Shown here: positions 1 to 64,000 of the stretch, piece by piece
Numbering within the stretch: position 1 is the stretch's first letter
How the letters are laid out: each line of letters begins with the position of its first letter
Assembly (NCBI RefSeq): GCF_003050965.1
Contig: NZ_QAOU01000001.1
Location: forward strand, 62,001-126,000
From: Nitrosospira sp. Nsp2
GTDB lineage: Bacteria > Pseudomonadota > Gammaproteobacteria > Burkholderiales > Nitrosomonadaceae
DNA length: 64,000 nucleotides
Direction of reading: 5' to 3'
Translations under genes and position numbers: made by a program
Notes under the pieces: model-generated
Told to the model about the DNA's origin: nothing
Databases searched by the model: none
Seen by the model: only the letters and a program-made list of their open reading frames with translations

Positions 1-1
1 C

Positions 2-1480
2 AGCGAACCGACTCAAACAGAAATGCAGAAGATGATCGATAACTGTCTACAAGACATTTTACGGATTTGGGATAAAGATAAGAATGATCCCTGGTTTCCA
101 GTTGCTGCGCAGGTCGAGCTGTCGGGCGATGACCATATGGATGGTAAAAATTTTATCAACGTACTACAGGGGGTAGGCTCCTTCGAATATAAAAACATTT
201 CGTTGTTATTTGCGCTAATACGATGCTTTCTAATGACGAACCCCGCCAGACTCAGGCTCATCCGCAGGCCTTATCGTGGGATTTGCGAGCCTATGTCAAC
301 GTCCTTTGCCTGGATCTGGCACAGAATCGCGTTTTCAGATGTCAATTTTTTCGAACATCTGCTTGTGTTTTTAAGCTTGGAGGCTTCGCGACGCCAGCAT
401 TATCCTCGCATTATCCCGATTCTCGAAAATCTACTGCGTTATTGTGTGTGTAGCAGTCGAGAGTGGCTCGAAACACCGAATAATCTCATTCGGCACCCAG
501 CTATTACGTGCTTGCCGAAAGATGAAGAGGGGAGACCTCTTTGTCGGCTGTCCGAAGAAGCCCTGCAAAAGAAACGGAACCTGGGATTCGGCGATTACGT
601 TCCGGATACGGATACAACCTTTCTCACGTTAGCGATGGCGAGAAAGTGGCTTGACTTTGTGCAGAGGGAGCAGTTGGCCGTGGACGGAGGGCTTCTCGAA
701 AGTTGTGAGTCGCTTTTGGCTTACCCTTGGGTGAAAATTATTGGTGAGTACCAGGTAGGAGGCAAATACAACTCGAATCCACCCACCATTCAGATCACCC
801 GCCCGTTGGATTACGAGGGTGCCGTGCCGATATGGTTTGATAAAACGTTCAAGAACGAAGACGGCAGGATGATCAGGGAAGTATTAGGTAATGAGATTTG
901 CCCCGGTCACAACATGGACATTCTAGACGCCATTCTTGTTAACCGGAAACAATGGTTGGCTTTAGAGGGTGAAAACCTGGTCTTTTTACAGCGGTTGCTT
1001 GATTTTCATTATCGAGCCTTCGTAAGCGGTAATTTTCACCATGAAACGGCCCTCAAATATTATTTGCCGGAAATGTATGTCTATTATTTGGGGCGTATGT
1101 ATCGGACTTACACGACACTCACTGATATAGATAAACGTATCCTTGACCCTGACAAAAAAATTGAAGACATGCGCAAGATTGCTCAGCAGTATTGCAAGGA
1201 TGAGTTAATCGGGTATTCCCTCAACGCCTTCGATGCCGCCTTGGCAGTATCTGCGCTCGCGCTGCTGGAATATGAGCCGAGACATGACGGAGTAATTGCT
1301 GCTGGCCTGAAGGTTCTGAGCCAGGCGACGGGGGAAGGCAGAGGCAGCCATCCTTACCGAGCCTATGAATGGAACCGCATGCGTCACCCTACCCGAATTC
1401 TGATCGGCAGTGAGGTTGCAACCGCGTTCTTTGTGCTGAGAGCCAGTAGTGAAGCTATGCGCTACCTCAAAAATGAGTAA
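2..1480 (+). CDS. Hypothetical protein, probably 5'-truncated by the window edge
   Basis: I do not recognise this protein. The frame is open from the first bases of the window. The first ATG, at 23, has no ribosome binding site, so the gene probably begins outside the window; 485 residues follow that ATG. There is no signal peptide or obvious membrane helix. The sequence is rich in aromatic residues and looks largely alpha-helical. Near residue 194 (counting from the ATG) a PDTDTT motif is followed by a helix, and near the C-terminus is a VATAFFVLRA helix. This vaguely recalls the PDxDDT loop and alpha/alpha-toroid helices of class II terpenoid cyclases, but the last Asp of the acid motif is replaced by Thr. 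A toroid fold is therefore only a guess. The next gene lies on the opposite strand, so context gives no help. Confidence 0.55.
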   Translation, partial: SEPTQTEMQKMIDNCLQDILRIWDKDKNDPWFPVAAQVELSGDDHMDGKNFINVLQGVGSFEYKNISLLFALIRCFLMTNPARLRLIRRPYRGICEPMSTSFAWIWHRIAFSDVNFFEHLLVFLSLEASRRQHYPRIIPILENLLRYCVCSSREWLETPNNLIRHPAITCLPKDEEGRPLCRLSEEALQKKRNLGFGDYVPDTDTTFLTLAMARKWLDFVQREQLAVDGGLLESCESLLAYPWVKIIGEYQVGGKYNSNPPTIQITRPLDYEGAVPIWFDKTFKNEDGRMIREVLGNEICPGHNMDILDAILVNRKQWLALEGENLVFLQRLLDFHYRAFVSGNFHHETALKYYLPEMYVYYLGRMYRTYTTLTDIDKRILDPDKKIEDMRKIAQQYCKDELIGYSLNAFDAALAVSALALLEYEPRHDGVIAAGLKVLSQATGEGRGSHPYRAYEWNRMRHPTRILIGSEVATAFFVLRASSEAMRYLKNE

Positions 1481-1609
1481 TTATGAAGGGTGAGTGACAG
1501 AACCCGATTTATGCGCATTATTCAACGGATACTCACCGCGAACATTCCCACCTTGTTTGGGGACAAAGGACGTTATCAGTAAGCGGGACCCGTATCCGCG
1601 TGAAGTGAA

Positions 1610-2455
1610 TCACCTCCGAAGCGCTTCGGCGTGAAAACGCAGATGGCTTTCGATGAAGGTACTGATAAAAAAATAACTGTGATCGTAGCCCGCACGCATA
1701 TTGAACTGCACAGGATAATTCGCTGCCTCGGAAGCGGCGATGAATCGTTCAGGCTTAAGTTGCTCGGCCAGGAATTCGTCGGCGTCGCCCTGGTCGATCA
1801 ATATTGGTAGTTGCTGGGATCGGTCCGCCGTCTCGATGAGTAATGTCGCGTCATAGTCCCGCCACCTTTCGATATCGCTGCCCAAATAATGGCTGAATGC
1901 TTTTTTCCCCCACGGGCTGTTGGTCGGGTTGGCGATGGGTGAAAAGGCGGAGACTGCGCGATAGCGGTGGGGGTTGCGTAGGGCTATGACCAGTGCGCCG
2001 TGTCCGCCCATCGAATGCCCGCTGATCGAACGACGGTTGCTGGTCGGAAAAGAGCCCTCGATCACAGACGGGAGTTCGTCGACGATATAGTCGTACATGC
2101 GGTAGTGGCGGCTCCATGGTTCCTGGGTCGCATTCACGTAAAATCCCGCGCCCACCCCCAGATCATACGCATTCTCGGCATCCGCCACGCCTTCCCCACG
2201 GGGACTGGTGTCGGGGACGACCAGCATGATGCCGAGTTCTGCAGCCACGCGCTGCGCCCCCGCCTTATTGGTGAAATTCTCGTCGGTACAGGTTAATCCC
2301 GATAACCAGTAAAGTACCGGCAGCTTGCTTCCACTGCGGGGCGGAAGATAAACCGAGAAATTCATTTCGCAATTCAGCGCGGTTGAGAAGTGACGATAGC
2401 GCTCTTGCGAGCCCTCAAACGAGCGCTGGGTTGAGAGAACTTGCAGTACTTGCAT
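1610..2455 (-). CDS. fghA: S-formylglutathione hydrolase (esterase D family)
   Basis: This enzyme hydrolyses S-formylglutathione to formate and glutathione, the second step of glutathione-dependent formaldehyde detoxification in the cytoplasm. The 281-residue protein has the alpha/beta-hydrolase fold with the nucleophile Ser148 in GHSMGGHGA, an LSGLTCTDENF oxyanion region near the N-terminus, a DQGDADEF acidic segment and the C-terminal GYDHSYFF histidine. All of these are esterase D hallmarks, and the length fits the family. The frame stays open upstream to about 2638, but the start at 2455 gives the usual N-terminus (MQVLQVLSTQRSFEG) and leaves 34 bases after the dehydrogenase gene. It is almost certainly co-transcribed with frmA, which makes its substrate. 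Confidence 0.95.
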   Translation of the reverse strand: MQVLQVLSTQRSFEGSQERYRHFSTALNCEMNFSVYLPPRSGSKLPVLYWLSGLTCTDENFTNKAGAQRVAAELGIMLVVPDTSPRGEGVADAENAYDLGVGAGFYVNATQEPWSRHYRMYDYIVDELPSVIEGSFPTSNRRSISGHSMGGHGALVIALRNPHRYRAVSAFSPIANPTNSPWGKKAFSHYLGSDIERWRDYDATLLIETADRSQQLPILIDQGDADEFLAEQLKPERFIAASEAANYPVQFNMRAGYDHSYFFISTFIESHLRFHAEALRR

Positions 2456-2489
2456 AGTCTGAATCCCGTTCCAGTTCTGATTCCGCCTA

Positions 2490-3683
<1,194 letters not shown>

Positions 3684-3904
3684 TTACAAATGATGCCGCT
3701 TCTGTGCCGATCCGGCGGAAGCTTTTTTACGTCTTCTTCTGGCGATTGCCGTACCGAGAGCCGGAACGGGGAAAAGCATGTTTTGGGCCAAAAGCTCAGT
3801 GGACACCGACGAGGTTGGCTTTTTCGTACAACGCGTCTATGATGAAGTAGGCCCGTTTGAATCTCTGCCTTGATTTGCCTGTTAATGCTTTTAAGGAGGT
3901 CATG

Positions 3905-4414
3905 ATGAGACGAATCTATTTTCTTTCCCCCGATATTGAGACCACTAAACGTATAGTCGACGACCTGCTGTTGGCTCGAATCGAGGAGCGGCACATTCAT
4001 GTGGTCGCCAAGCGCGGCACGGAACTGGAGGATCTGCCTGAGGCGAACCTGCTTCAAAAAAGCGATTTTGTCCCGGCGGTAGAACGTGGGCTCGCAGTGG
4101 GCGGATCGGCCGGCGCGCTTGCGGGACTGGTTGCAGTCGCGCTTCCTCCTGCTTCCACGGTAATTGCCGGCGGGGTTTTGCTGGGGAGCGCGCTGGTCGG
4201 CGCGGGAGTAGGTGCATGGGCCGGGAGTCTGATAGGGGTCAGCACGCCCAGTTCCAGGATCAAGCAGTTCGAACAGGCTATCGAGTCAGGACATCTACTG
4301 GTGTTGGCTGATGTGCCAAAAAACCGCGTTGCTGAGATCGAGGCGAAGATAAAACAACATTTGCCGGAAGTGGATATTGAAGGGACCGAACCTATCATAC
4401 CGGCATTTCCCTGA
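3905..4414 (+). CDS. Glycine-zipper membrane-associated protein (DUF1269-like)
   Basis: This 169-residue protein is of unknown function. Residues 1-60 form an alpha/beta segment beginning RRIYFLSPD, with a pattern (phase of DDLLLARIEERHIHVVA) that recalls ferredoxin-like regulatory domains. Residues about 60-115 are a glycine/alanine-rich double hydrophobic stretch (GGSAGALAGLVAVAL, GVLLGSALVGAGVGAWAGSLIG) of the glycine-zipper type. The C-terminal part (residues 120-169) repeats the first fold and may bind it. This layout matches DUF1269-like stress proteins, so membrane association is inferred. A near-perfect AAGGAGG at 3893-3899 sits five bases before the second of two tandem ATGs, which fixes the start at 3905. 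The gene stands alone between frmA (divergent) and a minus-strand flavoprotein (convergent). Confidence 0.75.
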   Translation: MRRIYFLSPDIETTKRIVDDLLLARIEERHIHVVAKRGTELEDLPEANLLQKSDFVPAVERGLAVGGSAGALAGLVAVALPPASTVIAGGVLLGSALVGAGVGAWAGSLIGVSTPSSRIKQFEQAIESGHLLVLADVPKNRVAEIEAKIKQHLPEVDIEGTEPIIPAFP

Positions 4415-4420
4415 GTAGGA

Positions 4421-5614
4421 CTATCGGGTAAGCCCTGTGAACTGCTTCATGAAGCGACGATCGATCCAGTCTTTCAATCGCCAGAAAAGCGCAGAGTGGC
4501 CGGCCAAGGGCCCGTATGACGCAATGGCGCGTCCATCCGCGGTGCCGATAAGGCTAAGACTGTGGCGTTGCGTTTTATAGGCCCCCAGCGGCGCGCCCGC
4601 GAAATAAGCGCGCAGGTTGCGCTCCAGCGGTTTAGCCATGCGCACCGCGAAGACACCGGACTTCGGCAGTCTCCGATTTTCGATGGCAGCCACATCCCCC
4701 GCTGCAAAGATCCAATGATGGCTTATTGTCTGAAGTGTGGGGGTGACTCGAACGAAGCCTTCAATCGTGGTTTCCAGTCCGCTTTCAGCCAGCCACGCGG
4801 GAGGCGCGGCTTGCGCGGCCCAAAAGACGAAGTCGGCGGCAATGGTTTTTCCGGTATCAAGGCGAACGCTATCCGGCATGACCTCCACCACTCGGCGGTC
4901 CGTGATGACGGACACCTTGCGGATGCCCAGAACCTCGGCGGCAATACGTCGCGTTCGCGGATGGTATCCCGGCAGCAGATGCGGACCGGCATGAATAACG
5001 GTAAACGCTCCGTTGTCTCCCAGCCGCGAATGCATGGCTAGTGCCAATTCCACTCCGCCTGCGCCCCCGCCCACGACAACGATTCGCAAACTCTGTTTCG
5101 AGTGTGCTGCTGCTTCGACACGTGCCCATCCGCTCAGCAATTCCGGAACGGGTTTGGATGGAATTGCCCATGCTTCCGCACCGGCTACGCCTGCCATGCA
5201 TGATGTGCCGCCGACATTGATGGAGACTGCGTCAGCAGTCAACGTTGGAGGGTTGAAGTCGACGAGGATCTGTTTTCGCTTCAAATCGATTCCGCGTGCT
5301 TCCGAGTGAATGAAGCGGGCACCTGCGAAATGGCACAGGCGGCGCAGGTCTATCATCATTTCATCGCGGGTGTAGATGCCGCTGATATGACCCGGCAGCA
5401 TCCCCGAATAAGCCGCATGCTCGACGTCGCTTATCAGCGTCACGTGAACATTCCCCAGGGGGTTGTCGCCGAACTTCCGCAGCAGCAGGACATGAGCATG
5501 GCCCGGGCCGATAAGTATCAGCTCGCGAAAGCTGGCATTGTTCGATGAGTTGAACGAGTTTGCGATGGCTTGAACTTCCTCAGGGTTTCGGTTTTGTCCG
5601 TGCTGGTTTATCAT
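4421..5614 (-). CDS. FAD-dependent pyridine nucleotide-disulfide oxidoreductase, SelD-associated type
   Basis: This 397-residue flavoprotein resembles type II NADH dehydrogenases. The FAD-binding Rossmann fold starts near residue 31 (ELILIGPGHAHVLLL) and contains the AAYSGMLPGHISG segment typical of the family that is often fused to, or encoded beside, selenophosphate synthase (TIGR03169). An NAD(P)-binding fold follows around residue 175 (RIVVVGGGAGGVELA), and the second FAD contact is IFAAGDVAAIE. No redox-active CxxxxC pair is visible, which argues against a disulfide reductase. No selD gene lies in the window, so a link to selenium is only by family. The start is uncertain because no ribosome binding site precedes 5614. 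It is divergent from the DUF971 gene. Confidence 0.85.
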   Translation of the reverse strand: MINQHGQNRNPEEVQAIANSFNSSNNASFRELILIGPGHAHVLLLRKFGDNPLGNVHVTLISDVEHAAYSGMLPGHISGIYTRDEMMIDLRRLCHFAGARFIHSEARGIDLKRKQILVDFNPPTLTADAVSINVGGTSCMAGVAGAEAWAIPSKPVPELLSGWARVEAAAHSKQSLRIVVVGGGAGGVELALAMHSRLGDNGAFTVIHAGPHLLPGYHPRTRRIAAEVLGIRKVSVITDRRVVEVMPDSVRLDTGKTIAADFVFWAAQAAPPAWLAESGLETTIEGFVRVTPTLQTISHHWIFAAGDVAAIENRRLPKSGVFAVRMAKPLERNLRAYFAGAPLGAYKTQRHSLSLIGTADGRAIASYGPLAGHSALFWRLKDWIDRRFMKQFTGLTR

Positions 5615-5654
5615 GCGCGGTTCGCGAACGAGGAAACGGCCGAGGAAACCGAGA

Positions 5655-6023
5655 ATGGCAGGACTGAATAAAGGTACTCCTAATCCTGTTGAAATAAAAC
5701 TGCACCGAAAATCGAGAATTTTGGAGATTTCTTTCAGCGACGGTCAAACTTTTCGATTTCCATGCGAGTTTTTACGTGTCTATTCCCCTTCCGCTGAGGT
5801 GAAAGGCCATGGTGCGGGACAGGAAACGCTGCAAACCGGCAAGAAGGAAGTGAATATCAACCATATCGAACCTGTCGGCAATTACGCGATTCAGCTTAAT
5901 TTTTCCGATGGCCATAATACCGGACTGTATTCCTGGGATTTACTTTACGATTATGGTTTACGCCAAGACGAGATGTGGCAACACTATTTGAGGCGGATGG
6001 AAGCGGCGGGTGCGGTCAGGTAG
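5655..6023 (+). CDS. DUF971 / GBBH-like N-terminal domain protein
   Basis: This small (122-residue) cytoplasmic protein consists of one DUF971 domain, the beta-rich module found at the N-terminus of gamma-butyrobetaine hydroxylase. The family pattern is visible in LEISFSDGQTFRFPCEFLRVYSPSAEV, IEPVGNYAIQLNFSDGHNTGLYSW and the terminal YLRRMEAAG. The start at 5655 is preceded by GAGGAA seven bases upstream; longer readings run into an Arg-rich stretch that looks non-coding. In betaproteobacteria this gene commonly precedes ubiE, as here, which hints at a role tied to quinone metabolism, but its activity is unknown. Confidence 0.88.
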   Translation: MAGLNKGTPNPVEIKLHRKSRILEISFSDGQTFRFPCEFLRVYSPSAEVKGHGAGQETLQTGKKEVNINHIEPVGNYAIQLNFSDGHNTGLYSWDLLYDYGLRQDEMWQHYLRRMEAAGAVR

Positions 6024-6125
6024 GCGCGCCGTTTGCCGGCGTTCCATCTTCGAGAAACAAAGCACGTGGTAACTTCATCGATATGATAATTTGTGCATTC
6101 TTTCTTGACATAAGACTGGGCGTTC

Positions 6126-6860
6126 ATGACTAAGACTACGCATTTCGGGTTTAATACCGTTGCTGAAACAGAGAAAGCCCGCCGGGTGGCCGGTGTTTTC
6201 GATTCAGTAGCCGAGCGCTATAACCTGATGAATGACCTGATGTCTGCCGGCATGCACCGTTTGTGGAAGCGCTTCGCGATCGAGGCAAGCGGAGTTAAAA
6301 AAGGTGAGCGGGTGCTGGACATTGCTGGCGGTACCGGGGATCTCAGCACGTTATTTTGGGAGCAGGTCGGCGGCTCCGGCGAGGTCTGGCTTACTGACAT
6401 AAATAATTCCATGCTTACGATAGGCCGTGACCGGTTGCTGGACGAAGGCGCGGCTGTATCGGTCGCACAATGCGATGCCGAAAAGCTGCCGTTCCCCGAC
6501 GACTATTTTGATTGCATAAGCGTTGCGTTTGGGCTCAGAAACATGACTCACAAGGACGTCGCGCTTGGGGAAATGTTGCGTGTCCTTCGCCCTGGCGGGC
6601 GCCTCATCGTGCTCGAATTCTCGAAGGTATGGAAACCATTGCAGCGTTTCTACGATCTTTACTCATTCAATGTCCTCCCCGCCATGGGCAAGCTCATCGC
6701 CCAGGATAGCGAGAGCTATCGCTATCTGGCCGAATCCATCCGGGTGCATCCCTCTCAGGAAGAATTAAAACAGTTAATGCAACAGGCCGGGTTTGACCGG
6801 GTGGAGTATTTTAACCTGACCGCGAGTGTCGTCGCACTTCACCGCGGCTACAAGTTTTGA
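6126..6860 (+). CDS. ubiE: Ubiquinone/menaquinone biosynthesis C-methyltransferase
   Basis: This is the SAM-dependent C-methyltransferase that methylates the ring of 2-octaprenyl-6-methoxy-1,4-benzoquinol in ubiquinone synthesis (and demethylmenaquinol where menaquinone is made). The 244-residue protein contains the UbiE signatures [19 protein letters not shown] near the N-terminus, SAM motif [13 protein letters not shown], the CDAEKLPF segment, the [12 protein letters not shown] motif and [13 protein letters not shown]. The C-terminal [15 protein letters not shown] is canonical. Length and N-terminus match the family. It lies 102 bases downstream of the DUF971 gene on the same strand, probably in one transcript. 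Confidence 0.97.
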
Positions 6861-7344
6861 TAAGAGTCGGTTCGACATGGCCTGCATTTCGGACCCACGT
6901 ACTGGCAGTCGCGGTCCAAGGGGAGCGTTTGGGTAATACCCTCCGCAGCGCAAGCGCAAGATGGCTTGCCTTCAAGTTGTCCAGTAGTACCGTGGGGACT
7001 TAACTGTGGTGGGTGCACGTTCGCGAAGTCATTCGACATATTGATGTTGACGTACGAATACTCGAACAATGCCCGGATTGCGGTCTCGCTTCGTCAGGGC
7101 GGGGCGGAAAGCCCGGGCATATGGATAAGTATTTTTAGCTGGTATCATCCTTAAAGCGTAACCGGAACTTGCTGTCGCCATTCCGGTAAAAATCGCTCCT
7201 ACAAAACCATAATAAGCTCCTGTCCTATTATTGTTTGGACTTTCTGAAAGGAGCGGCGCCTCGCACCTCAATGGCCCGGTTTCATGGTGTGCGGAATTAC
7301 GTCGTCACCACCTGGGTTACAAAGCAGGTTTTCAGGAGGTAAGA
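6861..7344. other. Intergenic region upstream of the sucrose operon, with an inverted repeat
   Basis: No gene is recognisable in this 484-base stretch. It should contain the promoter of the fructokinase-sucrose operon. A perfect 8-base inverted repeat (ATGCCCGG at 7069-7076 with CCGGGCAT at 7113-7120) encloses a 36-base G-rich loop, and could form a leader hairpin or mark a protein-binding site. A strong ribosome binding site (CAGGAGGTAAG) ends the region at 7333-7343. Confidence 0.4.
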
Positions 7345-8256
7345 ATGCCCGACCTTCGCCATGTTGTATTATTGTTTGGCGAAATCTTGATAGACCGGTT
7401 TCCTGACAGGGAAGTGTTGGGCGGCGCACCGCTGAATGTAGCCCGACACTTGCATGCTTTCGGTTGCACGCCTGTACTGATTACACGTGTTGGACAGGAC
7501 GCGGCTGGTGCGCGACTGTTGCAGACCTTGAGAGGTTCAGGCCTGGCCACTCATGGGGTGCAGCTTGATTCCGTGTACCATACCGGCGTGGTGGAGGTGA
7601 AATTTACCGCCGCTGGTCACCGGTTCGATATCCTTCCCGATCAGGCCTATGACCATATCCATCCGCGATTATCCAGAATTGCCGCGCTTGCTGCGAGCCC
7701 CGAATGGATCTATTTCGGGACGCTGGCCCAGCGTGCCAGCTCGCATCGGGCGCTGCGCCACACCTTGCGCGCAGTCCGAGGTCAGCGGTTTTTTGACATT
7801 AATCTGCGTGACCCATGGATATGCCCGGATCGCATACGCTGGTCGTTGCAGCACGCGGACGTAGTAAAGGCGAATGATGCCGAGCTGGCGCGAATAGCCC
7901 AGCTATTTGGCCTGGAGGAGACTTCTGCTGAAGCGCAGGCACATACCCTGGTGCGACAGTATCACCTCAGGGGAGTTCTTGTCACATGCGGTGCAGCGGG
8001 CGCGTGGTGGCTGGACGATTCTGCGGAACCCATAACGGTTGCGTCCGAATCAGTGGAGAATATCCGTGACACGGTGGGGGCCGGCGACGCATTTTCCGCC
8101 GTCTTTATACTCGGACAGTTACGCGGCTGGGACCTTACCGCAACCTTGCAGCGAGCGCATCGTTTTGCCGGCGCAATTTGCCAGATACGCGGAGCAATTC
8201 CGGATCACGACGATTTCTACAAGCCGTTCACGGAGGAATGGTCTTCACCGAAATGA
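7345..8256 (+). CDS. Fructokinase (PfkB-family carbohydrate kinase)
   Basis: This kinase phosphorylates fructose with ATP; next to sucrose synthase its likely job is to trap the fructose released from sucrose as fructose 6-phosphate. The 303-residue protein has the PfkB sugar-binding N-terminus (LFGEILIDRFPD, LGGAPLNVARHLHAFG) and the C-terminal signature DTVGAGDAFSAVFI, with catalytic Asp248. The start at 7345 has AGGAGGT seven bases upstream; the frame is open to 7231 but without such a signal. Its last codons overlap the first codons of the sucrose-phosphate synthase gene (ATGA at 8253-8256), a sign of translational coupling. Specificity for fructose is inferred from the operon. Confidence 0.92.
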   Translation: MPDLRHVVLLFGEILIDRFPDREVLGGAPLNVARHLHAFGCTPVLITRVGQDAAGARLLQTLRGSGLATHGVQLDSVYHTGVVEVKFTAAGHRFDILPDQAYDHIHPRLSRIAALAASPEWIYFGTLAQRASSHRALRHTLRAVRGQRFFDINLRDPWICPDRIRWSLQHADVVKANDAELARIAQLFGLEETSAEAQAHTLVRQYHLRGVLVTCGAAGAWWLDDSAEPITVASESVENIRDTVGAGDAFSAVFILGQLRGWDLTATLQRAHRFAGAICQIRGAIPDHDDFYKPFTEEWSSPK

Positions 8257-10421
8257 ACGAATTATATATCTTAATGCTGAGCCTGCACGGCCTGATCCGG
8301 GGGAGCGACCTGGAGCTGGGGCGTGATGCGGATACCGGGGGCCAGATATTATATGTAGTGGAATTGGCGCGATCGCTGGCCCGTCAACGCCAGGTTACCA
8401 AAGTCGATCTCTTGACCAGGCGGATAGAAGATCCGACGGTGTCGTCCGACTACGCGCGACCCGTAGAGACGCTAGGTAGGCATGCCCGCATTATTCGCCT
8501 TCCGTGCGGACCTCGCCGCTATCTGCGTAAGGAGAGCATGTGGCCCCACCTCGACCAGCTTGTTGACCGCGCCTTGCTTTTTCTGCGCGAGCAGAAGCGG
8601 TTACCCGATGTCATTCATAGCCATTACGCCGACGCGGGGTATGTCGGGATGCAGCTTTCCCAGCTTCTGGGCATCCCGCAGATTCACACCGGCCATTCCC
8701 TTGGGCGCAGCAAACATCAACGTCTGCTGGCGCAGGGCCGTAAACCACAGGCACTAGAACGTCAATTTAATTTTCGCCGCAGAATCGCCACTGAAGAAGC
8801 CGTGTTGCAGCACGCGAGCCTCATAATAACCAGTACCCCTCAGGAAAGCGCCGAGCAGTACGGCCTGTATACGAATTATCACCCCGAACGCGCAATCGTC
8901 ATTCCACCGGGAACAGACATTTCCCGTTTCGCTCCCCCCAGCCGCCGGATTCCACCTGAACCCGAGGTTGCCCCCATCATCGATCGTTTCCTGACGCATC
9001 CGCGCCAGCCTCTTATACTGGCGATCTGCCGGCCGGAAATACGAAAAAATCTCGGGGCATTAATCGCCGCCTTCGGTAATTCGTCCAAATTAAGGGAACA
9101 GGCTAACCTTGCCATTATTGCCGGCAATCGCACTGATATCAGGGCGCTCGACGATGCTCAGTCTGAAGTAATGACCGATCTCCTGCTTGATATTGATCGT
9201 TACGATCTTTGGGGCAAGGTGGCCCTGCCCAAGCAGCACAAGCCCGCTGACATTCCCGGTTTTTATCGTCTCGCAGCGCGACGCCGGGGTGTGTTTGTCA
9301 ACCCAGCGCTTACCGAGCCGTTTGGTCTTACCTTGATTGAAGCTGCTGCGAGCGGGTTGCCGGTGGTTGTTACCGAAGACGGTGGTCCGCGCGATATTCT
9401 TGCTCACTGCAAGAACGGATTGCTGGTCAACCCCACCGATATAAGCGCTATCGCGGCTGCGATCGAATACGTACTGGACGAGCCATCCCGTTGGCAGCGC
9501 TGGGCCCGCAACGGTATCTTGGGCGTTAAAAACCACTACACCTGGGATGCGCACGTCCGCAAGTATCTGCACGCTTTGTCACGTTTGCTCCACCACGAGC
9601 GCAAGCGCATCCGCCGCAATATCGCGATCCACCAGCGACCGCAACGCCATCCGCTACCGTTGGTCTCACAGATGCTTATCAGTGATATAGACAACACCCT
9701 TTTAGGAGATCGTGCCGCCTTACGGCGCTTTCTTTCGACCTTGCGAGCAACGCCCCCGAATTTGGGCTTCGGGGTGGCGACTGGCCGTACTTTGAATAGC
9801 GCGGTGAAAATATTGAAGGAATGGAACGTACCCCTGCCCGATGTATTTATTACAGCGGTGGGCAGCGAGATCAACTATGGCCCTGAACTCAGACCGGATG
9901 TGGGATGGCAGAATTTTATCAAGCACCTGTGGCGCCGGGGTGCGGTCGAGGATGCACTCCGGGCAGTGCCCGGACTGACTTTGCAACCAGCGGAAAACCA
10001 GCGCGAATTCAAGCTCAGCTATAATGTTGACCCGGTTCTACTGCCGCCAATAACCGAAATCAGGAGCCTTCTGCGTGAGCAGAACCTGTCTGCTCAATTG
10101 ATTTATTCACGGGCGGCATATCTCGATGTTTTGCCGGTGCGCGCTTCCAAGGGACGAGCGATACGTTATCTGGCCTACAAGTGGGGGTTGCCCCTGCGAG
10201 CCTTTCTTGTTGCCGGTGACTCTGGCAATGACCATGAGATGCTAATAGGGGATACGCTTGGCGTAGTGGTTTCCAACCACAGCCCCGAGCTCGCGAGTCT
10301 CCGCGGCAATGAGCAGATTTATTTTGCTCAGACCAGCTACGCGGATGGCATTGCTGAAGGCATGGCTCATTACAGATTTGGGATTTCCATACTGGAGACT
10401 GTGAATGATTCAGAAATTTGA
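8253..10421 (+). CDS. spsA: Sucrose-phosphate synthase fused to sucrose-phosphatase
   Basis: This bifunctional enzyme makes sucrose 6-phosphate from UDP-glucose and fructose 6-phosphate, then removes the phosphate. The 722-residue protein has an N-terminal GT-B glycosyltransferase (residues 1-470). It begins with the sucrose-synthase family loop [20 protein letters not shown] and ends with the E-x7-E donor-site motif [23 protein letters not shown] phosphatase domain follows from residue 474, with nucleophile and acid Asp478/Asp480 in SDIDNTLLG, a TGRT motif and [10 protein letters not shown] near the end. All HAD residues are present, so the phosphatase half is probably active. This two-domain size matches cyanobacterial SPS. 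The start at 8253 overlaps the fructokinase stop; an upstream in-frame ATG at 8238 abuts its Shine-Dalgarno sequence and is less likely. Confidence 0.95.
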
Positions 10422-12798
10422 TACATGGGTGGCAGACCATCGCAGCGATTTGTACGCTCTCCTGCGGAGATGGTTTGAGATGGAACGACCACTGTTGCTG
10501 CGATCGGATCTGCGCGCGGCTTTCGATGATTTGAGCGCGGATCATCCTCATTCTCTTGTTGAGACCCCGTTGGAGGAAATTGTAGAGCTCCTGCAAGAAG
10601 CGATATGTCGGCCGCCACTGGTTTACATGGCGTTACGAGAAGATGCCGGTCGCTGGTATTTTATGAGCATTCACCAGCAACAGCTTGTACCCGAGCTTGT
10701 CAGCGTTTCCGACTATCTTGCTTTCAAGGAATTGCTGGTGCATCCGGAAAACGCTCATGAGCTTGTGTTGGAGCTGGATTTCGCTCCGTTCAATCGTGGC
10801 TTTCCGAGACTTACGGAAGTGCGATCAATCGGCCAGGGCGTGATCTTCCTGAACAGGCAGTTGGCAGGCACGCTTTTCACTCAATCCGGAATAGGCACAG
10901 GGAAGCTGTTGCATTTTTTGACAGTGCATAGCATGGATGGGCGGCAACTAATGCTCAGCGGTAATTTTCCCGATGTTGCGGCGCTGCGTACCGGTTTGCG
11001 TCGTGCGCTCGCATTGCTTTGCAAATACCCTGCCGAGACGCCGTGGCAGCAAATTGCGGAGCCACTTAGTGGATTGGGCTTCGCTCCCGGCTGGGGCGGC
11101 ACTGCCGCCCGGGCAACCGATACCATGAGCCTTCTGGTCGATATCCTCGAGGCGCCCTCTCCGTTGATACTGGAAGACTTCCTGGCCCGTATTCCGATGG
11201 TCTCAAAATTGTTGATCCTTTCCCCCCATGGCTATTTCGGCCAGGACCATGTGTTGGGACTACCGGATACTGGCGGCCAGGTAGTGTATATCCTGGATCA
11301 GGTAAGGGCTCTGGAACGGGAGATGAGCGAACGTTTGCTACTGCAGGGCATAGAGGTACGGCCCAAAATCCTGATAGCAACGCGCCTTATTCCCGATGCA
11401 GGCGACACGCTGTGCAACCAGCCGCTTGAGAAAATTCACGGAACACAGAACGCCTGGATCGTGCGCGTTCCGTTTCGCAAAACCAACGGCGAAATTATCA
11501 GGCAGTGGATATCGCGCTTCGAGATATGGCCATACCTGGAAAATTTTGCCCATGACGTTGAAAGAGAAGCGCTGGCACAATTAAGCGGGCGTCCCGATCT
11601 TGTGATTGGCAATTATTCGGACGGAAACCTCGTGGCTTCGTTGATTTCCAAGCGGATGGGAGTGACCCAGTGCAATATTGCGCACGCCTTGGAACAGAGC
11701 AAATATTTGCATTCGGCCTTGCACTGGCAGGAGAACGAAACCCAGTATCATTTCAATTGCCAGTACACTGCTGATCTGATCGCGATGAACAGCGCGGATT
11801 TTATTATTACCAGCACTTATCAGGAAATTGCTGGCACTCCGCACACGGTAGGTCAATATGAGACTTATCGTAATTTCACTATGCCTGGGTTATATCGCGT
11901 CGTGAATGGAATCGATCTCTTCGACCCCAAGTTCAACATTGTTTCACCGGGAGCGGATGCGGAGGTGTATTTCTCCTATCTGGACGATGAACGCCGCCTC
12001 AAGACTCTGTTACCTGAAATTGAGCGTCTACTGTATGGGCATGACCCTGGGGTACCTTGGCGGGGGCAATTTGAGGATCCTTCGAAGCCCTTGATGTTTA
12101 CAATGGCCCGTCTCGACACGGTCAAAAACCTGACGGGATTGGCGGCCTGGTTTGGGCAGTCCCCGGCGTTATCGGCTGCCGCAAATTTACTCGTGATCGG
12201 CGGTCATATCGACCCGGCGCTATCCGCGGATGCCGAGGAGCGAGCCGAGATAGAACACATGCATTCGATAATGAACGAATACGGGCTGGATGGACGTATG
12301 CGCTGGTTGGGCACGCGCCTCGAGAAGAATCTTGCGGGCGAATTGTACCGGCGCGTTGCAGACCGGCGCGGAATTTTTGTTCAGCCAGCTCGATTTGAGG
12401 CATTTGGACTGACCATTATCGAGGCAATGGCGTCAGGCCTTCCGGTTTTCGCCACTTGTTATGGTGGTCCTCGCGAGATCATCCAGCACGGCGTGTCGGG
12501 TTATCACTTTGACCCTAATCATGGCGCGGCGGCCGCTGCCGCAATGGCGGATTTTTTTGAACGTTCAGCAGCTGATCCGGCGTTTTGGGACAAAATCTCC
12601 ACTATGGCTCTGAGGCGAGTCGAATCGCACTACACGTGGCGTCTATATGCGGAACGGATGATGACTTTAACGCGTATTTACGGTTTCTGGAAATTCGTGA
12701 GTAACCTCGAACATGAAGAAACCGTGCGTTATCTGAACATGTTCTATCATTTGCAGTTCCGGCCCATGGCTCAGAAGTTGCGTGACGCTGCTGCCTGA
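10405..12798 (+). CDS. sus: Sucrose synthase
   Basis: This enzyme reversibly converts sucrose and a nucleoside diphosphate to fructose and NDP-glucose, linking sucrose to glycogen or exopolysaccharide precursors. The 797-residue protein has the full sucrose synthase plan: an N-terminal helical regulatory region (residues 1-270), then the GT-B core starting at [15 protein letters not shown] with the [19 protein letters not shown] loop. The [10 protein letters not shown] fructose-site segment follows, and [31 protein letters not shown] carries the E-x7-E motif. The size equals that of ammonia-oxidiser sucrose synthases. The start at 10405 overlaps the SPS gene by 17 bases, so the three genes form one translationally coupled operon. 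Having both synthetic and cleaving enzymes together suggests a sucrose storage or osmolyte cycle. Confidence 0.96.
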
Positions 12799-12863
12799 TA
12801 CTGAGGTAAGGGGAGAATTAATCGGCAGTCAGGTTGTGTGTTTATTTATCGGGAGTAGCTTGC

Positions 12864-13622
12864 TTAGTGTCTGACATCTCCCGCGAGGGGAGTATAAGAG
12901 GCCAATTTTTTGAAGATGCTACGAAGATGGTCTGTTACAGTAAATGTACTGATTCCCAGGATAGCGGCTATTTCGGAAGTGGTCTTGCCCTCCTTGATCC
13001 AATTAATTATTTCGGTTTCGCGGCGGGTCAGCTGGTTATTCCCGGGGCTCGAAAACGATTGGCCGAGCTGGGCGTGCAAGGGTAGCGGATCTATTTTGCC
13101 CAATGCGCTATCGAGAAACGGAAGGAGAATATTGAAGGCGCTAAATGAGGAAGTGGCGAATTTTTTCCCTGAGCCGAAAATTATGTAAAGACAATCGTGC
13201 TGTCCGCGTTTATCGCTAATGCCATGGATCAATATGGATTGCATGCCTTGGGATGCCACTCCGAGGGGACATTGAAGGGCCCGATCTTCAAGTAGAAAGC
13301 CGGTTTCGCCGACGCTTAGCTCATACGGTCTTCTACCCAACTCGATCCAGCGGTTGAAGAGTCCCTGAAGCAACGGGGACAGACTGGATACATCCGAATG
13401 TTGTGTCCTCACGCCTATCAAGGCAGAGACGATATCATGACGGATAAGGTTCGAATGAAAATCACCCCATGCCGCGAGCATGATTTCATGTGGCAGATAG
13501 TGCTGTATTTCTCCCTGTAGCCATAGGAAAAGATCGTAATGCCGCCGGACTGCCATCCATTCGCGGATGATTCTGCCGTATCGTTCTACCTGTTCGGCAG
13601 AGAGAGAGAAGGGCAAACCCAT
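12864..13622 (-). CDS. epsA: LuxR-family regulator, EpsA type (exosortase/EPS-associated)
   Basis: This DNA-binding transcription factor has 252 residues. The first 180 form a GAF-like/autoinducer-like sensory region beginning LSAEQVERYGRIIREWMAVRRHYDLFLWLQGEIQ, typical of the PEP-CTERM/XrtB-associated regulator EpsA. A LuxR-type helix-turn-helix fills the C-terminus (LTRRETEIINWIKEGKTTSEIAAILGISTFTVTDHLRSIFKKL). The start at 13622 fits the family N-terminus; the frame is open to 13715 but that extension is Arg/Lys-rich and unlike the family. It converges on the sucrose operon and could regulate exopolysaccharide genes elsewhere. No exosortase gene is in the window. Ligand and targets are unknown. 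Confidence 0.85.
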   Translation of the reverse strand: MGLPFSLSAEQVERYGRIIREWMAVRRHYDLFLWLQGEIQHYLPHEIMLAAWGDFHSNLIRHDIVSALIGVRTQHSDVSSLSPLLQGLFNRWIELGRRPYELSVGETGFLLEDRALQCPLGVASQGMQSILIHGISDKRGQHDCLYIIFGSGKKFATSSFSAFNILLPFLDSALGKIDPLPLHAQLGQSFSSPGNNQLTRRETEIINWIKEGKTTSEIAAILGISTFTVTDHLRSIFKKLASYTPLAGDVRH

Positions 13623-14286
13623 ATGTGCTTCGCTTTTGAAAGGAAAACTGCCTGCTTTTGCTTGGCGTCGGCGATTGAATATATGTTGTATAACCTTATA
13701 AGAAGGTAAAAGCAAAATCCGTGCCGCCTTTTAATATGAGGATTTTCAAAAGTAAAAAAGGTTTCATTGCCCGAGATGTAAGGAAAGCCGACGGATGGTT
13801 TCGACATAAGACGGACGCGTCAGGTCATTCCTCATGACGCCCGCTGCGTATATGCCGTTTGTCATATAAATAAAAGCGAAGGAAATGCATGCGATAACCC
13901 ACCTCGGCTGAGCGCAAGATGTCATATCGTTTGCGACCCTCCTCCTGATAACAAGCGGCCAGTCATCCCTCACGCGTCATGGGATTTCCTTGTTGACCGG
14001 TTTTATTGTTGATAAAATAAACCCTATTTTTCGGGTGGTTCTGCTGTGTTGTGTTTTCCATCGCGTTGAGATAGCATGCGCGCCCCGGGCGGGACAGGCA
14101 GCAGAACATTTAGTATGGATAGAGGGGAGTTTGCGCGTTTCGATACAGCCCCGTAGAACTTCCGTGTCTTGCTGTGGGCTATTCTGTTAAGGCTTTGCCC
14201 ACGCTCGCTTTTATCTCCAATGACGTATCAATGCTGTGTGACATTCTGGTTTCGACGGGCGGAAAAGATTCCGCCAAGGAGTATTC
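13623..14286. other. Gene-free region between epsA and the polyglutamine protein
   Basis: About 660 bases contain no supported gene. Short open frames on either strand lack ribosome binding sites and family resemblance. The part nearest epsA (13690-13780) is AT-rich and is the likely promoter region of that regulator. Just before 14287 a clean AAGGAG (14276-14281) serves the polyglutamine gene. Confidence 0.4.
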
Positions 14287-14871
14287 GTGAACAAAAGTAT
14301 TATCAGCCTTGCCTTTGCATTCGTCCTCCCATGGTCAGCTCCCGCTTCATCGCAACCACAGCAACGACAGCAACAACAGCAACAACAACAGCAACAACAG
14401 CAACAACAACAGCAACAACAGCAACAACAACAGCAACAACAGCAACAACAGCAACAACAGCAACAACAGCAACAACAGCAACAACAGCAACAACAGCAAC
14501 AACAGCAACAACAGCAACAGCAGCAACAACAACAACAACCGCTACCCCAAGGTGATGGCTGGCGCCTCATCCGATCGGTTCAGCTGGGAAATTCGGGTAA
14601 TTATATTCATATGGTCCTGATTGACGTCAGCCGAGACGCCGACAAAGCAGTTTATGGCGCTGCACTCAGTAAATTATGCCGGTCACAGCCTGACTTCTGC
14701 CGGGTCAGGTTTTGGAACGAAGCCCGCTACGTCCCCGACTCCATTTCTTTTACTGATGCACAATTCAAAGCCCTGAGAGCAGAGTACGTATTCAACCGTG
14801 CGGGAGGTGTCCAGGAGCTGCGATACGCCTGCACGGCAGTACCCGACAAGAATCAGTGTTTTTCACATTGA
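14287..14871 (+). CDS. Secreted protein with a 57-residue polyglutamine tract
   Basis: The function is unknown. The 194-residue product starts with GTG at 14287, five bases after AAGGAG. A short signal peptide (MNKSIISLAFAFVLPWSAPASS) predicts export and cleavage near residue 22. After QPQQR comes an uninterrupted run of 57 glutamines (residues 28-84) encoded by mixed CAG and CAA codons. A compact C-terminal domain of about 105 residues follows; it begins GDGWRLIRSVQLGNSGNYIHMV, has four cysteines (two as CRSQPDFCR, two near the end) suggesting disulfides, and ends CFSH. Poly-Q runs of this length are rare in bacteria. Because the repeat is made of triplets, slippage would change tract length without a frameshift. 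The protein stands alone between large non-coding stretches. Confidence 0.78.
   Translation: MNKSIISLAFAFVLPWSAPASSQPQQRQQQQQQQQQQQQQQQQQQQQQQQQQQQQQQQQQQQQQQQQQQQQQQQQQQQQQQQQQPLPQGDGWRLIRSVQLGNSGNYIHMVLIDVSRDADKAVYGAALSKLCRSQPDFCRVRFWNEARYVPDSISFTDAQFKALRAEYVFNRAGGVQELRYACTAVPDKNQCFSH
14368..14538 (+). repeat. CAG/CAA trinucleotide repeat (57 codons)
   Basis: The 171 bases consist only of CAG and CAA triplets, mostly as CAGCAACAA nonamer units with occasional extra CAA. They encode the polyglutamine run. All three frames of each strand stay open across it, giving spurious Ser-Asn, Thr-Ala, Leu and Cys runs. Mixing the two codons lowers repeat purity, which in other organisms stabilises such tracts. 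Confidence 0.97.
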
Positions 14872-15003
14872 TGCAGGCATTGATGACGGGGAGTGAGCGC
14901 GTCGTGGTCGTAACACATCTATATCGATGGTCGTTCTGTCTAGGCAGATGCGGGGCTCGAGCGTAGTGATCGAATTTTTTACGTGCGAAAACAGGACGTT
15001 TAT

Positions 15004-15393
15004 ATGTCACGTCAGCTGATTAGTTCAGGCTCTACTTTCGAGCATGAGATCGGGTATTCAAGGGCCGTTGTCGAGGGCGATTGGATTTTCGTATCCGGCA
15101 CGACCGGATTTGACTATAGCAGAATGACGATATCCGAAGACCTGTTGGAGCAGGCGGAGCAATGCTTCAAGAATATCGAGGCTGCCCTAAATGAAGCGGG
15201 GGCAACTTTACGCGATGTTGTTCGGGTGATCTACGTCTTACCGGTCGCCGAGGATTTTCCCAAGTGCTGGCCGATTTTACGTAAATATCTGGGGGAAACC
15301 AGGCCTGCAGCAATGATGATCTCGGCTGGTCTTTCCGATCCACGCATGCGTATCGAAATCCAGGTTACGGCTCATCGTAAGCTCAGCGCCTGA
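15004..15393 (+). CDS. RidA family protein (reactive intermediate deaminase-like)
   Basis: Rid proteins form trimers, and the RidA subgroup hydrolyses reactive enamine/imine intermediates released by PLP enzymes. This 129-residue protein has the fold's signatures: GYSRAVVEGDWIFVSGTTG near the N-terminus, QAEQCFKNIEAALNEAGATLRDVVRV in the middle and the strand MRIEIQVTAHRKL at the end. The strictly conserved arginine of true RidA (in the segment before the end, usually PxRxxV) appears as TRPAAMMISAGL. It may therefore belong to another Rid subgroup and lack classical activity. The start at 15004 has CAGGACG eight bases upstream. It appears monocistronic. Confidence 0.88.
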   Translation: MSRQLISSGSTFEHEIGYSRAVVEGDWIFVSGTTGFDYSRMTISEDLLEQAEQCFKNIEAALNEAGATLRDVVRVIYVLPVAEDFPKCWPILRKYLGETRPAAMMISAGLSDPRMRIEIQVTAHRKLSA

Positions 15394-15499
15394 ACTGGTC
15401 CATCCAGGCCGTGGCCAGTTGTTTAGTGGAATCAGAAAGGTAGGTTGAGTACCGGTTTAGGGGCTCGAAACATACAAAACGCAAGGAGGAACGAACTTA

Positions 15500-15886
15500 A
15501 TGGCTTCAACAAACAAAGTCTTTATTAGCTTTGCCCTGAGGGATATAAAGCTGCGCGACCAACTTCTTGAGCAATTGAATAAGGAGCAGACAGGATTAAC
15601 CTTCGTGGACATGCCGGTCAAGCAGTCATGGGAACCGGCGTGGAAGGAGGAGTGCCGGGAAAAAGTTACCGACTGTGATGGAGTGATTGGCCTGGTAACA
15701 AAAAATATTGTCCGGGCAGATGGTCAGCTATGGGAACTACGCTGCGCTTATGAAGGCAAGATGCCGGTCCTGCTCATTCACGGGGATAATGAAAAACTAC
15801 CCTCCAAACTTCCTGACCCTGTGAATGATCGCGAAATTGATGCCTGGACTTCATCCACTATTTCAGCATTCCTAAAAAGGTTGTGA
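15500..15886 (+). CDS. Stand-alone TIR-domain protein (ThsB-like)
   Basis: The 128-residue protein is a single TIR-like domain of the kind found in bacterial immune proteins. The first strand KVFISFALRD, the second strand LTFVDMP, the CDGVIGLVTKNI strand-helix and the LWELRCAYEGKMPVLLIHG segment follow the order of TIR/ThsB folds. Glu79 in WEL is in the place of the NADase glutamate. TIR enzymes cleave NAD+ or make cyclic ADP-ribose signals, so a role in antiphage signalling is possible. However, no ThsA or other obvious effector gene is adjacent. A strong AAGGAGG (15483-15489) lies ten bases before the start. It lacks a transmembrane helix or partner domain. Confidence 0.72.
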   Translation: MASTNKVFISFALRDIKLRDQLLEQLNKEQTGLTFVDMPVKQSWEPAWKEECREKVTDCDGVIGLVTKNIVRADGQLWELRCAYEGKMPVLLIHGDNEKLPSKLPDPVNDREIDAWTSSTISAFLKRL

Positions 15887-16090
15887 GGCAATATTGACCA
15901 CCAGCAAAAAGAAATGACCAATATGGGAAAGTATTTACTTGATGCATGCTCTCGGCAGGTCTCGTTTTCCTGCCGAGGTCGTTGCTGCTTTCATTAGCTT
16001 CTTTCCAGTCCATGCGTGTTATCGCCACGCATAAATACGGGGCGCTTCAAGACACTCTTTACCCGTGCCGAAGATTGCCAGGCAGCAACC

Positions 16091-17350
16091 CTAACGCAAT
16101 ATTCGTAAATCTGCGACTCGGTGCTCGATCTTCTGCATCACTGCACGGTAGGCTGGCGAATCAATTTCGGTAAAGCGGCGTTTGAATTCCGCCTCTGACA
16201 AGTATTCGGGAAGATCCTTCCACTCCGGCATCAGATCCCTATCTTCAATTCCCGATGCCATCTGGCCTCGCAGGTCCCGTGCGGAGTCTTCGCTAGCCAC
16301 CGCCTTTTCACCGAATTTCGTACCCGCTCGGTCAGCGGCAATGTCATTGAATGAGAATCCGCTACCATAACGCGAGTCATCGATTTCCTTATACAAGCCG
16401 ATTGCGTCTGCAAGCGCCGTGTCCGCATAGGCGGCGATAGCAGCGGACACCATGAAGTGCTTTGCAAAATCATCACGTCCGTCAAGCGTGATCTTTTGAG
16501 GCGGGGGATGAGGCCACCTTGCTGCCTCCGGTAGCAGTTTTTCGAGGGAAATCCCCAGCACGTGGAAAGTCGCGACTAAAATCATCGCGCGATTATCCGC
16601 CATCGCCTCTCCCGCCGATTGAGCGGGGGACGTGCCGCGCGCTAATTGCGACAGGATGGTTGCTAGGGATCCAACCCCTCCGTTTCGGGTGCTGTTTGCC
16701 GCCAGCAGAGACTGATAGCTAAGTAGCCGCCCGCGTTCATGCTCGTCAACCATCGACGCTTTCATGTCATGTGGGAAAGCATCGATCCAACGGTAAACAA
16801 CGACCAGTTCGTCCCTCGATATTCTGATTTGTCGCAGCGCGTCGAACCCGGCCCAATATTCGGAGTCGCGGCGTAGCCAATCTTCGACCCGAAGAGCGAT
16901 TAATTCAGTAAATGCATCGGGAAGTGGTAGTTTCCCGATACGTACGGACCGAAGCGCCGGAAGCCCATCTGTCTGAAGGAGGGTGCCCTCAAGGTTCAAA
17001 TAGCCGTTAATGGCAGGCAGGGCTGTTGAAGTCATCGGCAGGCTGAGGCGGATGATGGCACTGCGGTCTGCAACAGCTACTTGGGCACTGCCATTCCCTA
17101 GACGGCTTGCCAGGTAATTCGCCGCTAAATCGGCGTCCGCCGGTCTGACTCTAGCTACCGCAAGCATTCCGGGGCTCGCCCGATGGCGATGTGTATCGAT
17201 GATCGCTTTGGCACGACCCACATGTTCAGGCGTGAGAATCACCTTACGGTCGGTACGAGGTCGATCTTCGATGGCTAACCAAAGGATAGTCAGCAGCGCC
17301 AGAGGTACAGCAACCAGCACGCCAACGACAGGAAGGGCATATTTTCGCAT
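16091..17350 (-). CDS. Unknown membrane-anchored protein, 419 residues
   Basis: I do not recognise a named family. The start at 17350 gives an N-terminal helix (residues 6-28, LPVVGVLVAVPLALLTILWL) that acts as a signal anchor, followed by a large soluble region likely facing the periplasm. Conserved-looking segments are HVGRAKAIIDTHRHRASPGM early on, VSAAIAAYADTALADAIGLYKEIDDSRYGSGFSFNDIAADRAGTKFGE in the last third, and LPEYLSEAEFKRRF near the end. The second of these has the look of a Ca2+/Zn-independent structural core, but no catalytic motif stands out. Upstream lies a gene-poor region; the neighbour downstream is the convergent TIR gene. Function cannot be assigned. Confidence 0.65.
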   Translation of the reverse strand: MRKYALPVVGVLVAVPLALLTILWLAIEDRPRTDRKVILTPEHVGRAKAIIDTHRHRASPGMLAVARVRPADADLAANYLASRLGNGSAQVAVADRSAIIRLSLPMTSTALPAINGYLNLEGTLLQTDGLPALRSVRIGKLPLPDAFTELIALRVEDWLRRDSEYWAGFDALRQIRISRDELVVVYRWIDAFPHDMKASMVDEHERGRLLSYQSLLAANSTRNGGVGSLATILSQLARGTSPAQSAGEAMADNRAMILVATFHVLGISLEKLLPEAARWPHPPPQKITLDGRDDFAKHFMVSAAIAAYADTALADAIGLYKEIDDSRYGSGFSFNDIAADRAGTKFGEKAVASEDSARDLRGQMASGIEDRDLMPEWKDLPEYLSEAEFKRRFTEIDSPAYRAVMQKIEHRVADLRILR

Positions 17351-18105
17351 GCAATCTCGTTTGTTTTCGCCCGATACCTGATTTGGAAAAACCAAACTCT
17401 TAAGCCAACTGTTCGGACCACAATGCAGCGATAGAAATCAGACGCTCGCCGGCAAACAATGACAATTAACACAGCGCAGGAGCGGGAGCAAGGCCTTCGG
17501 TTGAGCTTCTGATTCTGAGAAGCATCGAATGCTCTTGGCGGGCGACACCAATGGAGAAAAAGGCGTACAGCACAGGAGCCACCTCAGCCGTGGTTATTGA
17601 AGCTCGGACTAACGTTCTGGGTCTGCCTTCTCGGACTCCTCGTGAAGGAGCGGTCGAGGCAGTCTACGGTGCGCCTCGGGGCGCGTTTGGGGTGGCGCTG
17701 TCGCGTGCTTGCGACCGTAGCCCGGTGCTTGCGACCGTAGCCCGGTGCCTGCGTCCGAATCTGGGCGTACGGGAGCAACCCTTGAACAACTCCTTCACGT
17801 AGCGCATTGCTGGGAAATTGGGACGATCACAAGGCATCCACCATCCTTACGGAGGTCGTAGGCTGGGTCTACGACACGACCGCAAGGAGTCGACGCGGTG
17901 AGCCGCTCGATTTGGCCGCAACCCTAACGGATATGCCTTCGCGGATGGTCTGCTTTGTCACGCTTCCTAGAACACTTCCTGGACAGGCGCCGGCCATTGG
18001 ATCATCCGTTCACGTCGTTGCCTTTCGGCCCTCCGCAAAACCTAACGTTGCGCTCGTGAGACTTGCAGGAGGCTCCTTGGAAATAACTAATGGCTGAGTT
18101 ATTGT
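17351..18105. other. Gene-poor region with short tandem repeats
   Basis: About 750 bases hold no gene I can support. Two plus-strand open frames (17551-17802 and 17807-18097) lack ribosome binding sites, and their translations resemble no family I know. They could be decayed remnants. A 20-base tandem repeat lies at 17705-17757 and is listed separately. Confidence 0.4.
17705..17757. repeat. 20-base tandem direct repeat
   Basis: The unit GTGCTTGCGACCGTAGCCCG occurs twice head to tail (17705-17724 and 17725-17744). A degraded third copy starts GTGCCTGCGTCCG at 17745. Two perfect copies without spacers are not a CRISPR array. It may reflect replication slippage in non-coding DNA. Confidence 0.85.
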
Positions 18106-18657
18106 TTACCAGTACGGCCGGCCGTATCCCCCCCAGTATGGACCGTAATAGCCGTATCCGTAATATGGACTCATACCCCAGGGGCCCCAGCCACCATAGC
18201 CTCCGTAACCATAGCCGTATGGATTGGCTTGATAAATCGGCCACATATATATGGCCGTGGAGGACAGCAGCGGCAGCCGGACTGTCTTTTTGCCTATTTG
18301 GCGTTCAATATCGCCTTCCAATTCTCCGGCAACGGTAATTTCCCGGTCCTTTTTATACACTGCGGGATCAAGAAATTCGGCGCTTTTTACAACAAAACGC
18401 CCCTCGCTTTGTTTTGTCGATTGAGGGCGGCCGGTGTAGTCCAGCGGATAGGACAATACCTGTACCAGAGTTTCGTTTTCTTCATTCTCAACATCGATTA
18501 TTACTCCACCCCATCGCACAAGAGTACCTTTATAACTGTTCGGGTCCGTACTGGCCTGCGTATAGGAGAGTTTCGATACAGGCACATTTTTCACCGCCGC
18601 GGGAAGTCCGGCACAGGCGCTCAAAAATGCGCATAGTGGCAATACATAGAGTCTCAT
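18106..18657 (-). CDS. slp: Slp-family outer membrane lipoprotein with Tyr/Gly/Trp-rich tail
   Basis: This 183-residue lipoprotein has a signal sequence ending in the lipobox LSAC (Cys15), so it is lipidated and probably anchored in the outer membrane. Residues 22-140 match the starvation-inducible Slp family: LSYTQASTDPNSYKGTLVRWGGVIIDVENEENETLVQVLSYPLD, then SEGRFVVKSAEFLDPAVYKKDREITVAGELEG. The last 40 residues form an unusual tail of PYGYGYGGYGGWGPWG-type repeats ending PYW, which could mediate adhesion or stacking at the surface. GGGGA lies six bases before the ATG at 18657. In enterobacteria Slp is induced by starvation and acid; regulation here is unknown. Confidence 0.88.
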   Translation of the reverse strand: MRLYVLPLCAFLSACAGLPAAVKNVPVSKLSYTQASTDPNSYKGTLVRWGGVIIDVENEENETLVQVLSYPLDYTGRPQSTKQSEGRFVVKSAEFLDPAVYKKDREITVAGELEGDIERQIGKKTVRLPLLSSTAIYMWPIYQANPYGYGYGGYGGWGPWGMSPYYGYGYYGPYWGGYGRPYW

Positions 18658-18785
18658 GTTTGGTCCCCTTTGATTTCAAAAGTGCATGCCCGCCGACGCG
18701 CATCAGCCATTGCAAGCGTAGTACGAAACATTAGACAGTTATCACGAGTGATGATTCCAGTACGAGCTTAATGTAGAGGCTGATT

Positions 18786-19664
18786 TCAGGTATCTTTCCG
18801 GCCCCGGAGAAAATTGACAAGCATGCGGTTAACTTCAGCAGGCGCTTCATTTTGTACCCAATGGCTCGAATCCGGTATTCGATGTATACAAACGCGAGGC
18901 GCTACCTCATCGAGCCCATCGAGGAGTTCAATTCCGAGCGCGGGATCAAGCTCTCCCCAGATCACCAGAGTTTCAGCCTGGATGGGCATGAGGATTGCAG
19001 ACTTACCCATTGTCGCCATGGTTACATTCGCCCGATAGTAATTCAGCGCCGCGGTGAGGGCGCCCGGCGAGGCGAGAGCCTGGATGTATTGTTCGATATC
19101 TTCCGTGTTGAAAGCCAGTTTCCGCGCTTGGCCCCGCTCGAACATCTTCCTCAGTACCCGATAGTTTCGCGACGACAGAACAAACTCGGGTAAGCGCTGC
19201 AATAAAAAGAACAGGACATACCAACTTCTGAGCATTTGTCGGGGGTATCGCACCTTTTGAAAGTAAATTTTCAAATGGGGAGCGTTGAGTATGATGAGTT
19301 TGTCCACCAGTTGCGGATATTGACCCGCGAACATCCACGCGATAACGCCGCCCCAGTCGTGTCCAACGATATGCGACCTTGAATAACCGGTTGCATGCAC
19401 CAGGGCGGCCACGTCTCTTACCAGATGTTCCAGTCGATAGGCATTTTTATCTTGCGGGCGGCCCGAGAGGTTATATCCGCGCAAATCGGGCACAAGCACG
19501 GAAAAGCCGGCGTCCGCCAAGACCGGTATTTGCCGTCGCCATGAGTGCCAATTTTCAGGAAAGCCGTGAAGCAAAATAACCGGCGGACCTATTCCAGCCC
19601 TCACGACATGCAACTGGACGCCATCTGCCAGGATGTGTTCATGATGAAATGACGCTTCTGTCAA
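18786..19664 (-). CDS. Alpha/beta hydrolase, epoxide hydrolase-like
   Basis: This enzyme belongs to the haloalkane dehalogenase/epoxide hydrolase branch. The oxyanion motif HGFPENWHSW, the DLRGYNLSGRP loop and the nucleophile elbow GHDWGG (aspartate nucleophile) are diagnostic. A charge-relay Asp lies in WGELDPALG and the catalytic His in SSHWVQNEAP. A cap domain with Tyr residues sits between. The start is uncertain. TTG at 19664, with GAGAG upstream, gives 292 residues and an N-terminus (SFHHEHILADGVQLHVV) like relatives. The frame continues to a GTG at 19787, but that adds a 41-residue stretch unlike the family. The natural substrate is unknown. Confidence 0.85.
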   Translation of the reverse strand: MTEASFHHEHILADGVQLHVVRAGIGPPVILLHGFPENWHSWRRQIPVLADAGFSVLVPDLRGYNLSGRPQDKNAYRLEHLVRDVAALVHATGYSRSHIVGHDWGGVIAWMFAGQYPQLVDKLIILNAPHLKIYFQKVRYPRQMLRSWYVLFFLLQRLPEFVLSSRNYRVLRKMFERGQARKLAFNTEDIEQYIQALASPGALTAALNYYRANVTMATMGKSAILMPIQAETLVIWGELDPALGIELLDGLDEVAPRVCIHRIPDSSHWVQNEAPAEVNRMLVNFLRGRKDT

Positions 19665-19815
19665 TGCATTACTCTCAAGCTCCGCCTTTCGCTGCCAAGG
19701 GCTCCGTCGCGGGATTCGCTCTTCACTATTCTCGGCAAAGAAGGCGAGACCAGCATTGGATGGCGCCCTATCAGGCGTGACCCACACCGGTTACCAATCG
19801 AGCGCCCAATGAAGT

Positions 19816-19847
19816 AAAAATAAAAAGCCCGGCTTCCAGCGGGTTTC
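19816..19847 (-). terminator. Probable Rho-independent terminator
   Basis: On the minus strand, AACCCGCTGG / GCCGGGCTT pairs to a GC-rich hairpin followed by TTTTTATTTTT. It lies about 110 bases downstream of the small minus-strand gene ending at 19959 and before the hydrolase gene. It therefore insulates the hydrolase and supports the small gene being transcribed. Confidence 0.5.
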
Positions 19848-19958
19848 TGAGCGAGCAGGTCTAACGTCATAAAATATTTCTGCGGCGACCTTGCGTAGAG
19901 TATTTCAGAAATATTTGTTGAAACGGGGGAGGCGATGAACTGCCCCAACGCCACGCCA

Positions 19959-20150
19959 TCACATGCTACGCTGCCGAGAATAGCTGGATCTGCTTGAGCT
20001 ATGCCTGGAGGCCTTCAGCGAAGGTGGAGCATCCGCTTCCCAGGTGCGTCGGACTTTAGGAGCTCGTTTCTTGTTGGTGCTTTCCTCCAGCCACCTGTCA
20101 AATTCTTCTGCCTCATACCCTAATACATCAATATTTCTGAGTTTCTTCAT
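19959..20150 (-). CDS. Small basic hypothetical protein
   Basis: The 63-residue product is unknown. It starts MKKLRNIDVLGYEAEEFDRWLEEST, an amphipathic segment, and ends in a Ser/Arg-rich tail, giving a basic protein that might bind nucleic acid or be disordered. TAGGAA is correctly placed five to six bases before the ATG at 20150, and a terminator-like hairpin lies downstream. These are the only reasons for calling it. Its surroundings are non-coding. Confidence 0.4.
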   Translation of the reverse strand: MKKLRNIDVLGYEAEEFDRWLEESTNKKRAPKVRRTWEADAPPSLKASRHSSSRSSYSRQRSM

Positions 20151-21150
20151 CGAACGTTCCTATTGAGAAAGAGTTGTCAAAAATACGGACTGCATTATTA
20201 AAGGGAATGCAGAGGGGTGCCAGCCCGGATCAAGACGTAATGTTGGCGTCTGAATGAGTACCACGACCGCAATATATAATCTCAGTACGGGCAAGATATG
20301 TGCGGTCCCCAACTTATGAAGAGGAGTTTTTCCACATTGACGATGCGGCTCCAGGTAGGGCACATCATCCCTTCCCCCCACGAATATCAGTGAGCGTGCC
20401 ACTGTGCGAAAGCCTCTAACCATGGCGCGCACACCCATGTACTGAAGGGCACCATGACATTGGGCGGCAAACAAGATCTCGGAGGGTACTGTGATCCGGT
20501 GGCTCCACTGCCGGGCTTGCAACAGTGGGTGAGGTTGACGTTCAGCTGGTCTATCGTTAGACTGAGGCACCTATCCGGCGACTACGGCCGGTCCAATGCC
20601 ATTTTTGCTGCGGTCCACATCGAAATTATTCTGCATGACAGCAGAGAATATCATCCCCCAGCCGTTAACAACCTCTCTACGGCGTCGAAGGAGTCATGAA
20701 ACGCAGTTCACTTGGGTCGAAGATCTGGCGCTGCACGGCCCACCGTTCATTTCGCAGGCCACATACCGGCATGCCGAGGGGCCGGTTATAATGATAAGAA
20801 CTAAAGGCGTGGACGGAATTGCGGAACTCACTTCCCTCATTGCAATCAAATTCCAGGATAAGTCGCTTCCCCCTTGATGCTCGTCCAACGACCTTCTAGT
20901 TTACTAGTTCGCGTTTTGACAGACAGCTCGTCCTGAAACGCTTGAGTAGATCCTTACACCTTTAACAAACTTCTATTCGTTCGCTCTATGCCAGCTCTTC
21001 GAATCGGCATGGCCAAGCCATTGTTCCATACGCGTCAATTCCGCAGTACACGTCCAATAAACGCAGTACACCTCGACTATGTTGAGGTGGCGTTTCAGGT
21101 GTTAAACTTCTCGTTTAATCTTTATTAGATAACTCGCATCGAGGTTGAAC
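20151..21150. other. One-kilobase gene-poor region upstream of ovoA
   Basis: No gene is supported here. Overlapping open frames of 80-136 codons on both strands lack ribosome binding sites and recognisable motifs, and may be remnants of decayed genes. The last 150 bases probably hold the ovoA promoter and a repeat pair (listed separately). No tRNA or IS end was seen. Confidence 0.4.
21042..21091. promoter_or_regulatory. Operator-like repeats before ovoA
   Basis: The decamer CGCAGTACAC occurs at 21042-21051 and again at 21062-21071. This is a 20-base period, or two helical turns, as expected for tandem regulator sites. The second copy runs into an inverted repeat (CACCTC ... GAGGTG, about 21069-21090). 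The position, 60-110 bases before the ovoA start, suits regulation of ovothiol synthesis. No known regulator consensus is recognised. Confidence 0.35.
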
Positions 21151-23346
21151 ATGAATTTGAATGATGCACGAAAAGTTATGCTGCGGCCTGAGTCAGCCTC
21201 TTCGGCAAACTCGGCAAACCCGACGTTGAGGGTGCTGCCGGAACAGCTTTTCCCGAGAACCCCCATCCTCACCAGCGGCGATGTCGCCGCGAAGCGGGAG
21301 GAGATACGGCATTATTTCCATGCCACGCTCGATCGCTACGAGCAACTCTTCGAAACATTACAGGGCGATGAGGCCTATTTCAAAAAACCGATTTCGTTGC
21401 GCCATCCGTTGATCTTCTACCTGGGTCACACCTCGACTTTTTTCACCAACAAACTGGTGCTTGCGGGGCTAATGACGGAGCGTATCAATCCCAGGATGGA
21501 ATCAATGTTTGCGGTGGGCGTCGATGAAATGAGCTGGGATGATCTGAATACCACTCACTACGATTGGCCGTCCGTTGACGAGGTACGCGCTTACCGGGGT
21601 ACGGTGCGTCGCATCGTCGACAAACTGATTACGGATACACCACTTACCCTACCCATCGGCTGGGATAGTCCGTGGTGGACGATCCTGATGGGTATCGAAC
21701 ATGAGCGGATCCATCTGGAGACGTCATCCGTGCTGATCCGGCAGCATGCGCTTGAGTACGTGCGACGCCATTCCGCATGGGAACCGTATAAAAAATCCGG
21801 ACAGGCGCCCGAAAATCAATTGATCGATATCCCGGAAGGTATTGTGCGGCTGGGTAAAATGAAGACCGATCCGGCGTACGGATGGGACAATGAGTATGGC
21901 AAACATATAGCGGAAGTTGCTGCCTTCCAGGCGGGCAAGTACCTCGTGAGTAACGGGGAATTTCTTGCTTTTGTTCAGGCAGGCGGTTACAGCGATGAAA
22001 ATTTCTGGGAAGAGGAGGGCCACGCGTGGCGATGTCATACTCGCGCAGAACATCCCACCTTCTGGATCAGGCACGGCTCGGGCTGGAATCTGCGCTTGAT
22101 GACCATGGAAATACCCATGCCCTGGGATTGGCCGGTGGAAGTGAATTACCACGAAGCCAAAGCCTTCTGCAACTGGAAAGCGGCAACCAGCGGCCAAACC
22201 TACAGATTGCCGACGGAAGATGAATGGTACCGGCTATATGATATGGCTGGGTTGTCGGAGGTCCCGCATACGGAGCCCGCTCGCGCCAACATCCATCTTG
22301 ACCACTGGGCCTCCAGTTGCCCCGTGAACGAATTTGCCCATGGAGAGTTCTACGATGTGGTCGGTAACGTCTGGCAATGGACGGAGACCCCGATCTATCC
22401 CTTTGAAGGTTTCGATATTCATCCCCATTATGACGATTTCACGACGCCAACCTTCGATGGCCGACATAATATGATCAAAGGCGGTTCGTGGATGTCATGT
22501 GGCAATGAATCCCTGAACAGCGCCCGCTATGCATTCCGTCGACATTTTTTTCAGCACGCGGGATTTCGTTACGTGATTGCGGAGGCGCCAGCTGTGCAGC
22601 AGGGATCTCACTACGAAACCGACAAGCTTTTGTCTGAATACGCCGAATTCCATTATGGCGACAGTTACTTTGGCGTCCCGAACTTCCCGAAGGCGCTGGC
22701 GGAACTCGCTATTGCCGCCATCAAAGATAAACCAGCGTACAGGGCGCTCGATCTCGGCTGCGCGTCGGGACGTGCGACTTTTGAATTGGCCCGTCATTTT
22801 GACGATGTTACAGGGATAGATTTCTCCGCACGTTTCATCGGACAGGGTGTCCAGCTTGCTCAGCAGGGTGCGCTGCGCTATACCCTCGCGGATGAGGGCG
22901 ATCTTGTTTTTTACCGGGAGCGGACGCTTGCGGGGCTTGGGCTGGGTGACGTGAAGCATAAGGTGGCGTTTTACCAAGGCGACGCCTGTAATCTCAAGCC
23001 CCTGTTTAGCGGATACGACCTCATCCTTGCTGCGAATCTGATTGATCGCCTTTATGACCCGGCCAAGCTCCTGAGGAATATACACATGCGTCTCAATCCT
23101 GGGGGTCTGTTAATGATTGCTTCGCCCTATACCTGGCTGGAGGAACATACCAAGCGGGAAGCATGGATTGGCGGCTTCAAGCGGGATGGCGAAAGCTTCG
23201 GTACCCTCGACGGGTTGAAAGAAATGCTCGGCGCCAATTTCAGACTCATTCAAGGGCCGCAGGAGGTGCCATTTGTGATCCGCGAAACTCGGCGCAAATT
23301 TCAGCATACACTCTCCGAAGTGACGATCTGGGAGCGGATTGCTTGA
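21151..23346 (+). CDS. ovoA: 5-histidylcysteine sulfoxide synthase / mercaptohistidine methyltransferase (OvoA)
   Basis: OvoA is a non-haem iron enzyme that joins cysteine to C5 of histidine with oxygen, giving 5-histidylcysteine sulfoxide; its fused methyltransferase later methylates the imidazole to form ovothiol A. The 731-residue protein has an N-terminal DinB-like domain with the three-histidine iron site (His93 in LGHTS, His184 and His188 in EHERIHLE). A formylglycine-generating-enzyme-like domain follows (about residues 225-480; TYRLPTEDEWYRLY, VVGNVWQWTET, GGSWMSCGNES). The last part is a class I SAM methyltransferase (ALDLGCASGRATFEL from residue 532). This three-domain layout distinguishes OvoA from EgtB. 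The ATG at 21151 follows GAGG by six bases. The stop overlaps the start of the next gene. Confidence 0.94.
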   Translation: MNLNDARKVMLRPESASSANSANPTLRVLPEQLFPRTPILTSGDVAAKREEIRHYFHATLDRYEQLFETLQGDEAYFKKPISLRHPLIFYLGHTSTFFTNKLVLAGLMTERINPRMESMFAVGVDEMSWDDLNTTHYDWPSVDEVRAYRGTVRRIVDKLITDTPLTLPIGWDSPWWTILMGIEHERIHLETSSVLIRQHALEYVRRHSAWEPYKKSGQAPENQLIDIPEGIVRLGKMKTDPAYGWDNEYGKHIAEVAAFQAGKYLVSNGEFLAFVQAGGYSDENFWEEEGHAWRCHTRAEHPTFWIRHGSGWNLRLMTMEIPMPWDWPVEVNYHEAKAFCNWKAATSGQTYRLPTEDEWYRLYDMAGLSEVPHTEPARANIHLDHWASSCPVNEFAHGEFYDVVGNVWQWTETPIYPFEGFDIHPHYDDFTTPTFDGRHNMIKGGSWMSCGNESLNSARYAFRRHFFQHAGFRYVIAEAPAVQQGSHYETDKLLSEYAEFHYGDSYFGVPNFPKALAELAIAAIKDKPAYRALDLGCASGRATFELARHFDDVTGIDFSARFIGQGVQLAQQGALRYTLADEGDLVFYRERTLAGLGLGDVKHKVAFYQGDACNLKPLFSGYDLILAANLIDRLYDPAKLLRNIHMRLNPGGLLMIASPYTWLEEHTKREAWIGGFKRDGESFGTLDGLKEMLGANFRLIQGPQEVPFVIRETRRKFQHTLSEVTIWERIA

Positions 23347-24545
23347 GCCTAGGCCCTGTTTCGGGCTACGACTTTGACAGCGAGATCGATCGCGGTGGTA
23401 CCGCCAGTCTGAAGTATGACGGGCGTACGAAAATGTTTGGCAGGGAGGACGTCATACCCCTGTGGGTAGCTGATATGGATTTCGCGGCACCTCCTGCCGT
23501 CACCCGGGCACTTTCGCATCGCGCCGCCCATCCTGTTTACGGTTACACGCTTTTTCCGGATAGCCTGTACCAATCCCTGATAGAGTGGTTATGGCGCCGT
23601 CATGGCTGGGAGGTGCACCGCGACTGGATCATGATGTGTCCTGGCGTCGTGCCGTCGTTGCATGCTTCTGTCATGGCATTTGCCGAACCGGGCGAGCAGG
23701 TCATCGTGCAGCCGCCTGTCTATTTTCCCTTTTTCTCGGCCGTCACGAGTACCGGCAGACAACTTGCACATAGCCCGTTGCGTCTCGGAGACAGCCGTTA
23801 TGAGGTCGATTTCGATCAACTGGAGCAACGTGCGGCGACGGCCCGCCTGTTATTGCTATGTTCTCCGCATAACCCCGTCGGCAGGGTATGGAGCAAGCCG
23901 GAACTGCAACACATCCTGCGAATTGCGGAGAAACACGATCTTGTCATTTTTTCGGATGACATTCACGCGGATCTGGTTTATCCCGGCAACAGGCATCACA
24001 TGCTTGCGGCTCTGTCAGAAGGTTCGGCCCGGATCGTCACAGCTGTTGCCCCCAGTAAGACGTTCAATATTCCCGGTCTGAATCTTTCTGCGCTCATCGT
24101 GCCTGATGCGGACTCCCGGATAGCGCTCGCTCGGGTACTCGATATGATGCACATCAGCGCATCCAATCCCTTCAGCATCGCCGCTTTCGAGGCAGCTTAC
24201 CTGGACGGTGGCGCGTGGTTGGATGCGCTAGTGGTTTATCTTCGGGAAACGCGTGATTTTGTTGCCGGATATCTCGCGGCGGACGTGCCGGAAATCCGGC
24301 TTCTCGAACCCGAGGGTACCTATCTGCTGTGGCTGGATTGCCGTGCGCTAAAAGTCGACCTGGGTATGGATGATGCACAGCTCCGGCGCTTCTTCGTACA
24401 GGAAGCTGGCGTGGGCATGAGCCCCGGCACACTGTTTGGCGATACGGGCACCGGTTTTATGCGGATGAATATAGGCGCTCCGCGCCATGTCATCCGGACC
24501 GCTCTGGAAAAAATTAGGAAAGCGCGAGATAAGGCAAAACCATGA
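23343..24545 (+). CDS. ovoB: PLP-dependent C-S lyase, MalY/PatB type (OvoB-like)
   Basis: This aminotransferase-fold enzyme most likely cleaves the sulfoxide made by OvoA to release 5-thiohistidine, the step between its two reactions. The 400-residue protein has the MalY/PatB features IPLWVADMDFAAPPAV, YGYTLFPDSLYQSLIEWLWRRHGW, LLLCSPHNPVGRVW, SDDIHADLVYPG and the PLP lysine Lys239 in APSKTFNIPGLN. No ATG fits; a TTG at 23343 overlaps the ovoA stop (TTGA) and has GGGAG seven bases upstream, so translation is coupled. The OvoB role is inferred from adjacency and family; a housekeeping cystathionine beta-lyase activity cannot be excluded. Confidence 0.88.
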   Translation: MSLGPVSGYDFDSEIDRGGTASLKYDGRTKMFGREDVIPLWVADMDFAAPPAVTRALSHRAAHPVYGYTLFPDSLYQSLIEWLWRRHGWEVHRDWIMMCPGVVPSLHASVMAFAEPGEQVIVQPPVYFPFFSAVTSTGRQLAHSPLRLGDSRYEVDFDQLEQRAATARLLLLCSPHNPVGRVWSKPELQHILRIAEKHDLVIFSDDIHADLVYPGNRHHMLAALSEGSARIVTAVAPSKTFNIPGLNLSALIVPDADSRIALARVLDMMHISASNPFSIAAFEAAYLDGGAWLDALVVYLRETRDFVAGYLAADVPEIRLLEPEGTYLLWLDCRALKVDLGMDDAQLRRFFVQEAGVGMSPGTLFGDTGTGFMRMNIGAPRHVIRTALEKIRKARDKAKP

Positions 24546-25530
24546 ATCGGCTCCGGGTAGAAGTTTCCAAATATGTCCCCCACTCCAAAATGAACCTGTC
24601 CACGGGTTCCTCCGCATTATAAGTGCACCGATAAATTCCCGTAGCGGCTGGGTTGCTGTTTTCCTTACCATATGCATCTGGACGGGTTTTATTCTTGTTT
24701 CCCGTCATGGTGGCACGGGGGCACTCACCAGTTGGGATATCGTGTCCCTTCGTTTTGGCGCGGGTGCGCTGATTGCCGCCCTTTGTCTGCCGTATGTCAG
24801 GCTGCCACCCCTCCGGGTGATTGCGCTGTTTTCGTTGTATGGGGGCATTGGCTATGCGAGCGTCGTATATGCCGCTTTCCGCATGGGTCCCGCGGCGCAC
24901 GCTTCTGTGCTGCTGCCCGGCGCATTGCCTTTTCTGACGGCGATAATTGCCTGGCTGTGGTTAGGCGAAAAACCGATGCCGCGTCGCGCCGTCGCGCTGG
25001 TTATCGTCCTCGCGGGTATCATGCTGACTACTGCCGATTCGTTTTCACGCGGTCCGCAACTCACCAGCACGCTGATTTTGGGCGATCTGCTTTTTCTCTG
25101 TGGCTCATCATTGTGGGCGGTATTTACGCTGTTGCTTGGCCGTTATGCGGTGACGCCCCTTGCCGCAACGGTGTCAACCACCCTGGGTAGCGCCTTGCTT
25201 TACCTGCCGCTGTGGTGGTTGTTCCTGCCCAGCAACATCGATCAGGCGCCGGTCAGCGAAATAGCCACTCAAGCGTTATACCAGGGTGTGCTGGTCGTGT
25301 TTGTCGCCATGCTGCTCTATACCTTCGCGGTGCGCTGTCTGGGAACCCAGACAGTCGCCTTGCTGATGGCCTTTGTGCCGGTTCTCTCTGCCCTTGCCGC
25401 CGTGCCTCTTCTAGGCGAGGCATTGTCCATGACCACATTGGCAGGATTGGGAGCAGTAACCGCAGGCGCAGTGCTGGGTGCGCGGCAGCATCAGTCACTA
25501 CGACCGCCAGGTGAGTGCAAGGTAACATAA
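24487..25530 (+). CDS. EamA/DMT-superfamily permease
   Basis: This inner membrane protein has about ten hydrophobic helices in two EamA repeats, typical of drug/metabolite transporters (RhaT/YdcZ class). Repeat one contains FGAGALIAALCLPYVRL and the helix PGALPFLTAIIAWLWLGEKP. Repeat two contains VALLMAFVPVLSALAAVPLLGEALS. The start is uncertain: ATG 24487 lies inside the lyase gene (59-base overlap), and the first 45 residues look non-conserved before the first helix (WVAVFLTICIWTGFIL). No other usual start codon exists in frame before that helix. Cotranscription with ovoAB suggests it moves ovothiol or a precursor, which is only an inference. 347 residues as called. Confidence 0.82.
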   Translation: MSSGPLWKKLGKREIRQNHESAPGRSFQICPPLQNEPVHGFLRIISAPINSRSGWVAVFLTICIWTGFILVSRHGGTGALTSWDIVSLRFGAGALIAALCLPYVRLPPLRVIALFSLYGGIGYASVVYAAFRMGPAAHASVLLPGALPFLTAIIAWLWLGEKPMPRRAVALVIVLAGIMLTTADSFSRGPQLTSTLILGDLLFLCGSSLWAVFTLLLGRYAVTPLAATVSTTLGSALLYLPLWWLFLPSNIDQAPVSEIATQALYQGVLVVFVAMLLYTFAVRCLGTQTVALLMAFVPVLSALAAVPLLGEALSMTTLAGLGAVTAGAVLGARQHQSLRPPGECKVT

Positions 25531-25613
25531 CACCACCGATGAGGTGAGAATGTCTGGCCGACGTTCGCGCCATTTCCAATCGCGCCAGCCCTGATTCGCT
25601 CTACGCGCAAAAG

Positions 25614-27953
25614 ATGACCAAACTCAATCCTTCTCTGCCGGCGGGCGCCCCCCCCAACATTTCCTTCTCGGTTTTGCCAGTGGCGTGGGCGGCGCAGGTT
25701 GAGCCCCGACTGTCCCCGGAAGAGAAGGTGCTGGCCTGGCTGGAAACCGATCTTGATGCACAGTTAGATTTCTCATCCGGGCTGGTAATAGTTACCAATA
25801 AACGATTATTAGCCAAAACCGGAAGTGATGCCAACTGGCAGGACTGGCCGTACCGGCGAGGACTGAGGCTGGGGCGCCACGATCATTCGGGGGTGGGCAG
25901 GCTTGAGCTTATTGATGAGGAATCGCTGCTTACGCGCTGGCGCTACACACTGGGACAAGATAGTGCAGCGCGGCGTCTTGTTGAACATTTTGCCCAGCAA
26001 CTCAACTTCCAGCTTACCGGCGAACTTCCCCACGCGGACGCCGAGGCTGAGGCCGTGTGTCCCCGTTGCCGCGCGGTGCTTGACACGCCGTTGCCGCCGG
26101 GTCAAGAGGAATGCGCCACCTGCCGCGGTCAAAGCGTCATCCCACCTTCCACGTGGACGCTGTTCCGTTTGTGGCGTTTCGCGAAACCTTATAGATGGCA
26201 ACTGCTCGCGGGTTTTATGCTGACGCTTGGCAGTACGGCGGCTGCGCTGGTGCCGCCCTACATGACGATGCCGCTGATGGATAACGTACTGATTCCCTAT
26301 CAGAACGGCAAGCCGATCGACGTAAATCTGGTGACATTTTACCTTACCGGGCTGCTTGGCGCCGCAGTGCTGGCGTGGGTGCTCGGCTGGGCCCGGACTT
26401 ATATGCTGGCGCGGATCTCGGAACGTATCGGGGCCGACCTTCGTAGTGCCACCTATGAACATCTCCTCAAACTCTCGCACGCATATTTCGGTGGAAAACG
26501 CACCGGTGACCTGATGGCGCGTATCGGGTCGGAAACCGACCGTCTCAATGTTTTCCTGTCGCTTCACCTGCTTGATTTCGCCACTGACGTTCTAATGATC
26601 GGCATGACGGTGATTATTCTGGTGTCGATCAACCCGATGCTTGCGCTGGTCACGTTGGCCCCGCTGCCGATCATTGCTTGGTTAATTCATATGGTCCGCG
26701 ACCGATTGCGCACGGGGTTTGAGAAAGTTGACCGGGTCTGGGCCGAAGTCACCAGCGTGCTGGCCGATACCATTCCCGGCGTACGCGTTGTCAAGGCATT
26801 TGCGCAGGAGAAGCGCGAGGCAGCGCGTTTCCGTGCGGCTAACGACCGCAATCTGGAAGTCAACGACCGGGTCAACAAGGTCTGGTCATTATTTACGCCC
26901 ACGGTTACGTTGCTTACCGAGATCGGGTTGCTGGTGGTATGGATATTTGGTATCTGGTTGGTTTCGAAAGATGAAATCACGGTGGGAGTACTCACCGCCT
27001 TTCTTACCTATATCAGCCGTTTCTATCTGCGGCTGGATTCAATGAGCCGCATTGTCTCGTTTACGCAGAAAGCGGCGGCGGGCACCAAACGCATCTTTGA
27101 GATTCTCGATCACGTTTCCAGCGTCCCCGAGCCTGCCCATCCCGGGCATCTGTCCGCCGTCGCCGGCCGTATCGAGTTATCCGGCGTCGGTTTTCGCTAC
27201 GGCACCCGCAGCGTGATTCGAAACATCAGCCTGGTCGTTGAACCGGGCGAAATGATCGGCCTTGTCGGGCATAGCGGTTCCGGAAAAAGCACGCTCGTGA
27301 ATCTGATCTGCCGCTTTTACGACGTTACCGAAGGCGCGATTCTGCTGGACGGAGTAGACATCCGCGCACTGCTGGTCGCGGAATATCGTAAGAATATCGG
27401 TCTCGTGCTTCAGGAGCCTTTCCTGTTTTTCGGAACGATCGCGGAAAATATTGCTTACGGTAAACCAGACGCGAGCCGCGAGGAGATCGTTGCCGCGGCG
27501 CGCGCTGCTCATGCCCATGAGTTCATCCTGCGCCTGCCCCACGGCTACGACTCCCTGGTCGGCGAGCGAGGTCAGGCGCTCTCGGGAGGTGAGCGGCAGC
27601 GGATCTCCATTGCCCGTGCCCTGCTGATCGACCCCCCCATCCTGATTCTCGACGAAGCCACGTCATCGGTTGATACGACCACTGAGAAGGAAATTCAGAA
27701 GGCGCTGGAAAACCTGGTACGCGGCCGTACGACAATCGCTATCGCCCATCGTCTTTCCACGCTGCAGCATGCGCATCGGCTGGTCGTGTTGGACCGCGGC
27801 AGCGTCGTGGAGATCGGCAATCACGATACGCTAATGGAACGGGAAGGGCACTATTACCGTCTTTATCAGGCGCAGGCACGCAACATCGACACCGAGGATA
27901 ATTTGCGTGGGCCCAGCATGGATCCCAAGCACAGGACAGCCGCCAATGAGTGA
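25614..27953 (+). CDS. Cyanophycin-locus ABC transporter, fused permease-ATPase with zinc ribbon
   Basis: This is a half-size exporter-type ABC protein of 779 residues. Residues 1-140 form a PH-like/beta-rich region, followed by a zinc ribbon (Cys149-x2-Cys152 and Cys167-x2-Cys170). An ABC type-1 six-helix membrane domain spans about 190-500. The nucleotide-binding domain has Walker A GHSGSGKST (552-560), signature LSGGERQRISIARAL and Walker B ILILDEATSSVD. The soluble N-terminus plus zinc ribbon is unusual for exporters and characterises the family linked to DUF1854 and cyanophycin genes. Substrate is unknown; a homodimer is expected. The end overlaps the DUF1854 gene by eight bases. Confidence 0.92.
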   Translation: MTKLNPSLPAGAPPNISFSVLPVAWAAQVEPRLSPEEKVLAWLETDLDAQLDFSSGLVIVTNKRLLAKTGSDANWQDWPYRRGLRLGRHDHSGVGRLELIDEESLLTRWRYTLGQDSAARRLVEHFAQQLNFQLTGELPHADAEAEAVCPRCRAVLDTPLPPGQEECATCRGQSVIPPSTWTLFRLWRFAKPYRWQLLAGFMLTLGSTAAALVPPYMTMPLMDNVLIPYQNGKPIDVNLVTFYLTGLLGAAVLAWVLGWARTYMLARISERIGADLRSATYEHLLKLSHAYFGGKRTGDLMARIGSETDRLNVFLSLHLLDFATDVLMIGMTVIILVSINPMLALVTLAPLPIIAWLIHMVRDRLRTGFEKVDRVWAEVTSVLADTIPGVRVVKAFAQEKREAARFRAANDRNLEVNDRVNKVWSLFTPTVTLLTEIGLLVVWIFGIWLVSKDEITVGVLTAFLTYISRFYLRLDSMSRIVSFTQKAAAGTKRIFEILDHVSSVPEPAHPGHLSAVAGRIELSGVGFRYGTRSVIRNISLVVEPGEMIGLVGHSGSGKSTLVNLICRFYDVTEGAILLDGVDIRALLVAEYRKNIGLVLQEPFLFFGTIAENIAYGKPDASREEIVAAARAAHAHEFILRLPHGYDSLVGERGQALSGGERQRISIARALLIDPPILILDEATSSVDTTTEKEIQKALENLVRGRTTIAIAHRLSTLQHAHRLVVLDRGSVVEIGNHDTLMEREGHYYRLYQAQARNIDTEDNLRGPSMDPKHRTAANE

Positions 27954-28419
27954 CAACGCATCTTACCAATTGAGCCGTAACCTTTTCGGACGACTGGTGC
28001 TCACGGAGGCAAATGGCGCCGCTCGGGAAGGGGTCGTCCCGATACGCGCATTTCCAATCACTGCGCCGGACAGAGCCATCGCCCTCATCGATCAGCATGG
28101 CCAGGAACTGGCCTGGATCGAACAGCTGAGCGATTTACCCGAGGCGTTACGTGAAATTGTGGAAGCGGAACTGGCCGCCCGCGAATTCATTCCCGAAATC
28201 CGGCGCATTCGCGACGTCTCGGGTTTCGCCACTCCCAGCGCATGGAGCGTGGAAACGGATCGGGGCAATACGTCCTTCATCCTTAAAGGTGAAGAAGATA
28301 TCCGCCGCCTGGCCCCGCCGTCTCTACTAATTGCCGACAGCCACGGGGTTCAGTTCCTGATCCGCGACCGTTTCGCCCTAGATTCTCACAGCCGCAAGAT
28401 TCTGGACCGTTTTCTATAA
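27946..28419 (+). CDS. DUF1854 protein of the cyanophycin locus
   Basis: This 157-residue cytoplasmic protein of unknown function occurs regularly beside cyanophycin synthetases and the ABC transporter upstream. Family segments visible are VPIRAFPITAPDRAIALIDQHGQELAWI, LREIVEAELAAREFIPEIRRI and the C-terminal LLIADSHGVQFLIRDRFALD. The ATG at 27946 lies within the end of the ABC gene (8-base overlap), implying coupled translation and probably a physical or functional pair with the transporter. No catalytic motif is apparent. Confidence 0.9.
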   Translation: MSDNASYQLSRNLFGRLVLTEANGAAREGVVPIRAFPITAPDRAIALIDQHGQELAWIEQLSDLPEALREIVEAELAAREFIPEIRRIRDVSGFATPSAWSVETDRGNTSFILKGEEDIRRLAPPSLLIADSHGVQFLIRDRFALDSHSRKILDRFL

Positions 28420-28850
28420 ACCCGCCGGAAAGCCGGATCAGCTGTTGGACAAGAAGAAGGGGATAAACCTTTGCCGGCTCAGGCGCTGCCTTTGCCCGTT
28501 ACCATGCCTGCGTATTAACCAAACCAGTGCTCGACGAACGAAATCCCTGCAAACCGCTGTCGTTGCGAGGAGACAGAAATATTCATTATGCTTCAACGGG
28601 TTCACATCAATTTCACAAACCTTTGTCCAGAAACAGCGACATGTTCCAACGCGGGTTCTGTTGAACCAATGGAACAAGCGATTGGTTTTACAGGAATATT
28701 AAATATGGCACGGGAAATGCTTAATTCTTCGCCGTTATGCTGACTCCGTGCTGCGGAACTATTTCCCTTAAAAAATTAAACGTGCACAGCTGTAAACCGT
28801 TTCCAGCGCACCGCGTTAGTTTAACGTTGATTCACTCCGTGTAAAACTCT
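28420..28850. other. Intergenic leader of the cphA' - cphA operon
   Basis: The 430 bases between the DUF1854 gene and cphA' hold no supported gene. A sigma-54-type promoter lies in the second half (listed separately). This gap suggests that the synthetases are transcribed apart from the ABC/DUF1854 pair. Confidence 0.5.
28706..28722 (+). promoter_or_regulatory. Sigma-54 (RpoN)-type promoter before cphA'
   Basis: TGGCACGGGAAATGCTT matches the RpoN consensus TGGCACG-N4-TTGCW at all but one position, and the GG and GC dinucleotides have the obligatory 10-base spacing. Transcription would start near 28732, leaving a leader of roughly 120 bases. Control by NtrC or a similar activator would fit a nitrogen-storage polymer. 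No enhancer site was identified. Confidence 0.6.
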
Positions 28851-31154
28851 ATGCTGGCCAGTGCGAATACGAATACCGAGCATGTCGATAATAAAGATAT
28901 CAAGTTTCTCGAAGTCCGCCACCTGAACGGTCCCAACATCTGGACACTTCGGCCAGTGCTGGAGGCAGTGGTTGATATAGGAGACCTGGAGGATTTCCCC
29001 TCCAATACCATTCCCGGGTTTTACGACCGGCTTTCTTCGTGGCTCCCTTCCCTTATCGAGCACCGTTGCAGCTACGGTGAGCGGGGCGGCTTTCTCCGGC
29101 GACTGGAGGAAGGGACATGGCCGGGCCATATACTTGAACATGTCACGCTTGAACTGCAGAATCTCGCCGGAATGCCAGGCGGTTTCGGCAGGGCTCGCGA
29201 GACCTCGCAGCGCGGCGTCTACAAGGTGACCGTGAGCGCGTGGCATGAGGATATCGCCCGCAGTGCCCTGTTTGCGGCGCGTGAATTGGTGCTGTCGGCG
29301 ATGGGGTATCGGCAAGGCGATCATCCTTTTGACGTGAGGAATGCCGTTGAGCACCTGCGCGATATGGTGGACTCGTTGTGGCTGGGTCCGTCTACGGCTT
29401 GTATCGTCGAGGCTGCCTTAAGCCGTGGTATTCCCTCCATCCGCCTGCTGGCCAAAGGCAATCTTGTGCAACTCGGCTATGGCGTGCGCAGTCAGCGTAT
29501 CTGGACTGCCGAAACAGACCGGACGGCCGCAATTGCAGAGACCATATCCCGCGACAAGGACTTGACCAAGGAACTGCTCAGGTCTTGCGGAGTTCCAGTT
29601 CCCGAGGGCCGCGTTGCTAACAGCGCGGAAGATGCCTGGGAAGCCGCGCAAGACATTGGTCTTCCCGTCGTCATCAAGCCGTGCGATGGCAACCATGGTC
29701 GTGGTGTTTTCATCGAGTTAAGCAAGCGCGAAGAAGTTGAGTCTGCCTATCATGTGGCGCTGAAAGAGGGGACGGGTGTGCTGGTGGAACGATACGTTCC
29801 TGGCACCGAGCACCGTCTGCTGGTCGTCGGCGGGCGCCTGGTGGCCGCAAACAGGGGCGACTCCGTATCGGTTACGGGGGATGGGAAGGCCACTTTCCGC
29901 GAGCTGATTCGCAACCAGATCAATTCCGACCCGCGGCGCGGGTCGACGGAAGATCACCCGCTTAACCTCATCAGCATCGACGGCGTGACAAGAATGGAAA
30001 TCGCGCGGCAGGGCTTCACCGTTGATTCGATACCGCCAGCCGGTCTGGAGGTTTTGATTCAACGTAACGGCAACCACGCTTTCGACGTTACTGACGAAGT
30101 ACATCCGAGCACTGCTGCTGCGGTCTCCCTTGCAGCCCGGGTGATAGGACTCGATATTGCCGGGATTGATCTCGTAGCACGGGATATTTCACGCCCCCTT
30201 GCTGAACAGGGTGGCGCTATCGTGGAGGTTAATGCCGGCCCCAGCTTGCTGATGCACATCAAACCTGCTGTCGGCGCACCTCGGCCAGTGGGCGAGGCAA
30301 TCGTCGACCATCTCTTCCCGAACCATGAGGATGGCCGCATTCCAGTGGTTGGAATTACCGGCAGTCACGGCAAAACTACCGTAGCGCACATTATCGCGCA
30401 CCTGCTCGCACTTTCCGGGAGGCATACGGGACTCGCTTGTAGTGACGGATTTTACCTGGACCGTCGGCAAGTCTTCAGTGGCGACCATGCCAAACGGAAA
30501 GCGGCCAACAACATGCTGACGAATCGTTCGGTTGAAGCCGCTGTTCTGGAAAACGGAGGCGATAGCATCCTGTGCGAAGGGCTGGCCTATGATGGTTGCC
30601 AAATTGGCGTCGTAACCAATGTGGAACTGGAGCGGCACTATGGAAGGCACGATATCCAAACGCCCAGGCAGGTGTTTGATGTGCTGCGCACTCAGGTTGA
30701 CGTCGTGCTGCCGACCGGCGCAGCGGTACTTAACGCCAGAGAATTGTTACTGGTCGAGATGGCCGGGTTGTGCAACGGTGAAGTCATTTATTTCAGTGCG
30801 GACCCTGAGAGTCCTGTAATCAGCGCGCACCGTGAGCACGGCACCAACGGTCTTGGTTCCGTCCGGGGAACACGAGCGGTAATCGTTCGGGACAATGAAA
30901 TTCTCCTTGCCAATGGTTCGAACGAGACACCGGTCGCCGCGCTGGCGGAAATTGCATTTGGCAACGACGTAGACGCACGTACAGAAGTGGAAAACATACT
31001 TGCGGGGGTGGCTGCCGCCTGGGCGTTTGGCATTGCGCCTGCTCTCATACGTCAGGGAATCAAAGATTTTTATCACGCCAGAGCAGATGCTCGTGCAATT
31101 GCTGAGACGGATAAAACCGGCGAGCAGAATCCGGCATTGGAACTTACATGCTGA
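28851..31154 (+). CDS. cphA': Cyanophycin synthetase-like protein CphA' (shorter paralogue)
   Basis: This 767-residue protein parallels the cphA product next to it. The N-terminal domain (1-160; FLEVRHLNGPNIWTLRPVLEA) is followed by an ATP-grasp domain (about 165-475; VVIKPCDGNHGRGV, LVERYVPGTEHRLLVVGGRLVAA, GAIVEVNAGPSLLMH). A Mur-ligase-like domain starts with the P-loop GSHGKTT at 504-510, with a His where active CphA has Thr-Asn. It stops about 90 residues before the usual Mur-ligase C-terminal domain and lacks the alanyl/His segment (DYGHNVDAI) seen in the downstream copy. Betaproteobacteria often carry such a cphA' beside cphA; its product may have altered specificity or act with CphA. 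It ends 25 bases before cphA. Confidence 0.93.
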   Translation: MLASANTNTEHVDNKDIKFLEVRHLNGPNIWTLRPVLEAVVDIGDLEDFPSNTIPGFYDRLSSWLPSLIEHRCSYGERGGFLRRLEEGTWPGHILEHVTLELQNLAGMPGGFGRARETSQRGVYKVTVSAWHEDIARSALFAARELVLSAMGYRQGDHPFDVRNAVEHLRDMVDSLWLGPSTACIVEAALSRGIPSIRLLAKGNLVQLGYGVRSQRIWTAETDRTAAIAETISRDKDLTKELLRSCGVPVPEGRVANSAEDAWEAAQDIGLPVVIKPCDGNHGRGVFIELSKREEVESAYHVALKEGTGVLVERYVPGTEHRLLVVGGRLVAANRGDSVSVTGDGKATFRELIRNQINSDPRRGSTEDHPLNLISIDGVTRMEIARQGFTVDSIPPAGLEVLIQRNGNHAFDVTDEVHPSTAAAVSLAARVIGLDIAGIDLVARDISRPLAEQGGAIVEVNAGPSLLMHIKPAVGAPRPVGEAIVDHLFPNHEDGRIPVVGITGSHGKTTVAHIIAHLLALSGRHTGLACSDGFYLDRRQVFSGDHAKRKAANNMLTNRSVEAAVLENGGDSILCEGLAYDGCQIGVVTNVELERHYGRHDIQTPRQVFDVLRTQVDVVLPTGAAVLNARELLLVEMAGLCNGEVIYFSADPESPVISAHREHGTNGLGSVRGTRAVIVRDNEILLANGSNETPVAALAEIAFGNDVDARTEVENILAGVAAAWAFGIAPALIRQGIKDFYHARADARAIAETDKTGEQNPALELTC

Positions 31155-31179
31155 CCCGGAAACAACAGGAGAACAATTG

Positions 31180-33750
31180 ATGGAAGTGTCCCGCATCCGC
31201 GCATTGCGCGGTCCCAATTTGTGGAGTCACAAGACGGCGATAGAAGCGGTGGTATCATGCGACGATGCCGAGTACCTCACCAGCGGAATCCCCGATTTCG
31301 CGAAACGTTTGCGCAAGTGGTTGCCGGATCTTAATCTGTTCCAGGCGACCGGTCAGTACGGCCCTATAACCATGGCGCATGCTTTGGAGCGCACCACGCT
31401 CGGTTTGCAGATACTAGCAGGCTGCCCGGTAGAGTTCAGCAAGACCGTCCAGACGCTGGAACCCGGCACCTATCAGGTTATTGTAGAGTACAGCGAAGAA
31501 GCGGTAGGCCGCCTTGCCATTGAACTTTCCCAGGCTCTTTGCCGCGCGTCAGCGGCAGGTATTCCTTTCGATCTTGCTGGGACAGTGAAACAATTACGCG
31601 AACTGAACGAAGAAATACGCCTCGGGCCGAGTACCAGCGCGATCGTGCATGCCGCCGTGGATCGCGGTATTCCTTTCCGCCGCCTCACTGACGGCAGCAT
31701 GGTTCAATTTGGCTGGGGAAGCAAACAGCGGCGCATCCAGGCCGCCGAAACCAGCTTGACCGGCGCTATTGCAGAATCAATCGCGCAGGACAAGGAACTG
31801 ACCAGATCACTGTTGAGCGCCGCAGGGATTCCCGTGGCAACAGGCAGACCGGTCGCGAATGCGGCCGACGCATGGGCGGCCGCGTGTGAGATAGGGGGCC
31901 CGGTCGTTGTCAAGCCACGTGATGGCAACCAGGGGCGGGGAGTGGGCGTGAATCTTATCACGCAGGCGCAAGTTGAAGCGGCATATGCGCTGGCAGCGGA
32001 GATCAGCGGTGAAGTGCTGGTTGAGCGTTATATCCCGGGTTGCGATTTCCGGATGCTGGTGGTCGGCAATAAGTTGGTTGCCGCTGCACGGCGCGATCCA
32101 CCCCAGGTGATCGGCGATGGCGTGCACAGTATCAGTGAATTGGTGGAGCAGCTCAATCGCGACCCCAGACGAGGTGAGGGACACGCGAACACACTGACAA
32201 AAGTTCAGTTCGACGAAGTTGCCCTTTCTCATCTGGCGGACCAGGGATTAACGGCAGACTCCATTCCGGCGAGCGGAGTGCGCGTTCCCCTCCGTAATAA
32301 TGCCAACCTTTCAACCGGTGGGACGGCGATCGATGTTACCGATGATGTCCATCCCCAGCTTGCTGCTCGTATTGAAACGGCTGCGCAAGTCATCGGTCTC
32401 GACGTATGCGGGGTTGACGTTGTCTGCGATAGCGTGTCGAATCCGCTGGAGGGGCATGGCGTCATTATCGAGATTAATGCGGCTCCCGGTCTTCGCATGC
32501 ACTTGCAGCCTTCGTTTGGCCAACGGCGCAACGTGGGGGAAGCGATTATTTCGAATATGTTCAAACCGGGCGATGACGCACGCATCCCGGTTGTTGCCGT
32601 CACAGGGACCAACGGCAAGACCACGACGGTTCGCCTCATCGCCAGTATCCTTAACTACCAGGGGCTGCGGGTCGGTATGACGAGTACCGACGGAGTTTAT
32701 ATTGAAGGGAAGCGCATCGACAGCGGTGATTGCAGCGGTCCCAAGAGTGCGAAAAAGGTTCTTCTTCATCCCGATGTCGACGCGGCCGTATTCGAAACGG
32801 CGCGGGGCGGCCTGCTACGAGAAGGGTTGGGCTTCGACCTCTGTCATGTCGCAGTGGTGACGAATATCGGCAGGGGTGATCACCTCGGTCTCTCCAACAT
32901 CAACACAGTGGAAGATCTGACAGCGGTGAAGCGCATTGTTGTGCAAAACGTTACCCCTGGCGTCGGCGTCGCGGTGCTCAACGCCGCGGACCCGCTGGCA
33001 GCCGGCATGGCTCCGTATTGCCCGGGCTCGGTTACTTTCTTCGCGCGCGATCCCAACAATGCGGTCATAGCGAAACATCGGGCGCAACGCAAGCGTGTCA
33101 TCTATCTCGATGGAGGTTGGATAGTTGCTGCGGAAGCCGGCGTTGAACATCGCATTCCGGTAGCGAGCATTCCTTTTACGCAGAATGGCACCATCGCATT
33201 CCAGATCGAAAACGCGATGGCCGCAGTCGGCGCCGGGTGGGGGCTTGGCCTGGATTGGGAAACCATCCGCGCCGGGTTGAAAAATTTCATTAGCGATACG
33301 GAAACCGCGCCCGGGCGTTTCAATCTCTTCAGCCATCGCGGTGCTACATTGATTGCGGACTATGGCCACAACGTGGACGCGATCCGGGCATTGGTTAATG
33401 CCATTGATAAGATACCGGCCAAGCGACGTTCAGTGGTCATCAGTGGTGCGGGGGATCGTCGCGACGAGGACATACGTCAGCAAACGGAAATTCTTGGCGA
33501 TGCTTTCGACGAGGTGGTGCTTTATCAGGATAAATGCCAGCGGGGGCGGGCGGATGGAGAAGTGCTGGGCCTCCTGCGGCAGGGTCTGGAGAAGGCCAAG
33601 CGTGCGCGCGATGTAAAGGAAATCCGGGGGGAATTCGTTGCCATCGACGCTGCTTTCGCTAACTTAAAAGCGGGCGAGTTATGTCTCATTCTTATCGATC
33701 AGGTGGAAGCAGCGCTTGGCTATATCAATAAGCGAGTAACCGCGGGCTAA
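31180..33750 (+). CDS. cphA: Cyanophycin synthetase
   Basis: CphA polymerises aspartate and arginine, without ribosomes and using ATP, into cyanophycin (multi-L-arginyl-poly-aspartate), a nitrogen and carbon store kept as cytoplasmic granules. The 856-residue protein has the N-domain beginning VSRIRALRGPNLWSHKTAIEA and an ATP-grasp domain that adds Asp (VVVKPRDGNQGRGVGVNL, VIIEINAAPGLRMHLQP). Its Mur-ligase-like domain, which adds Arg, has P-loop GTNGKTTT at 476-483, and the C-terminal region TLIADYGHNVDAIRAL with GAGDRRDEDI is complete. AGGAG lies eight bases before the ATG at 31180. Degrading enzymes (cyanophycinase) are not in the window. Confidence 0.97.
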   Translation: MEVSRIRALRGPNLWSHKTAIEAVVSCDDAEYLTSGIPDFAKRLRKWLPDLNLFQATGQYGPITMAHALERTTLGLQILAGCPVEFSKTVQTLEPGTYQVIVEYSEEAVGRLAIELSQALCRASAAGIPFDLAGTVKQLRELNEEIRLGPSTSAIVHAAVDRGIPFRRLTDGSMVQFGWGSKQRRIQAAETSLTGAIAESIAQDKELTRSLLSAAGIPVATGRPVANAADAWAAACEIGGPVVVKPRDGNQGRGVGVNLITQAQVEAAYALAAEISGEVLVERYIPGCDFRMLVVGNKLVAAARRDPPQVIGDGVHSISELVEQLNRDPRRGEGHANTLTKVQFDEVALSHLADQGLTADSIPASGVRVPLRNNANLSTGGTAIDVTDDVHPQLAARIETAAQVIGLDVCGVDVVCDSVSNPLEGHGVIIEINAAPGLRMHLQPSFGQRRNVGEAIISNMFKPGDDARIPVVAVTGTNGKTTTVRLIASILNYQGLRVGMTSTDGVYIEGKRIDSGDCSGPKSAKKVLLHPDVDAAVFETARGGLLREGLGFDLCHVAVVTNIGRGDHLGLSNINTVEDLTAVKRIVVQNVTPGVGVAVLNAADPLAAGMAPYCPGSVTFFARDPNNAVIAKHRAQRKRVIYLDGGWIVAAEAGVEHRIPVASIPFTQNGTIAFQIENAMAAVGAGWGLGLDWETIRAGLKNFISDTETAPGRFNLFSHRGATLIADYGHNVDAIRALVNAIDKIPAKRRSVVISGAGDRRDEDIRQQTEILGDAFDEVVLYQDKCQRGRADGEVLGLLRQGLEKAKRARDVKEIRGEFVAIDAAFANLKAGELCLILIDQVEAALGYINKRVTAG

Positions 33751-33979
33751 TAGTACTTGCGGCATATGATTTGAACCGTCTTCCCGCTCTCCACGGTTCG
33801 GGTTATCCTCTCCTACCACTGCGCTGAGTCGGGAGGCCCATAAGGTTCTAATGTCTTTCCCGGGCGTGATTGCAATTTGCGGGAGCTAGCCTAAACTGAA
33901 AGGCGGCAAATCAGGGATAAGCTGGGTTTGCCGACGTGCTTATTTTGAAATGCTTGTTTATAGAACAAGGAGAAGAATC

Positions 33980-34201
33980 ATGGCGGGAGATAGCGTTTAT
34001 CGAATAACGGAACTAATCGGAACCAGCAAGACATCCTGGGAAGATGCGGCCAAGAACGCCGTCGAAACAGCCTCCAACACTTTACGGGACCTGAGAGTTG
34101 CGGAAATTGTAAAACTCGATATGGTAATTGAAGATGGTAAGGTAGCTGCATATCGCGCGAGGGTTAACCTGTCGTTTAAGTATGAAAACAGTAGTAACTA
34201 G
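33980..34201 (+). CDS. Dodecin family flavin-binding protein
   Basis: Dodecins are small proteins that assemble into dodecamers and store or buffer flavins. This 73-residue protein shows the pattern VYRITELIGTSKTSWEDAAKNAVETASNTLRDLRVAEIVKLD, including the tryptophan that stacks on the flavin, and the closing strand YRARVNLSFKYE. AAGGAG precedes the ATG at 33980. It stands alone and is followed by a strong bidirectional terminator. Confidence 0.93.
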   Translation: MAGDSVYRITELIGTSKTSWEDAAKNAVETASNTLRDLRVAEIVKLDMVIEDGKVAAYRARVNLSFKYENSSN

Positions 34202-34220
34202 CCGGGATGAGGAATAGCCT

Positions 34221-34259
34221 GGCAAGAAAAAAGGCGCTCGCGGCGCCTTTTTTCTTGCC
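34221..34259. terminator. Bidirectional Rho-independent terminator
   Basis: A perfect 17-base inverted repeat (34221-34237 with 34243-34259) has a five-base loop. The GC core GGCGC/GCGCC is flanked by A6 on the left and T6 on the right, so it can terminate transcription from both sides. It separates the convergent dodecin and clpA genes. Confidence 0.92.
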
Positions 34260-34282
34260 CTTCTCCGTCGTTGCACCGCCTG

Positions 34283-36541
34283 CTATAAAGCTGCAGCAGC
34301 CTCCTCCTCGAACTGGAGTTTAACCTTGTCGTCGGCGTCTATATCCACTGTCACCTTGCCACCATTAGCGAGCCGGCCAAACAGCAATTCATCCGCAAGG
34401 GCGCTGCGAATAGTATCTTGAATCAGTCTGGCCATGGGACGAGCACCCATGAGAGGATCAGCGCCGTTGCGCGCGAGATAGTCCCTCAGTGCCTCGGTAA
34501 ACGTTGCCTCCACTTTCTTGTCATGCAACTGCGCTTCGAGTTGCATCAGGAATTTATCCACCACTCGTAGAATCACGTCCGTATTCAGGGATCCGAATGA
34601 AATGATCGCGTCCAGCCGGTTCCTGAATTCGGGCGTGAACATCCGCTTGATTTCAGCCATCTCGTCCCCTGCCTGTGTCGCCGTTGTGAAGCCTATGGTG
34701 GCTTTTGAAAGCGATTCGGCACCAGCATTAGTGGTCATGATAATCACCACGTTGCGGAAATCCGCCTTGCGGCCGTTGTTGTCCGTTAACGTGCCGTGAT
34801 CCATTACCTGCAGCAGGATATTGAAAATATCAGGGTGAGCTTTTTCAATTTCATCCAGCAGCAGTACCGAATAGGGCTGTTTTATGATGGCCTCGGTGAG
34901 CAGGCCGCCCTGATCGAAACCGACATATCCCGGCGGTGCGCCAATCAGGCGTGAAACGGCATGCCGTTCCATATATTCCGACATGTCGAAACGGTGCAGG
35001 TGAATGCCTAGTGCGTAAGCGAGCTGCCGCGCCACTTCAGTTTTACCGACGCCAGTGGGGCCCGAGAAAAGGAAGGATCCCACGGGTTTCTGGGGATTGC
35101 CTAAACCGCTGCGGGCCATTTTAATTGCCGCGGTGAGAGCATTGATCGCCTTGTCCTGCCCGAACACTACCGCTTTCAGGTCCCGATCCAGCGTTTTCAG
35201 TGTACTACGGTCATCGCTAGAGACGTTTTGCGCTGGAATCCGCGCGATTTTGGCGATAATGCCTTCGATTTCATGTTTGCTGATTACCTTGCGCTGCTTC
35301 GATTTCGGCAGGACGCGCTGGGCGGCTCCGGCTTCGTCTATGACGTCTATCGCTTTATCGGGCAAATGCCGGTCATTTATGAAGCGTGCTGACAACTCTG
35401 CTGCCGTGGTAAGCGCGATTGCCGTATATTTAACGCCGTGATGAGCCTCGTAGCGTGCCTTCAAACCGCGCAGTATGGCGACGGTTTCATCGACGCTGGG
35501 CTCGAGTACATCGATTTTCTGGAAACGCCGCGATAATGCATGGTCCTTTTCGAAAATACCGCGATATTCGCTGTACGTGGTTGCGCCGATGCATTTGAGT
35601 TGGCCGGTATTCAGTATCGGTTTTAGCAAATTGGACGCATCCAGCGTGCCTCCAGACGCGGCCCCGGCACCAATGAGTGTGTGAATCTCATCAATGAAAA
35701 GGATGGCGTTGGAGCTGTCCAGCAACTGCTTCAGCACTGCTTTCAGGCGTTGCTCGAAATCCCCCCGGTATTTCGTTCCCGCCAGGAGCGCTCCCATGTC
35801 GAGGGCGTATACTTGATGGCGCGCGAGAATCTCCGGGACGTCGTTTTCGATTATTCGACGTGCCAATCCTTCGGCTATCGCGGTTTTGCCTACCCCAGCT
35901 TCGCCAACGAGAAGGGGATTATTCTTCCGGCGACGGCAAAGCGTTTGTATCAGCCGTTCCAATTCCCTTTCACGCCCGATCAGTGGATCGATCTTACCGG
36001 CGATCGCCAGCGAATTGAGATTTACAGCGTAGCTTTCCAGTGCTCCACCTGAGCCAAGCTCCTGCTCAGTGTCGCCTTCGCTTTCCGATTTAGCCGTGCT
36101 GCCCTGAGGCACCTTGCTGATGCCATGCGAAATATAATTGACGACGTCCAGCCTCGTAACACCCTTCTGATGAAGAAAATAAACTGCGTGGGAATCCTTC
36201 TCCCCAAATATCGCTACCAGTACGTTCGCCCCCGTAACTTCTTTTTTACCCGAAGACTGAACATGCAGGATCGCACGCTGTATTACGCGTTGAAATCCCA
36301 ACGTAGGTTGTGTATCAACTTCGCCGGTTCCGCCCACCGTCGGGGTATTCTCGGTAACATGTTCCGTCAGCAGCCGACGCAGGTCTTCTATGTCAACCGA
36401 ACAAGCCCGGAGCACCTCGGCAGCGGTGGGGTTGTCGAGCATTGCCAGCAACAGATGCTCGACCGTGATAAACTCATGCCGCTTCTGTCGCGATTCCACG
36501 AACGCCATATGTAAACTGACTTCTAGTTCTTGCGCAATCAT
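34283..36541 (-). CDS. clpA: ATP-dependent Clp protease ATP-binding subunit ClpA
   Basis: ClpA is the AAA+ unfoldase that feeds N-degron and SsrA-tagged proteins into ClpP. The 752-residue protein has the Clp N-domain (residues 1-140), a first AAA+ module with Walker [16 protein letters not shown] and Walker [11 protein letters not shown], and a second with [15 protein letters not shown] and [15 protein letters not shown]. The ClpP-binding loop region and C-terminal D2-small domain are present. An acid tail of Glu and Ala ends the protein. Only one base separates it from clpS, so the two are cotranscribed. Confidence 0.97.
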
Positions 36542-36542
36542 T

Positions 36543-36851
36543 TCAGGTCTCCTCCATCACGCACTGTAGCGGATGTTGATGCTGCCTCGCAAATGTGACC
36601 ACTTGTGCGACCTTGGTGGAAGCCACATCATTGGGATAAACTCCACATATCCCCGCCCCATCCATATGGACTTTGAGCATGATTTGCATTGCCTGTTCGC
36701 GGTTCATCGAAAAAAAATTTTGTAACACGATCACGACGAAATCCATAGGCGTGTAATCATCATTCAACAATATTACCTTAAACATGGGTGGCGGCTTGAG
36801 TTTACTCTTTTCAGCCTCCAGTACAACATCTCCTTGATTTTCGCTTGCCAT
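36543..36851 (-). CDS. clpS: ClpS adaptor protein
   Basis: ClpS binds the ClpA N-domain and delivers N-end-rule substrates. The 102-residue protein has the conserved [24 protein letters not shown] segment (with the NDDYTPM substrate-pocket loop), the [20 protein letters not shown] helix-loop with the ClpA-contact residues, and a C-terminal [20 protein letters not shown] 36851 gives the usual length; an ATG at 36872 would add seven residues. It heads the clpS-clpA operon. Confidence 0.96.
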
Positions 36852-37153
36852 GCTTCTAGTCTCACTAGGCATCAGTTCGAGTGAAAAAATAAAACGGAAC
36901 AAATCGCTCTCTACTGGTGTACGCACTCTAATATTTGATGATTGCGCAGAAATATTCAAGTACCTTGAGAAAATTATTCTGTTGCATTTGTGCAAAATAA
37001 GTGCGCCGAGTACTTGACTTGAACATCGGATTTGCGTAAAACAACTCTTGGCGTTTGGCTTCAAGTTCTCTGCAGTACCGGTTACAGCCGTTTGCGGTCT
37101 TGAAACTCAAACAGTGTTCGGGTTTCCGGCCCGTTTTTTTATAGGAAGCAAAA
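36852..37153. other. Divergent intergenic region between clpS and the cold-shock gene
   Basis: This region carries promoters for both genes. A sigma-70-type promoter for the cold-shock gene is listed separately. A short hairpin CGGG-TTTCCGG-CCCG followed by seven Ts lies at about 37123-37141, just before the ribosome binding site. It may be a leader element of the cold-shock mRNA or a weak attenuator. Confidence 0.4.
37014..37042 (+). promoter_or_regulatory. Sigma-70-type promoter of the cold-shock gene
   Basis: TTGACT at 37014-37019 and TAAAAC at 37037-37042 are separated by exactly 17 bases. A start near 37050 would give a leader of about 105 bases, in keeping with the long structured leaders of csp mRNAs. 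Confidence 0.55.
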
Positions 37154-37357
37154 ATGGCAACTGGTACAGTAAAATGGTTCAATGACTCCAAGGGTTTCGG
37201 TTTTATCACTCCGGATGATGGCAGTGAAGATCTGTTCGCTCACTTTTCCGCAATAAATATGTCCGGGTTCAAGACACTAAAGGAAGGTCAAAAAGTTTCC
37301 TTTGAAGTCACGCAGGGACCGAAGGGCAAACAGGCATCAAATATTCAATCTGCTTAA
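37154..37357 (+). CDS. cspA: Cold-shock domain protein (CspA family)
   Basis: This 67-residue single-domain OB-fold protein binds single-stranded RNA and DNA and acts as an RNA chaperone. RNP1 (KGFGFITP) and RNP2 (DLFAHFSAI) are intact, and the start [12 protein letters not shown] is canonical. TAGGAAGC precedes the ATG. Whether it is induced by cold or constitutive cannot be told. A terminator follows about 70 bases downstream. Confidence 0.96.
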
Positions 37358-37670
37358 TGGTCTCATGCTGGCGTGGTGAAGCCGCGACCAGTTTGTAATC
37401 AATTACAGAATTATGTAAAGCTCCTTGCCGGCCTGCCCGGCAGGGGGTTTTTCACCTCCGGATGGACCAGTTCAGACGCAAAGTTTCCCGCAGAACCAGA
37501 GCTTCTGCAGGACCTACTTTCCGCATTATCCGGTTACCTTCGCGGGGATAGCATCCCCGCTGGCAGCCCTTCTGTTTCCTTAACCGTGGCCGTAAGCCTT
37601 AGATGGGACTGTCCCTCGCAGGTCTCAACAATCGCCATTCAGCTTTCACGCCGGACCCTTCGCAAAAACG
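37358..37670. other. Intergenic region between the cold-shock gene and icd
   Basis: This convergent interval holds a terminator (listed) and otherwise nothing I recognise. The plus-strand open frame 37373-37756 runs antisense into icd and is not credible. Confidence 0.5.
37426..37452 (+). terminator. Rho-independent terminator after the cold-shock gene
   Basis: TGCCGG (37426-37431) pairs with CCGGCA (37437-37442) across a five-base loop, followed by GGGGG and five Ts. The position, about 70 bases past the stop codon, fits transcription end of the cold-shock gene. Confidence 0.6.
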
Positions 37671-38918
37671 CTACATTCGGTCGATCAGCGCCTGACCGAA
37701 CGCCGAACATGAGACTTTTTGCGCATTGGTCATCAGTCGCGCAAAATCGTACGTGACTATTCTATCCTGAATGGTTTTTTCCATCGCCGCGATAACCAGA
37801 TCTGCTGCTTCAGTCCAGCCCATGTGTCGCAACATCATCTCCGCAGAGAGAATGATAGAGCCCGGGTTAACCTGATCCTTGCCTGCGTATTTCGGCGCGG
37901 TACCGTGGGTTGCCTCGAACATTGCGATGGAATCGCTTAAGTTTGCTCCGGGTGCAATGCCAATGCCTCCTACCTGCGCCGCCAACGCGTCGGAAATGTA
38001 GTCGCCGTTCAGATTCAGTGTAGCGATTACGTCATATTCTTCCGGACGCAGTAAAATCTGTTGCAGGAAGGCGTCAGCAATCACGTCCTTGATAATCACT
38101 CCTCCCTTATCGTCGGACAACTTCATCCATGGCCCGCCATCAAGGGGCCTCGCGCCGAATTCGTTGGCGGCAAGTTCATACCCCCAGTTTTTGAAGGCGC
38201 CCTCGGTGAATTTCATGATGTTGCCCTTGTGCACCAGCGTTACCGAACTGCGGCCATTATCGATGGCGTACTGTATTGCCTTGCGCACCAATCGTTCTGT
38301 ACCCTCCCGGGAGACAGGCTTGATTCCTATGGCTGATGTTTGCGGGAAGCGGATCTTGCTGACACCCATGTCAGTCATCAGAAAATGAATGACTTTCTTT
38401 ACGTTCTCCGATCCGGCTTCCCACTCAATTCCGGCATAGATGTCCTCGGAGTTCTCCCGGAAAATTATCATGTCTGTCTTTTCGGGGTTTTTTAACGGGC
38501 TGGGGACGCCTTGGAAGTAGCGCACAGGACGAAGGCATACATATAGATCCAACTCCTGACGCAGCGCGACGTTAATGGAGCGGATACCGCCACCCACCGG
38601 AGTGGTCAGCGGCCCCTTGATGGAGACGACATACTCTCTGGCAGCTTGCAAGGTCTCATCCGGCAGCCAAACATTGTTACCGTAAATCCGCGTGGCTTTC
38701 TCGCCGGCGTATATCTCCATCCAGGAAATCTTGCGCTTTCCTCGATAAGCTCGACTAACCGCTGCATCAACAACGCGTATCATTACGGGGGTGATATCCA
38801 CGCCGATCCCGTCGCCTTCGATATACGGAACGACGGGGCTATCCGGCACGCTCAGGGTAAAATCTGCGTTTACACGAATTTTCGTGCCGTTGGATGGCGT
38901 GCTAATGTGCTGGAACAT
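37671..38918 (-). CDS. icd: Isocitrate dehydrogenase (NADP+)
   Basis: This TCA-cycle enzyme oxidises isocitrate to 2-oxoglutarate with NADP+. The 415-residue protein shows the prokaryotic dimeric type: [16 protein letters not shown], the [37 protein letters not shown] substrate loop (with the phosphorylatable Ser region), [40 protein letters not shown] and [19 protein letters not shown]. Start 38918 is preceded by GGGAG five bases away. In ammonia oxidisers lacking 2-oxoglutarate dehydrogenase activity, this step feeds glutamate synthesis. Monocistronic. Confidence 0.97.
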
Positions 38919-39382
38919 GATATCTCCCAAGAATTGTTATGGTGCTGGCGGCGCCCGACGCAGCGGTCAATTTTTTAAAAAACGAAGGGTTCGAGAAGCC
39001 CGTTATTTTATCCGTGTTTGCACGCGAAGGGCTAATATGCTGCGTCATGCCGCTGTCGAAATATCCTTCTGCCAGCTCTCATTTCTGGCAACCAAACTGC
39101 AAATCCTGCTTGGAAAGCTCATCTCCCGATTAGCTTTAATAAAGCAGTTTCCCTAGCTCAACTCGTCCCTGATCGCACCTTCGCGACCGTTTTGCAGTAA
39201 AATCCGACGCTCGCCGGTGCACGCTTGCATAACCTATCATCGACTATCACCGCGCAGGTGGCCTCTTGTACTTGGCCGACTGTGATTGGCGTTCGATGTC
39301 AGGACGAGGTGCGAGAAGAGTTTTCACCGGTCTTGGCGTAAAATGAGGAGTACCCCAAGTTAACACGATCTGGAAACCAAAT
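38919..39382. other. Divergent intergenic region between icd and nudJ
   Basis: About 460 bases with no supported gene. It must contain the promoters of icd (minus) and nudJ-mnmA (plus). A TAAAAT box at about 39339-39344 precedes GAGGAG (39345-39350). I see no convincing operator. Confidence 0.4.
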
Positions 39383-39811
39383 GTGACCGTTGCTGCTGTG
39401 GTCGAACAAGAGGGAAAATACTTGCTGGTAGAGGAACAAACCTGCAACGGCATTCTGTTCAATCAGCCAGCGGGACACCTTGAACCGGACGAATCAATTA
39501 TTCAGGGCGCAGTTCGAGAAACGCTTGAGGAGACAGGTTACACTTTCGCGCCACAATGGTTGCTGGGCGTTTATCGCTGGCATTCGAGCTCCGACAACAC
39601 GACTTTTCTCCGGTTTGCCTTTAGCGGTTCGGTCACGGATCATGATCCCAATCGCGCACTTGATGCAGGAATATTACGCGCGGGGTGGTTCGGAGTGGAC
39701 GAAATCCGCGAGATGGCTTATTGCCACCGTAGTCCTCTCGTGATGCGATGTATTGACGATCATCTGGCCGGGAAGCGCTATTCCCTAGACATTTTAGTTC
39801 ATTACAGCTGA
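39383..39811 (+). CDS. nudJ: Nudix hydrolase NudJ-like (phosphatase)
   Basis: This Nudix-superfamily enzyme resembles NudJ, which dephosphorylates thiamine pyrophosphate precursors and nucleoside di/triphosphates. The Nudix box GHLEPDESIIQGAVRETLEETG is complete with catalytic glutamates. The N-terminus is odd. The usual relatives start M-x-K-P-x-VTVA; here the in-frame codons before GTG 39383 encode IWKPN, but no ATG, GTG or TTG exists upstream before a stop. Either GTG 39383 is used (142 residues, GGAA seven bases upstream) or a rare start codon (ATC at 39368) initiates. It precedes mnmA as in many proteobacteria. Confidence 0.88.
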   Translation: MTVAAVVEQEGKYLLVEEQTCNGILFNQPAGHLEPDESIIQGAVRETLEETGYTFAPQWLLGVYRWHSSSDNTTFLRFAFSGSVTDHDPNRALDAGILRAGWFGVDEIREMAYCHRSPLVMRCIDDHLAGKRYSLDILVHYS

Positions 39812-39915
39812 AGAGCTCTTGCCTTCGAGCGTTCATTTCCCGGTCATCTCCTGTTTACATCTCAATCCTGCAGCGTGATTCAACCCGTGACTAAACCCAA
39901 TTTCCTACCTGATCA

Positions 39916-41001
39916 ATGAGCAAAGGGCGAGTGGTGGTCGGCATGTCCGGCGGGGTTGATTCATCGGTCGCGGCTCTGCTGTTAAAACAGGAAGGTTACG
40001 ATGTAATCGGTCTTTTCATGAAAAACTGGGAAGACGACGATACGGAGCAATATTGCTCATCCCGTCAAGATTTGATTGATGCTGTATCGGTGGCGGATAT
40101 CATTGGTATTCCGCTGGAGGCCGTGAATTTCTCGGCTGAATACAAGGAGCGCGTATTCAGCCAGTTTCTTGCGGAATACAAGGCAGGGAGAACGCCGAAC
40201 CCGGATGTACTTTGTAACGCTGAGATCAAGTTCAAGGCGTTTCTTCAGCACGCGGACGGGCTTGGCGCCGACTATATCGCGACCGGGCATTATGCCCAGG
40301 TGCGTGAGACAAGAGGCGTATTTGAATTATTGAAAGGCGAGGACGGCACCAAGGACCAGAGTTATTTCCTCTACCGTTTGAACCAGGCACAGTTATGCAG
40401 GACCTTGTTTCCCATCGGGCATCTTTACAAGCGCGACGTACGCAGGATTGCGAAAGATTACGGCTTGCCGAACTTTTCCAAGAAGGACAGCACTGGGATA
40501 TGTTTCATCGGCGAGCGGCCTTTCAGAGAATTTCTCAGCCGTTATTTACCGAATGATCCCGGGGACATGAGAACGCCTGCAGGCAATGTGATGGGCAAGC
40601 ACGTCGGCCTAATGTACTACACAATCGGTCAGCGGCAGGGGTTGGGCATCGGCGGGACGAGGGATGGAGATGGTGAACCGTGGTTTGTTTCAAACAAGGA
40701 TGTGGTGGGGAATATTCTGACGGTGGTACAGGGTCATGATCATCCTGATCTGTTCAAGCCCTCGCTTACCGCCACCGAGGTGACATGGATAAGTGGCCAT
40801 GCGCCCCATTGCAACTGGGTCTATGGCGCTAAGATCCGCTATCGCCAGGCTGATGCGCCCTGCGCTATTACGCAACTCGACCAAACGGAATGCAGGATTG
40901 AATTCGCCCAGCCTCAGTGGGCTGTGGCGCCTGGACAATCGGTGGTTGTTTATGAGAGCAAGGTGTGTCTTGGCGGTGGAGTAATTAGCGATCAGTATTA
41001 G
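39916..41001 (+). CDS. mnmA: tRNA-specific 2-thiouridylase MnmA
   Basis: MnmA thiolates U34 of Lys, Glu and Gln tRNAs, using sulfur relayed from IscS. The 361-residue protein has the PP-loop [15 protein letters not shown], the tRNA-binding [17 protein letters not shown] with a catalytic Cys (VLCN), the second catalytic Cys in [16 protein letters not shown], and a C-terminal beta-barrel ending [10 protein letters not shown]. All key residues are present and length is normal. It lies 104 bases after nudJ. Confidence 0.97.
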
Positions 41002-41089
41002 GTTTCTTTGGAAACACTAAGTAAGTTTGTGTTCCAGAGAGTCGATTGCGTTCGCTCAGCAGTTCGGTTGCGTAATACAGGCTGTTTTC

Positions 41090-41698
41090 TTAATCTCGTG
41101 GCGCCGTTTCCAGAAACGGGTTCCGCTTTTCAAGCCTGTCGGAGAGGTCGGCAAGATTGGGGAAATTCGTGCGCCATTCGATCTCGGGAAAGCGAAAAGC
41201 CAGGTAACCCAGCGCGCAACCCAGCGCGATGTCAGCTAGCGTATAAACATTCCCGTCGCACCATTTTTTGTCTGCCAACTCATGGGCGGCGGCTTCAAGG
41301 CCCCCGGTCACCTTTTTATGCTGGCGCGAAATCCACTCCTCGTTTTGCTGGGTTTCAGCACGCTTGCGCTCGAGGAATATCGCTGCGGCGGCGTCGCATA
41401 TGCCGTCAGACAACGCTTCCCAGCGTTTTACCATGATCCGGCGCCGGTTGGATTCGGGAATGAGGCGGGATACCGGGTTGATGTTATCGAGATATTCAAC
41501 GATGACTCTTGAATCGAACAGACTGGTGCCGTCGTCCATAATCAGCACCGGAACCTTGCCGAGCGGATTGTAGTCGGGTACGTGTGTATCCGTGTTCCAA
41601 GGGGCTTCCAGTTCAAAATTGTAACCAATGTGCTTTTCAGCCAGTACAATGCGCGCCTTGCGCACGTAAGGGCTCGTGAGCGATCCGATCAGCTTCAT
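41090..41698 (-). CDS. Glutathione S-transferase family protein
   Basis: The 202-residue protein has an N-terminal thioredoxin-like domain (MKLIGSLTSPYVRKARIVLAEKH, then YNPLGKVPVLIMDDGTSLFDSRVIVEYLD with the glutathione gamma-glutamyl contact) and an all-helical C-terminal domain (WCDGNVYTLADIALGCALGYL). The Ser of SLTSPYVRK is the likely catalytic residue. It resembles bacterial GSTs related to YibF. The substrate is unknown. It is convergent with mnmA. Confidence 0.93.
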   Translation of the reverse strand: MKLIGSLTSPYVRKARIVLAEKHIGYNFELEAPWNTDTHVPDYNPLGKVPVLIMDDGTSLFDSRVIVEYLDNINPVSRLIPESNRRRIMVKRWEALSDGICDAAAAIFLERKRAETQQNEEWISRQHKKVTGGLEAAAHELADKKWCDGNVYTLADIALGCALGYLAFRFPEIEWRTNFPNLADLSDRLEKRNPFLETAPRD

Positions 41699-41960
41699 GG
41701 CCAGCCTTTGGAGAATTTATCAGGCGGCATTATATCGGCTTTCCCCATGCCAGTGCATAGTCTGCCCGGATTCCGGAAATATCGGGAGAAGTGTCGTAGT
41801 CCCTGCCGGCAACATTTCCCCAAGGCGCACTCCCGTTTGCAAGAGTTTTGTTGAGGTGTTGGGTCTAAACGCTATGATAAAATGCAATGGCCTGGCCGGC
41901 GTTGCTCAAGGCATTTTTAACCAGGTGGAGGGTCCGCGTGTCATACCGGCAGTTCACTAG

Positions 41961-43361
<1,401 letters not shown>

Positions 43362-43403
43362 ACTCCTGATATTTGCGAGACTCGGCGATCAACAGATTTC
43401 AGC

Positions 43404-43431
43404 CTTGAAATTGGAAGAACCGTCCCGATAT
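43404..43431 (+). promoter_or_regulatory. RpoH (sigma-32) heat-shock promoter of grpE-dnaK-dnaJ
   Basis: CTTGAAA at 43404-43410 is a perfect sigma-32 -35 box, and CCCGATAT at 43424-43431 matches the -10 consensus CCCCATNT at all but one position. The spacer is 13 bases, the usual length. It lies about 190 bases before grpE and is oriented toward it. Confidence 0.78.
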
Positions 43432-43620
43432 GGCACGGATCACTAAATAATTCTACGCGGGCGCCAGTCCGCTGCCGGGTCCCCGCTTCATCGGTTGGCC
43501 ACTGGCCAACGGCTTGATGTACCTCTTCGATACGAGCCTGAGAAGGCATACCGCGATCAACACGTTGCCGCGAAGGACTGTTTAGAGAATCCATAGGAAC
43601 CAGAAACCAGGAGGAAACCA

Positions 43621-44208
43621 ATGACAAACACAGAAGAGTCCAAACCAGATCAACCCGAATTGACCTCAGCCCTGAGCGAAGCTGCAACGCCGGAAGCAGG
43701 CACCAACGAGAATAAAACCTTGGAGCCGGCAGTGGAAACGATCCCGAGTCTCGAACAGATGCTAAAGAAGGCCGAACTCGACGCAGCAGAGCATCACGAC
43801 GCGTGGATGCGTGCCAAGGCCGATGCGGAAAATACCAGGAAACGCGCCCAGATCGATGTTGCAAATGCCCATAAATACGCGATCGATAAATTCTCAACGG
43901 AGTTGCTCTCAGTCATGGATAGTCTCGAAGCGGCTTTGGGCGTGGAGAAGGCAAGCGTTGACAACTTCAAAAGCGGCATGGAGCTGACGCTGAAGCAGCT
44001 CACCTCGGTTTTTGAAAAGTTCAACCTCAAGCAAATCAATCCGCAAAAGGGGGACAAATTCGACCCGCATCTGCATCAGGCCATGTCTACGGTAGACTCC
44101 GACCTGCCTCCCAACACTGTGGTCCAGGTAATGCAGAAGGGATACATGTTAAACGATCGTGTTATCCGCCCTGCGTTGGTCACGGTTTCGAAGTCCAAAG
44201 AAACTTGA
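43621..44208 (+). CDS. grpE: Nucleotide exchange factor GrpE
   Basis: GrpE releases ADP from DnaK and thereby drives the chaperone cycle. The 195-residue protein has an acidic, disordered N-terminus (1-45), a long helical dimerisation segment ([28 protein letters not shown]) and the C-terminal beta domain ([53 protein letters not shown]). AGGAGG lies upstream of the ATG. It leads the grpE-dnaK-dnaJ cluster. hrcA is not in the window. Confidence 0.97.
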
Positions 44209-44295
44209 AATTTGGACCTTAATCCCCATCTCTTACACCACAACACATACTTCGCGCAGACGGATATTCAGATCTAACTAATTCAAGGATAAATC

Positions 44296-46233
44296 ATGGG
44301 AAAAATTATTGGTATTGACCTCGGTACCACGAACTCTTGTGTGGCCGTCATGGAAAGCGGCAAGCCCAAGGTAATAGAGAACTCAGAGGGAGCGCGTACG
44401 ACGCCTTCCATCGTGGCTTACACGGAAGACGGTGAAATTCTGGTGGGTGCTGCCGCCAAACGGCAGGCTGTTACCAACCCAAAGAACACGTTGTTCGCGA
44501 TAAAGCGCTTGATCGGCCGGCGCTTTGAGGAAGAAATAGTGCAAAAGGACATCAAAATGGTGCCCTATAAGATTGTCAAGGCTGACAATGGCGATGCATG
44601 GGTGGAGGTCCGTGGCAAGAAAATTGCACCGCCGGAAATTGCCGCGCAAGTGCTGATCAAAATGAAAAAAACTGCGGAGGATTATCTGGGTGAAGCGGTA
44701 ACCGAAGCGGTCATTACGGTCCCCGCGTATTTTAACGATTCACAGCGTCAAGCGACGAAGGACGCGGGACGCATCGCGGGCCTGGACGTCAAACGTATCA
44801 TCAATGAGCCAACCGCGGCAGCTTTGGCTTTTGGCATGGATAAAAAAGAGGGCGACCGCAAGATTTCCGTGTACGACCTGGGCGGCGGCACCTTCGACAT
44901 TTCCATTATTGAGATCGCGGAAGTGGAAGGCGAACATCAGTTTGAAGTTCTGGCTACCAATGGTGACACCTTCCTCGGAGGTGAGGATTTCGATGCACGG
45001 GTCATCGAATATCTTGTGGATGAGTTCAAAAAGGAAACCAGCATCGATCTTAAAAAAGACATGCTTGCTCTCCAACGCTTAAAAGATGCGGCGGAAAAAG
45101 CCAAGATTGAACTTTCCTCAAGCCAGCAGACTGAAGTCAACCTGCCGTATATTACGGCTGATGCCTCAGGTCCGAAGCACCTCGCGGTGAGAATCACGCG
45201 GGCAAAGCTGGAAAGCCTGGTTGAAGATTTGATCGACCGGACGGTTGAGCCCTGCCGCATCGCTATCAAGGACGGGGGCGTCAAGACTTCTGAGATCGAC
45301 GACGTGATTCTGGTGGGTGGACAGACCCGCATGCCGAAGGTACAGGACAAGGTCAGAGAAATTTTTGGCAAAGACGCTCGCAGGGATGTCAACCCGGACG
45401 AAGCGGTGGCGGTCGGCGCGGCCATTCAGGGCGGCGTATTGCAGGGGGCGGTGAAGGATGTGCTGTTGCTGGACGTGACGCCGTTATCCTTGGGCATTGA
45501 AACACTTGGCGGGGTAATGACGAAATTGATCCAGAAAAACACCACGATCCCCACAAAGGCGCAACAGGTGTTTTCCACGGCCGATGACAATCAGACGGCC
45601 GTTACCATCCATGTGCTGCAAGGGGAGCGGGAGATGGCATCCGGCAACAAGAGCCTGGGCCAGTTCAATTTGAGCGATATTCCACCGTCCCCGCGCGGTC
45701 TGCCGCAAATCGAGGTTACATTCGATATTGATTCGAATGGCATATTGCATGTCTCTGCCAAGGACAAGGCGACGGGTAAGGAGAACAAGATCAAGATTCA
45801 GGCAAGCTCGGGTCTGTCGGAGGACGAGGTGCAGCGCATGGTCAAGGATGCGGAGGCGCACGCCGAGGAAGATCACAAGGCGATGGAATTGATCACCGCC
45901 CGCAACCAATGTGACGCTGTGATACATTCTGTTCAGAAAAGCTTGAAGGAGTATGGAGATAAATTGTCCGATGATGAAAAAGCCAAAATAGAAGCTGCGC
46001 TGAAAGAAGCGGAAGAGGCTCTGAAATCAGGCGACAAGGACACTATCGAGGCCAAGACTCGGGCGCTGACCGAGGCCTCGCACAAGCTGGCTGAGAAGAT
46101 GTATTCGCAAGAGCAGGCACAGCAGGGGCAGGGTCAGCCTGGCGGGGAATCTGCCCCTCACGGCGGCGGTGAGAAACCAGTAGAAGGCGAAGTCGTGGAT
46201 GCCGAGTTTGAGGAAGTAAAAAACAAGAAATAA
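44296..46233 (+). CDS. dnaK: Chaperone protein DnaK (Hsp70)
   Basis: This major cytoplasmic Hsp70 chaperone binds unfolded segments in an ATP-controlled cycle with DnaJ and GrpE. The 645-residue protein has the actin-like ATPase ([52 protein letters not shown]), the conserved linker ([18 protein letters not shown]), the substrate domain and a helical lid. The disordered tail ends [16 protein letters not shown], the usual C-terminus. AAGGAT precedes the ATG. Length is normal. Confidence 0.98.
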
Positions 46234-46286
46234 GAACAATAAGCATCAGAACATCAAGGCGCAGCGATGCGGGAAGGATAGAGAAG

Positions 46287-46319
46287 CCTCGGAACAAGCC
46301 CTCTCGGACTTGTTCGAGG
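46287..46319 (+). other. Hairpin between dnaK and dnaJ
   Basis: CCTCGGAACAAG pairs with CTTGTTCGAGG, 11 base pairs with one bulged G and a 10-base loop. No T-run follows, so it is not a standard terminator. It may slow transcription or protect/process the dnaK mRNA, allowing less DnaJ than DnaK. Confidence 0.5.
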
Positions 46320-46419
46320 TTTCACCCGTTCCGCGTCCTGCGTTTTAACATTATTTGGAATACGCGGAGCAGTTCGCGCTAGTGCATACTCTGCGCCCTC
46401 CCGATTACACGAAAACGAC

Positions 46420-47523
46420 ATGAGCAAACGCGATTATTATGATGTGCTGGGCGTTAACCGCGACTGCAGCGAAGATGAGATCAAAAAGGCCTATCGCAGG
46501 CTGGCGATGAAATACCATCCGGACCGCAATCCGGATAATCCGAAATCGGAAGAACATTTCAAGGAGGCCAAGGAAGCTTACGAAATACTGTCGGATGTGA
46601 AGAAGCGCTCCGCGTATGATCAGCACGGACACGCTGGTGTGGATGCTAATATGGGTGGGGCAGGGGCTCAGGGGTTTGCCGACGCATTTGGCGATATATT
46701 CGGCGACCTTTTTGGTGGCCGGGCACAAGGCAATGTCTATCGCGGCGCGGATTTACGCTATAACCTTGAAATTTCGCTGGAACAGGCGGCAAGGGGAACT
46801 GAGACCAAGATTCGAATTCCCACCATGGATGTGTGTGGCACGTGCCATGGAAGCGGCGCTAAGGCCGGGACTTCGCCCATTACCTGCCCCACCTGTAATG
46901 GGCACGGCCAGGTAAGAATGCAGCAGGGTTTTTTCTCCATTCAACAGACCTGCCCCAAATGCCACGGCAGCGGCAAGTTTATTGCGAGTCCTTGCCATAC
47001 GTGCGGGGGAGCGGGCCGCGTCAAGCACCATAAAACCCTGTCGGTGAAAATCCCGGCCGGGGTGGATGAAGGAGACCGTATCCGATTAACTGGAGAAGGG
47101 GAAGCTGGTGTTAACAATGGACCACTAGGCGACCTGTATGTAGTCATTCAGCTGGCGCCCCATCAGGTCTTTCAGCGAGATCACAATGACCTTCACTGCG
47201 AAATGCCGATCAGTATTACTACCGCCGCGCTGGGTGGGGAAATTGAGATACCGACACTTGAGGGTCATGCCAAAATCAAAATTCCCGCCGAAACTCAGAG
47301 CGGAAAAATTTTCCGTTTGCGCGGTAAGGGAATTAAAGGCGTGCGCAGCAATGCTCCCGGTGATCTATTATGTCACGTGGTGGTCGAGACGCCGGTCAAA
47401 CTCACCTCTCGCCAGAAGGAGTTATTGCAGGAACTGGAAGCGCTCAACCAGGAAGACCGCTCCCGGCACAATCCCCGCGCAAAGTCTTGGATGGACAAGG
47501 TGCGGGAATTTTTTGCCGAATAA
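46420..47523 (+). CDS. dnaJ: Chaperone protein DnaJ (Hsp40)
   Basis: DnaJ delivers substrates to DnaK and stimulates its ATPase. The 367-residue protein has the J-domain with the HPD motif ([11 protein letters not shown]), a Gly/Phe-rich linker ([22 protein letters not shown]) and a zinc-binding region of four CxxCxGxG repeats ([32 protein letters not shown]). The C-terminal substrate domains are complete. It lies 186 bases after dnaK and shares the heat-shock operon. Confidence 0.98.
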
Positions 47524-47702
47524 TTTTTTTCGGTTTCTGTCAAGACCGCCTAAAAGGCTTGAGGGAGCGTAATCCGGCTGCTCCACGCGCGGTTGAAACG
47601 AGCACAAAGCACCAGGATGAGCCGACTGTGCGATACACAAAGCAGGGCGGGGTCCCCCCCGCACAAAGCCGACGTGCAAGGGGCTCTCGATAGAAAGGAA
47701 CG

Positions 47703-48260
47703 TTACCACTCGCCGCGCAGCAGCTTATCGGCCCAGAATAGTCCGGAAACAGTTTTATTGTCGGTAATTTTTCCGGTTTTTACCCAATCCAGTGCCATTG
47801 GCAGGGTCAGGGTGAATACCTCAAGGTGCTCTCCCTCATCAAGGCTAGCGCCGGTGAAGATGAGGCCTTCCGCAAGGTAATACATCAGCTTCTCGTCGGA
47901 ATAACCAATGCATGGGTACAGCGTCGTGACGTAACGCCATTTGCTCGCGGTATAACCCGTCTCTTCCAGCAACTCGCGTTGCGCGCACTGCAGCGGATCT
48001 TCTCCACGATCAATTTTACCCGCTGGAAGTTCATAAAAATCCCGATGCAGGGGATAGCGGTGCTGGCGCTCCATCACCAGTTCACCATTGTCGAGCAGCG
48101 GTATGATGACGACGGCGCCTGGATGGGTGATGTATTCCCGTACCGCTACTTTCCCATCGGGCAATCGGGCGAGATCCGCGCGGACGCGCAGAAGTTCCCC
48201 GTCATATACATTCCGGCTGCTGACTGTGGTTTCGGTAAGGTCTGGCGAAGGTTTGGGCAT
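47703..48260 (-). CDS. nudF: ADP-ribose pyrophosphatase (Nudix, NudF-like)
   Basis: This Nudix hydrolase most likely cleaves ADP-ribose to AMP and ribose 5-phosphate. The 185-residue protein has VVIIPLLDNGELVMERQHRYPLHRDFYELPAGKID preceding a Nudix box (GEDPLQCAQRELLEETG) and the following GYSDEKLMYYLAEGL typical of NudF/TrgB enzymes. ATG 48260 gives the family N-terminus; the frame is open 17 codons further. Convergent with dnaJ. Confidence 0.9.
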   Translation of the reverse strand: MPKPSPDLTETTVSSRNVYDGELLRVRADLARLPDGKVAVREYITHPGAVVIIPLLDNGELVMERQHRYPLHRDFYELPAGKIDRGEDPLQCAQRELLEETGYTASKWRYVTTLYPCIGYSDEKLMYYLAEGLIFTGASLDEGEHLEVFTLTLPMALDWVKTGKITDNKTVSGLFWADKLLRGEW

Positions 48261-48337
48261 AAAGGTCTGAAATATTTCACGGCATGCATGCGTACATGAA
48301 CACGTTCGCATTGCCTCTCGTCATGGACGGCGCTTAT

Positions 48338-49666
48338 TCAAATGTTTGTCAATATTGTACACGCGTGGTCGCCTTCCGGCGTCACGAGCCGCACCGGGGG
48401 AAACCATGCACTGAAGCAGCTTCCTTTGCCGGGCTCGCTGACGATCTCGAGCTTCGCCTGGTGGCAACTCAGCACGTGCTTGACGATGGCTAGGCCCAGA
48501 CCGGTGCCGCCGGTTTCGCGAGAACGTCCCCGGTCTACCCGGTAAAACCTTTCCGTAAGACGAGAGATATGTTCGGATTCGACACCTATGCCGTTGTCCT
48601 GCACGGAAAAGACGGCCTGTCCATCGCGAGTAGTCCAATTCAAACTGATATTGCCGTTGTCGGGGGTATAGCGTATTGCATTACTTATGAGGTTGGTGAA
48701 GGCGCTCCGCAACTCATCCGTGCTGCCCAGCAACTGCGTGCCAGTCTCGAGATTCAGGCTGATGTGGTGTCGACCTGAGCTAAGGGAGAGCGCCTCGTCG
48801 TAAATCTTGCGCAACATTGCCGGAACATCCACTCTCTCCCCCCGAATCAGGTTTTGCGTATCCTCCAGCCTCGACAGGGTTAACAGATCCTGAACCAGAT
48901 TCTGCATGCGCTTGGTCTGGTCGGTCATAAGGCCCAACGCCCACTTGAATGTTTCAGGATCGGACGGGCTATGATCCGACAGCGTTTCCAAGAATCCGCC
49001 AATCACAGTCAAGGGGGTGCGAAGCTCGTGCGAGACATTGGCTACAAAATCCTGGCGCATGATCTGAATTCTTTCCAATTGGGTCACATCGCGGCTGAGC
49101 AGCAGTTTCTGTTTATCGCCATAAGGTACAAACTGCAGGGAAAGGATCAGCCCCTGGTGCCGAGGTTGTTTTATAACCAGAGGCTCGGCGTAATTCTGGG
49201 CCGCCAGGTATTCGGCAAATTGGGTGTGACGCACCAGATGCGTGATATGCTGGCCGGTATCCGTACCGGAGCTTATCCCCAAATGTTTTTCCGCCACGGG
49301 GTTGCACCATTCGATATGGTCCATCTCATCGAGAATGACCACGCCCTCGGGCATTGCTGAGGTGGCACGTTGAAGGCGCTCCAGGGCGGAACTGATATGC
49401 TGGTAGGTTCGGCTCTGCTCGCGTACGAGGCGCATCAAGCGCGCGAATACGTCTCCCCATTTGCCTGAAGCATTCGGCAGAACAGAACCGTCCGTCTGGA
49501 GCCATCGGTCGAGGATCGTCAGATAGCGCCGGTGACGAACGACCAGCACGAGCAGAACCGTGACATAGATCACCAGTGTGGTGACAGCCCCCAGAGTTGC
49601 CAGGAGCATCCCGGTCACAACAGCAATCAGGACAGCGTTCGCAACACGCTCCCAGAAACCGCTCAC
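48338..49666 (-). CDS. phoR: Phosphate regulon sensor histidine kinase PhoR
   Basis: PhoR senses phosphate limitation, through the Pst system and PhoU, and phosphorylates PhoB. The 442-residue protein has two N-terminal membrane helices (about 8-45), a DUF3329-like linker, a PAS domain (SAMPEGVVILDEMDHIEWCNPVAEKHLG), the dimerisation/phosphorylation helix with His in SHELRTPLTV, and an HATPase domain (NLISNAIRYTPDNG, DNGIGVESEHISRLTERFYRVD, GGTGLGLAIVKH). The called start is GTG at 49666 and has no strong Shine-Dalgarno sequence. It lies 51 bases downstream of phoB. Confidence 0.96.
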   Translation of the reverse strand: MSGFWERVANAVLIAVVTGMLLATLGAVTTLVIYVTVLLVLVVRHRRYLTILDRWLQTDGSVLPNASGKWGDVFARLMRLVREQSRTYQHISSALERLQRATSAMPEGVVILDEMDHIEWCNPVAEKHLGISSGTDTGQHITHLVRHTQFAEYLAAQNYAEPLVIKQPRHQGLILSLQFVPYGDKQKLLLSRDVTQLERIQIMRQDFVANVSHELRTPLTVIGGFLETLSDHSPSDPETFKWALGLMTDQTKRMQNLVQDLLTLSRLEDTQNLIRGERVDVPAMLRKIYDEALSLSSGRHHISLNLETGTQLLGSTDELRSAFTNLISNAIRYTPDNGNISLNWTTRDGQAVFSVQDNGIGVESEHISRLTERFYRVDRGRSRETGGTGLGLAIVKHVLSCHQAKLEIVSEPGKGSCFSAWFPPVRLVTPEGDHACTILTNI

Positions 49667-49717
49667 TGAATTAGCGGGAAGAGTAAGGGTGGGTCATTGT
49701 TTAACCTAAATTAGCCA

Positions 49718-50404
49718 TTATCCCGCGGACATTCGATATCCTGAACCTCTGACAGTCTGCACCAATCCGTCCTTGCTGACTGCTTCCAGCGCCTTGCGAA
49801 GCCGCCGAATGTGGACATCTACGGTACGGTCCTCGACGAATACGTGATCGCCCCAGACCTGATCGAGCAACTGGGTCCGGCTATGTACCCTTTCCGTGTG
49901 AGTCATTAGAAAATGCAGCAGCCGGAATTCGGTAGGCCCAAGCGTCACTTCACTATCATTGGCCGTGACCCGGTGGCTGGCGGAATCAAGCCGCAGCCCG
50001 CCAATCTCGACTATATCGTCGGCGGCCTCCGGCGACCGCCGCCTGAGCACGGCTTTAATTCTGGCGAGCAGTTCGCGAGGCGAAAAAGGTTTGGTGAGGT
50101 AGTCGTCGGCGCCGATCTCCAGACCCGCTACCTTGTCGCTTTCCTCGGCCCTAGCGGTAAGCATGATGATGGGGATTGTTTTGGTGCGTGATGCCCGCCG
50201 GAGCATGCGGGCAAAATCGACCCCGCTCATTCCCGGCAGCATCCAGTCGAGAAGCAACAGATCGGGCAGTTCATCATTGACGATTTCCATCGCTTCTTCC
50301 GCGCTTCTTGCGGAAAAAACCGAATGTCCCGCTTGCCGCATGCTGTATGCGATCAATTCCTGGATTGCCGGTTCATCTTCTACAACCAGTATTCTTGCTG
50401 CCAT
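49718..50404 (-). CDS. phoB: Phosphate regulon response regulator PhoB
   Basis: PhoB is an OmpR-type activator of phosphate-starvation genes at pho boxes. The 228-residue protein has a receiver domain ([18 protein letters not shown]; phospho-acceptor Asp in [25 protein letters not shown]) and a winged-helix domain ([43 protein letters not shown]). The ATG at 50404 has AAGGAT eight bases upstream; seven codons earlier another ATG (50425) is possible. It is operonic with phoR. Confidence 0.96.
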
Positions 50405-50536
50405 CAGATCGATCCTTGCATTCACTCAGAATTTCGATTATGCGACTTTTTACATATTGCCATGATATTTAAACAACATTACGATTTTGTGACATGGGTC
50501 GCATATTCAGTGCATCGTCGATTTACCGGTATCGCC

Positions 50537-51838
50537 CTACAATATCAGTATTACCCGATAGTCGTTAACATTGGTGCGGGTCGGGCCGGTAAGAACCAGA
50601 TGATCGAGCTCCTGAAAAAAAGCGTAAGCATCATGGGTTGCAAGCAGCACTGCTGCGTCGAGGCCCTTTTGCTTTGCGTCTCGCAATGAATGCGGCGTAA
50701 CGATCGCACCGGCATTGTTTTCTGTCCCATCAATGCCATCGGTATCGCCGGCAAGAGCATAGGTATTCTCCATACCGCCAAGTTCGACGGCGAGCGAAAG
50801 CAGAAATTCGGTATTGCGTCCACCCCTCCCGCCACGATTCTTATCATCGATCGTTACCGTCGTCTCGCCCCCGGAGATCAGTGCTGCCGGCGTTTTCCAC
50901 GGTTGCTGGTACTGGCGGACGTGTTTCGCTAAAGCCGCGAAAACCTTGGCGACATCGCGCGCTTCGCCAGTTACCGCGTGGCCCAGTATCGCAGCGTCGA
51001 TGCCCTGTGCAGCCAGATACTCCGCCGCCGCCAGGAGCGAATCGCGCGCCGTCGCAATCACCCGGTTTTCCACGCGTTCAAAAGCCGGACTACCTGGTTT
51101 CGGAGTTTCGTCGAGTTCGCCTCTTACGCCGGCCTGCAAAGTTGCCATCACGGCCGCAGGCACGTCAATATTGTAGCCCTCGATGACTTCGAGCGCATCC
51201 GAGTAGGTTGTCGGATCTGGTGCGCAGGGGCCGGATGCGATGTGGGTGGGATCATCCCCAGTGACGTCTGAGATGATCAATGCCAGAACGGGCGCTTGGC
51301 TTGCGGCTGCGAGTCTACCGCCCTGGATGGCGGAGAGATGTTTACGCACCGTATTTATCTCCTGAATTGCCGCGCCGCAGCGGAGCAATTCGGCCGTAAC
51401 CTTTTTAAGGTCATTCAGCGTTACGTTTTCAACCGGCAAGGTCAGCAAACTTGAGCCGCCGCCGCTAAGCAGGCATAAGAGCAGATCGTCGGCCCCAAGT
51501 TTCTCCACCTCAGCCAAAATTGTCCGGGTGCCTTGTTCCCCGTGCTCATCGGGCAGCGGATGACCCGCTTCGATGACCTTGATTCGGTCAAGGGGCAAGC
51601 TGTGGCCGTAGCGGGTTAGGACGAGCCCTTCCAGCGACGCAGTCTCCGGCCAGTGACGCTCCACCGCAAGGGCCATCGCTGCGGCTGCTTTGCCTGCACC
51701 AACCACGAGAGTGCGGCCCGCTGGCGGTCTCGCCAGGATGCTGGGCAAATGCAAGGGCACGATCCGCAGCGGATCGGCGGCGGCAACCGCGGCCTCGAAG
51801 CTGCGGAGCAGGAGTGCACAGGCGTCATGTTGAACCAT
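50537..51838 (-). CDS. gckA: Glycerate 2-kinase (DUF4147/MOFRL family)
   Basis: This kinase phosphorylates glycerate to 2-phosphoglycerate, returning glyoxylate or photorespiration-type carbon (from 2-phosphoglycolate made by Rubisco) to central metabolism. The 433-residue protein has the DUF4147 N-domain (LVVGAGKAAAAMALAVE, GHPLPDEHGEQGTRTILAEVE, LSGGGSSLLTLP) and a C-terminal MOFRL domain (SGGETTVTIDDKNRGGRGGRNTEFLLSLA, AGDTDGIDGTENNAGAIV). It ends with TGPTRTNVNDYRVILIL. The assignment to 2-kinase rather than other MOFRL activities is by family. Confidence 0.94.
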   Translation of the reverse strand: MVQHDACALLLRSFEAAVAAADPLRIVPLHLPSILARPPAGRTLVVGAGKAAAAMALAVERHWPETASLEGLVLTRYGHSLPLDRIKVIEAGHPLPDEHGEQGTRTILAEVEKLGADDLLLCLLSGGGSSLLTLPVENVTLNDLKKVTAELLRCGAAIQEINTVRKHLSAIQGGRLAAASQAPVLALIISDVTGDDPTHIASGPCAPDPTTYSDALEVIEGYNIDVPAAVMATLQAGVRGELDETPKPGSPAFERVENRVIATARDSLLAAAEYLAAQGIDAAILGHAVTGEARDVAKVFAALAKHVRQYQQPWKTPAALISGGETTVTIDDKNRGGRGGRNTEFLLSLAVELGGMENTYALAGDTDGIDGTENNAGAIVTPHSLRDAKQKGLDAAVLLATHDAYAFFQELDHLVLTGPTRTNVNDYRVILIL

Positions 51839-51863
51839 ATCCGTCCAGTGATAACCGCCGTGG

Positions 51864-54701
51864 TCACGTTTGTGGCTGCAGTTGCGAATTGAGCGTCGCC
51901 CGCAGATACTGACCAGTGAAACTATTTTCGTCTGCCGCTATTTCCTCAGGTGTGCCTTGGGCCACGATTTCGCCACCACCTTCACCGCCTTCGGGCCCAA
52001 GGTCGATGATCCAATCGGCGGTTTTAATCACATCCAGGTTGTGCTCAATTACTATCACCGTGTTTCCATGGTCGCGCAGCCGATGCAGAACTTTCAAGAG
52101 CAGATCGATATCCTGAAAATGAAGGCCGGTGGTGGGCTCATCCAGAATATAAAGAGTGCGACCGGTATCGCGTTTTGAGAGTTCCAGCGACAGCTTCACC
52201 CGTTGGGCTTCCCCACCGGAAAGCGTGGTCGCGGATTGCCCCAAGGTGATATAGCCAAGACCCACATCCAGCAGGGTCCGGAGCTTGCGCGCGACCACTG
52301 GCACAGCGCTGAAAAATTCATGCGCGTATTCAACCGTCATCTGGAGAATTTCGTTGATGTTTTTCCCCTTGTATTGAATTTCCAGGGTTTCGCGGTTATA
52401 GCGCTTGCCATGGCATACATCGCATGAAACATAGATATCGGGGAGAAAATGCATTTCCACCTTGATCACGCCGTCCCCCTGACAGGCCTCGCAGCGCCCG
52501 CCTTTAACATTGAAGGAGAACCGGCCGGGCCCATAGCCACGCTCGCGCGCCTGCGGCACGCCGGCAAACAACTCGCGAATCGGGGTGAATAAGCCGGTGT
52601 AGGTGGCCGGGTTCGAGCGCGGCGTACGCCCAATGGGGCTCTGGTCCATGTTGATGACCTTATCAAAAAAAGCCAGCCCGTCCAGGTTGCGGTACGGCGC
52701 CGGCTCGGCAGCGCTGCCGTAGAGATGGCGGGCGGTGGCCAGGTAGAGCGTTTCATTGATGAGGGTGGATTTCCCTGAGCCCGAGACGCCGGTTACGCAC
52801 ACGAACAGCCCCACCGGCAGGTTGAGATTAACGTTTTTCAGGTTGTTGCCGGAGGCACCCTCGATTTTAAGCCACCGATCGCTTTTTGGCTCGGTACGCG
52901 TTTGGGGCATAGGGATGGCCAGCTGGCCCGAAAGATACTTCCCTGTCAGTGAGCGATTATTCTTCTGAATGGCCTGAGGTGTTCCTTCGGCTATAACCGA
53001 TCCCCCATGCTCGCCTGCGCCCGGACCCATGTCCACCACGTGATCGGCGGTAAGGATCGCATCCTGATCGTGTTCCACCACGATAACGCTATTGCCCAAG
53101 TCCCGAAGGTTCTTCAGAGTCTGCAGCAAGCGGCCGTTATCCCGCTGATGGAGTCCGATAGATGGCTCATCCAGCACATACATTACGCCAGTCAGACCGG
53201 ACCCGATCTGACTGGCCAGGCGAATGCGCTGGGACTCTCCGCCGGAGAGCGTATCGGCGGAGCGATCAAGCGACAGGTAATCCAGTCCGACGTTATTGAG
53301 GAACAAGATACGGCTGCAAATTTCCTTGACGATCTTTTCGGCGATGGCATGCTTATGGCCCGTCAAGGTCACCTGGTCGAAAAAAGTTTTTGCCTCTTTT
53401 AGGGGCAATGCGTTAATTTCATAAATCGCTTGTCCTCCTACCCGCACATGGCGTGCTTCCCGGCGGAGCCGAGTACCCGCGCACTCGGGACAGAGTTGGG
53501 AATTGAGGTATTTCGCCAGTTCCTCCCGTACCGCGACGGAATCGGTTTCCTTATACCGGCGCTCGAGATTGGGAATGATGCCCTCGAATGTATGTTTGCG
53601 ATGAGTCCGGGTTTCGTTTTCGTTCAAATATGCAAATGAAATTTTTTCCCTGCCGGAGCCGTTCAGGACGATATCCTGGATATTCGCGGGAAGCTGTTCA
53701 AAGGAGATTTCCAGATCAAAATCGTAGTGACTCGCAAGGCTGGCCAGCAGCTGGTAATAAAACTGGTTTCGCCGGTCCCAGCCCTTGATGGCGCCGGAAG
53801 CCAGCGATAGGTGCGGGAAGGCGACGATCCGCTTGGGGTCGAAAAACGTGATCTTCCCCAGCCCGTCGCACTTGGGACAAGCGCCCATCGGGTTGTTGAA
53901 TGAGAACAGGCGCGGCTCAAGTTCCGGCAGAGAATAGCTGCATACGGGGCAACTGAACTTGGCGGAAAAAAGATGTTCCTGGCCCGAATCCATTTCAACG
54001 GCCAGGGCGCGTCCATCGGCATGGCGCAGTGCCGTTTCGAACGATTCCGCCAGCCGCTGCTTGGAATCTTGCGAGATTTTGAGACGGTCTACCACCACTT
54101 CCACGGTGTGCTTTTTATTTTTCTGAAGTTTCGGCAGGGAATCGATGTCGTACACCTCGCCGTCTATTCTTAGCCGCACGAACCCCTGAGCCCGCAATTC
54201 ATCGATTAAATCCATCTGCTCGCCTTTGCGGCCTACCACGAGCGGGGCGAGTATCATCAGCCGGGTATCGGCGGGCAGCTGCAGGACATGATCTACCATT
54301 TGTGACACGCTTTGCGCCGTAAGCGTAATGCCGTGGTCGGGACATTGCGGGTCTCCCACGCGGGCAAACAGCAGACGCATGTAATCGTGTATTTCGGTAA
54401 CTGTGCCGACCGTCGAGCGGGGGTTGTGCGAGGTCGCTTTTTGCTCGATTGCGATGGCGGGGGATAGCCCCTCGATCAGATCAACGTCGGGTTTTTCCAT
54501 CAGTTGCAGGAATTGCCGCGCGTAGGCTGAAAGCGATTCCACATAGCGCCGTTGTCCTTCGGCATAAAGCGTATCGAATGCGAGCGAGGATTTGCCTGAT
54601 CCCGATAGGCCAGTGATAACTACCAGCTTGTTTCGGGGCAAATCGAGATTGACGTTTTTAAGATTGTGCGTGCGTGCACCGCGAATTCTAATCAGTTCCA
54701 T
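51864..54701 (-). CDS. uvrA: Excinuclease ABC subunit UvrA
   Basis: UvrA recognises bulky DNA damage and loads UvrB in nucleotide excision repair. The 945-residue protein has two ABC ATPase modules (Walker [24 protein letters not shown] and [15 protein letters not shown]), the signatures [38 protein letters not shown] and [17 protein letters not shown]. Zinc modules include [24 protein letters not shown] and CEACQGDG...[10 protein letters not shown]. Length and ends are normal. It is divergent from the MFS gene and near ssb, a common arrangement. Confidence 0.98.
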
Positions 54702-54888
54702 TGACCTTCCAATTGACGCCCAGGCCTCTCGACATTCCCACCCTTCTCATTTTCTGCGCCCATGTTGCCCAGCGTTTTTACATCATTTTTGCGGACGGCG
54801 CGACCATGAAGTACAACAGGGTCTTCTACCTGAGCGGTGAGCAAACCTGTTAATATACGCAAGTTTCCGCGTTTTCCCAATCTGATTC

Positions 54889-56274
54889 ATGTCCTCCTCA
54901 TTACCTCCCGAGAAATTGTCGCCGATAGAGTTGCGCGCCACCGCCGGTCTGGCCAGTATCTATGGGTTACGGATGTTGGGGATGTTCATCATCCTGCCCG
55001 TGTTCGCGTTCTATGCCGAGCATTTGCCTGGCGGGGATAACTATGCGCTGATTGGCATCGCGCTGGGGGCATACGGGCTGACCCAGGCAATACTGCAGGT
55101 TCCGTTTGGCTGGCTGTCCGATCGCTTCGGACGCAAACCCGTTATTTATGCCGGCTTGATCCTGTTCGCCATCGGCAGTTTTGTTGCTGCTAGCGCCACC
55201 GATATTTATTGGGTTATTTTCGGCCGCATCATCCAGGGCTCGGGCGCGATTTCGGCAGCGGTGATGGCGCTGGCCGCCGACCTTACCCGCGAAGAGCATC
55301 GCACCAAGGCAATGGCCGCGATAGGCATGACCATTGGCGTCACCTTCGCACTTTCACTGATTATTGCACCGGCGTTAAACCGGTTAATTGGGGTGCCGGG
55401 GATTTTTGTCATGACCGGAGTGCTCGCCCTGCTGGCCATGGTGGTGGTTTACAGAATCATTCCCGATCCGGTCGTCAGCCGCTTCCATTCCGATACTGAG
55501 GCAGTTCCTGGTCGCTTCAATAATGTATTGCACGATCCCGAGTTGCTGCGCCTGGATTTCGGCGTTTTCGCGCTGCATGCAGTGTTGATGGCGCTCTGGC
55601 TGGTCGTACCGCTGTCGTTGCGTAACGCCGGACTCGCGGCGGACCAGCACTGGCAAGTCTATTTTCCGGTCCTGGTTCTCTCCATGGCGATGATTATCCC
55701 GGCAATCATTTATGGTGAGAAGAAGGCCAAGCTCAAGCAGGTATTCGTCATTTCGGTAGGTGTACTGCTGGCGAGCCAAGTGTTGCTGGCGTATGCATTC
55801 AATTCATTATGGGGCACCGCAACCGCGTTGCTGGTGTTCTTCGCTGCCTTCAATTTGCTGGAAGCGACGTTGCCCTCGCTTATTTCCAAGATTGCGCCGG
55901 TGGGGGCGAAAGGCACCGCCATCGGCGTCTATAGCAGCGTGCAGTTTCTCGGCACTTTCGTAGGCGCAACCGCAGGCGGATATCTGTATCAGCATTTTGG
56001 CAGTTCTGCCTTGTTTGGGTTCTGCGGCAGTCTCCTTGCCTTATGGCTGATGTTTGCAGCCACGATGAAAGCGCCCGCCGCGGTGCGCACCAAAATGTAT
56101 CATGTGCAGGAAATGGATACGGGGGCCGCCAGCGGGTTGACCCGCCAGTTGGCGGCGCTGCCGGGCGTGCACGAGGCGCTCGTGCTTGCAAGCGAAGGCG
56201 TGGCATATCTCAAAGTGGACATGAGGGGCTTCGACGAACAAGGTGTTGTACAACTATTAGGGGGAAAAGCGTAA
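54889..56274 (+). CDS. MFS transporter, YajR-like
   Basis: This is a major facilitator superfamily antiporter with twelve predicted helices and 461 residues. Loop 2-3 carries the MFS motif [16 protein letters not shown], and helix 1 has [24 protein letters not shown], typical of the YajR group. The last 65 residues form a soluble ferredoxin-like YAM domain ([36 protein letters not shown]) that resembles a metal-binding fold. It shares one base with the ssb start (TAATG), so both are cotranscribed. The substrate is unknown. Confidence 0.93.
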
Positions 56275-56732
56275 TGGCATCAGTCAATAAGGTCATCCTC
56301 ATCGGAAATCTCGGTAAAGACCCGGAGACCCGCTATATGCCGAATGGCGACGCAGTGACCAATATCACCCTGGCCACGACCGAAACCTGGAAGGATAAAA
56401 ACGGTGAGAAACAGGAAAAAACCGAGTGGCACCGCGTCACTTTTTACCGCAAGCTGGCGGAAATCGCGGGTGAATACCTCAAGAAGGGCCGTCCGGTCTA
56501 TGTAGAAGGAAGGCTGGAAACGCGCAAATGGACCGACAAGGCAGGCGTCGAACGCTACACCACCGATGTCATTGCCAGCGACATGAAGATGCTGGGCACC
56601 AAGCCCGGCAGCGGCAGCTATGAAGGCGGGGAGAGGGAAGAGAGCAGCTATGCGCCCAGCCCGTCCGGTAGCAAGGCTCCAGCACGGAGCAGTACCAACT
56701 TCGATGTTATGGACGACGATATTCCGTTTTAG
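56274..56732 (+). CDS. ssb: Single-stranded DNA-binding protein
   Basis: SSB tetramers coat single-stranded DNA in replication, recombination and repair. The 152-residue protein has the OB fold ([78 protein letters not shown]) and a flexible Gly/Ser-rich linker. It ends with the acidic tip MDDDIPF that binds partner proteins. GGGGGAAAAG precedes the ATG. It is translationally coupled to the MFS gene. Confidence 0.98.
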
Positions 56733-57114
56733 CCAGTACAAAGTGCAAACAATTCGAGCGAAGGCATTGATTGTTTTCGCTCTTTTATTGTTGGCGGTTT
56801 TATTGTCGAGCTTACTATTCCATCTGCCGTTTACCGCAGACTAAACTATGCAGTACGCGTTGTGATGACTGGGAGCGGTGAGCGCCGATGTTGTTCAACC
56901 GACAATCTGGACTCCCGCTCTTCGAGTCGATGCGCGCAGAGCAAGCCGCACGTATCGGCTTTCTCAAGTGAAGCACCCTTCCGGCGTTCGACGTTCTTCG
57001 AGCGACGCAAGTCATTGCTTCCGATGCATTCTTGCAAAGCATTGCAAGAGAATATCGGAAAAAGAATGTGGATATCAAACCAATGGGACTCTCGTGCCAT
57101 CCTCTTTGCCGGTA
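56733..57114. other. Intergenic region between ssb and the SIR2-APAZ gene
   Basis: After the ssb terminator there is no supported gene. A palindrome TCTGC-CGTTTACC-GCAGA at 56823-56840 could be an operator or promoter element of the defence operon. The open frame continues upstream of 57115 to 56878, but its translation is Arg/Ser/Cys-rich and looks non-coding. The left border of the inserted defence block probably lies here. Confidence 0.4.
56756..56788 (+). terminator. Rho-independent terminator after ssb
   Basis: GAGCGAA (56756-56762) pairs with TTCGCTC (56776-56782), a 7-base stem with a 13-base loop, followed by TTTTATT. The position, 24 bases beyond the ssb stop, is normal. Confidence 0.75.
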
Positions 57115-58962
57115 ATGTCCGCTGCGGAGTTCGCCTGCGCGTTTGCTCTCCGTCCGCACTTGTTCGCATGGTTCCTGGGGGCGGGCGCTTCCGCTGCGTC
57201 GGGTATCCCGACTGGCTACGCAATGATTCGCGACTTCAAGACGCGCATCTTTTGCCGGGAAATGGGCTATTCGATAAAGGAAGTGGACGCAGCGGACCCG
57301 CTATGGGTTGCCCGCGTTGACAAATTCCTTCGAACGAGTTCGCTACTGCCACCTGATGGCGACCCCAACGAGTACGGAGCGGCCTTTGAAGCTGTCTACC
57401 CTAACGAGCGGCATCGTCGTCAGTACATAGACGATGCCATCAGCAAAGGGACTCCATCCTTTGCCCACCGAGCTCTGGCCGCGTTGATTTCGAGCAAGCA
57501 GTTAAGCTGCGTCTTCACTACGAACTTCGACGCATTGATGGAGACATCGGCGACGTTGACTGACCAGTTGCTTCTGCCAGAGAAGCGAGCAATGCCGACC
57601 GTGGCTGCACTTGACTCGGTTGAGAGAGCCCAACGTTGTGTTGCGGAGTCCGACTGGCCATTGATTGCAAAGCTTCATGGAGACTATAAGTCAACAAAGA
57701 TAAAAAATACCGGCATAGAACTGGAGCATCAGGACGAGCGCATGCGCGGTGTGCTCGTAGAGGCTTGCAAGCGCTTTGGTCTTGTGGTGGTGGGATACAG
57801 CGGCCGAGATGTCTCGGTTATGGAGGCGCTTGAATCCGTCCTGAAACACTCTCCCGTCTATCCGAGTGGACTGTATTGGGTCACGTCGTCTAAGTCGAAG
57901 CTCCTACCGGCAGTTCAGAGACTACTTAAGAATGCTTCTATAGCCGGGGTGGACGTCGCAGTGGTGGAGTCAAAGACGTTCGACGAGTTGGCAGGGGATG
58001 TAATCTCCCACGTCCGCCTTCCAGATGTGCTCCTGGAACACGTGATGCAGCAGCGGACACCAGCCAGGCTCCATCCGGTCAAGCTGCCTGAGGTAGAAGC
58101 AAGGGCCTTTCCCATCCTACGCTACTCTGCGTTATTGGTTGAGGGGATGCCGACATTCGCCCGTCGCATTTCTCTATCCAAAGCTGCAATCACCCCAGCG
58201 GTGTGGGAACTCCTGAAGGAGCAACGTTGCCGCGCCGTCGTTGCGGTACTTGGTCGCGAGCTAGCGGTGTTCGGCAAGGATGCAGAGGTGCTAGTTGCGC
58301 TCCAGTCGCTGGGCGCCCGCATTGATGGTACCATCGGCTTGGACCCCGCGAAGGACAGCTGGGCTTTAGGTCTTCTATATGACGCGCTTGCCAAGGCATT
58401 GTCTCGACGACGCCCCCTTCTGCCCCGATTCAAGCGCTTTGGACACGTATTAGTTGTTACCGCCCCACGAGAAGGTGAGGACGCGGACAAGACACAGAGG
58501 CGCGTGTCACAGCTTGCCCGGCTCAGGGCGGCTTATGACAGCAATCTGACTGGAGCAGTTCCCAACCTGGGATACCCGTACCAAGAGGGCGTCTACCTAA
58601 AGCTGGAGTGTATTGAAGACCGCTGGTGGTGCGGCTTCGAGCCCTCCACATTCGTCGACGTCCCCAGGGAAATTAGAGACGCAAGTGCGGCCCAAGACAG
58701 GGATGAGCTTGGGAGCTTTGTTTTTGGCAAGAGAGACCCCAGCGGTGACTGGAGGCGTGAGCGTTGGGCTAAGAAGTACAATCCAGATTGGTCCCAGATC
58801 GTCGACGCTTGGGCCATACTTCTCACCACCTGTGAGCACGGGCAGGTCTCAGCGTTTGGTCTACAGGGAGACGAAGGCATAGACGCTATCTTCCCGCTGT
58901 CGCCAGTGACCGGTTGGAGCCGTCCTTCGCATCACCATGCCTACTTCCAGAGGGCCAAGTGA
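57115..58962 (+). CDS. SIR2-APAZ effector of a short Argonaute (SPARSA) system
   Basis: This is the toxic NAD-consuming partner of the short Argonaute encoded next. The 615-residue protein has an N-terminal SIR2 domain (about 10-300): GAGASAASG at 22-30 binds NAD, then TTNFD at 135-139 with Asn137, KLHGD with His188, and GYSGRD at 227-232. Asn and His are the residues SIR2 effectors use for NAD+ hydrolysis, so it looks active. The C-terminal half (about 320-615) lacks other known motifs and, by position and pairing, is the APAZ domain that takes the place of the N/PAZ domains of long Argonautes. Start 57115 gives an N-terminus right before the SIR2 fold; the Shine-Dalgarno sequence is weak, and a GTG at 57094 is an alternative. 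The stop overlaps the Argonaute start by one base. Confidence 0.88.
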   Translation: MSAAEFACAFALRPHLFAWFLGAGASAASGIPTGYAMIRDFKTRIFCREMGYSIKEVDAADPLWVARVDKFLRTSSLLPPDGDPNEYGAAFEAVYPNERHRRQYIDDAISKGTPSFAHRALAALISSKQLSCVFTTNFDALMETSATLTDQLLLPEKRAMPTVAALDSVERAQRCVAESDWPLIAKLHGDYKSTKIKNTGIELEHQDERMRGVLVEACKRFGLVVVGYSGRDVSVMEALESVLKHSPVYPSGLYWVTSSKSKLLPAVQRLLKNASIAGVDVAVVESKTFDELAGDVISHVRLPDVLLEHVMQQRTPARLHPVKLPEVEARAFPILRYSALLVEGMPTFARRISLSKAAITPAVWELLKEQRCRAVVAVLGRELAVFGKDAEVLVALQSLGARIDGTIGLDPAKDSWALGLLYDALAKALSRRRPLLPRFKRFGHVLVVTAPREGEDADKTQRRVSQLARLRAAYDSNLTGAVPNLGYPYQEGVYLKLECIEDRWWCGFEPSTFVDVPREIRDASAAQDRDELGSFVFGKRDPSGDWRRERWAKKYNPDWSQIVDAWAILLTTCEHGQVSAFGLQGDEGIDAIFPLSPVTGWSRPSHHHAYFQRAK

Positions 58963-60413
58963 TGGCGGTTTACCCATCATTCTCCAAGCTTCCGCCATTC
59001 ATCCTTCTTGACGAACCGAAGTTGGCCTTCTCACCGTCGGATGGAACGCACGTCGATGTCCATCCGTTGCGAGGGCTCGTTCGATACAGCCCGTTCTCAA
59101 AAGGTTCCTTTGGGGGTTTTACCGCCAAGGTACGAATGGCAACAATAGGCCCGGAAAGTGCCTTCAAGAGGCGCGGCGAACTTATGGCCTCGCTGCGGAG
59201 AGAGTTTGAGCCTTCAGACCGCAGGGAATACGTCCTTAAATTCCCGGGCTTTGAGCGGCTCTTCGATGTGGAGCTAGTCTCTGCACCAGCTACGGCCCAC
59301 ATAAAGTGGCCCCACTCCCTGGGGCAACTCGGAGGGGAAGGATCGGTCGAGGCGCGGCTTTTTCAAGCTATGGAAAGCGCGTTGCGTAGGCTCGATGCCG
59401 TCCGGACCGAGTTTGACGTGGTGCTGGTTCACTTCCCGGATTCATGGAGCCCAGCGACTCGAGCAAAGGGGTTTGACGCACATGACGCTTTGAAAGCTCT
59501 TGGCGCTAAATACAACATTCCGACACAGGTTCTCAACGACCGAGCGTTCACATTTAACTACAAGGCGTCGCTTGCATGGCGGCTTGCGATTGCGTTGTAT
59601 GTGAAGGCTGGTGGAATACCCTGGAAGCTGGCTCGCGTATCTAGCGTTCCCGACGAAACCGCTTATATAGGCTTGGCGTACGCTCTCCGAGGAGACCAGC
59701 GAGAAGCACACTATGTCACTTGCTGTTCACAAGTCTTCGATATGGATGGAGGGGGGATGCAGTTTGTTGCCTTTGAGGCCCGAGACCCGATCGCCGATTT
59801 TGCCGAAGCAAGGCGAAACCCTTTCCTCAGCCGTGACGATATGCGGGCGGTGCTCGCCCGAAGCCTCGAGCTTTACCAAGGGCGAAACGGAGGTAATCTT
59901 CCTAAGCGTCTCGTCATTCATAAAACGACGGCTTTCAAACCGGAAGAAATCGACGGGACCTTTGATGCGCTTGCAGGCGTGCCCGAGGTGGAGTGCATCG
60001 AGATAGGTACCAATCCCAGTTGGCGAGGGGTTTGGCTGCTTGACTCTGGTAAGAAGTCTCCCCCAAGCAAGCCGTCGGGCTATCCTGTGCCGCGCGGGAC
60101 TGTTGTATTCCGTTCAGGTACGTCCGCGCTTCTCTGGGCGGCGGGTAACGCCCCCGAAGTTTCAAGTACCGGCGACTACTATCAAGGCAAGAAGAGCATC
60201 CCAAAACCGCTACAGCTCATTCGTCATGCAGGTCGCGGTCCCTTAGAGGTGGTAGCACATGAAGCGCTGGCACTGACAAAGATGGATTGGAACAACGATG
60301 CCCTGTACGATCCAGTACCAGTAAGCATTCGCTACTCGCAGAAGTTGGCACGGACGATTGCGAACGTCCCGGACTTGCCCGGCAAGACCTATCCATATCG
60401 ACTCTTTATGTAG
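58962..60413 (+). CDS. Short prokaryotic Argonaute (MID-PIWI)
   Basis: Short pAgo proteins bind a guide RNA and target DNA, and on target recognition trigger the associated NADase so the cell dies or stalls. The 483-residue protein starts at ATG 58962 (TGATG overlap with the SIR2-APAZ gene). A MID domain lies around 150-250 (VVLVHFPDSW, then a helix-rich segment including YKASLAWRLAIALYVKAGGIPW). The PIWI domain follows (YVTCCSQVFDMDGGGMQFVAFEARD at about 252; LVIHKTTAFKPEEIDGTFDAL at about 317). The C-terminus IRYSQKLARTIANVPDLPGKTYPYRLFM is typical of the family. The N and PAZ domains are absent and no DEDX tetrad is apparent, so slicing activity is not expected. Confidence 0.93.
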   Translation: MAVYPSFSKLPPFILLDEPKLAFSPSDGTHVDVHPLRGLVRYSPFSKGSFGGFTAKVRMATIGPESAFKRRGELMASLRREFEPSDRREYVLKFPGFERLFDVELVSAPATAHIKWPHSLGQLGGEGSVEARLFQAMESALRRLDAVRTEFDVVLVHFPDSWSPATRAKGFDAHDALKALGAKYNIPTQVLNDRAFTFNYKASLAWRLAIALYVKAGGIPWKLARVSSVPDETAYIGLAYALRGDQREAHYVTCCSQVFDMDGGGMQFVAFEARDPIADFAEARRNPFLSRDDMRAVLARSLELYQGRNGGNLPKRLVIHKTTAFKPEEIDGTFDALAGVPEVECIEIGTNPSWRGVWLLDSGKKSPPSKPSGYPVPRGTVVFRSGTSALLWAAGNAPEVSSTGDYYQGKKSIPKPLQLIRHAGRGPLEVVAHEALALTKMDWNNDALYDPVPVSIRYSQKLARTIANVPDLPGKTYPYRLFM

Positions 60414-60528
60414 CGTATTGCCGCCGAGCTGTGCATTCTCGAAATACTGAAACGCAAGTATTATTTGTCCACCGATCAACCCTTCGTACCTGCGGAATTC
60501 TGCGTGCGTACCTTCCGAACGGCCTGAC

Positions 60529-61815
60529 ATGAGCGCATTCAAATCCTCCCGCGAGTATCTCAAGGCCTTAGCTGGGGTCAGCTCAGCGAGTCCGTTAGCC
60601 GCATCATTCGGAAGCTCGCTGGCACAGCGGGAATACGAAAAGTCGATTGCACAAATCACATCGATTGAAAAGCAAACCAAATCACTCGGCTTAGCTGCCC
60701 AGTTGCAGGGCTCTGCAAGCGAGATGGCTGGTCTGACATCATCCAAGATACTGCAGGGGGCCTTTGCAGGTCTTACCTTAGAGCGCGAGTGTGCTGCCGT
60801 TACAGCCGCCCAGGGTACGACGCGAATGCTGGAGAATGCTTCCGGTAGCGGTGCGGCTTTACGTGAATATGCCAAGGCCATGGACCTCACAAGCCAGGTC
60901 AAGAAATTGGCGTTGGGATTTGATGTCAAAGCGGTCTCCAACGAGTATCTAAGGGTGGTGGAAGCTGCTAGCGCAACCATCCAGCTTGCGAAGACCTTCG
61001 GCGGGACCTCCGCACACCTCGACTATTTGAAGGGTCCCGCGAGTGCCAGCTGGATTCAGCAGCTGTCGAAATCTATGGTGGAAGACGACCTCTACCGCCG
61101 GTTTCTGGGCACGTTTGAGGCTCGACAGTCAATCTCGAGCGAGATATGGTCATCTGCTGCTGCTGAAATAGCGAAGCACCGCTACGACAAGCTCTTCTCC
61201 GTATCGGACGTTTGGGCGAAGCAAATTGAACTGCTGAAGCGCCCGGAGTATCTTGATACCTTACTCGCTACCATCGAACGCGACGTATCTGGCCACCGCT
61301 CTCATGCAGAGGATTTTGCCGGCAACGATGTGGAGGACCAAGACGGCGAAATGTTGTTCGGCCAGCTCGGCCAGGTGGACAGTCCTGAGCGCTTCCGCGA
61401 AGTCCTTAGCCGTTGCTCGCCAGGGATAAAGTGGGTTCTCCTAAATATTCTGCTCTATGTGATGTTGCCGGCCATGATAGGGATCTCGGTTAATCTGGTA
61501 ACGCCTCACCTCGAAGACTATCTTCACCGAAATCAGGCCGTGACCCAGCGCGAGCAGATAAAGGATATCAAGAAGCTCTCGATGGGAGAGCTTGGCCTTG
61601 CACTACGTGACTATCGATTTGTGACCGCGCCAACCTTGGTGCTCCGTGCCAATGCGAACTCCCGGTCTGCACAGGTAGGAAAGCTGCAATTTGGGCAGGT
61701 GGTAGCTGTTGTTTCCTCACAGCGAGACTGGACGAAAGTTGCATACGAGTATGGAGGCGGACAGGTGGTAACAGGATGGGTCTTTACCCGGTACACCGAA
61801 AAATTCCGGCGATAA
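60529..61815 (+). CDS. Uncharacterised protein with one membrane helix and C-terminal SH3-like domain
   Basis: I do not recognise a named family. The 428-residue protein has three parts: residues 1-300 are Ala/Ser-rich and predicted helical with coiled-coil character and little conservation to known folds; residues about 302-325 form one transmembrane helix (WVLLNILLYVMLPAMIGISVNLV); residues about 362-428 form a bacterial SH3-type beta domain (TLVLRANANSRSAQVGKLQFGQVVAVVSSQRDW ... GWVFTRY). It begins 115 bases after the short Argonaute gene on the same strand, without an intervening terminator, so it may be cotranscribed. Whether it is a membrane-anchored helper of the defence system or an unrelated neighbour is unknown. 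Confidence 0.7.
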   Translation: MSAFKSSREYLKALAGVSSASPLAASFGSSLAQREYEKSIAQITSIEKQTKSLGLAAQLQGSASEMAGLTSSKILQGAFAGLTLERECAAVTAAQGTTRMLENASGSGAALREYAKAMDLTSQVKKLALGFDVKAVSNEYLRVVEAASATIQLAKTFGGTSAHLDYLKGPASASWIQQLSKSMVEDDLYRRFLGTFEARQSISSEIWSSAAAEIAKHRYDKLFSVSDVWAKQIELLKRPEYLDTLLATIERDVSGHRSHAEDFAGNDVEDQDGEMLFGQLGQVDSPERFREVLSRCSPGIKWVLLNILLYVMLPAMIGISVNLVTPHLEDYLHRNQAVTQREQIKDIKKLSMGELGLALRDYRFVTAPTLVLRANANSRSAQVGKLQFGQVVAVVSSQRDWTKVAYEYGGGQVVTGWVFTRYTEKFRR

Positions 61816-62244
61816 GCGCGAAGCTGCCGGGAGCGAGAATGATTGCGCTGATAGGGCGAAAGTGTAAACAGCTGGGAAGAACAAACCGTTTTGTTTATAC
61901 TTTTCCCAAAATTCTGCGGATTCTTCCCCTTCTCACTCTCTCCCATCGAACTTAGTAGATACATCCTCAGTAACCATAACCGAAATAATTTCACCACAGG
62001 TTTAGCCCAGGCTGGCCGTAATCAGACAGGTTCCAACGAATAAAAATATGCTGCTGGCAGGTATTGCCGTGCCGCGTGTACCGCCTGCTGTCCCGTTTAA
62101 GGCTGCGTTGCGAGATACTGACTTGGAGGAATGAGGGGTGTTTTTATCTGGAGAAACGGCTTATCGATTCTTCCGGTAAACATTACGCTTCAAAGCTGCC
62201 TCTAAGCGAACCAAAATGAGCGAAAAAAAATGCGGGGGAAGTTC
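61816..62244. other. Intergenic region between the SH3 gene and the comEA-like gene
   Basis: About 430 bases contain nothing I can name. A weak AACAAA/TTTGTT hairpin at about 61882-61897 could end the upstream transcript. The right border of the defence block probably lies here. No direct repeat matching the left flank was found by eye. A 24-codon frame at about 62132 with GGAGG upstream is too short to call. Confidence 0.4.
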
Positions 62245-62538
62245 ATGAAAACACTGTTTCTGATCATCGTCACATTATTCGCACTCACCGGCGCAGCGTT
62301 CGCGGCGGTCAACGTCAACACTGCTACCCAGGCCGAACTGGAATCATTGCAGGGAATTGGCCCGGCGAAAGCCAAGGCAATTGTCGATTATCGCAAGAAG
62401 AATGGTCCTTTCAAATCGGCAGACGACTTGCAAAACGTCAATGGCATTGGCCCGGCGACTATGAAGCGGCTCCGCAAGGATGTGACCGTTGGGAGCACCT
62501 CTGCAGTCAAGAAGGACGCCAAGCCTCCCATCAAATAA
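62245..62538 (+). CDS. ComEA-like secreted helix-hairpin-helix DNA-binding protein
   Basis: This 97-residue protein has a signal peptide (MKTLFLIIVTLFALTGAAFA) and a double helix-hairpin-helix domain: VNVNTATQAELESLQGIGPAKAKAIVDYRKKNGPFKSADDLQNVNGIGPATMKRL. The domain is the DNA-binding unit of ComEA, the periplasmic competence receptor. A Lys-rich tail ends the protein. Many proteobacteria carry such short secreted homologues, whose role in DNA uptake is often untested. GGGGGAAG precedes ATG 62245. Confidence 0.93.
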   Translation: MKTLFLIIVTLFALTGAAFAAVNVNTATQAELESLQGIGPAKAKAIVDYRKKNGPFKSADDLQNVNGIGPATMKRLRKDVTVGSTSAVKKDAKPPIK

Positions 62539-62673
62539 AACAGACAGTTGGCTGGACGCTCGAAGTTACTCAAACGCCCACGGTAGCGAGTTTTGGGCTG
62601 CCTTAATCTTCGGCTCTACCATTTGTTTGGCCGTATGCCATAATCAAGCATCGTCTTTCTCAATTCCTTTTTC

Positions 62674-63561
62674 ATGTACAAGACCCTGGAAAACTTCGTC
62701 GGCAACACGCCACTGGTAAAACTCAAGCGCCTGCCGGGAAATACCGGCAATGTTGTTCTTGTCAAGCTGGAGGGCAATAATCCTGCCGGTTCGGTAAAAG
62801 ACCGGCCGGCGCTGTCGATGATTACGCACGCGCAGGAAAGGGGAGAGATCAAGCCGGGCGATACTTTGATAGAGGCCACCAGCGGAAATACGGGGATTGC
62901 GCTGGCGATGGCAGCAGCGATGATGGGTTATCGCATGCTGCTCGTGATGCCGGAGCATCTCAGCATCGAACGGCGGCAATCCATGAAAGCCTATGGCGCC
63001 GAGATTATACTCACGCCAAAAGAAGGAGGCATGGAAGAAGCCCGCGATGTGGCCGAGCGTATGCGCACCGAGGACCGCGGGATTATTCTGGATCAGTTCG
63101 CCAGCCCCGACAACCCCGGGGCGCACTACGAAGCCACTGCTCCCGAGATCTGGCGGGATACGGGGGGCGAGATTACCCACCTCGTAAGCAGCATGGGGAC
63201 CACTGGAACTATCATGGGTTGCTCACGGTATTTCAAGGAAAGAAAACCGGAGATACAAATCATCGGTGTCCAGCCGGAAGAGGGCGCCCAGATTCCGGGA
63301 ATTCGGAAGTGGCCCGAAGCCTATCTGCCAAAAATCTACGATCCTCGCAGGGTGGATCGAATTATGCTCGTTTCTCAGGCTGAGGCCGAGGAAACAACCC
63401 GGCAGTTGGCACGCGAGGAGGGGATTTTTGCGGGTATTTCGTCCGGGGGCGCATTGGCCGCTGCACTCAAAATTTCCGCCGCGACAGAAAACGCCACTAT
63501 TGTCTCAATCGTATGCGACCGCGGCGATCGTTATCTTTCCACGGGCGTTTTCCCAGCGTAG
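62674..63561 (+). CDS. cysM: Cysteine synthase B (O-acetylserine sulfhydrylase)
   Basis: CysM makes cysteine from O-acetylserine with sulfide or thiosulfate. The 295-residue protein has the PLP lysine in NPAGSVKDRPA, the asparagine loop ATSGNTGIALAMAAAMMGY, the phosphate-cup motif SSMGTTGTIMGCSRYFKE and the ISSGGALAAALKI segment. The C-terminus is DRGDRYLSTGVFPA. The length and the absence of a long C-terminal extension favour CysM over CysK. It is separated from the comEA-like gene by 135 bases. Confidence 0.97.
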   Translation: MYKTLENFVGNTPLVKLKRLPGNTGNVVLVKLEGNNPAGSVKDRPALSMITHAQERGEIKPGDTLIEATSGNTGIALAMAAAMMGYRMLLVMPEHLSIERRQSMKAYGAEIILTPKEGGMEEARDVAERMRTEDRGIILDQFASPDNPGAHYEATAPEIWRDTGGEITHLVSSMGTTGTIMGCSRYFKERKPEIQIIGVQPEEGAQIPGIRKWPEAYLPKIYDPRRVDRIMLVSQAEAEETTRQLAREEGIFAGISSGGALAAALKISAATENATIVSIVCDRGDRYLSTGVFPA

Positions 63562-63629
63562 TATTGTGCCTCGTTAAGTGCCCGCGTTGTCAGCGCCATT
63601 AACCCGCTGGCGATTCATGGCTGATCGTA

Positions 63630-64000
63630 ATGATAAAGCTCGTCAAAATATTGACACCATTCTTGATCGCGAGCTTTTCCGCATACGCTGAATCCCGCAT
63701 TACACTTTCCATCGATGACGTTCAGAGTCCCTTTTTAAATTCAAAAGGCGTTCAGGTTAGCCTGGCTGGTTCACGGGCTTCTGTGCTGGAGATTAAACTG
63801 GGAGAAATGGAGGTACAGGGGAAAAGCTGGCGTGATCTACGATTTTCCTGCGCCAAGTTTCAGGTTACGGGTAGCGCGGGTCGTTGCGAAAAGGGCGTGC
63901 TAAGGGTGTCCCCGGCTCCACCGCTCCCCGTCGCTTTCCTTTTTTCTTCTGCCGACAAGACACTGGACGTACAGCTCCAGGCTACAACCGATGCGGCGAG
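63630..64000 (+). CDS. Secreted protein of unknown function, cut by the right edge
   Basis: The frame opens at ATG 63630 and is still open after 123 codons at the window end. It starts with a signal peptide (MIKLVKILTPFLIASFSAYA) and continues as an apparently beta-rich mature domain (ITLSIDDVQSPFLNSKGVQVSL, VLEIKLGEMEVQGKSWRDLRFSCAK), with two cysteines about 12 residues apart. An overlapping ATG at 63617 gives only 24 codons. No family is recognised. Its stop is missing only because of the window limit. Confidence 0.7.
   Translation, partial: MIKLVKILTPFLIASFSAYAESRITLSIDDVQSPFLNSKGVQVSLAGSRASVLEIKLGEMEVQGKSWRDLRFSCAKFQVTGSAGRCEKGVLRVSPAPPLPVAFLFSSADKTLDVQLQATTDAA

Follow-up and report, generated by a model that had tools for sequence, protein, structure and literature searches.

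The closest described relative of the gene pair reported here, ranking first by both sequence and fold search, is the SPARSA system of Geobacter sulfurreducens (Gs), GsSir2/Ago (structures 8in8, 8jkz, 8jl0, 8k87, 8y7z and 8y80), which consists of the same two genes, one for a SIR2-APAZ protein and one for a short Argonaute. Further SIR2-APAZ systems, CcSir2/Ago from Caballeronia and PgSir2-Ago from Paraburkholderia, have reportedly been tested for defence. In the working proposed from Gs, the Argonaute and the SIR2-APAZ protein would form a heterodimer, in which the APAZ would supply the lobe missing from the short Argonaute, and a 5'-phosphorylated guide RNA would be seated in the MID pocket. 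The pairing of this guide with invading single-stranded DNA would then be sensed by a PIWI loop and turn on the hydrolysis of NAD+ by the SIR2 domain, and the loss of NAD+ would halt or kill the infected cell, i.e., provide defence.

The activation of the Gs SIR2 domain is disputed, given that PMC10474274 describes a freed SIR2 domain, whereas PMC10781750 describes a shift of the H186 loop. No oligomers are reported in PMC10474274, unlike the entry PDB 8y80 retrieved in the fold search, which is titled 'tetrameric SPARSA'.

The window, i.e., the whole stretch of 64,000 nucleotides of Nitrosospira sp. Nsp2 that was analysed, contains another SPARSA in the widespread proteobacterial version, a system ordinary in kind and well supported (Table 1). 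What the locus adds beyond this identity is the replacement of the residues that meet base 2 and the defence-filled interval between ssb and comEA. An earlier note had described two genes that overlap by a single base, and both frames were found intact, with the shared base lying in AAGTGATGG, where the TGA stop meets the ATG start. The SIR2-APAZ frame is open upstream to a GTG at 56878, which would give 694 aa, and the extra 79 residues, when searched alone, match nothing below E 1.3 in the loci L001-L046, which makes 57115 the apparently better start, though unproven. The G+C content of 56732-62245 (54.8%, compared with 54.2% in the whole window) gives no signal, no Rfam family reached its gathering score in 54000-64000, and the repeats in 56600-62400 are short, chance-like pairs only.

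Table 1. Coordinates of the gene pair, its key residues and its surroundings in the window, and the content of the corresponding interval in other genomes
Feature	Position	Strand	Description or basis
SIR2-APAZ gene	57115..58962	+	615 aa; open frame, profile, PDB sequence and fold matches
SIR2 domain (about residues 1-315) and APAZ (about residues 335-614) of the SIR2-APAZ protein			Rough limits, alignment to GsSir2
Asn137 codon	57523..57525	+	Aligned with catalytic Gs N142
His188 codon	57676..57678	+	Aligned with catalytic Gs H186
Short prokaryotic Argonaute gene (MID-PIWI, without N or PAZ)	58962..60413	+	483 aa
MID pocket, codons 172-203	59475..59570	+	Alignment to Gs Argonaute
Downstream gene	60529-61815	+	428 aa, C-terminal SH3_3 domain, hydrophobic segment by eye
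ssb-comEA stretch not common to G101	56732..61985	.	Comparison with same-species genome G101
G101 filling			PADLOC dCTPase protein with Pfam deaminase domain
G001 filling			Lamassu LmuA/LmuB
G007 filling	L086:2599-7942	-	Methyltransferase, PRTase-CE, ORC-CDC6-like ATPase, CARF-type protein
G008 filling	L087:4620-7664	+	UG5-nitrilase reverse transcriptase
G006 filling			Methyltransferase, HEPN, GmrSD-type protein with PADLOC NsnA and PD-T4-2 matches
G005 filling			ATPase, weak matches only

The profile searches support the reading of the first protein as a SIR2 domain followed by a long C-terminal half in the APAZ position, with Pfam SIR2_2 at 5.2e-14 and the PADLOC model Aga_SIR2-PNTD1-PNTD2 at 1.5e-206 (685.5 bits, residues 10-603). 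Its PDB relatives at E <= 0.001 are exclusively Gs SPARSA chains (three distinct sequences, best 8.5e-52), and a profile built from 24 SIR2-APAZ proteins retrieved Gs SPARSA at 1.6e-72 (E <= 0.01). In Foldseek, the AlphaFold model (mean pLDDT 74.0) aligns with 8y80_E across 623 columns (1.0e-35) and, in part, with 8k87_B (258 modelled residues) and 8in8_B (254), the latter two at TM 0.72 and 0.70, respectively, by target. Since the SIR2 domain is invisible in the structure 8in8, according to PMC10474274, its modelled chain is the APAZ part and the match to 8in8_B is thus an APAZ match. Superposition of the whole chain on Gs was poor for the three best targets (rmsd 12.6-13.6 A, TM 0.43-0.47) and did not reproduce the domain arrangement, possibly as a result of folding the chain in the absence of the Argonaute.

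The second protein had been described as a MID-PIWI protein without N or PAZ domains, and short-Argonaute models and chains do cover its 483 aa end to end. The PADLOC model pAgo_I matches at 9.3e-210 (695.1 bits, residues 8-483), and in the PDB the Gs Argonaute ranks first by sequence (residues 8-483, 4.4e-95), far ahead of 9om4_B at 2.1e-26. In Pfam at E <= 1, the only family found was Piwi (0.0053, 16.5 bits, under the 28.9-bit cut-off), and N and PAZ domains were not found. Foldseek placed 8y7z_B first (1.9e-32); confidence in the AlphaFold model of this protein is low to modest, with a mean pLDDT of 61.8 and 162 of the 483 residues below 50, including 1-53 and 472-483. As judged by eye, YIGLAYAL and VIHKTTAF occupy the places expected of the slicer motifs GxD and RDG, and the PIWI may be slicer-dead. 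Both the PIWI and the APAZ domains proposed in the earlier note were, therefore, found by profile and by structure.

The two NADase residues expected in the SIR2 domain, Asn137 and His188, are at the positions claimed, and they are invariant in the 24 aligned SIR2-APAZ proteins. Alanine mutants of the corresponding N142 and H186 of GsSir2 lost their NADase activity (PMC10781750, available part). More broadly, the six SIR2 positions at which alanine mutants are inactive in Gs, according to the same part of that source, are all kept (N137, F138, D139, H188, Y228 and F289), and R30, S38, R190 and E262 of GsSir2, where single alanine mutants retained activity (PMC10781750, same part), are replaced by A, Y, K and L. 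The window's system shares with GsSir2/Ago this Asn-His dyad, the 5'-phosphate pocket and an alignable sensor-loop region, and differs in an Argonaute that is approximately 35% identical by Foldseek alignment, in the residues at base 2/2', and in a SIR2-APAZ protein 28-31 residues longer than the listed Gs chains. Both proteins match the PADLOC SPARSA families PDLC02419/PDLC02401 with PDLC02377 nearly full-length, and no more than ordinary divergence was seen between the pair and these families or the proteobacterial clade, with the host genus and the chromosomal site being different.

The pair was also found to be widely kept together. In 84,980 species genomes, a single pattern-based scan yielded 40 loci, which is a lower bound, and 38 of these have a full-length or nearly full-length SIR2-APAZ (58-73% identity), the other two (L043 and L046) being fragments only. 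An Argonaute sequence adjoins the SIR2-APAZ in all 38, with an overlap of 1 or 4 bases in 35 (start codon chosen by script), and this co-occurrence, together with the one-base overlap, indicates that both genes belong to one operon. The hosts, by record title, are alpha-, beta- and gammaproteobacteria, the closest genomes being Achromobacter ruhlandii (73%/87%) and Cupriavidus (70-71%/81-82%). Among 399 genomes of the order, the Argonaute had a match in seven, four of them, including the window's own genome, above 300 bits, and in a search of 101 genomes of relatives, five matched, two of them (the window's genome and the same-genus genome G011) above 300 bits. Matches were present in 43 of 72,556 plasmid records, three of which cover at least 80% of the SIR2-APAZ. 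Four of 50,697 phage records also match, covering the SIR2 half only (PQ189367, PQ189330, MW344766 and MT837260: two from Vibrio phages, one from a Haloferax virus and one from a faecal phage).

The profile, sequence and fold matches, the active-site residues, the order of the genes and their conserved pairing all agree, which bears out the SPARSA interpretation of the earlier note, and the gene pair is very probably a SPARSA immune system that works as proposed from Gs. By analogy with that system, it would form the complex, use an RNA guide against a DNA target, deplete NAD+ and so defend the cell. A different Argonaute-linked system, such as SPARTA, SPARDA or a long Argonaute, is suggested by the weaker matches of the Argonaute to SPARTA, SPARDA, SPARHA and long Argonautes, but this reading has next to no probability, given that the SPARSA scores are far above the others and that Pfam at E <= 1 found only SIR2 families in the partner, with no TIR domain, which argues against SPARTA, and no nuclease. 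A long Argonaute is rejected on the N and PAZ result above and on the best models and chains, which are those of short Argonautes. It is also improbable, to a lesser degree, that the locus has decayed or fallen silent and does not function. The pair is strain-specific, in that it was not found in the same-species genome G101, and in three of the 38 related loci (L013, L024 and L028) the Argonaute gene is broken up or truncated, but here both frames are open, full-length and overlapping, and the active-site and pocket residues are conserved. The interruption of the frame in related strains that the earlier note had considered does not count against the reading: the frames are intact here, 34 of the 38 related Argonautes are one complete frame, and one more (L031) is cut by a contig end.

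With regard to the suggestion that this SPARSA is a distinct lineage, the Argonaute tree (midpoint root; 44 rows after the exclusion of three broken ones) places long branches, supported at 100/100, between the window's clade and the Gs group. The clade is, on the other hand, large, and the PADLOC models already fit its member here at nearly 700 bits, so that the suggestion is partly right. The terminal regions do differ from those of Gs, with phmmer ending at SIR2-APAZ residue 515, but the C-terminus is conserved among the protein's own relatives. The long branches of G331 and G436 may be falsely joined, according to the tool's warning. More distant short Argonautes are present in other genomes of the genus and family (L003, L004 and L005, 29-32% identical across a portion of the sequence), and one same-genus Argonaute (L078:9183-11119, minus strand), 36% identical to the window's, has pocket residues closer to those of Gs and, near a contig end, an adjoining sequence that resembles an APAZ fragment by eye.

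A departure from Gs was found in the MID pocket, where D172, H174, K178, Q189 and N192 are the same as in Gs, and F198 and S203 replace R190 and N195 of the Gs Argonaute. In a comparison of 47 Argonautes, the 5'-phosphate residues H166, K170 (printed both as K70 and K170 in the available part of PMC10781750) and Q181, in Gs numbering, are kept in all 47. In the window's clade, whose 41 rows (40 distinct sequences) reflect shared descent and not 41 events, the guide base 1 contacts are kept (D164 in 40/41, N184 in 41/41), and the guide base 2 contacts R190 and N195 are F and S in every row. At the target base 2' contacts, with one row gapped, N82 is E in 38/40 (the remaining two have K and Q) and Y84 is V in 40/40, and at the Y359 position 21 rows have Y, 19 have F and one broken copy has A. 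The Gs group, which comprises Gs and three relatives (from G011, a Bradyrhizobium plasmid and the genome G182), keeps R190, N82 and Y84 in 4/4, N195 in 3/4 and N184 in 2/4, and two Rhodobacterales plasmid proteins are intermediate at the pocket (D, L, Y and S). This pattern fits the branching of the Argonaute tree.

Throughout the clade, the residues that meet base 2 of the guide and base 2' of the target would, from the alignment, be other than those of Gs, and since these residues are replaced, the guide preference may differ from the 5'-AU of Gs. A refinement of SPARSA, rather than a true rival to it, is therefore that the system is SPARSA by descent with an altered choice of nucleic acid, either another guide 5' dinucleotide or no reading of base 2, which we consider slightly less likely than not. 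In favour of this are the uniform replacements in the clade, the retention of the original residues in the Gs group and the inactivity of the Gs double mutant R190A/N195A (PMC10781750, available part), but single Gs mutants at either R190 or N195 remained active (same part of PMC10781750). Likewise, mutation of the Gs 2'-base pocket left NAD+ hydrolysis unaffected, and the effect of removing target bases 1'-2' was no more than mild (PMC10474274), so that the reading of base 2 may matter little. Pocket residues also appear to drift, given that two of the four Gs-group proteins have K or R in place of N184, a residue essential in Gs, and aligned residues need not sit alike. The specific form of the idea, in which the clade has another end-reading code, with the 5'-phosphate grip kept, the base-2/2' module changed to Phe, Ser, mostly Glu, and Val, and a guide preference unlike 5'-AU, is put forward tentatively, as somewhat less likely to be right than wrong. 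The replacements suggest that the SPARSA of Gs, whose structure is solved, may be unrepresentative of guide reading in the larger proteobacterial clade, and altered guide reading, if true, would bear on the use of these systems as nucleic-acid sensors.

The genome had been called ammonia-oxidiser-like, and this is supported by one match in it to PF02461, the ammonia-monooxygenase family, which includes methane enzymes too. The host is a probable ammonia oxidiser, and the locus would place in it a two-gene, probably NAD+-depleting immune system, on which nothing was found in the titles and abstract openings of the literature on Argonaute and Nitrosomonas.

The operon is located between ssb and a comEA-like gene, in an interval that is a variable site in the genus. 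The genome G101 is 99.4% identical over the 6.7 kb upstream, and its homology ends at base 56731, within the ssb stop codon, with a ragged resumption from approximately 61986. No tRNA gene was found in the window, no integrase was found by Pfam among the three long frames of the insert, and the literature search returned nothing on such a variable ssb-comEA site. The third of these frames begins 115 bases downstream of the Argonaute and was rejected as a third gene of the operon, as its matches among L001-L046 are confined to the locus of the window itself (L001), the 16 loci L082-L097 of the same genus contain no match, and PADLOC gave none either.

When the interval was compared in 22 other genomes of the genus, its length was 2.0-6.0 kb in six, 737 bases in one and 26-265 bases in 14, with no comEA match found in the remaining one (G017). 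Seven of the 23 genomes are thus occupied at 2 kb or more (window 56732-62229; loci L082, L083, L086, L087, L089 and L113), and six of these seven carry a strong PADLOC-matched gene, each with different genes, although these are matches to components and not proof of working systems. The interval offers a small set of defence loci for the genus. For example, the four genes of L086 look like a defence cassette, whose ORC-CDC6-like ATPase has no PADLOC match at 1e-5, and the UG5-nitrilase gene of L087 may be split, given that its reverse-transcriptase model is spread over two successive frames.
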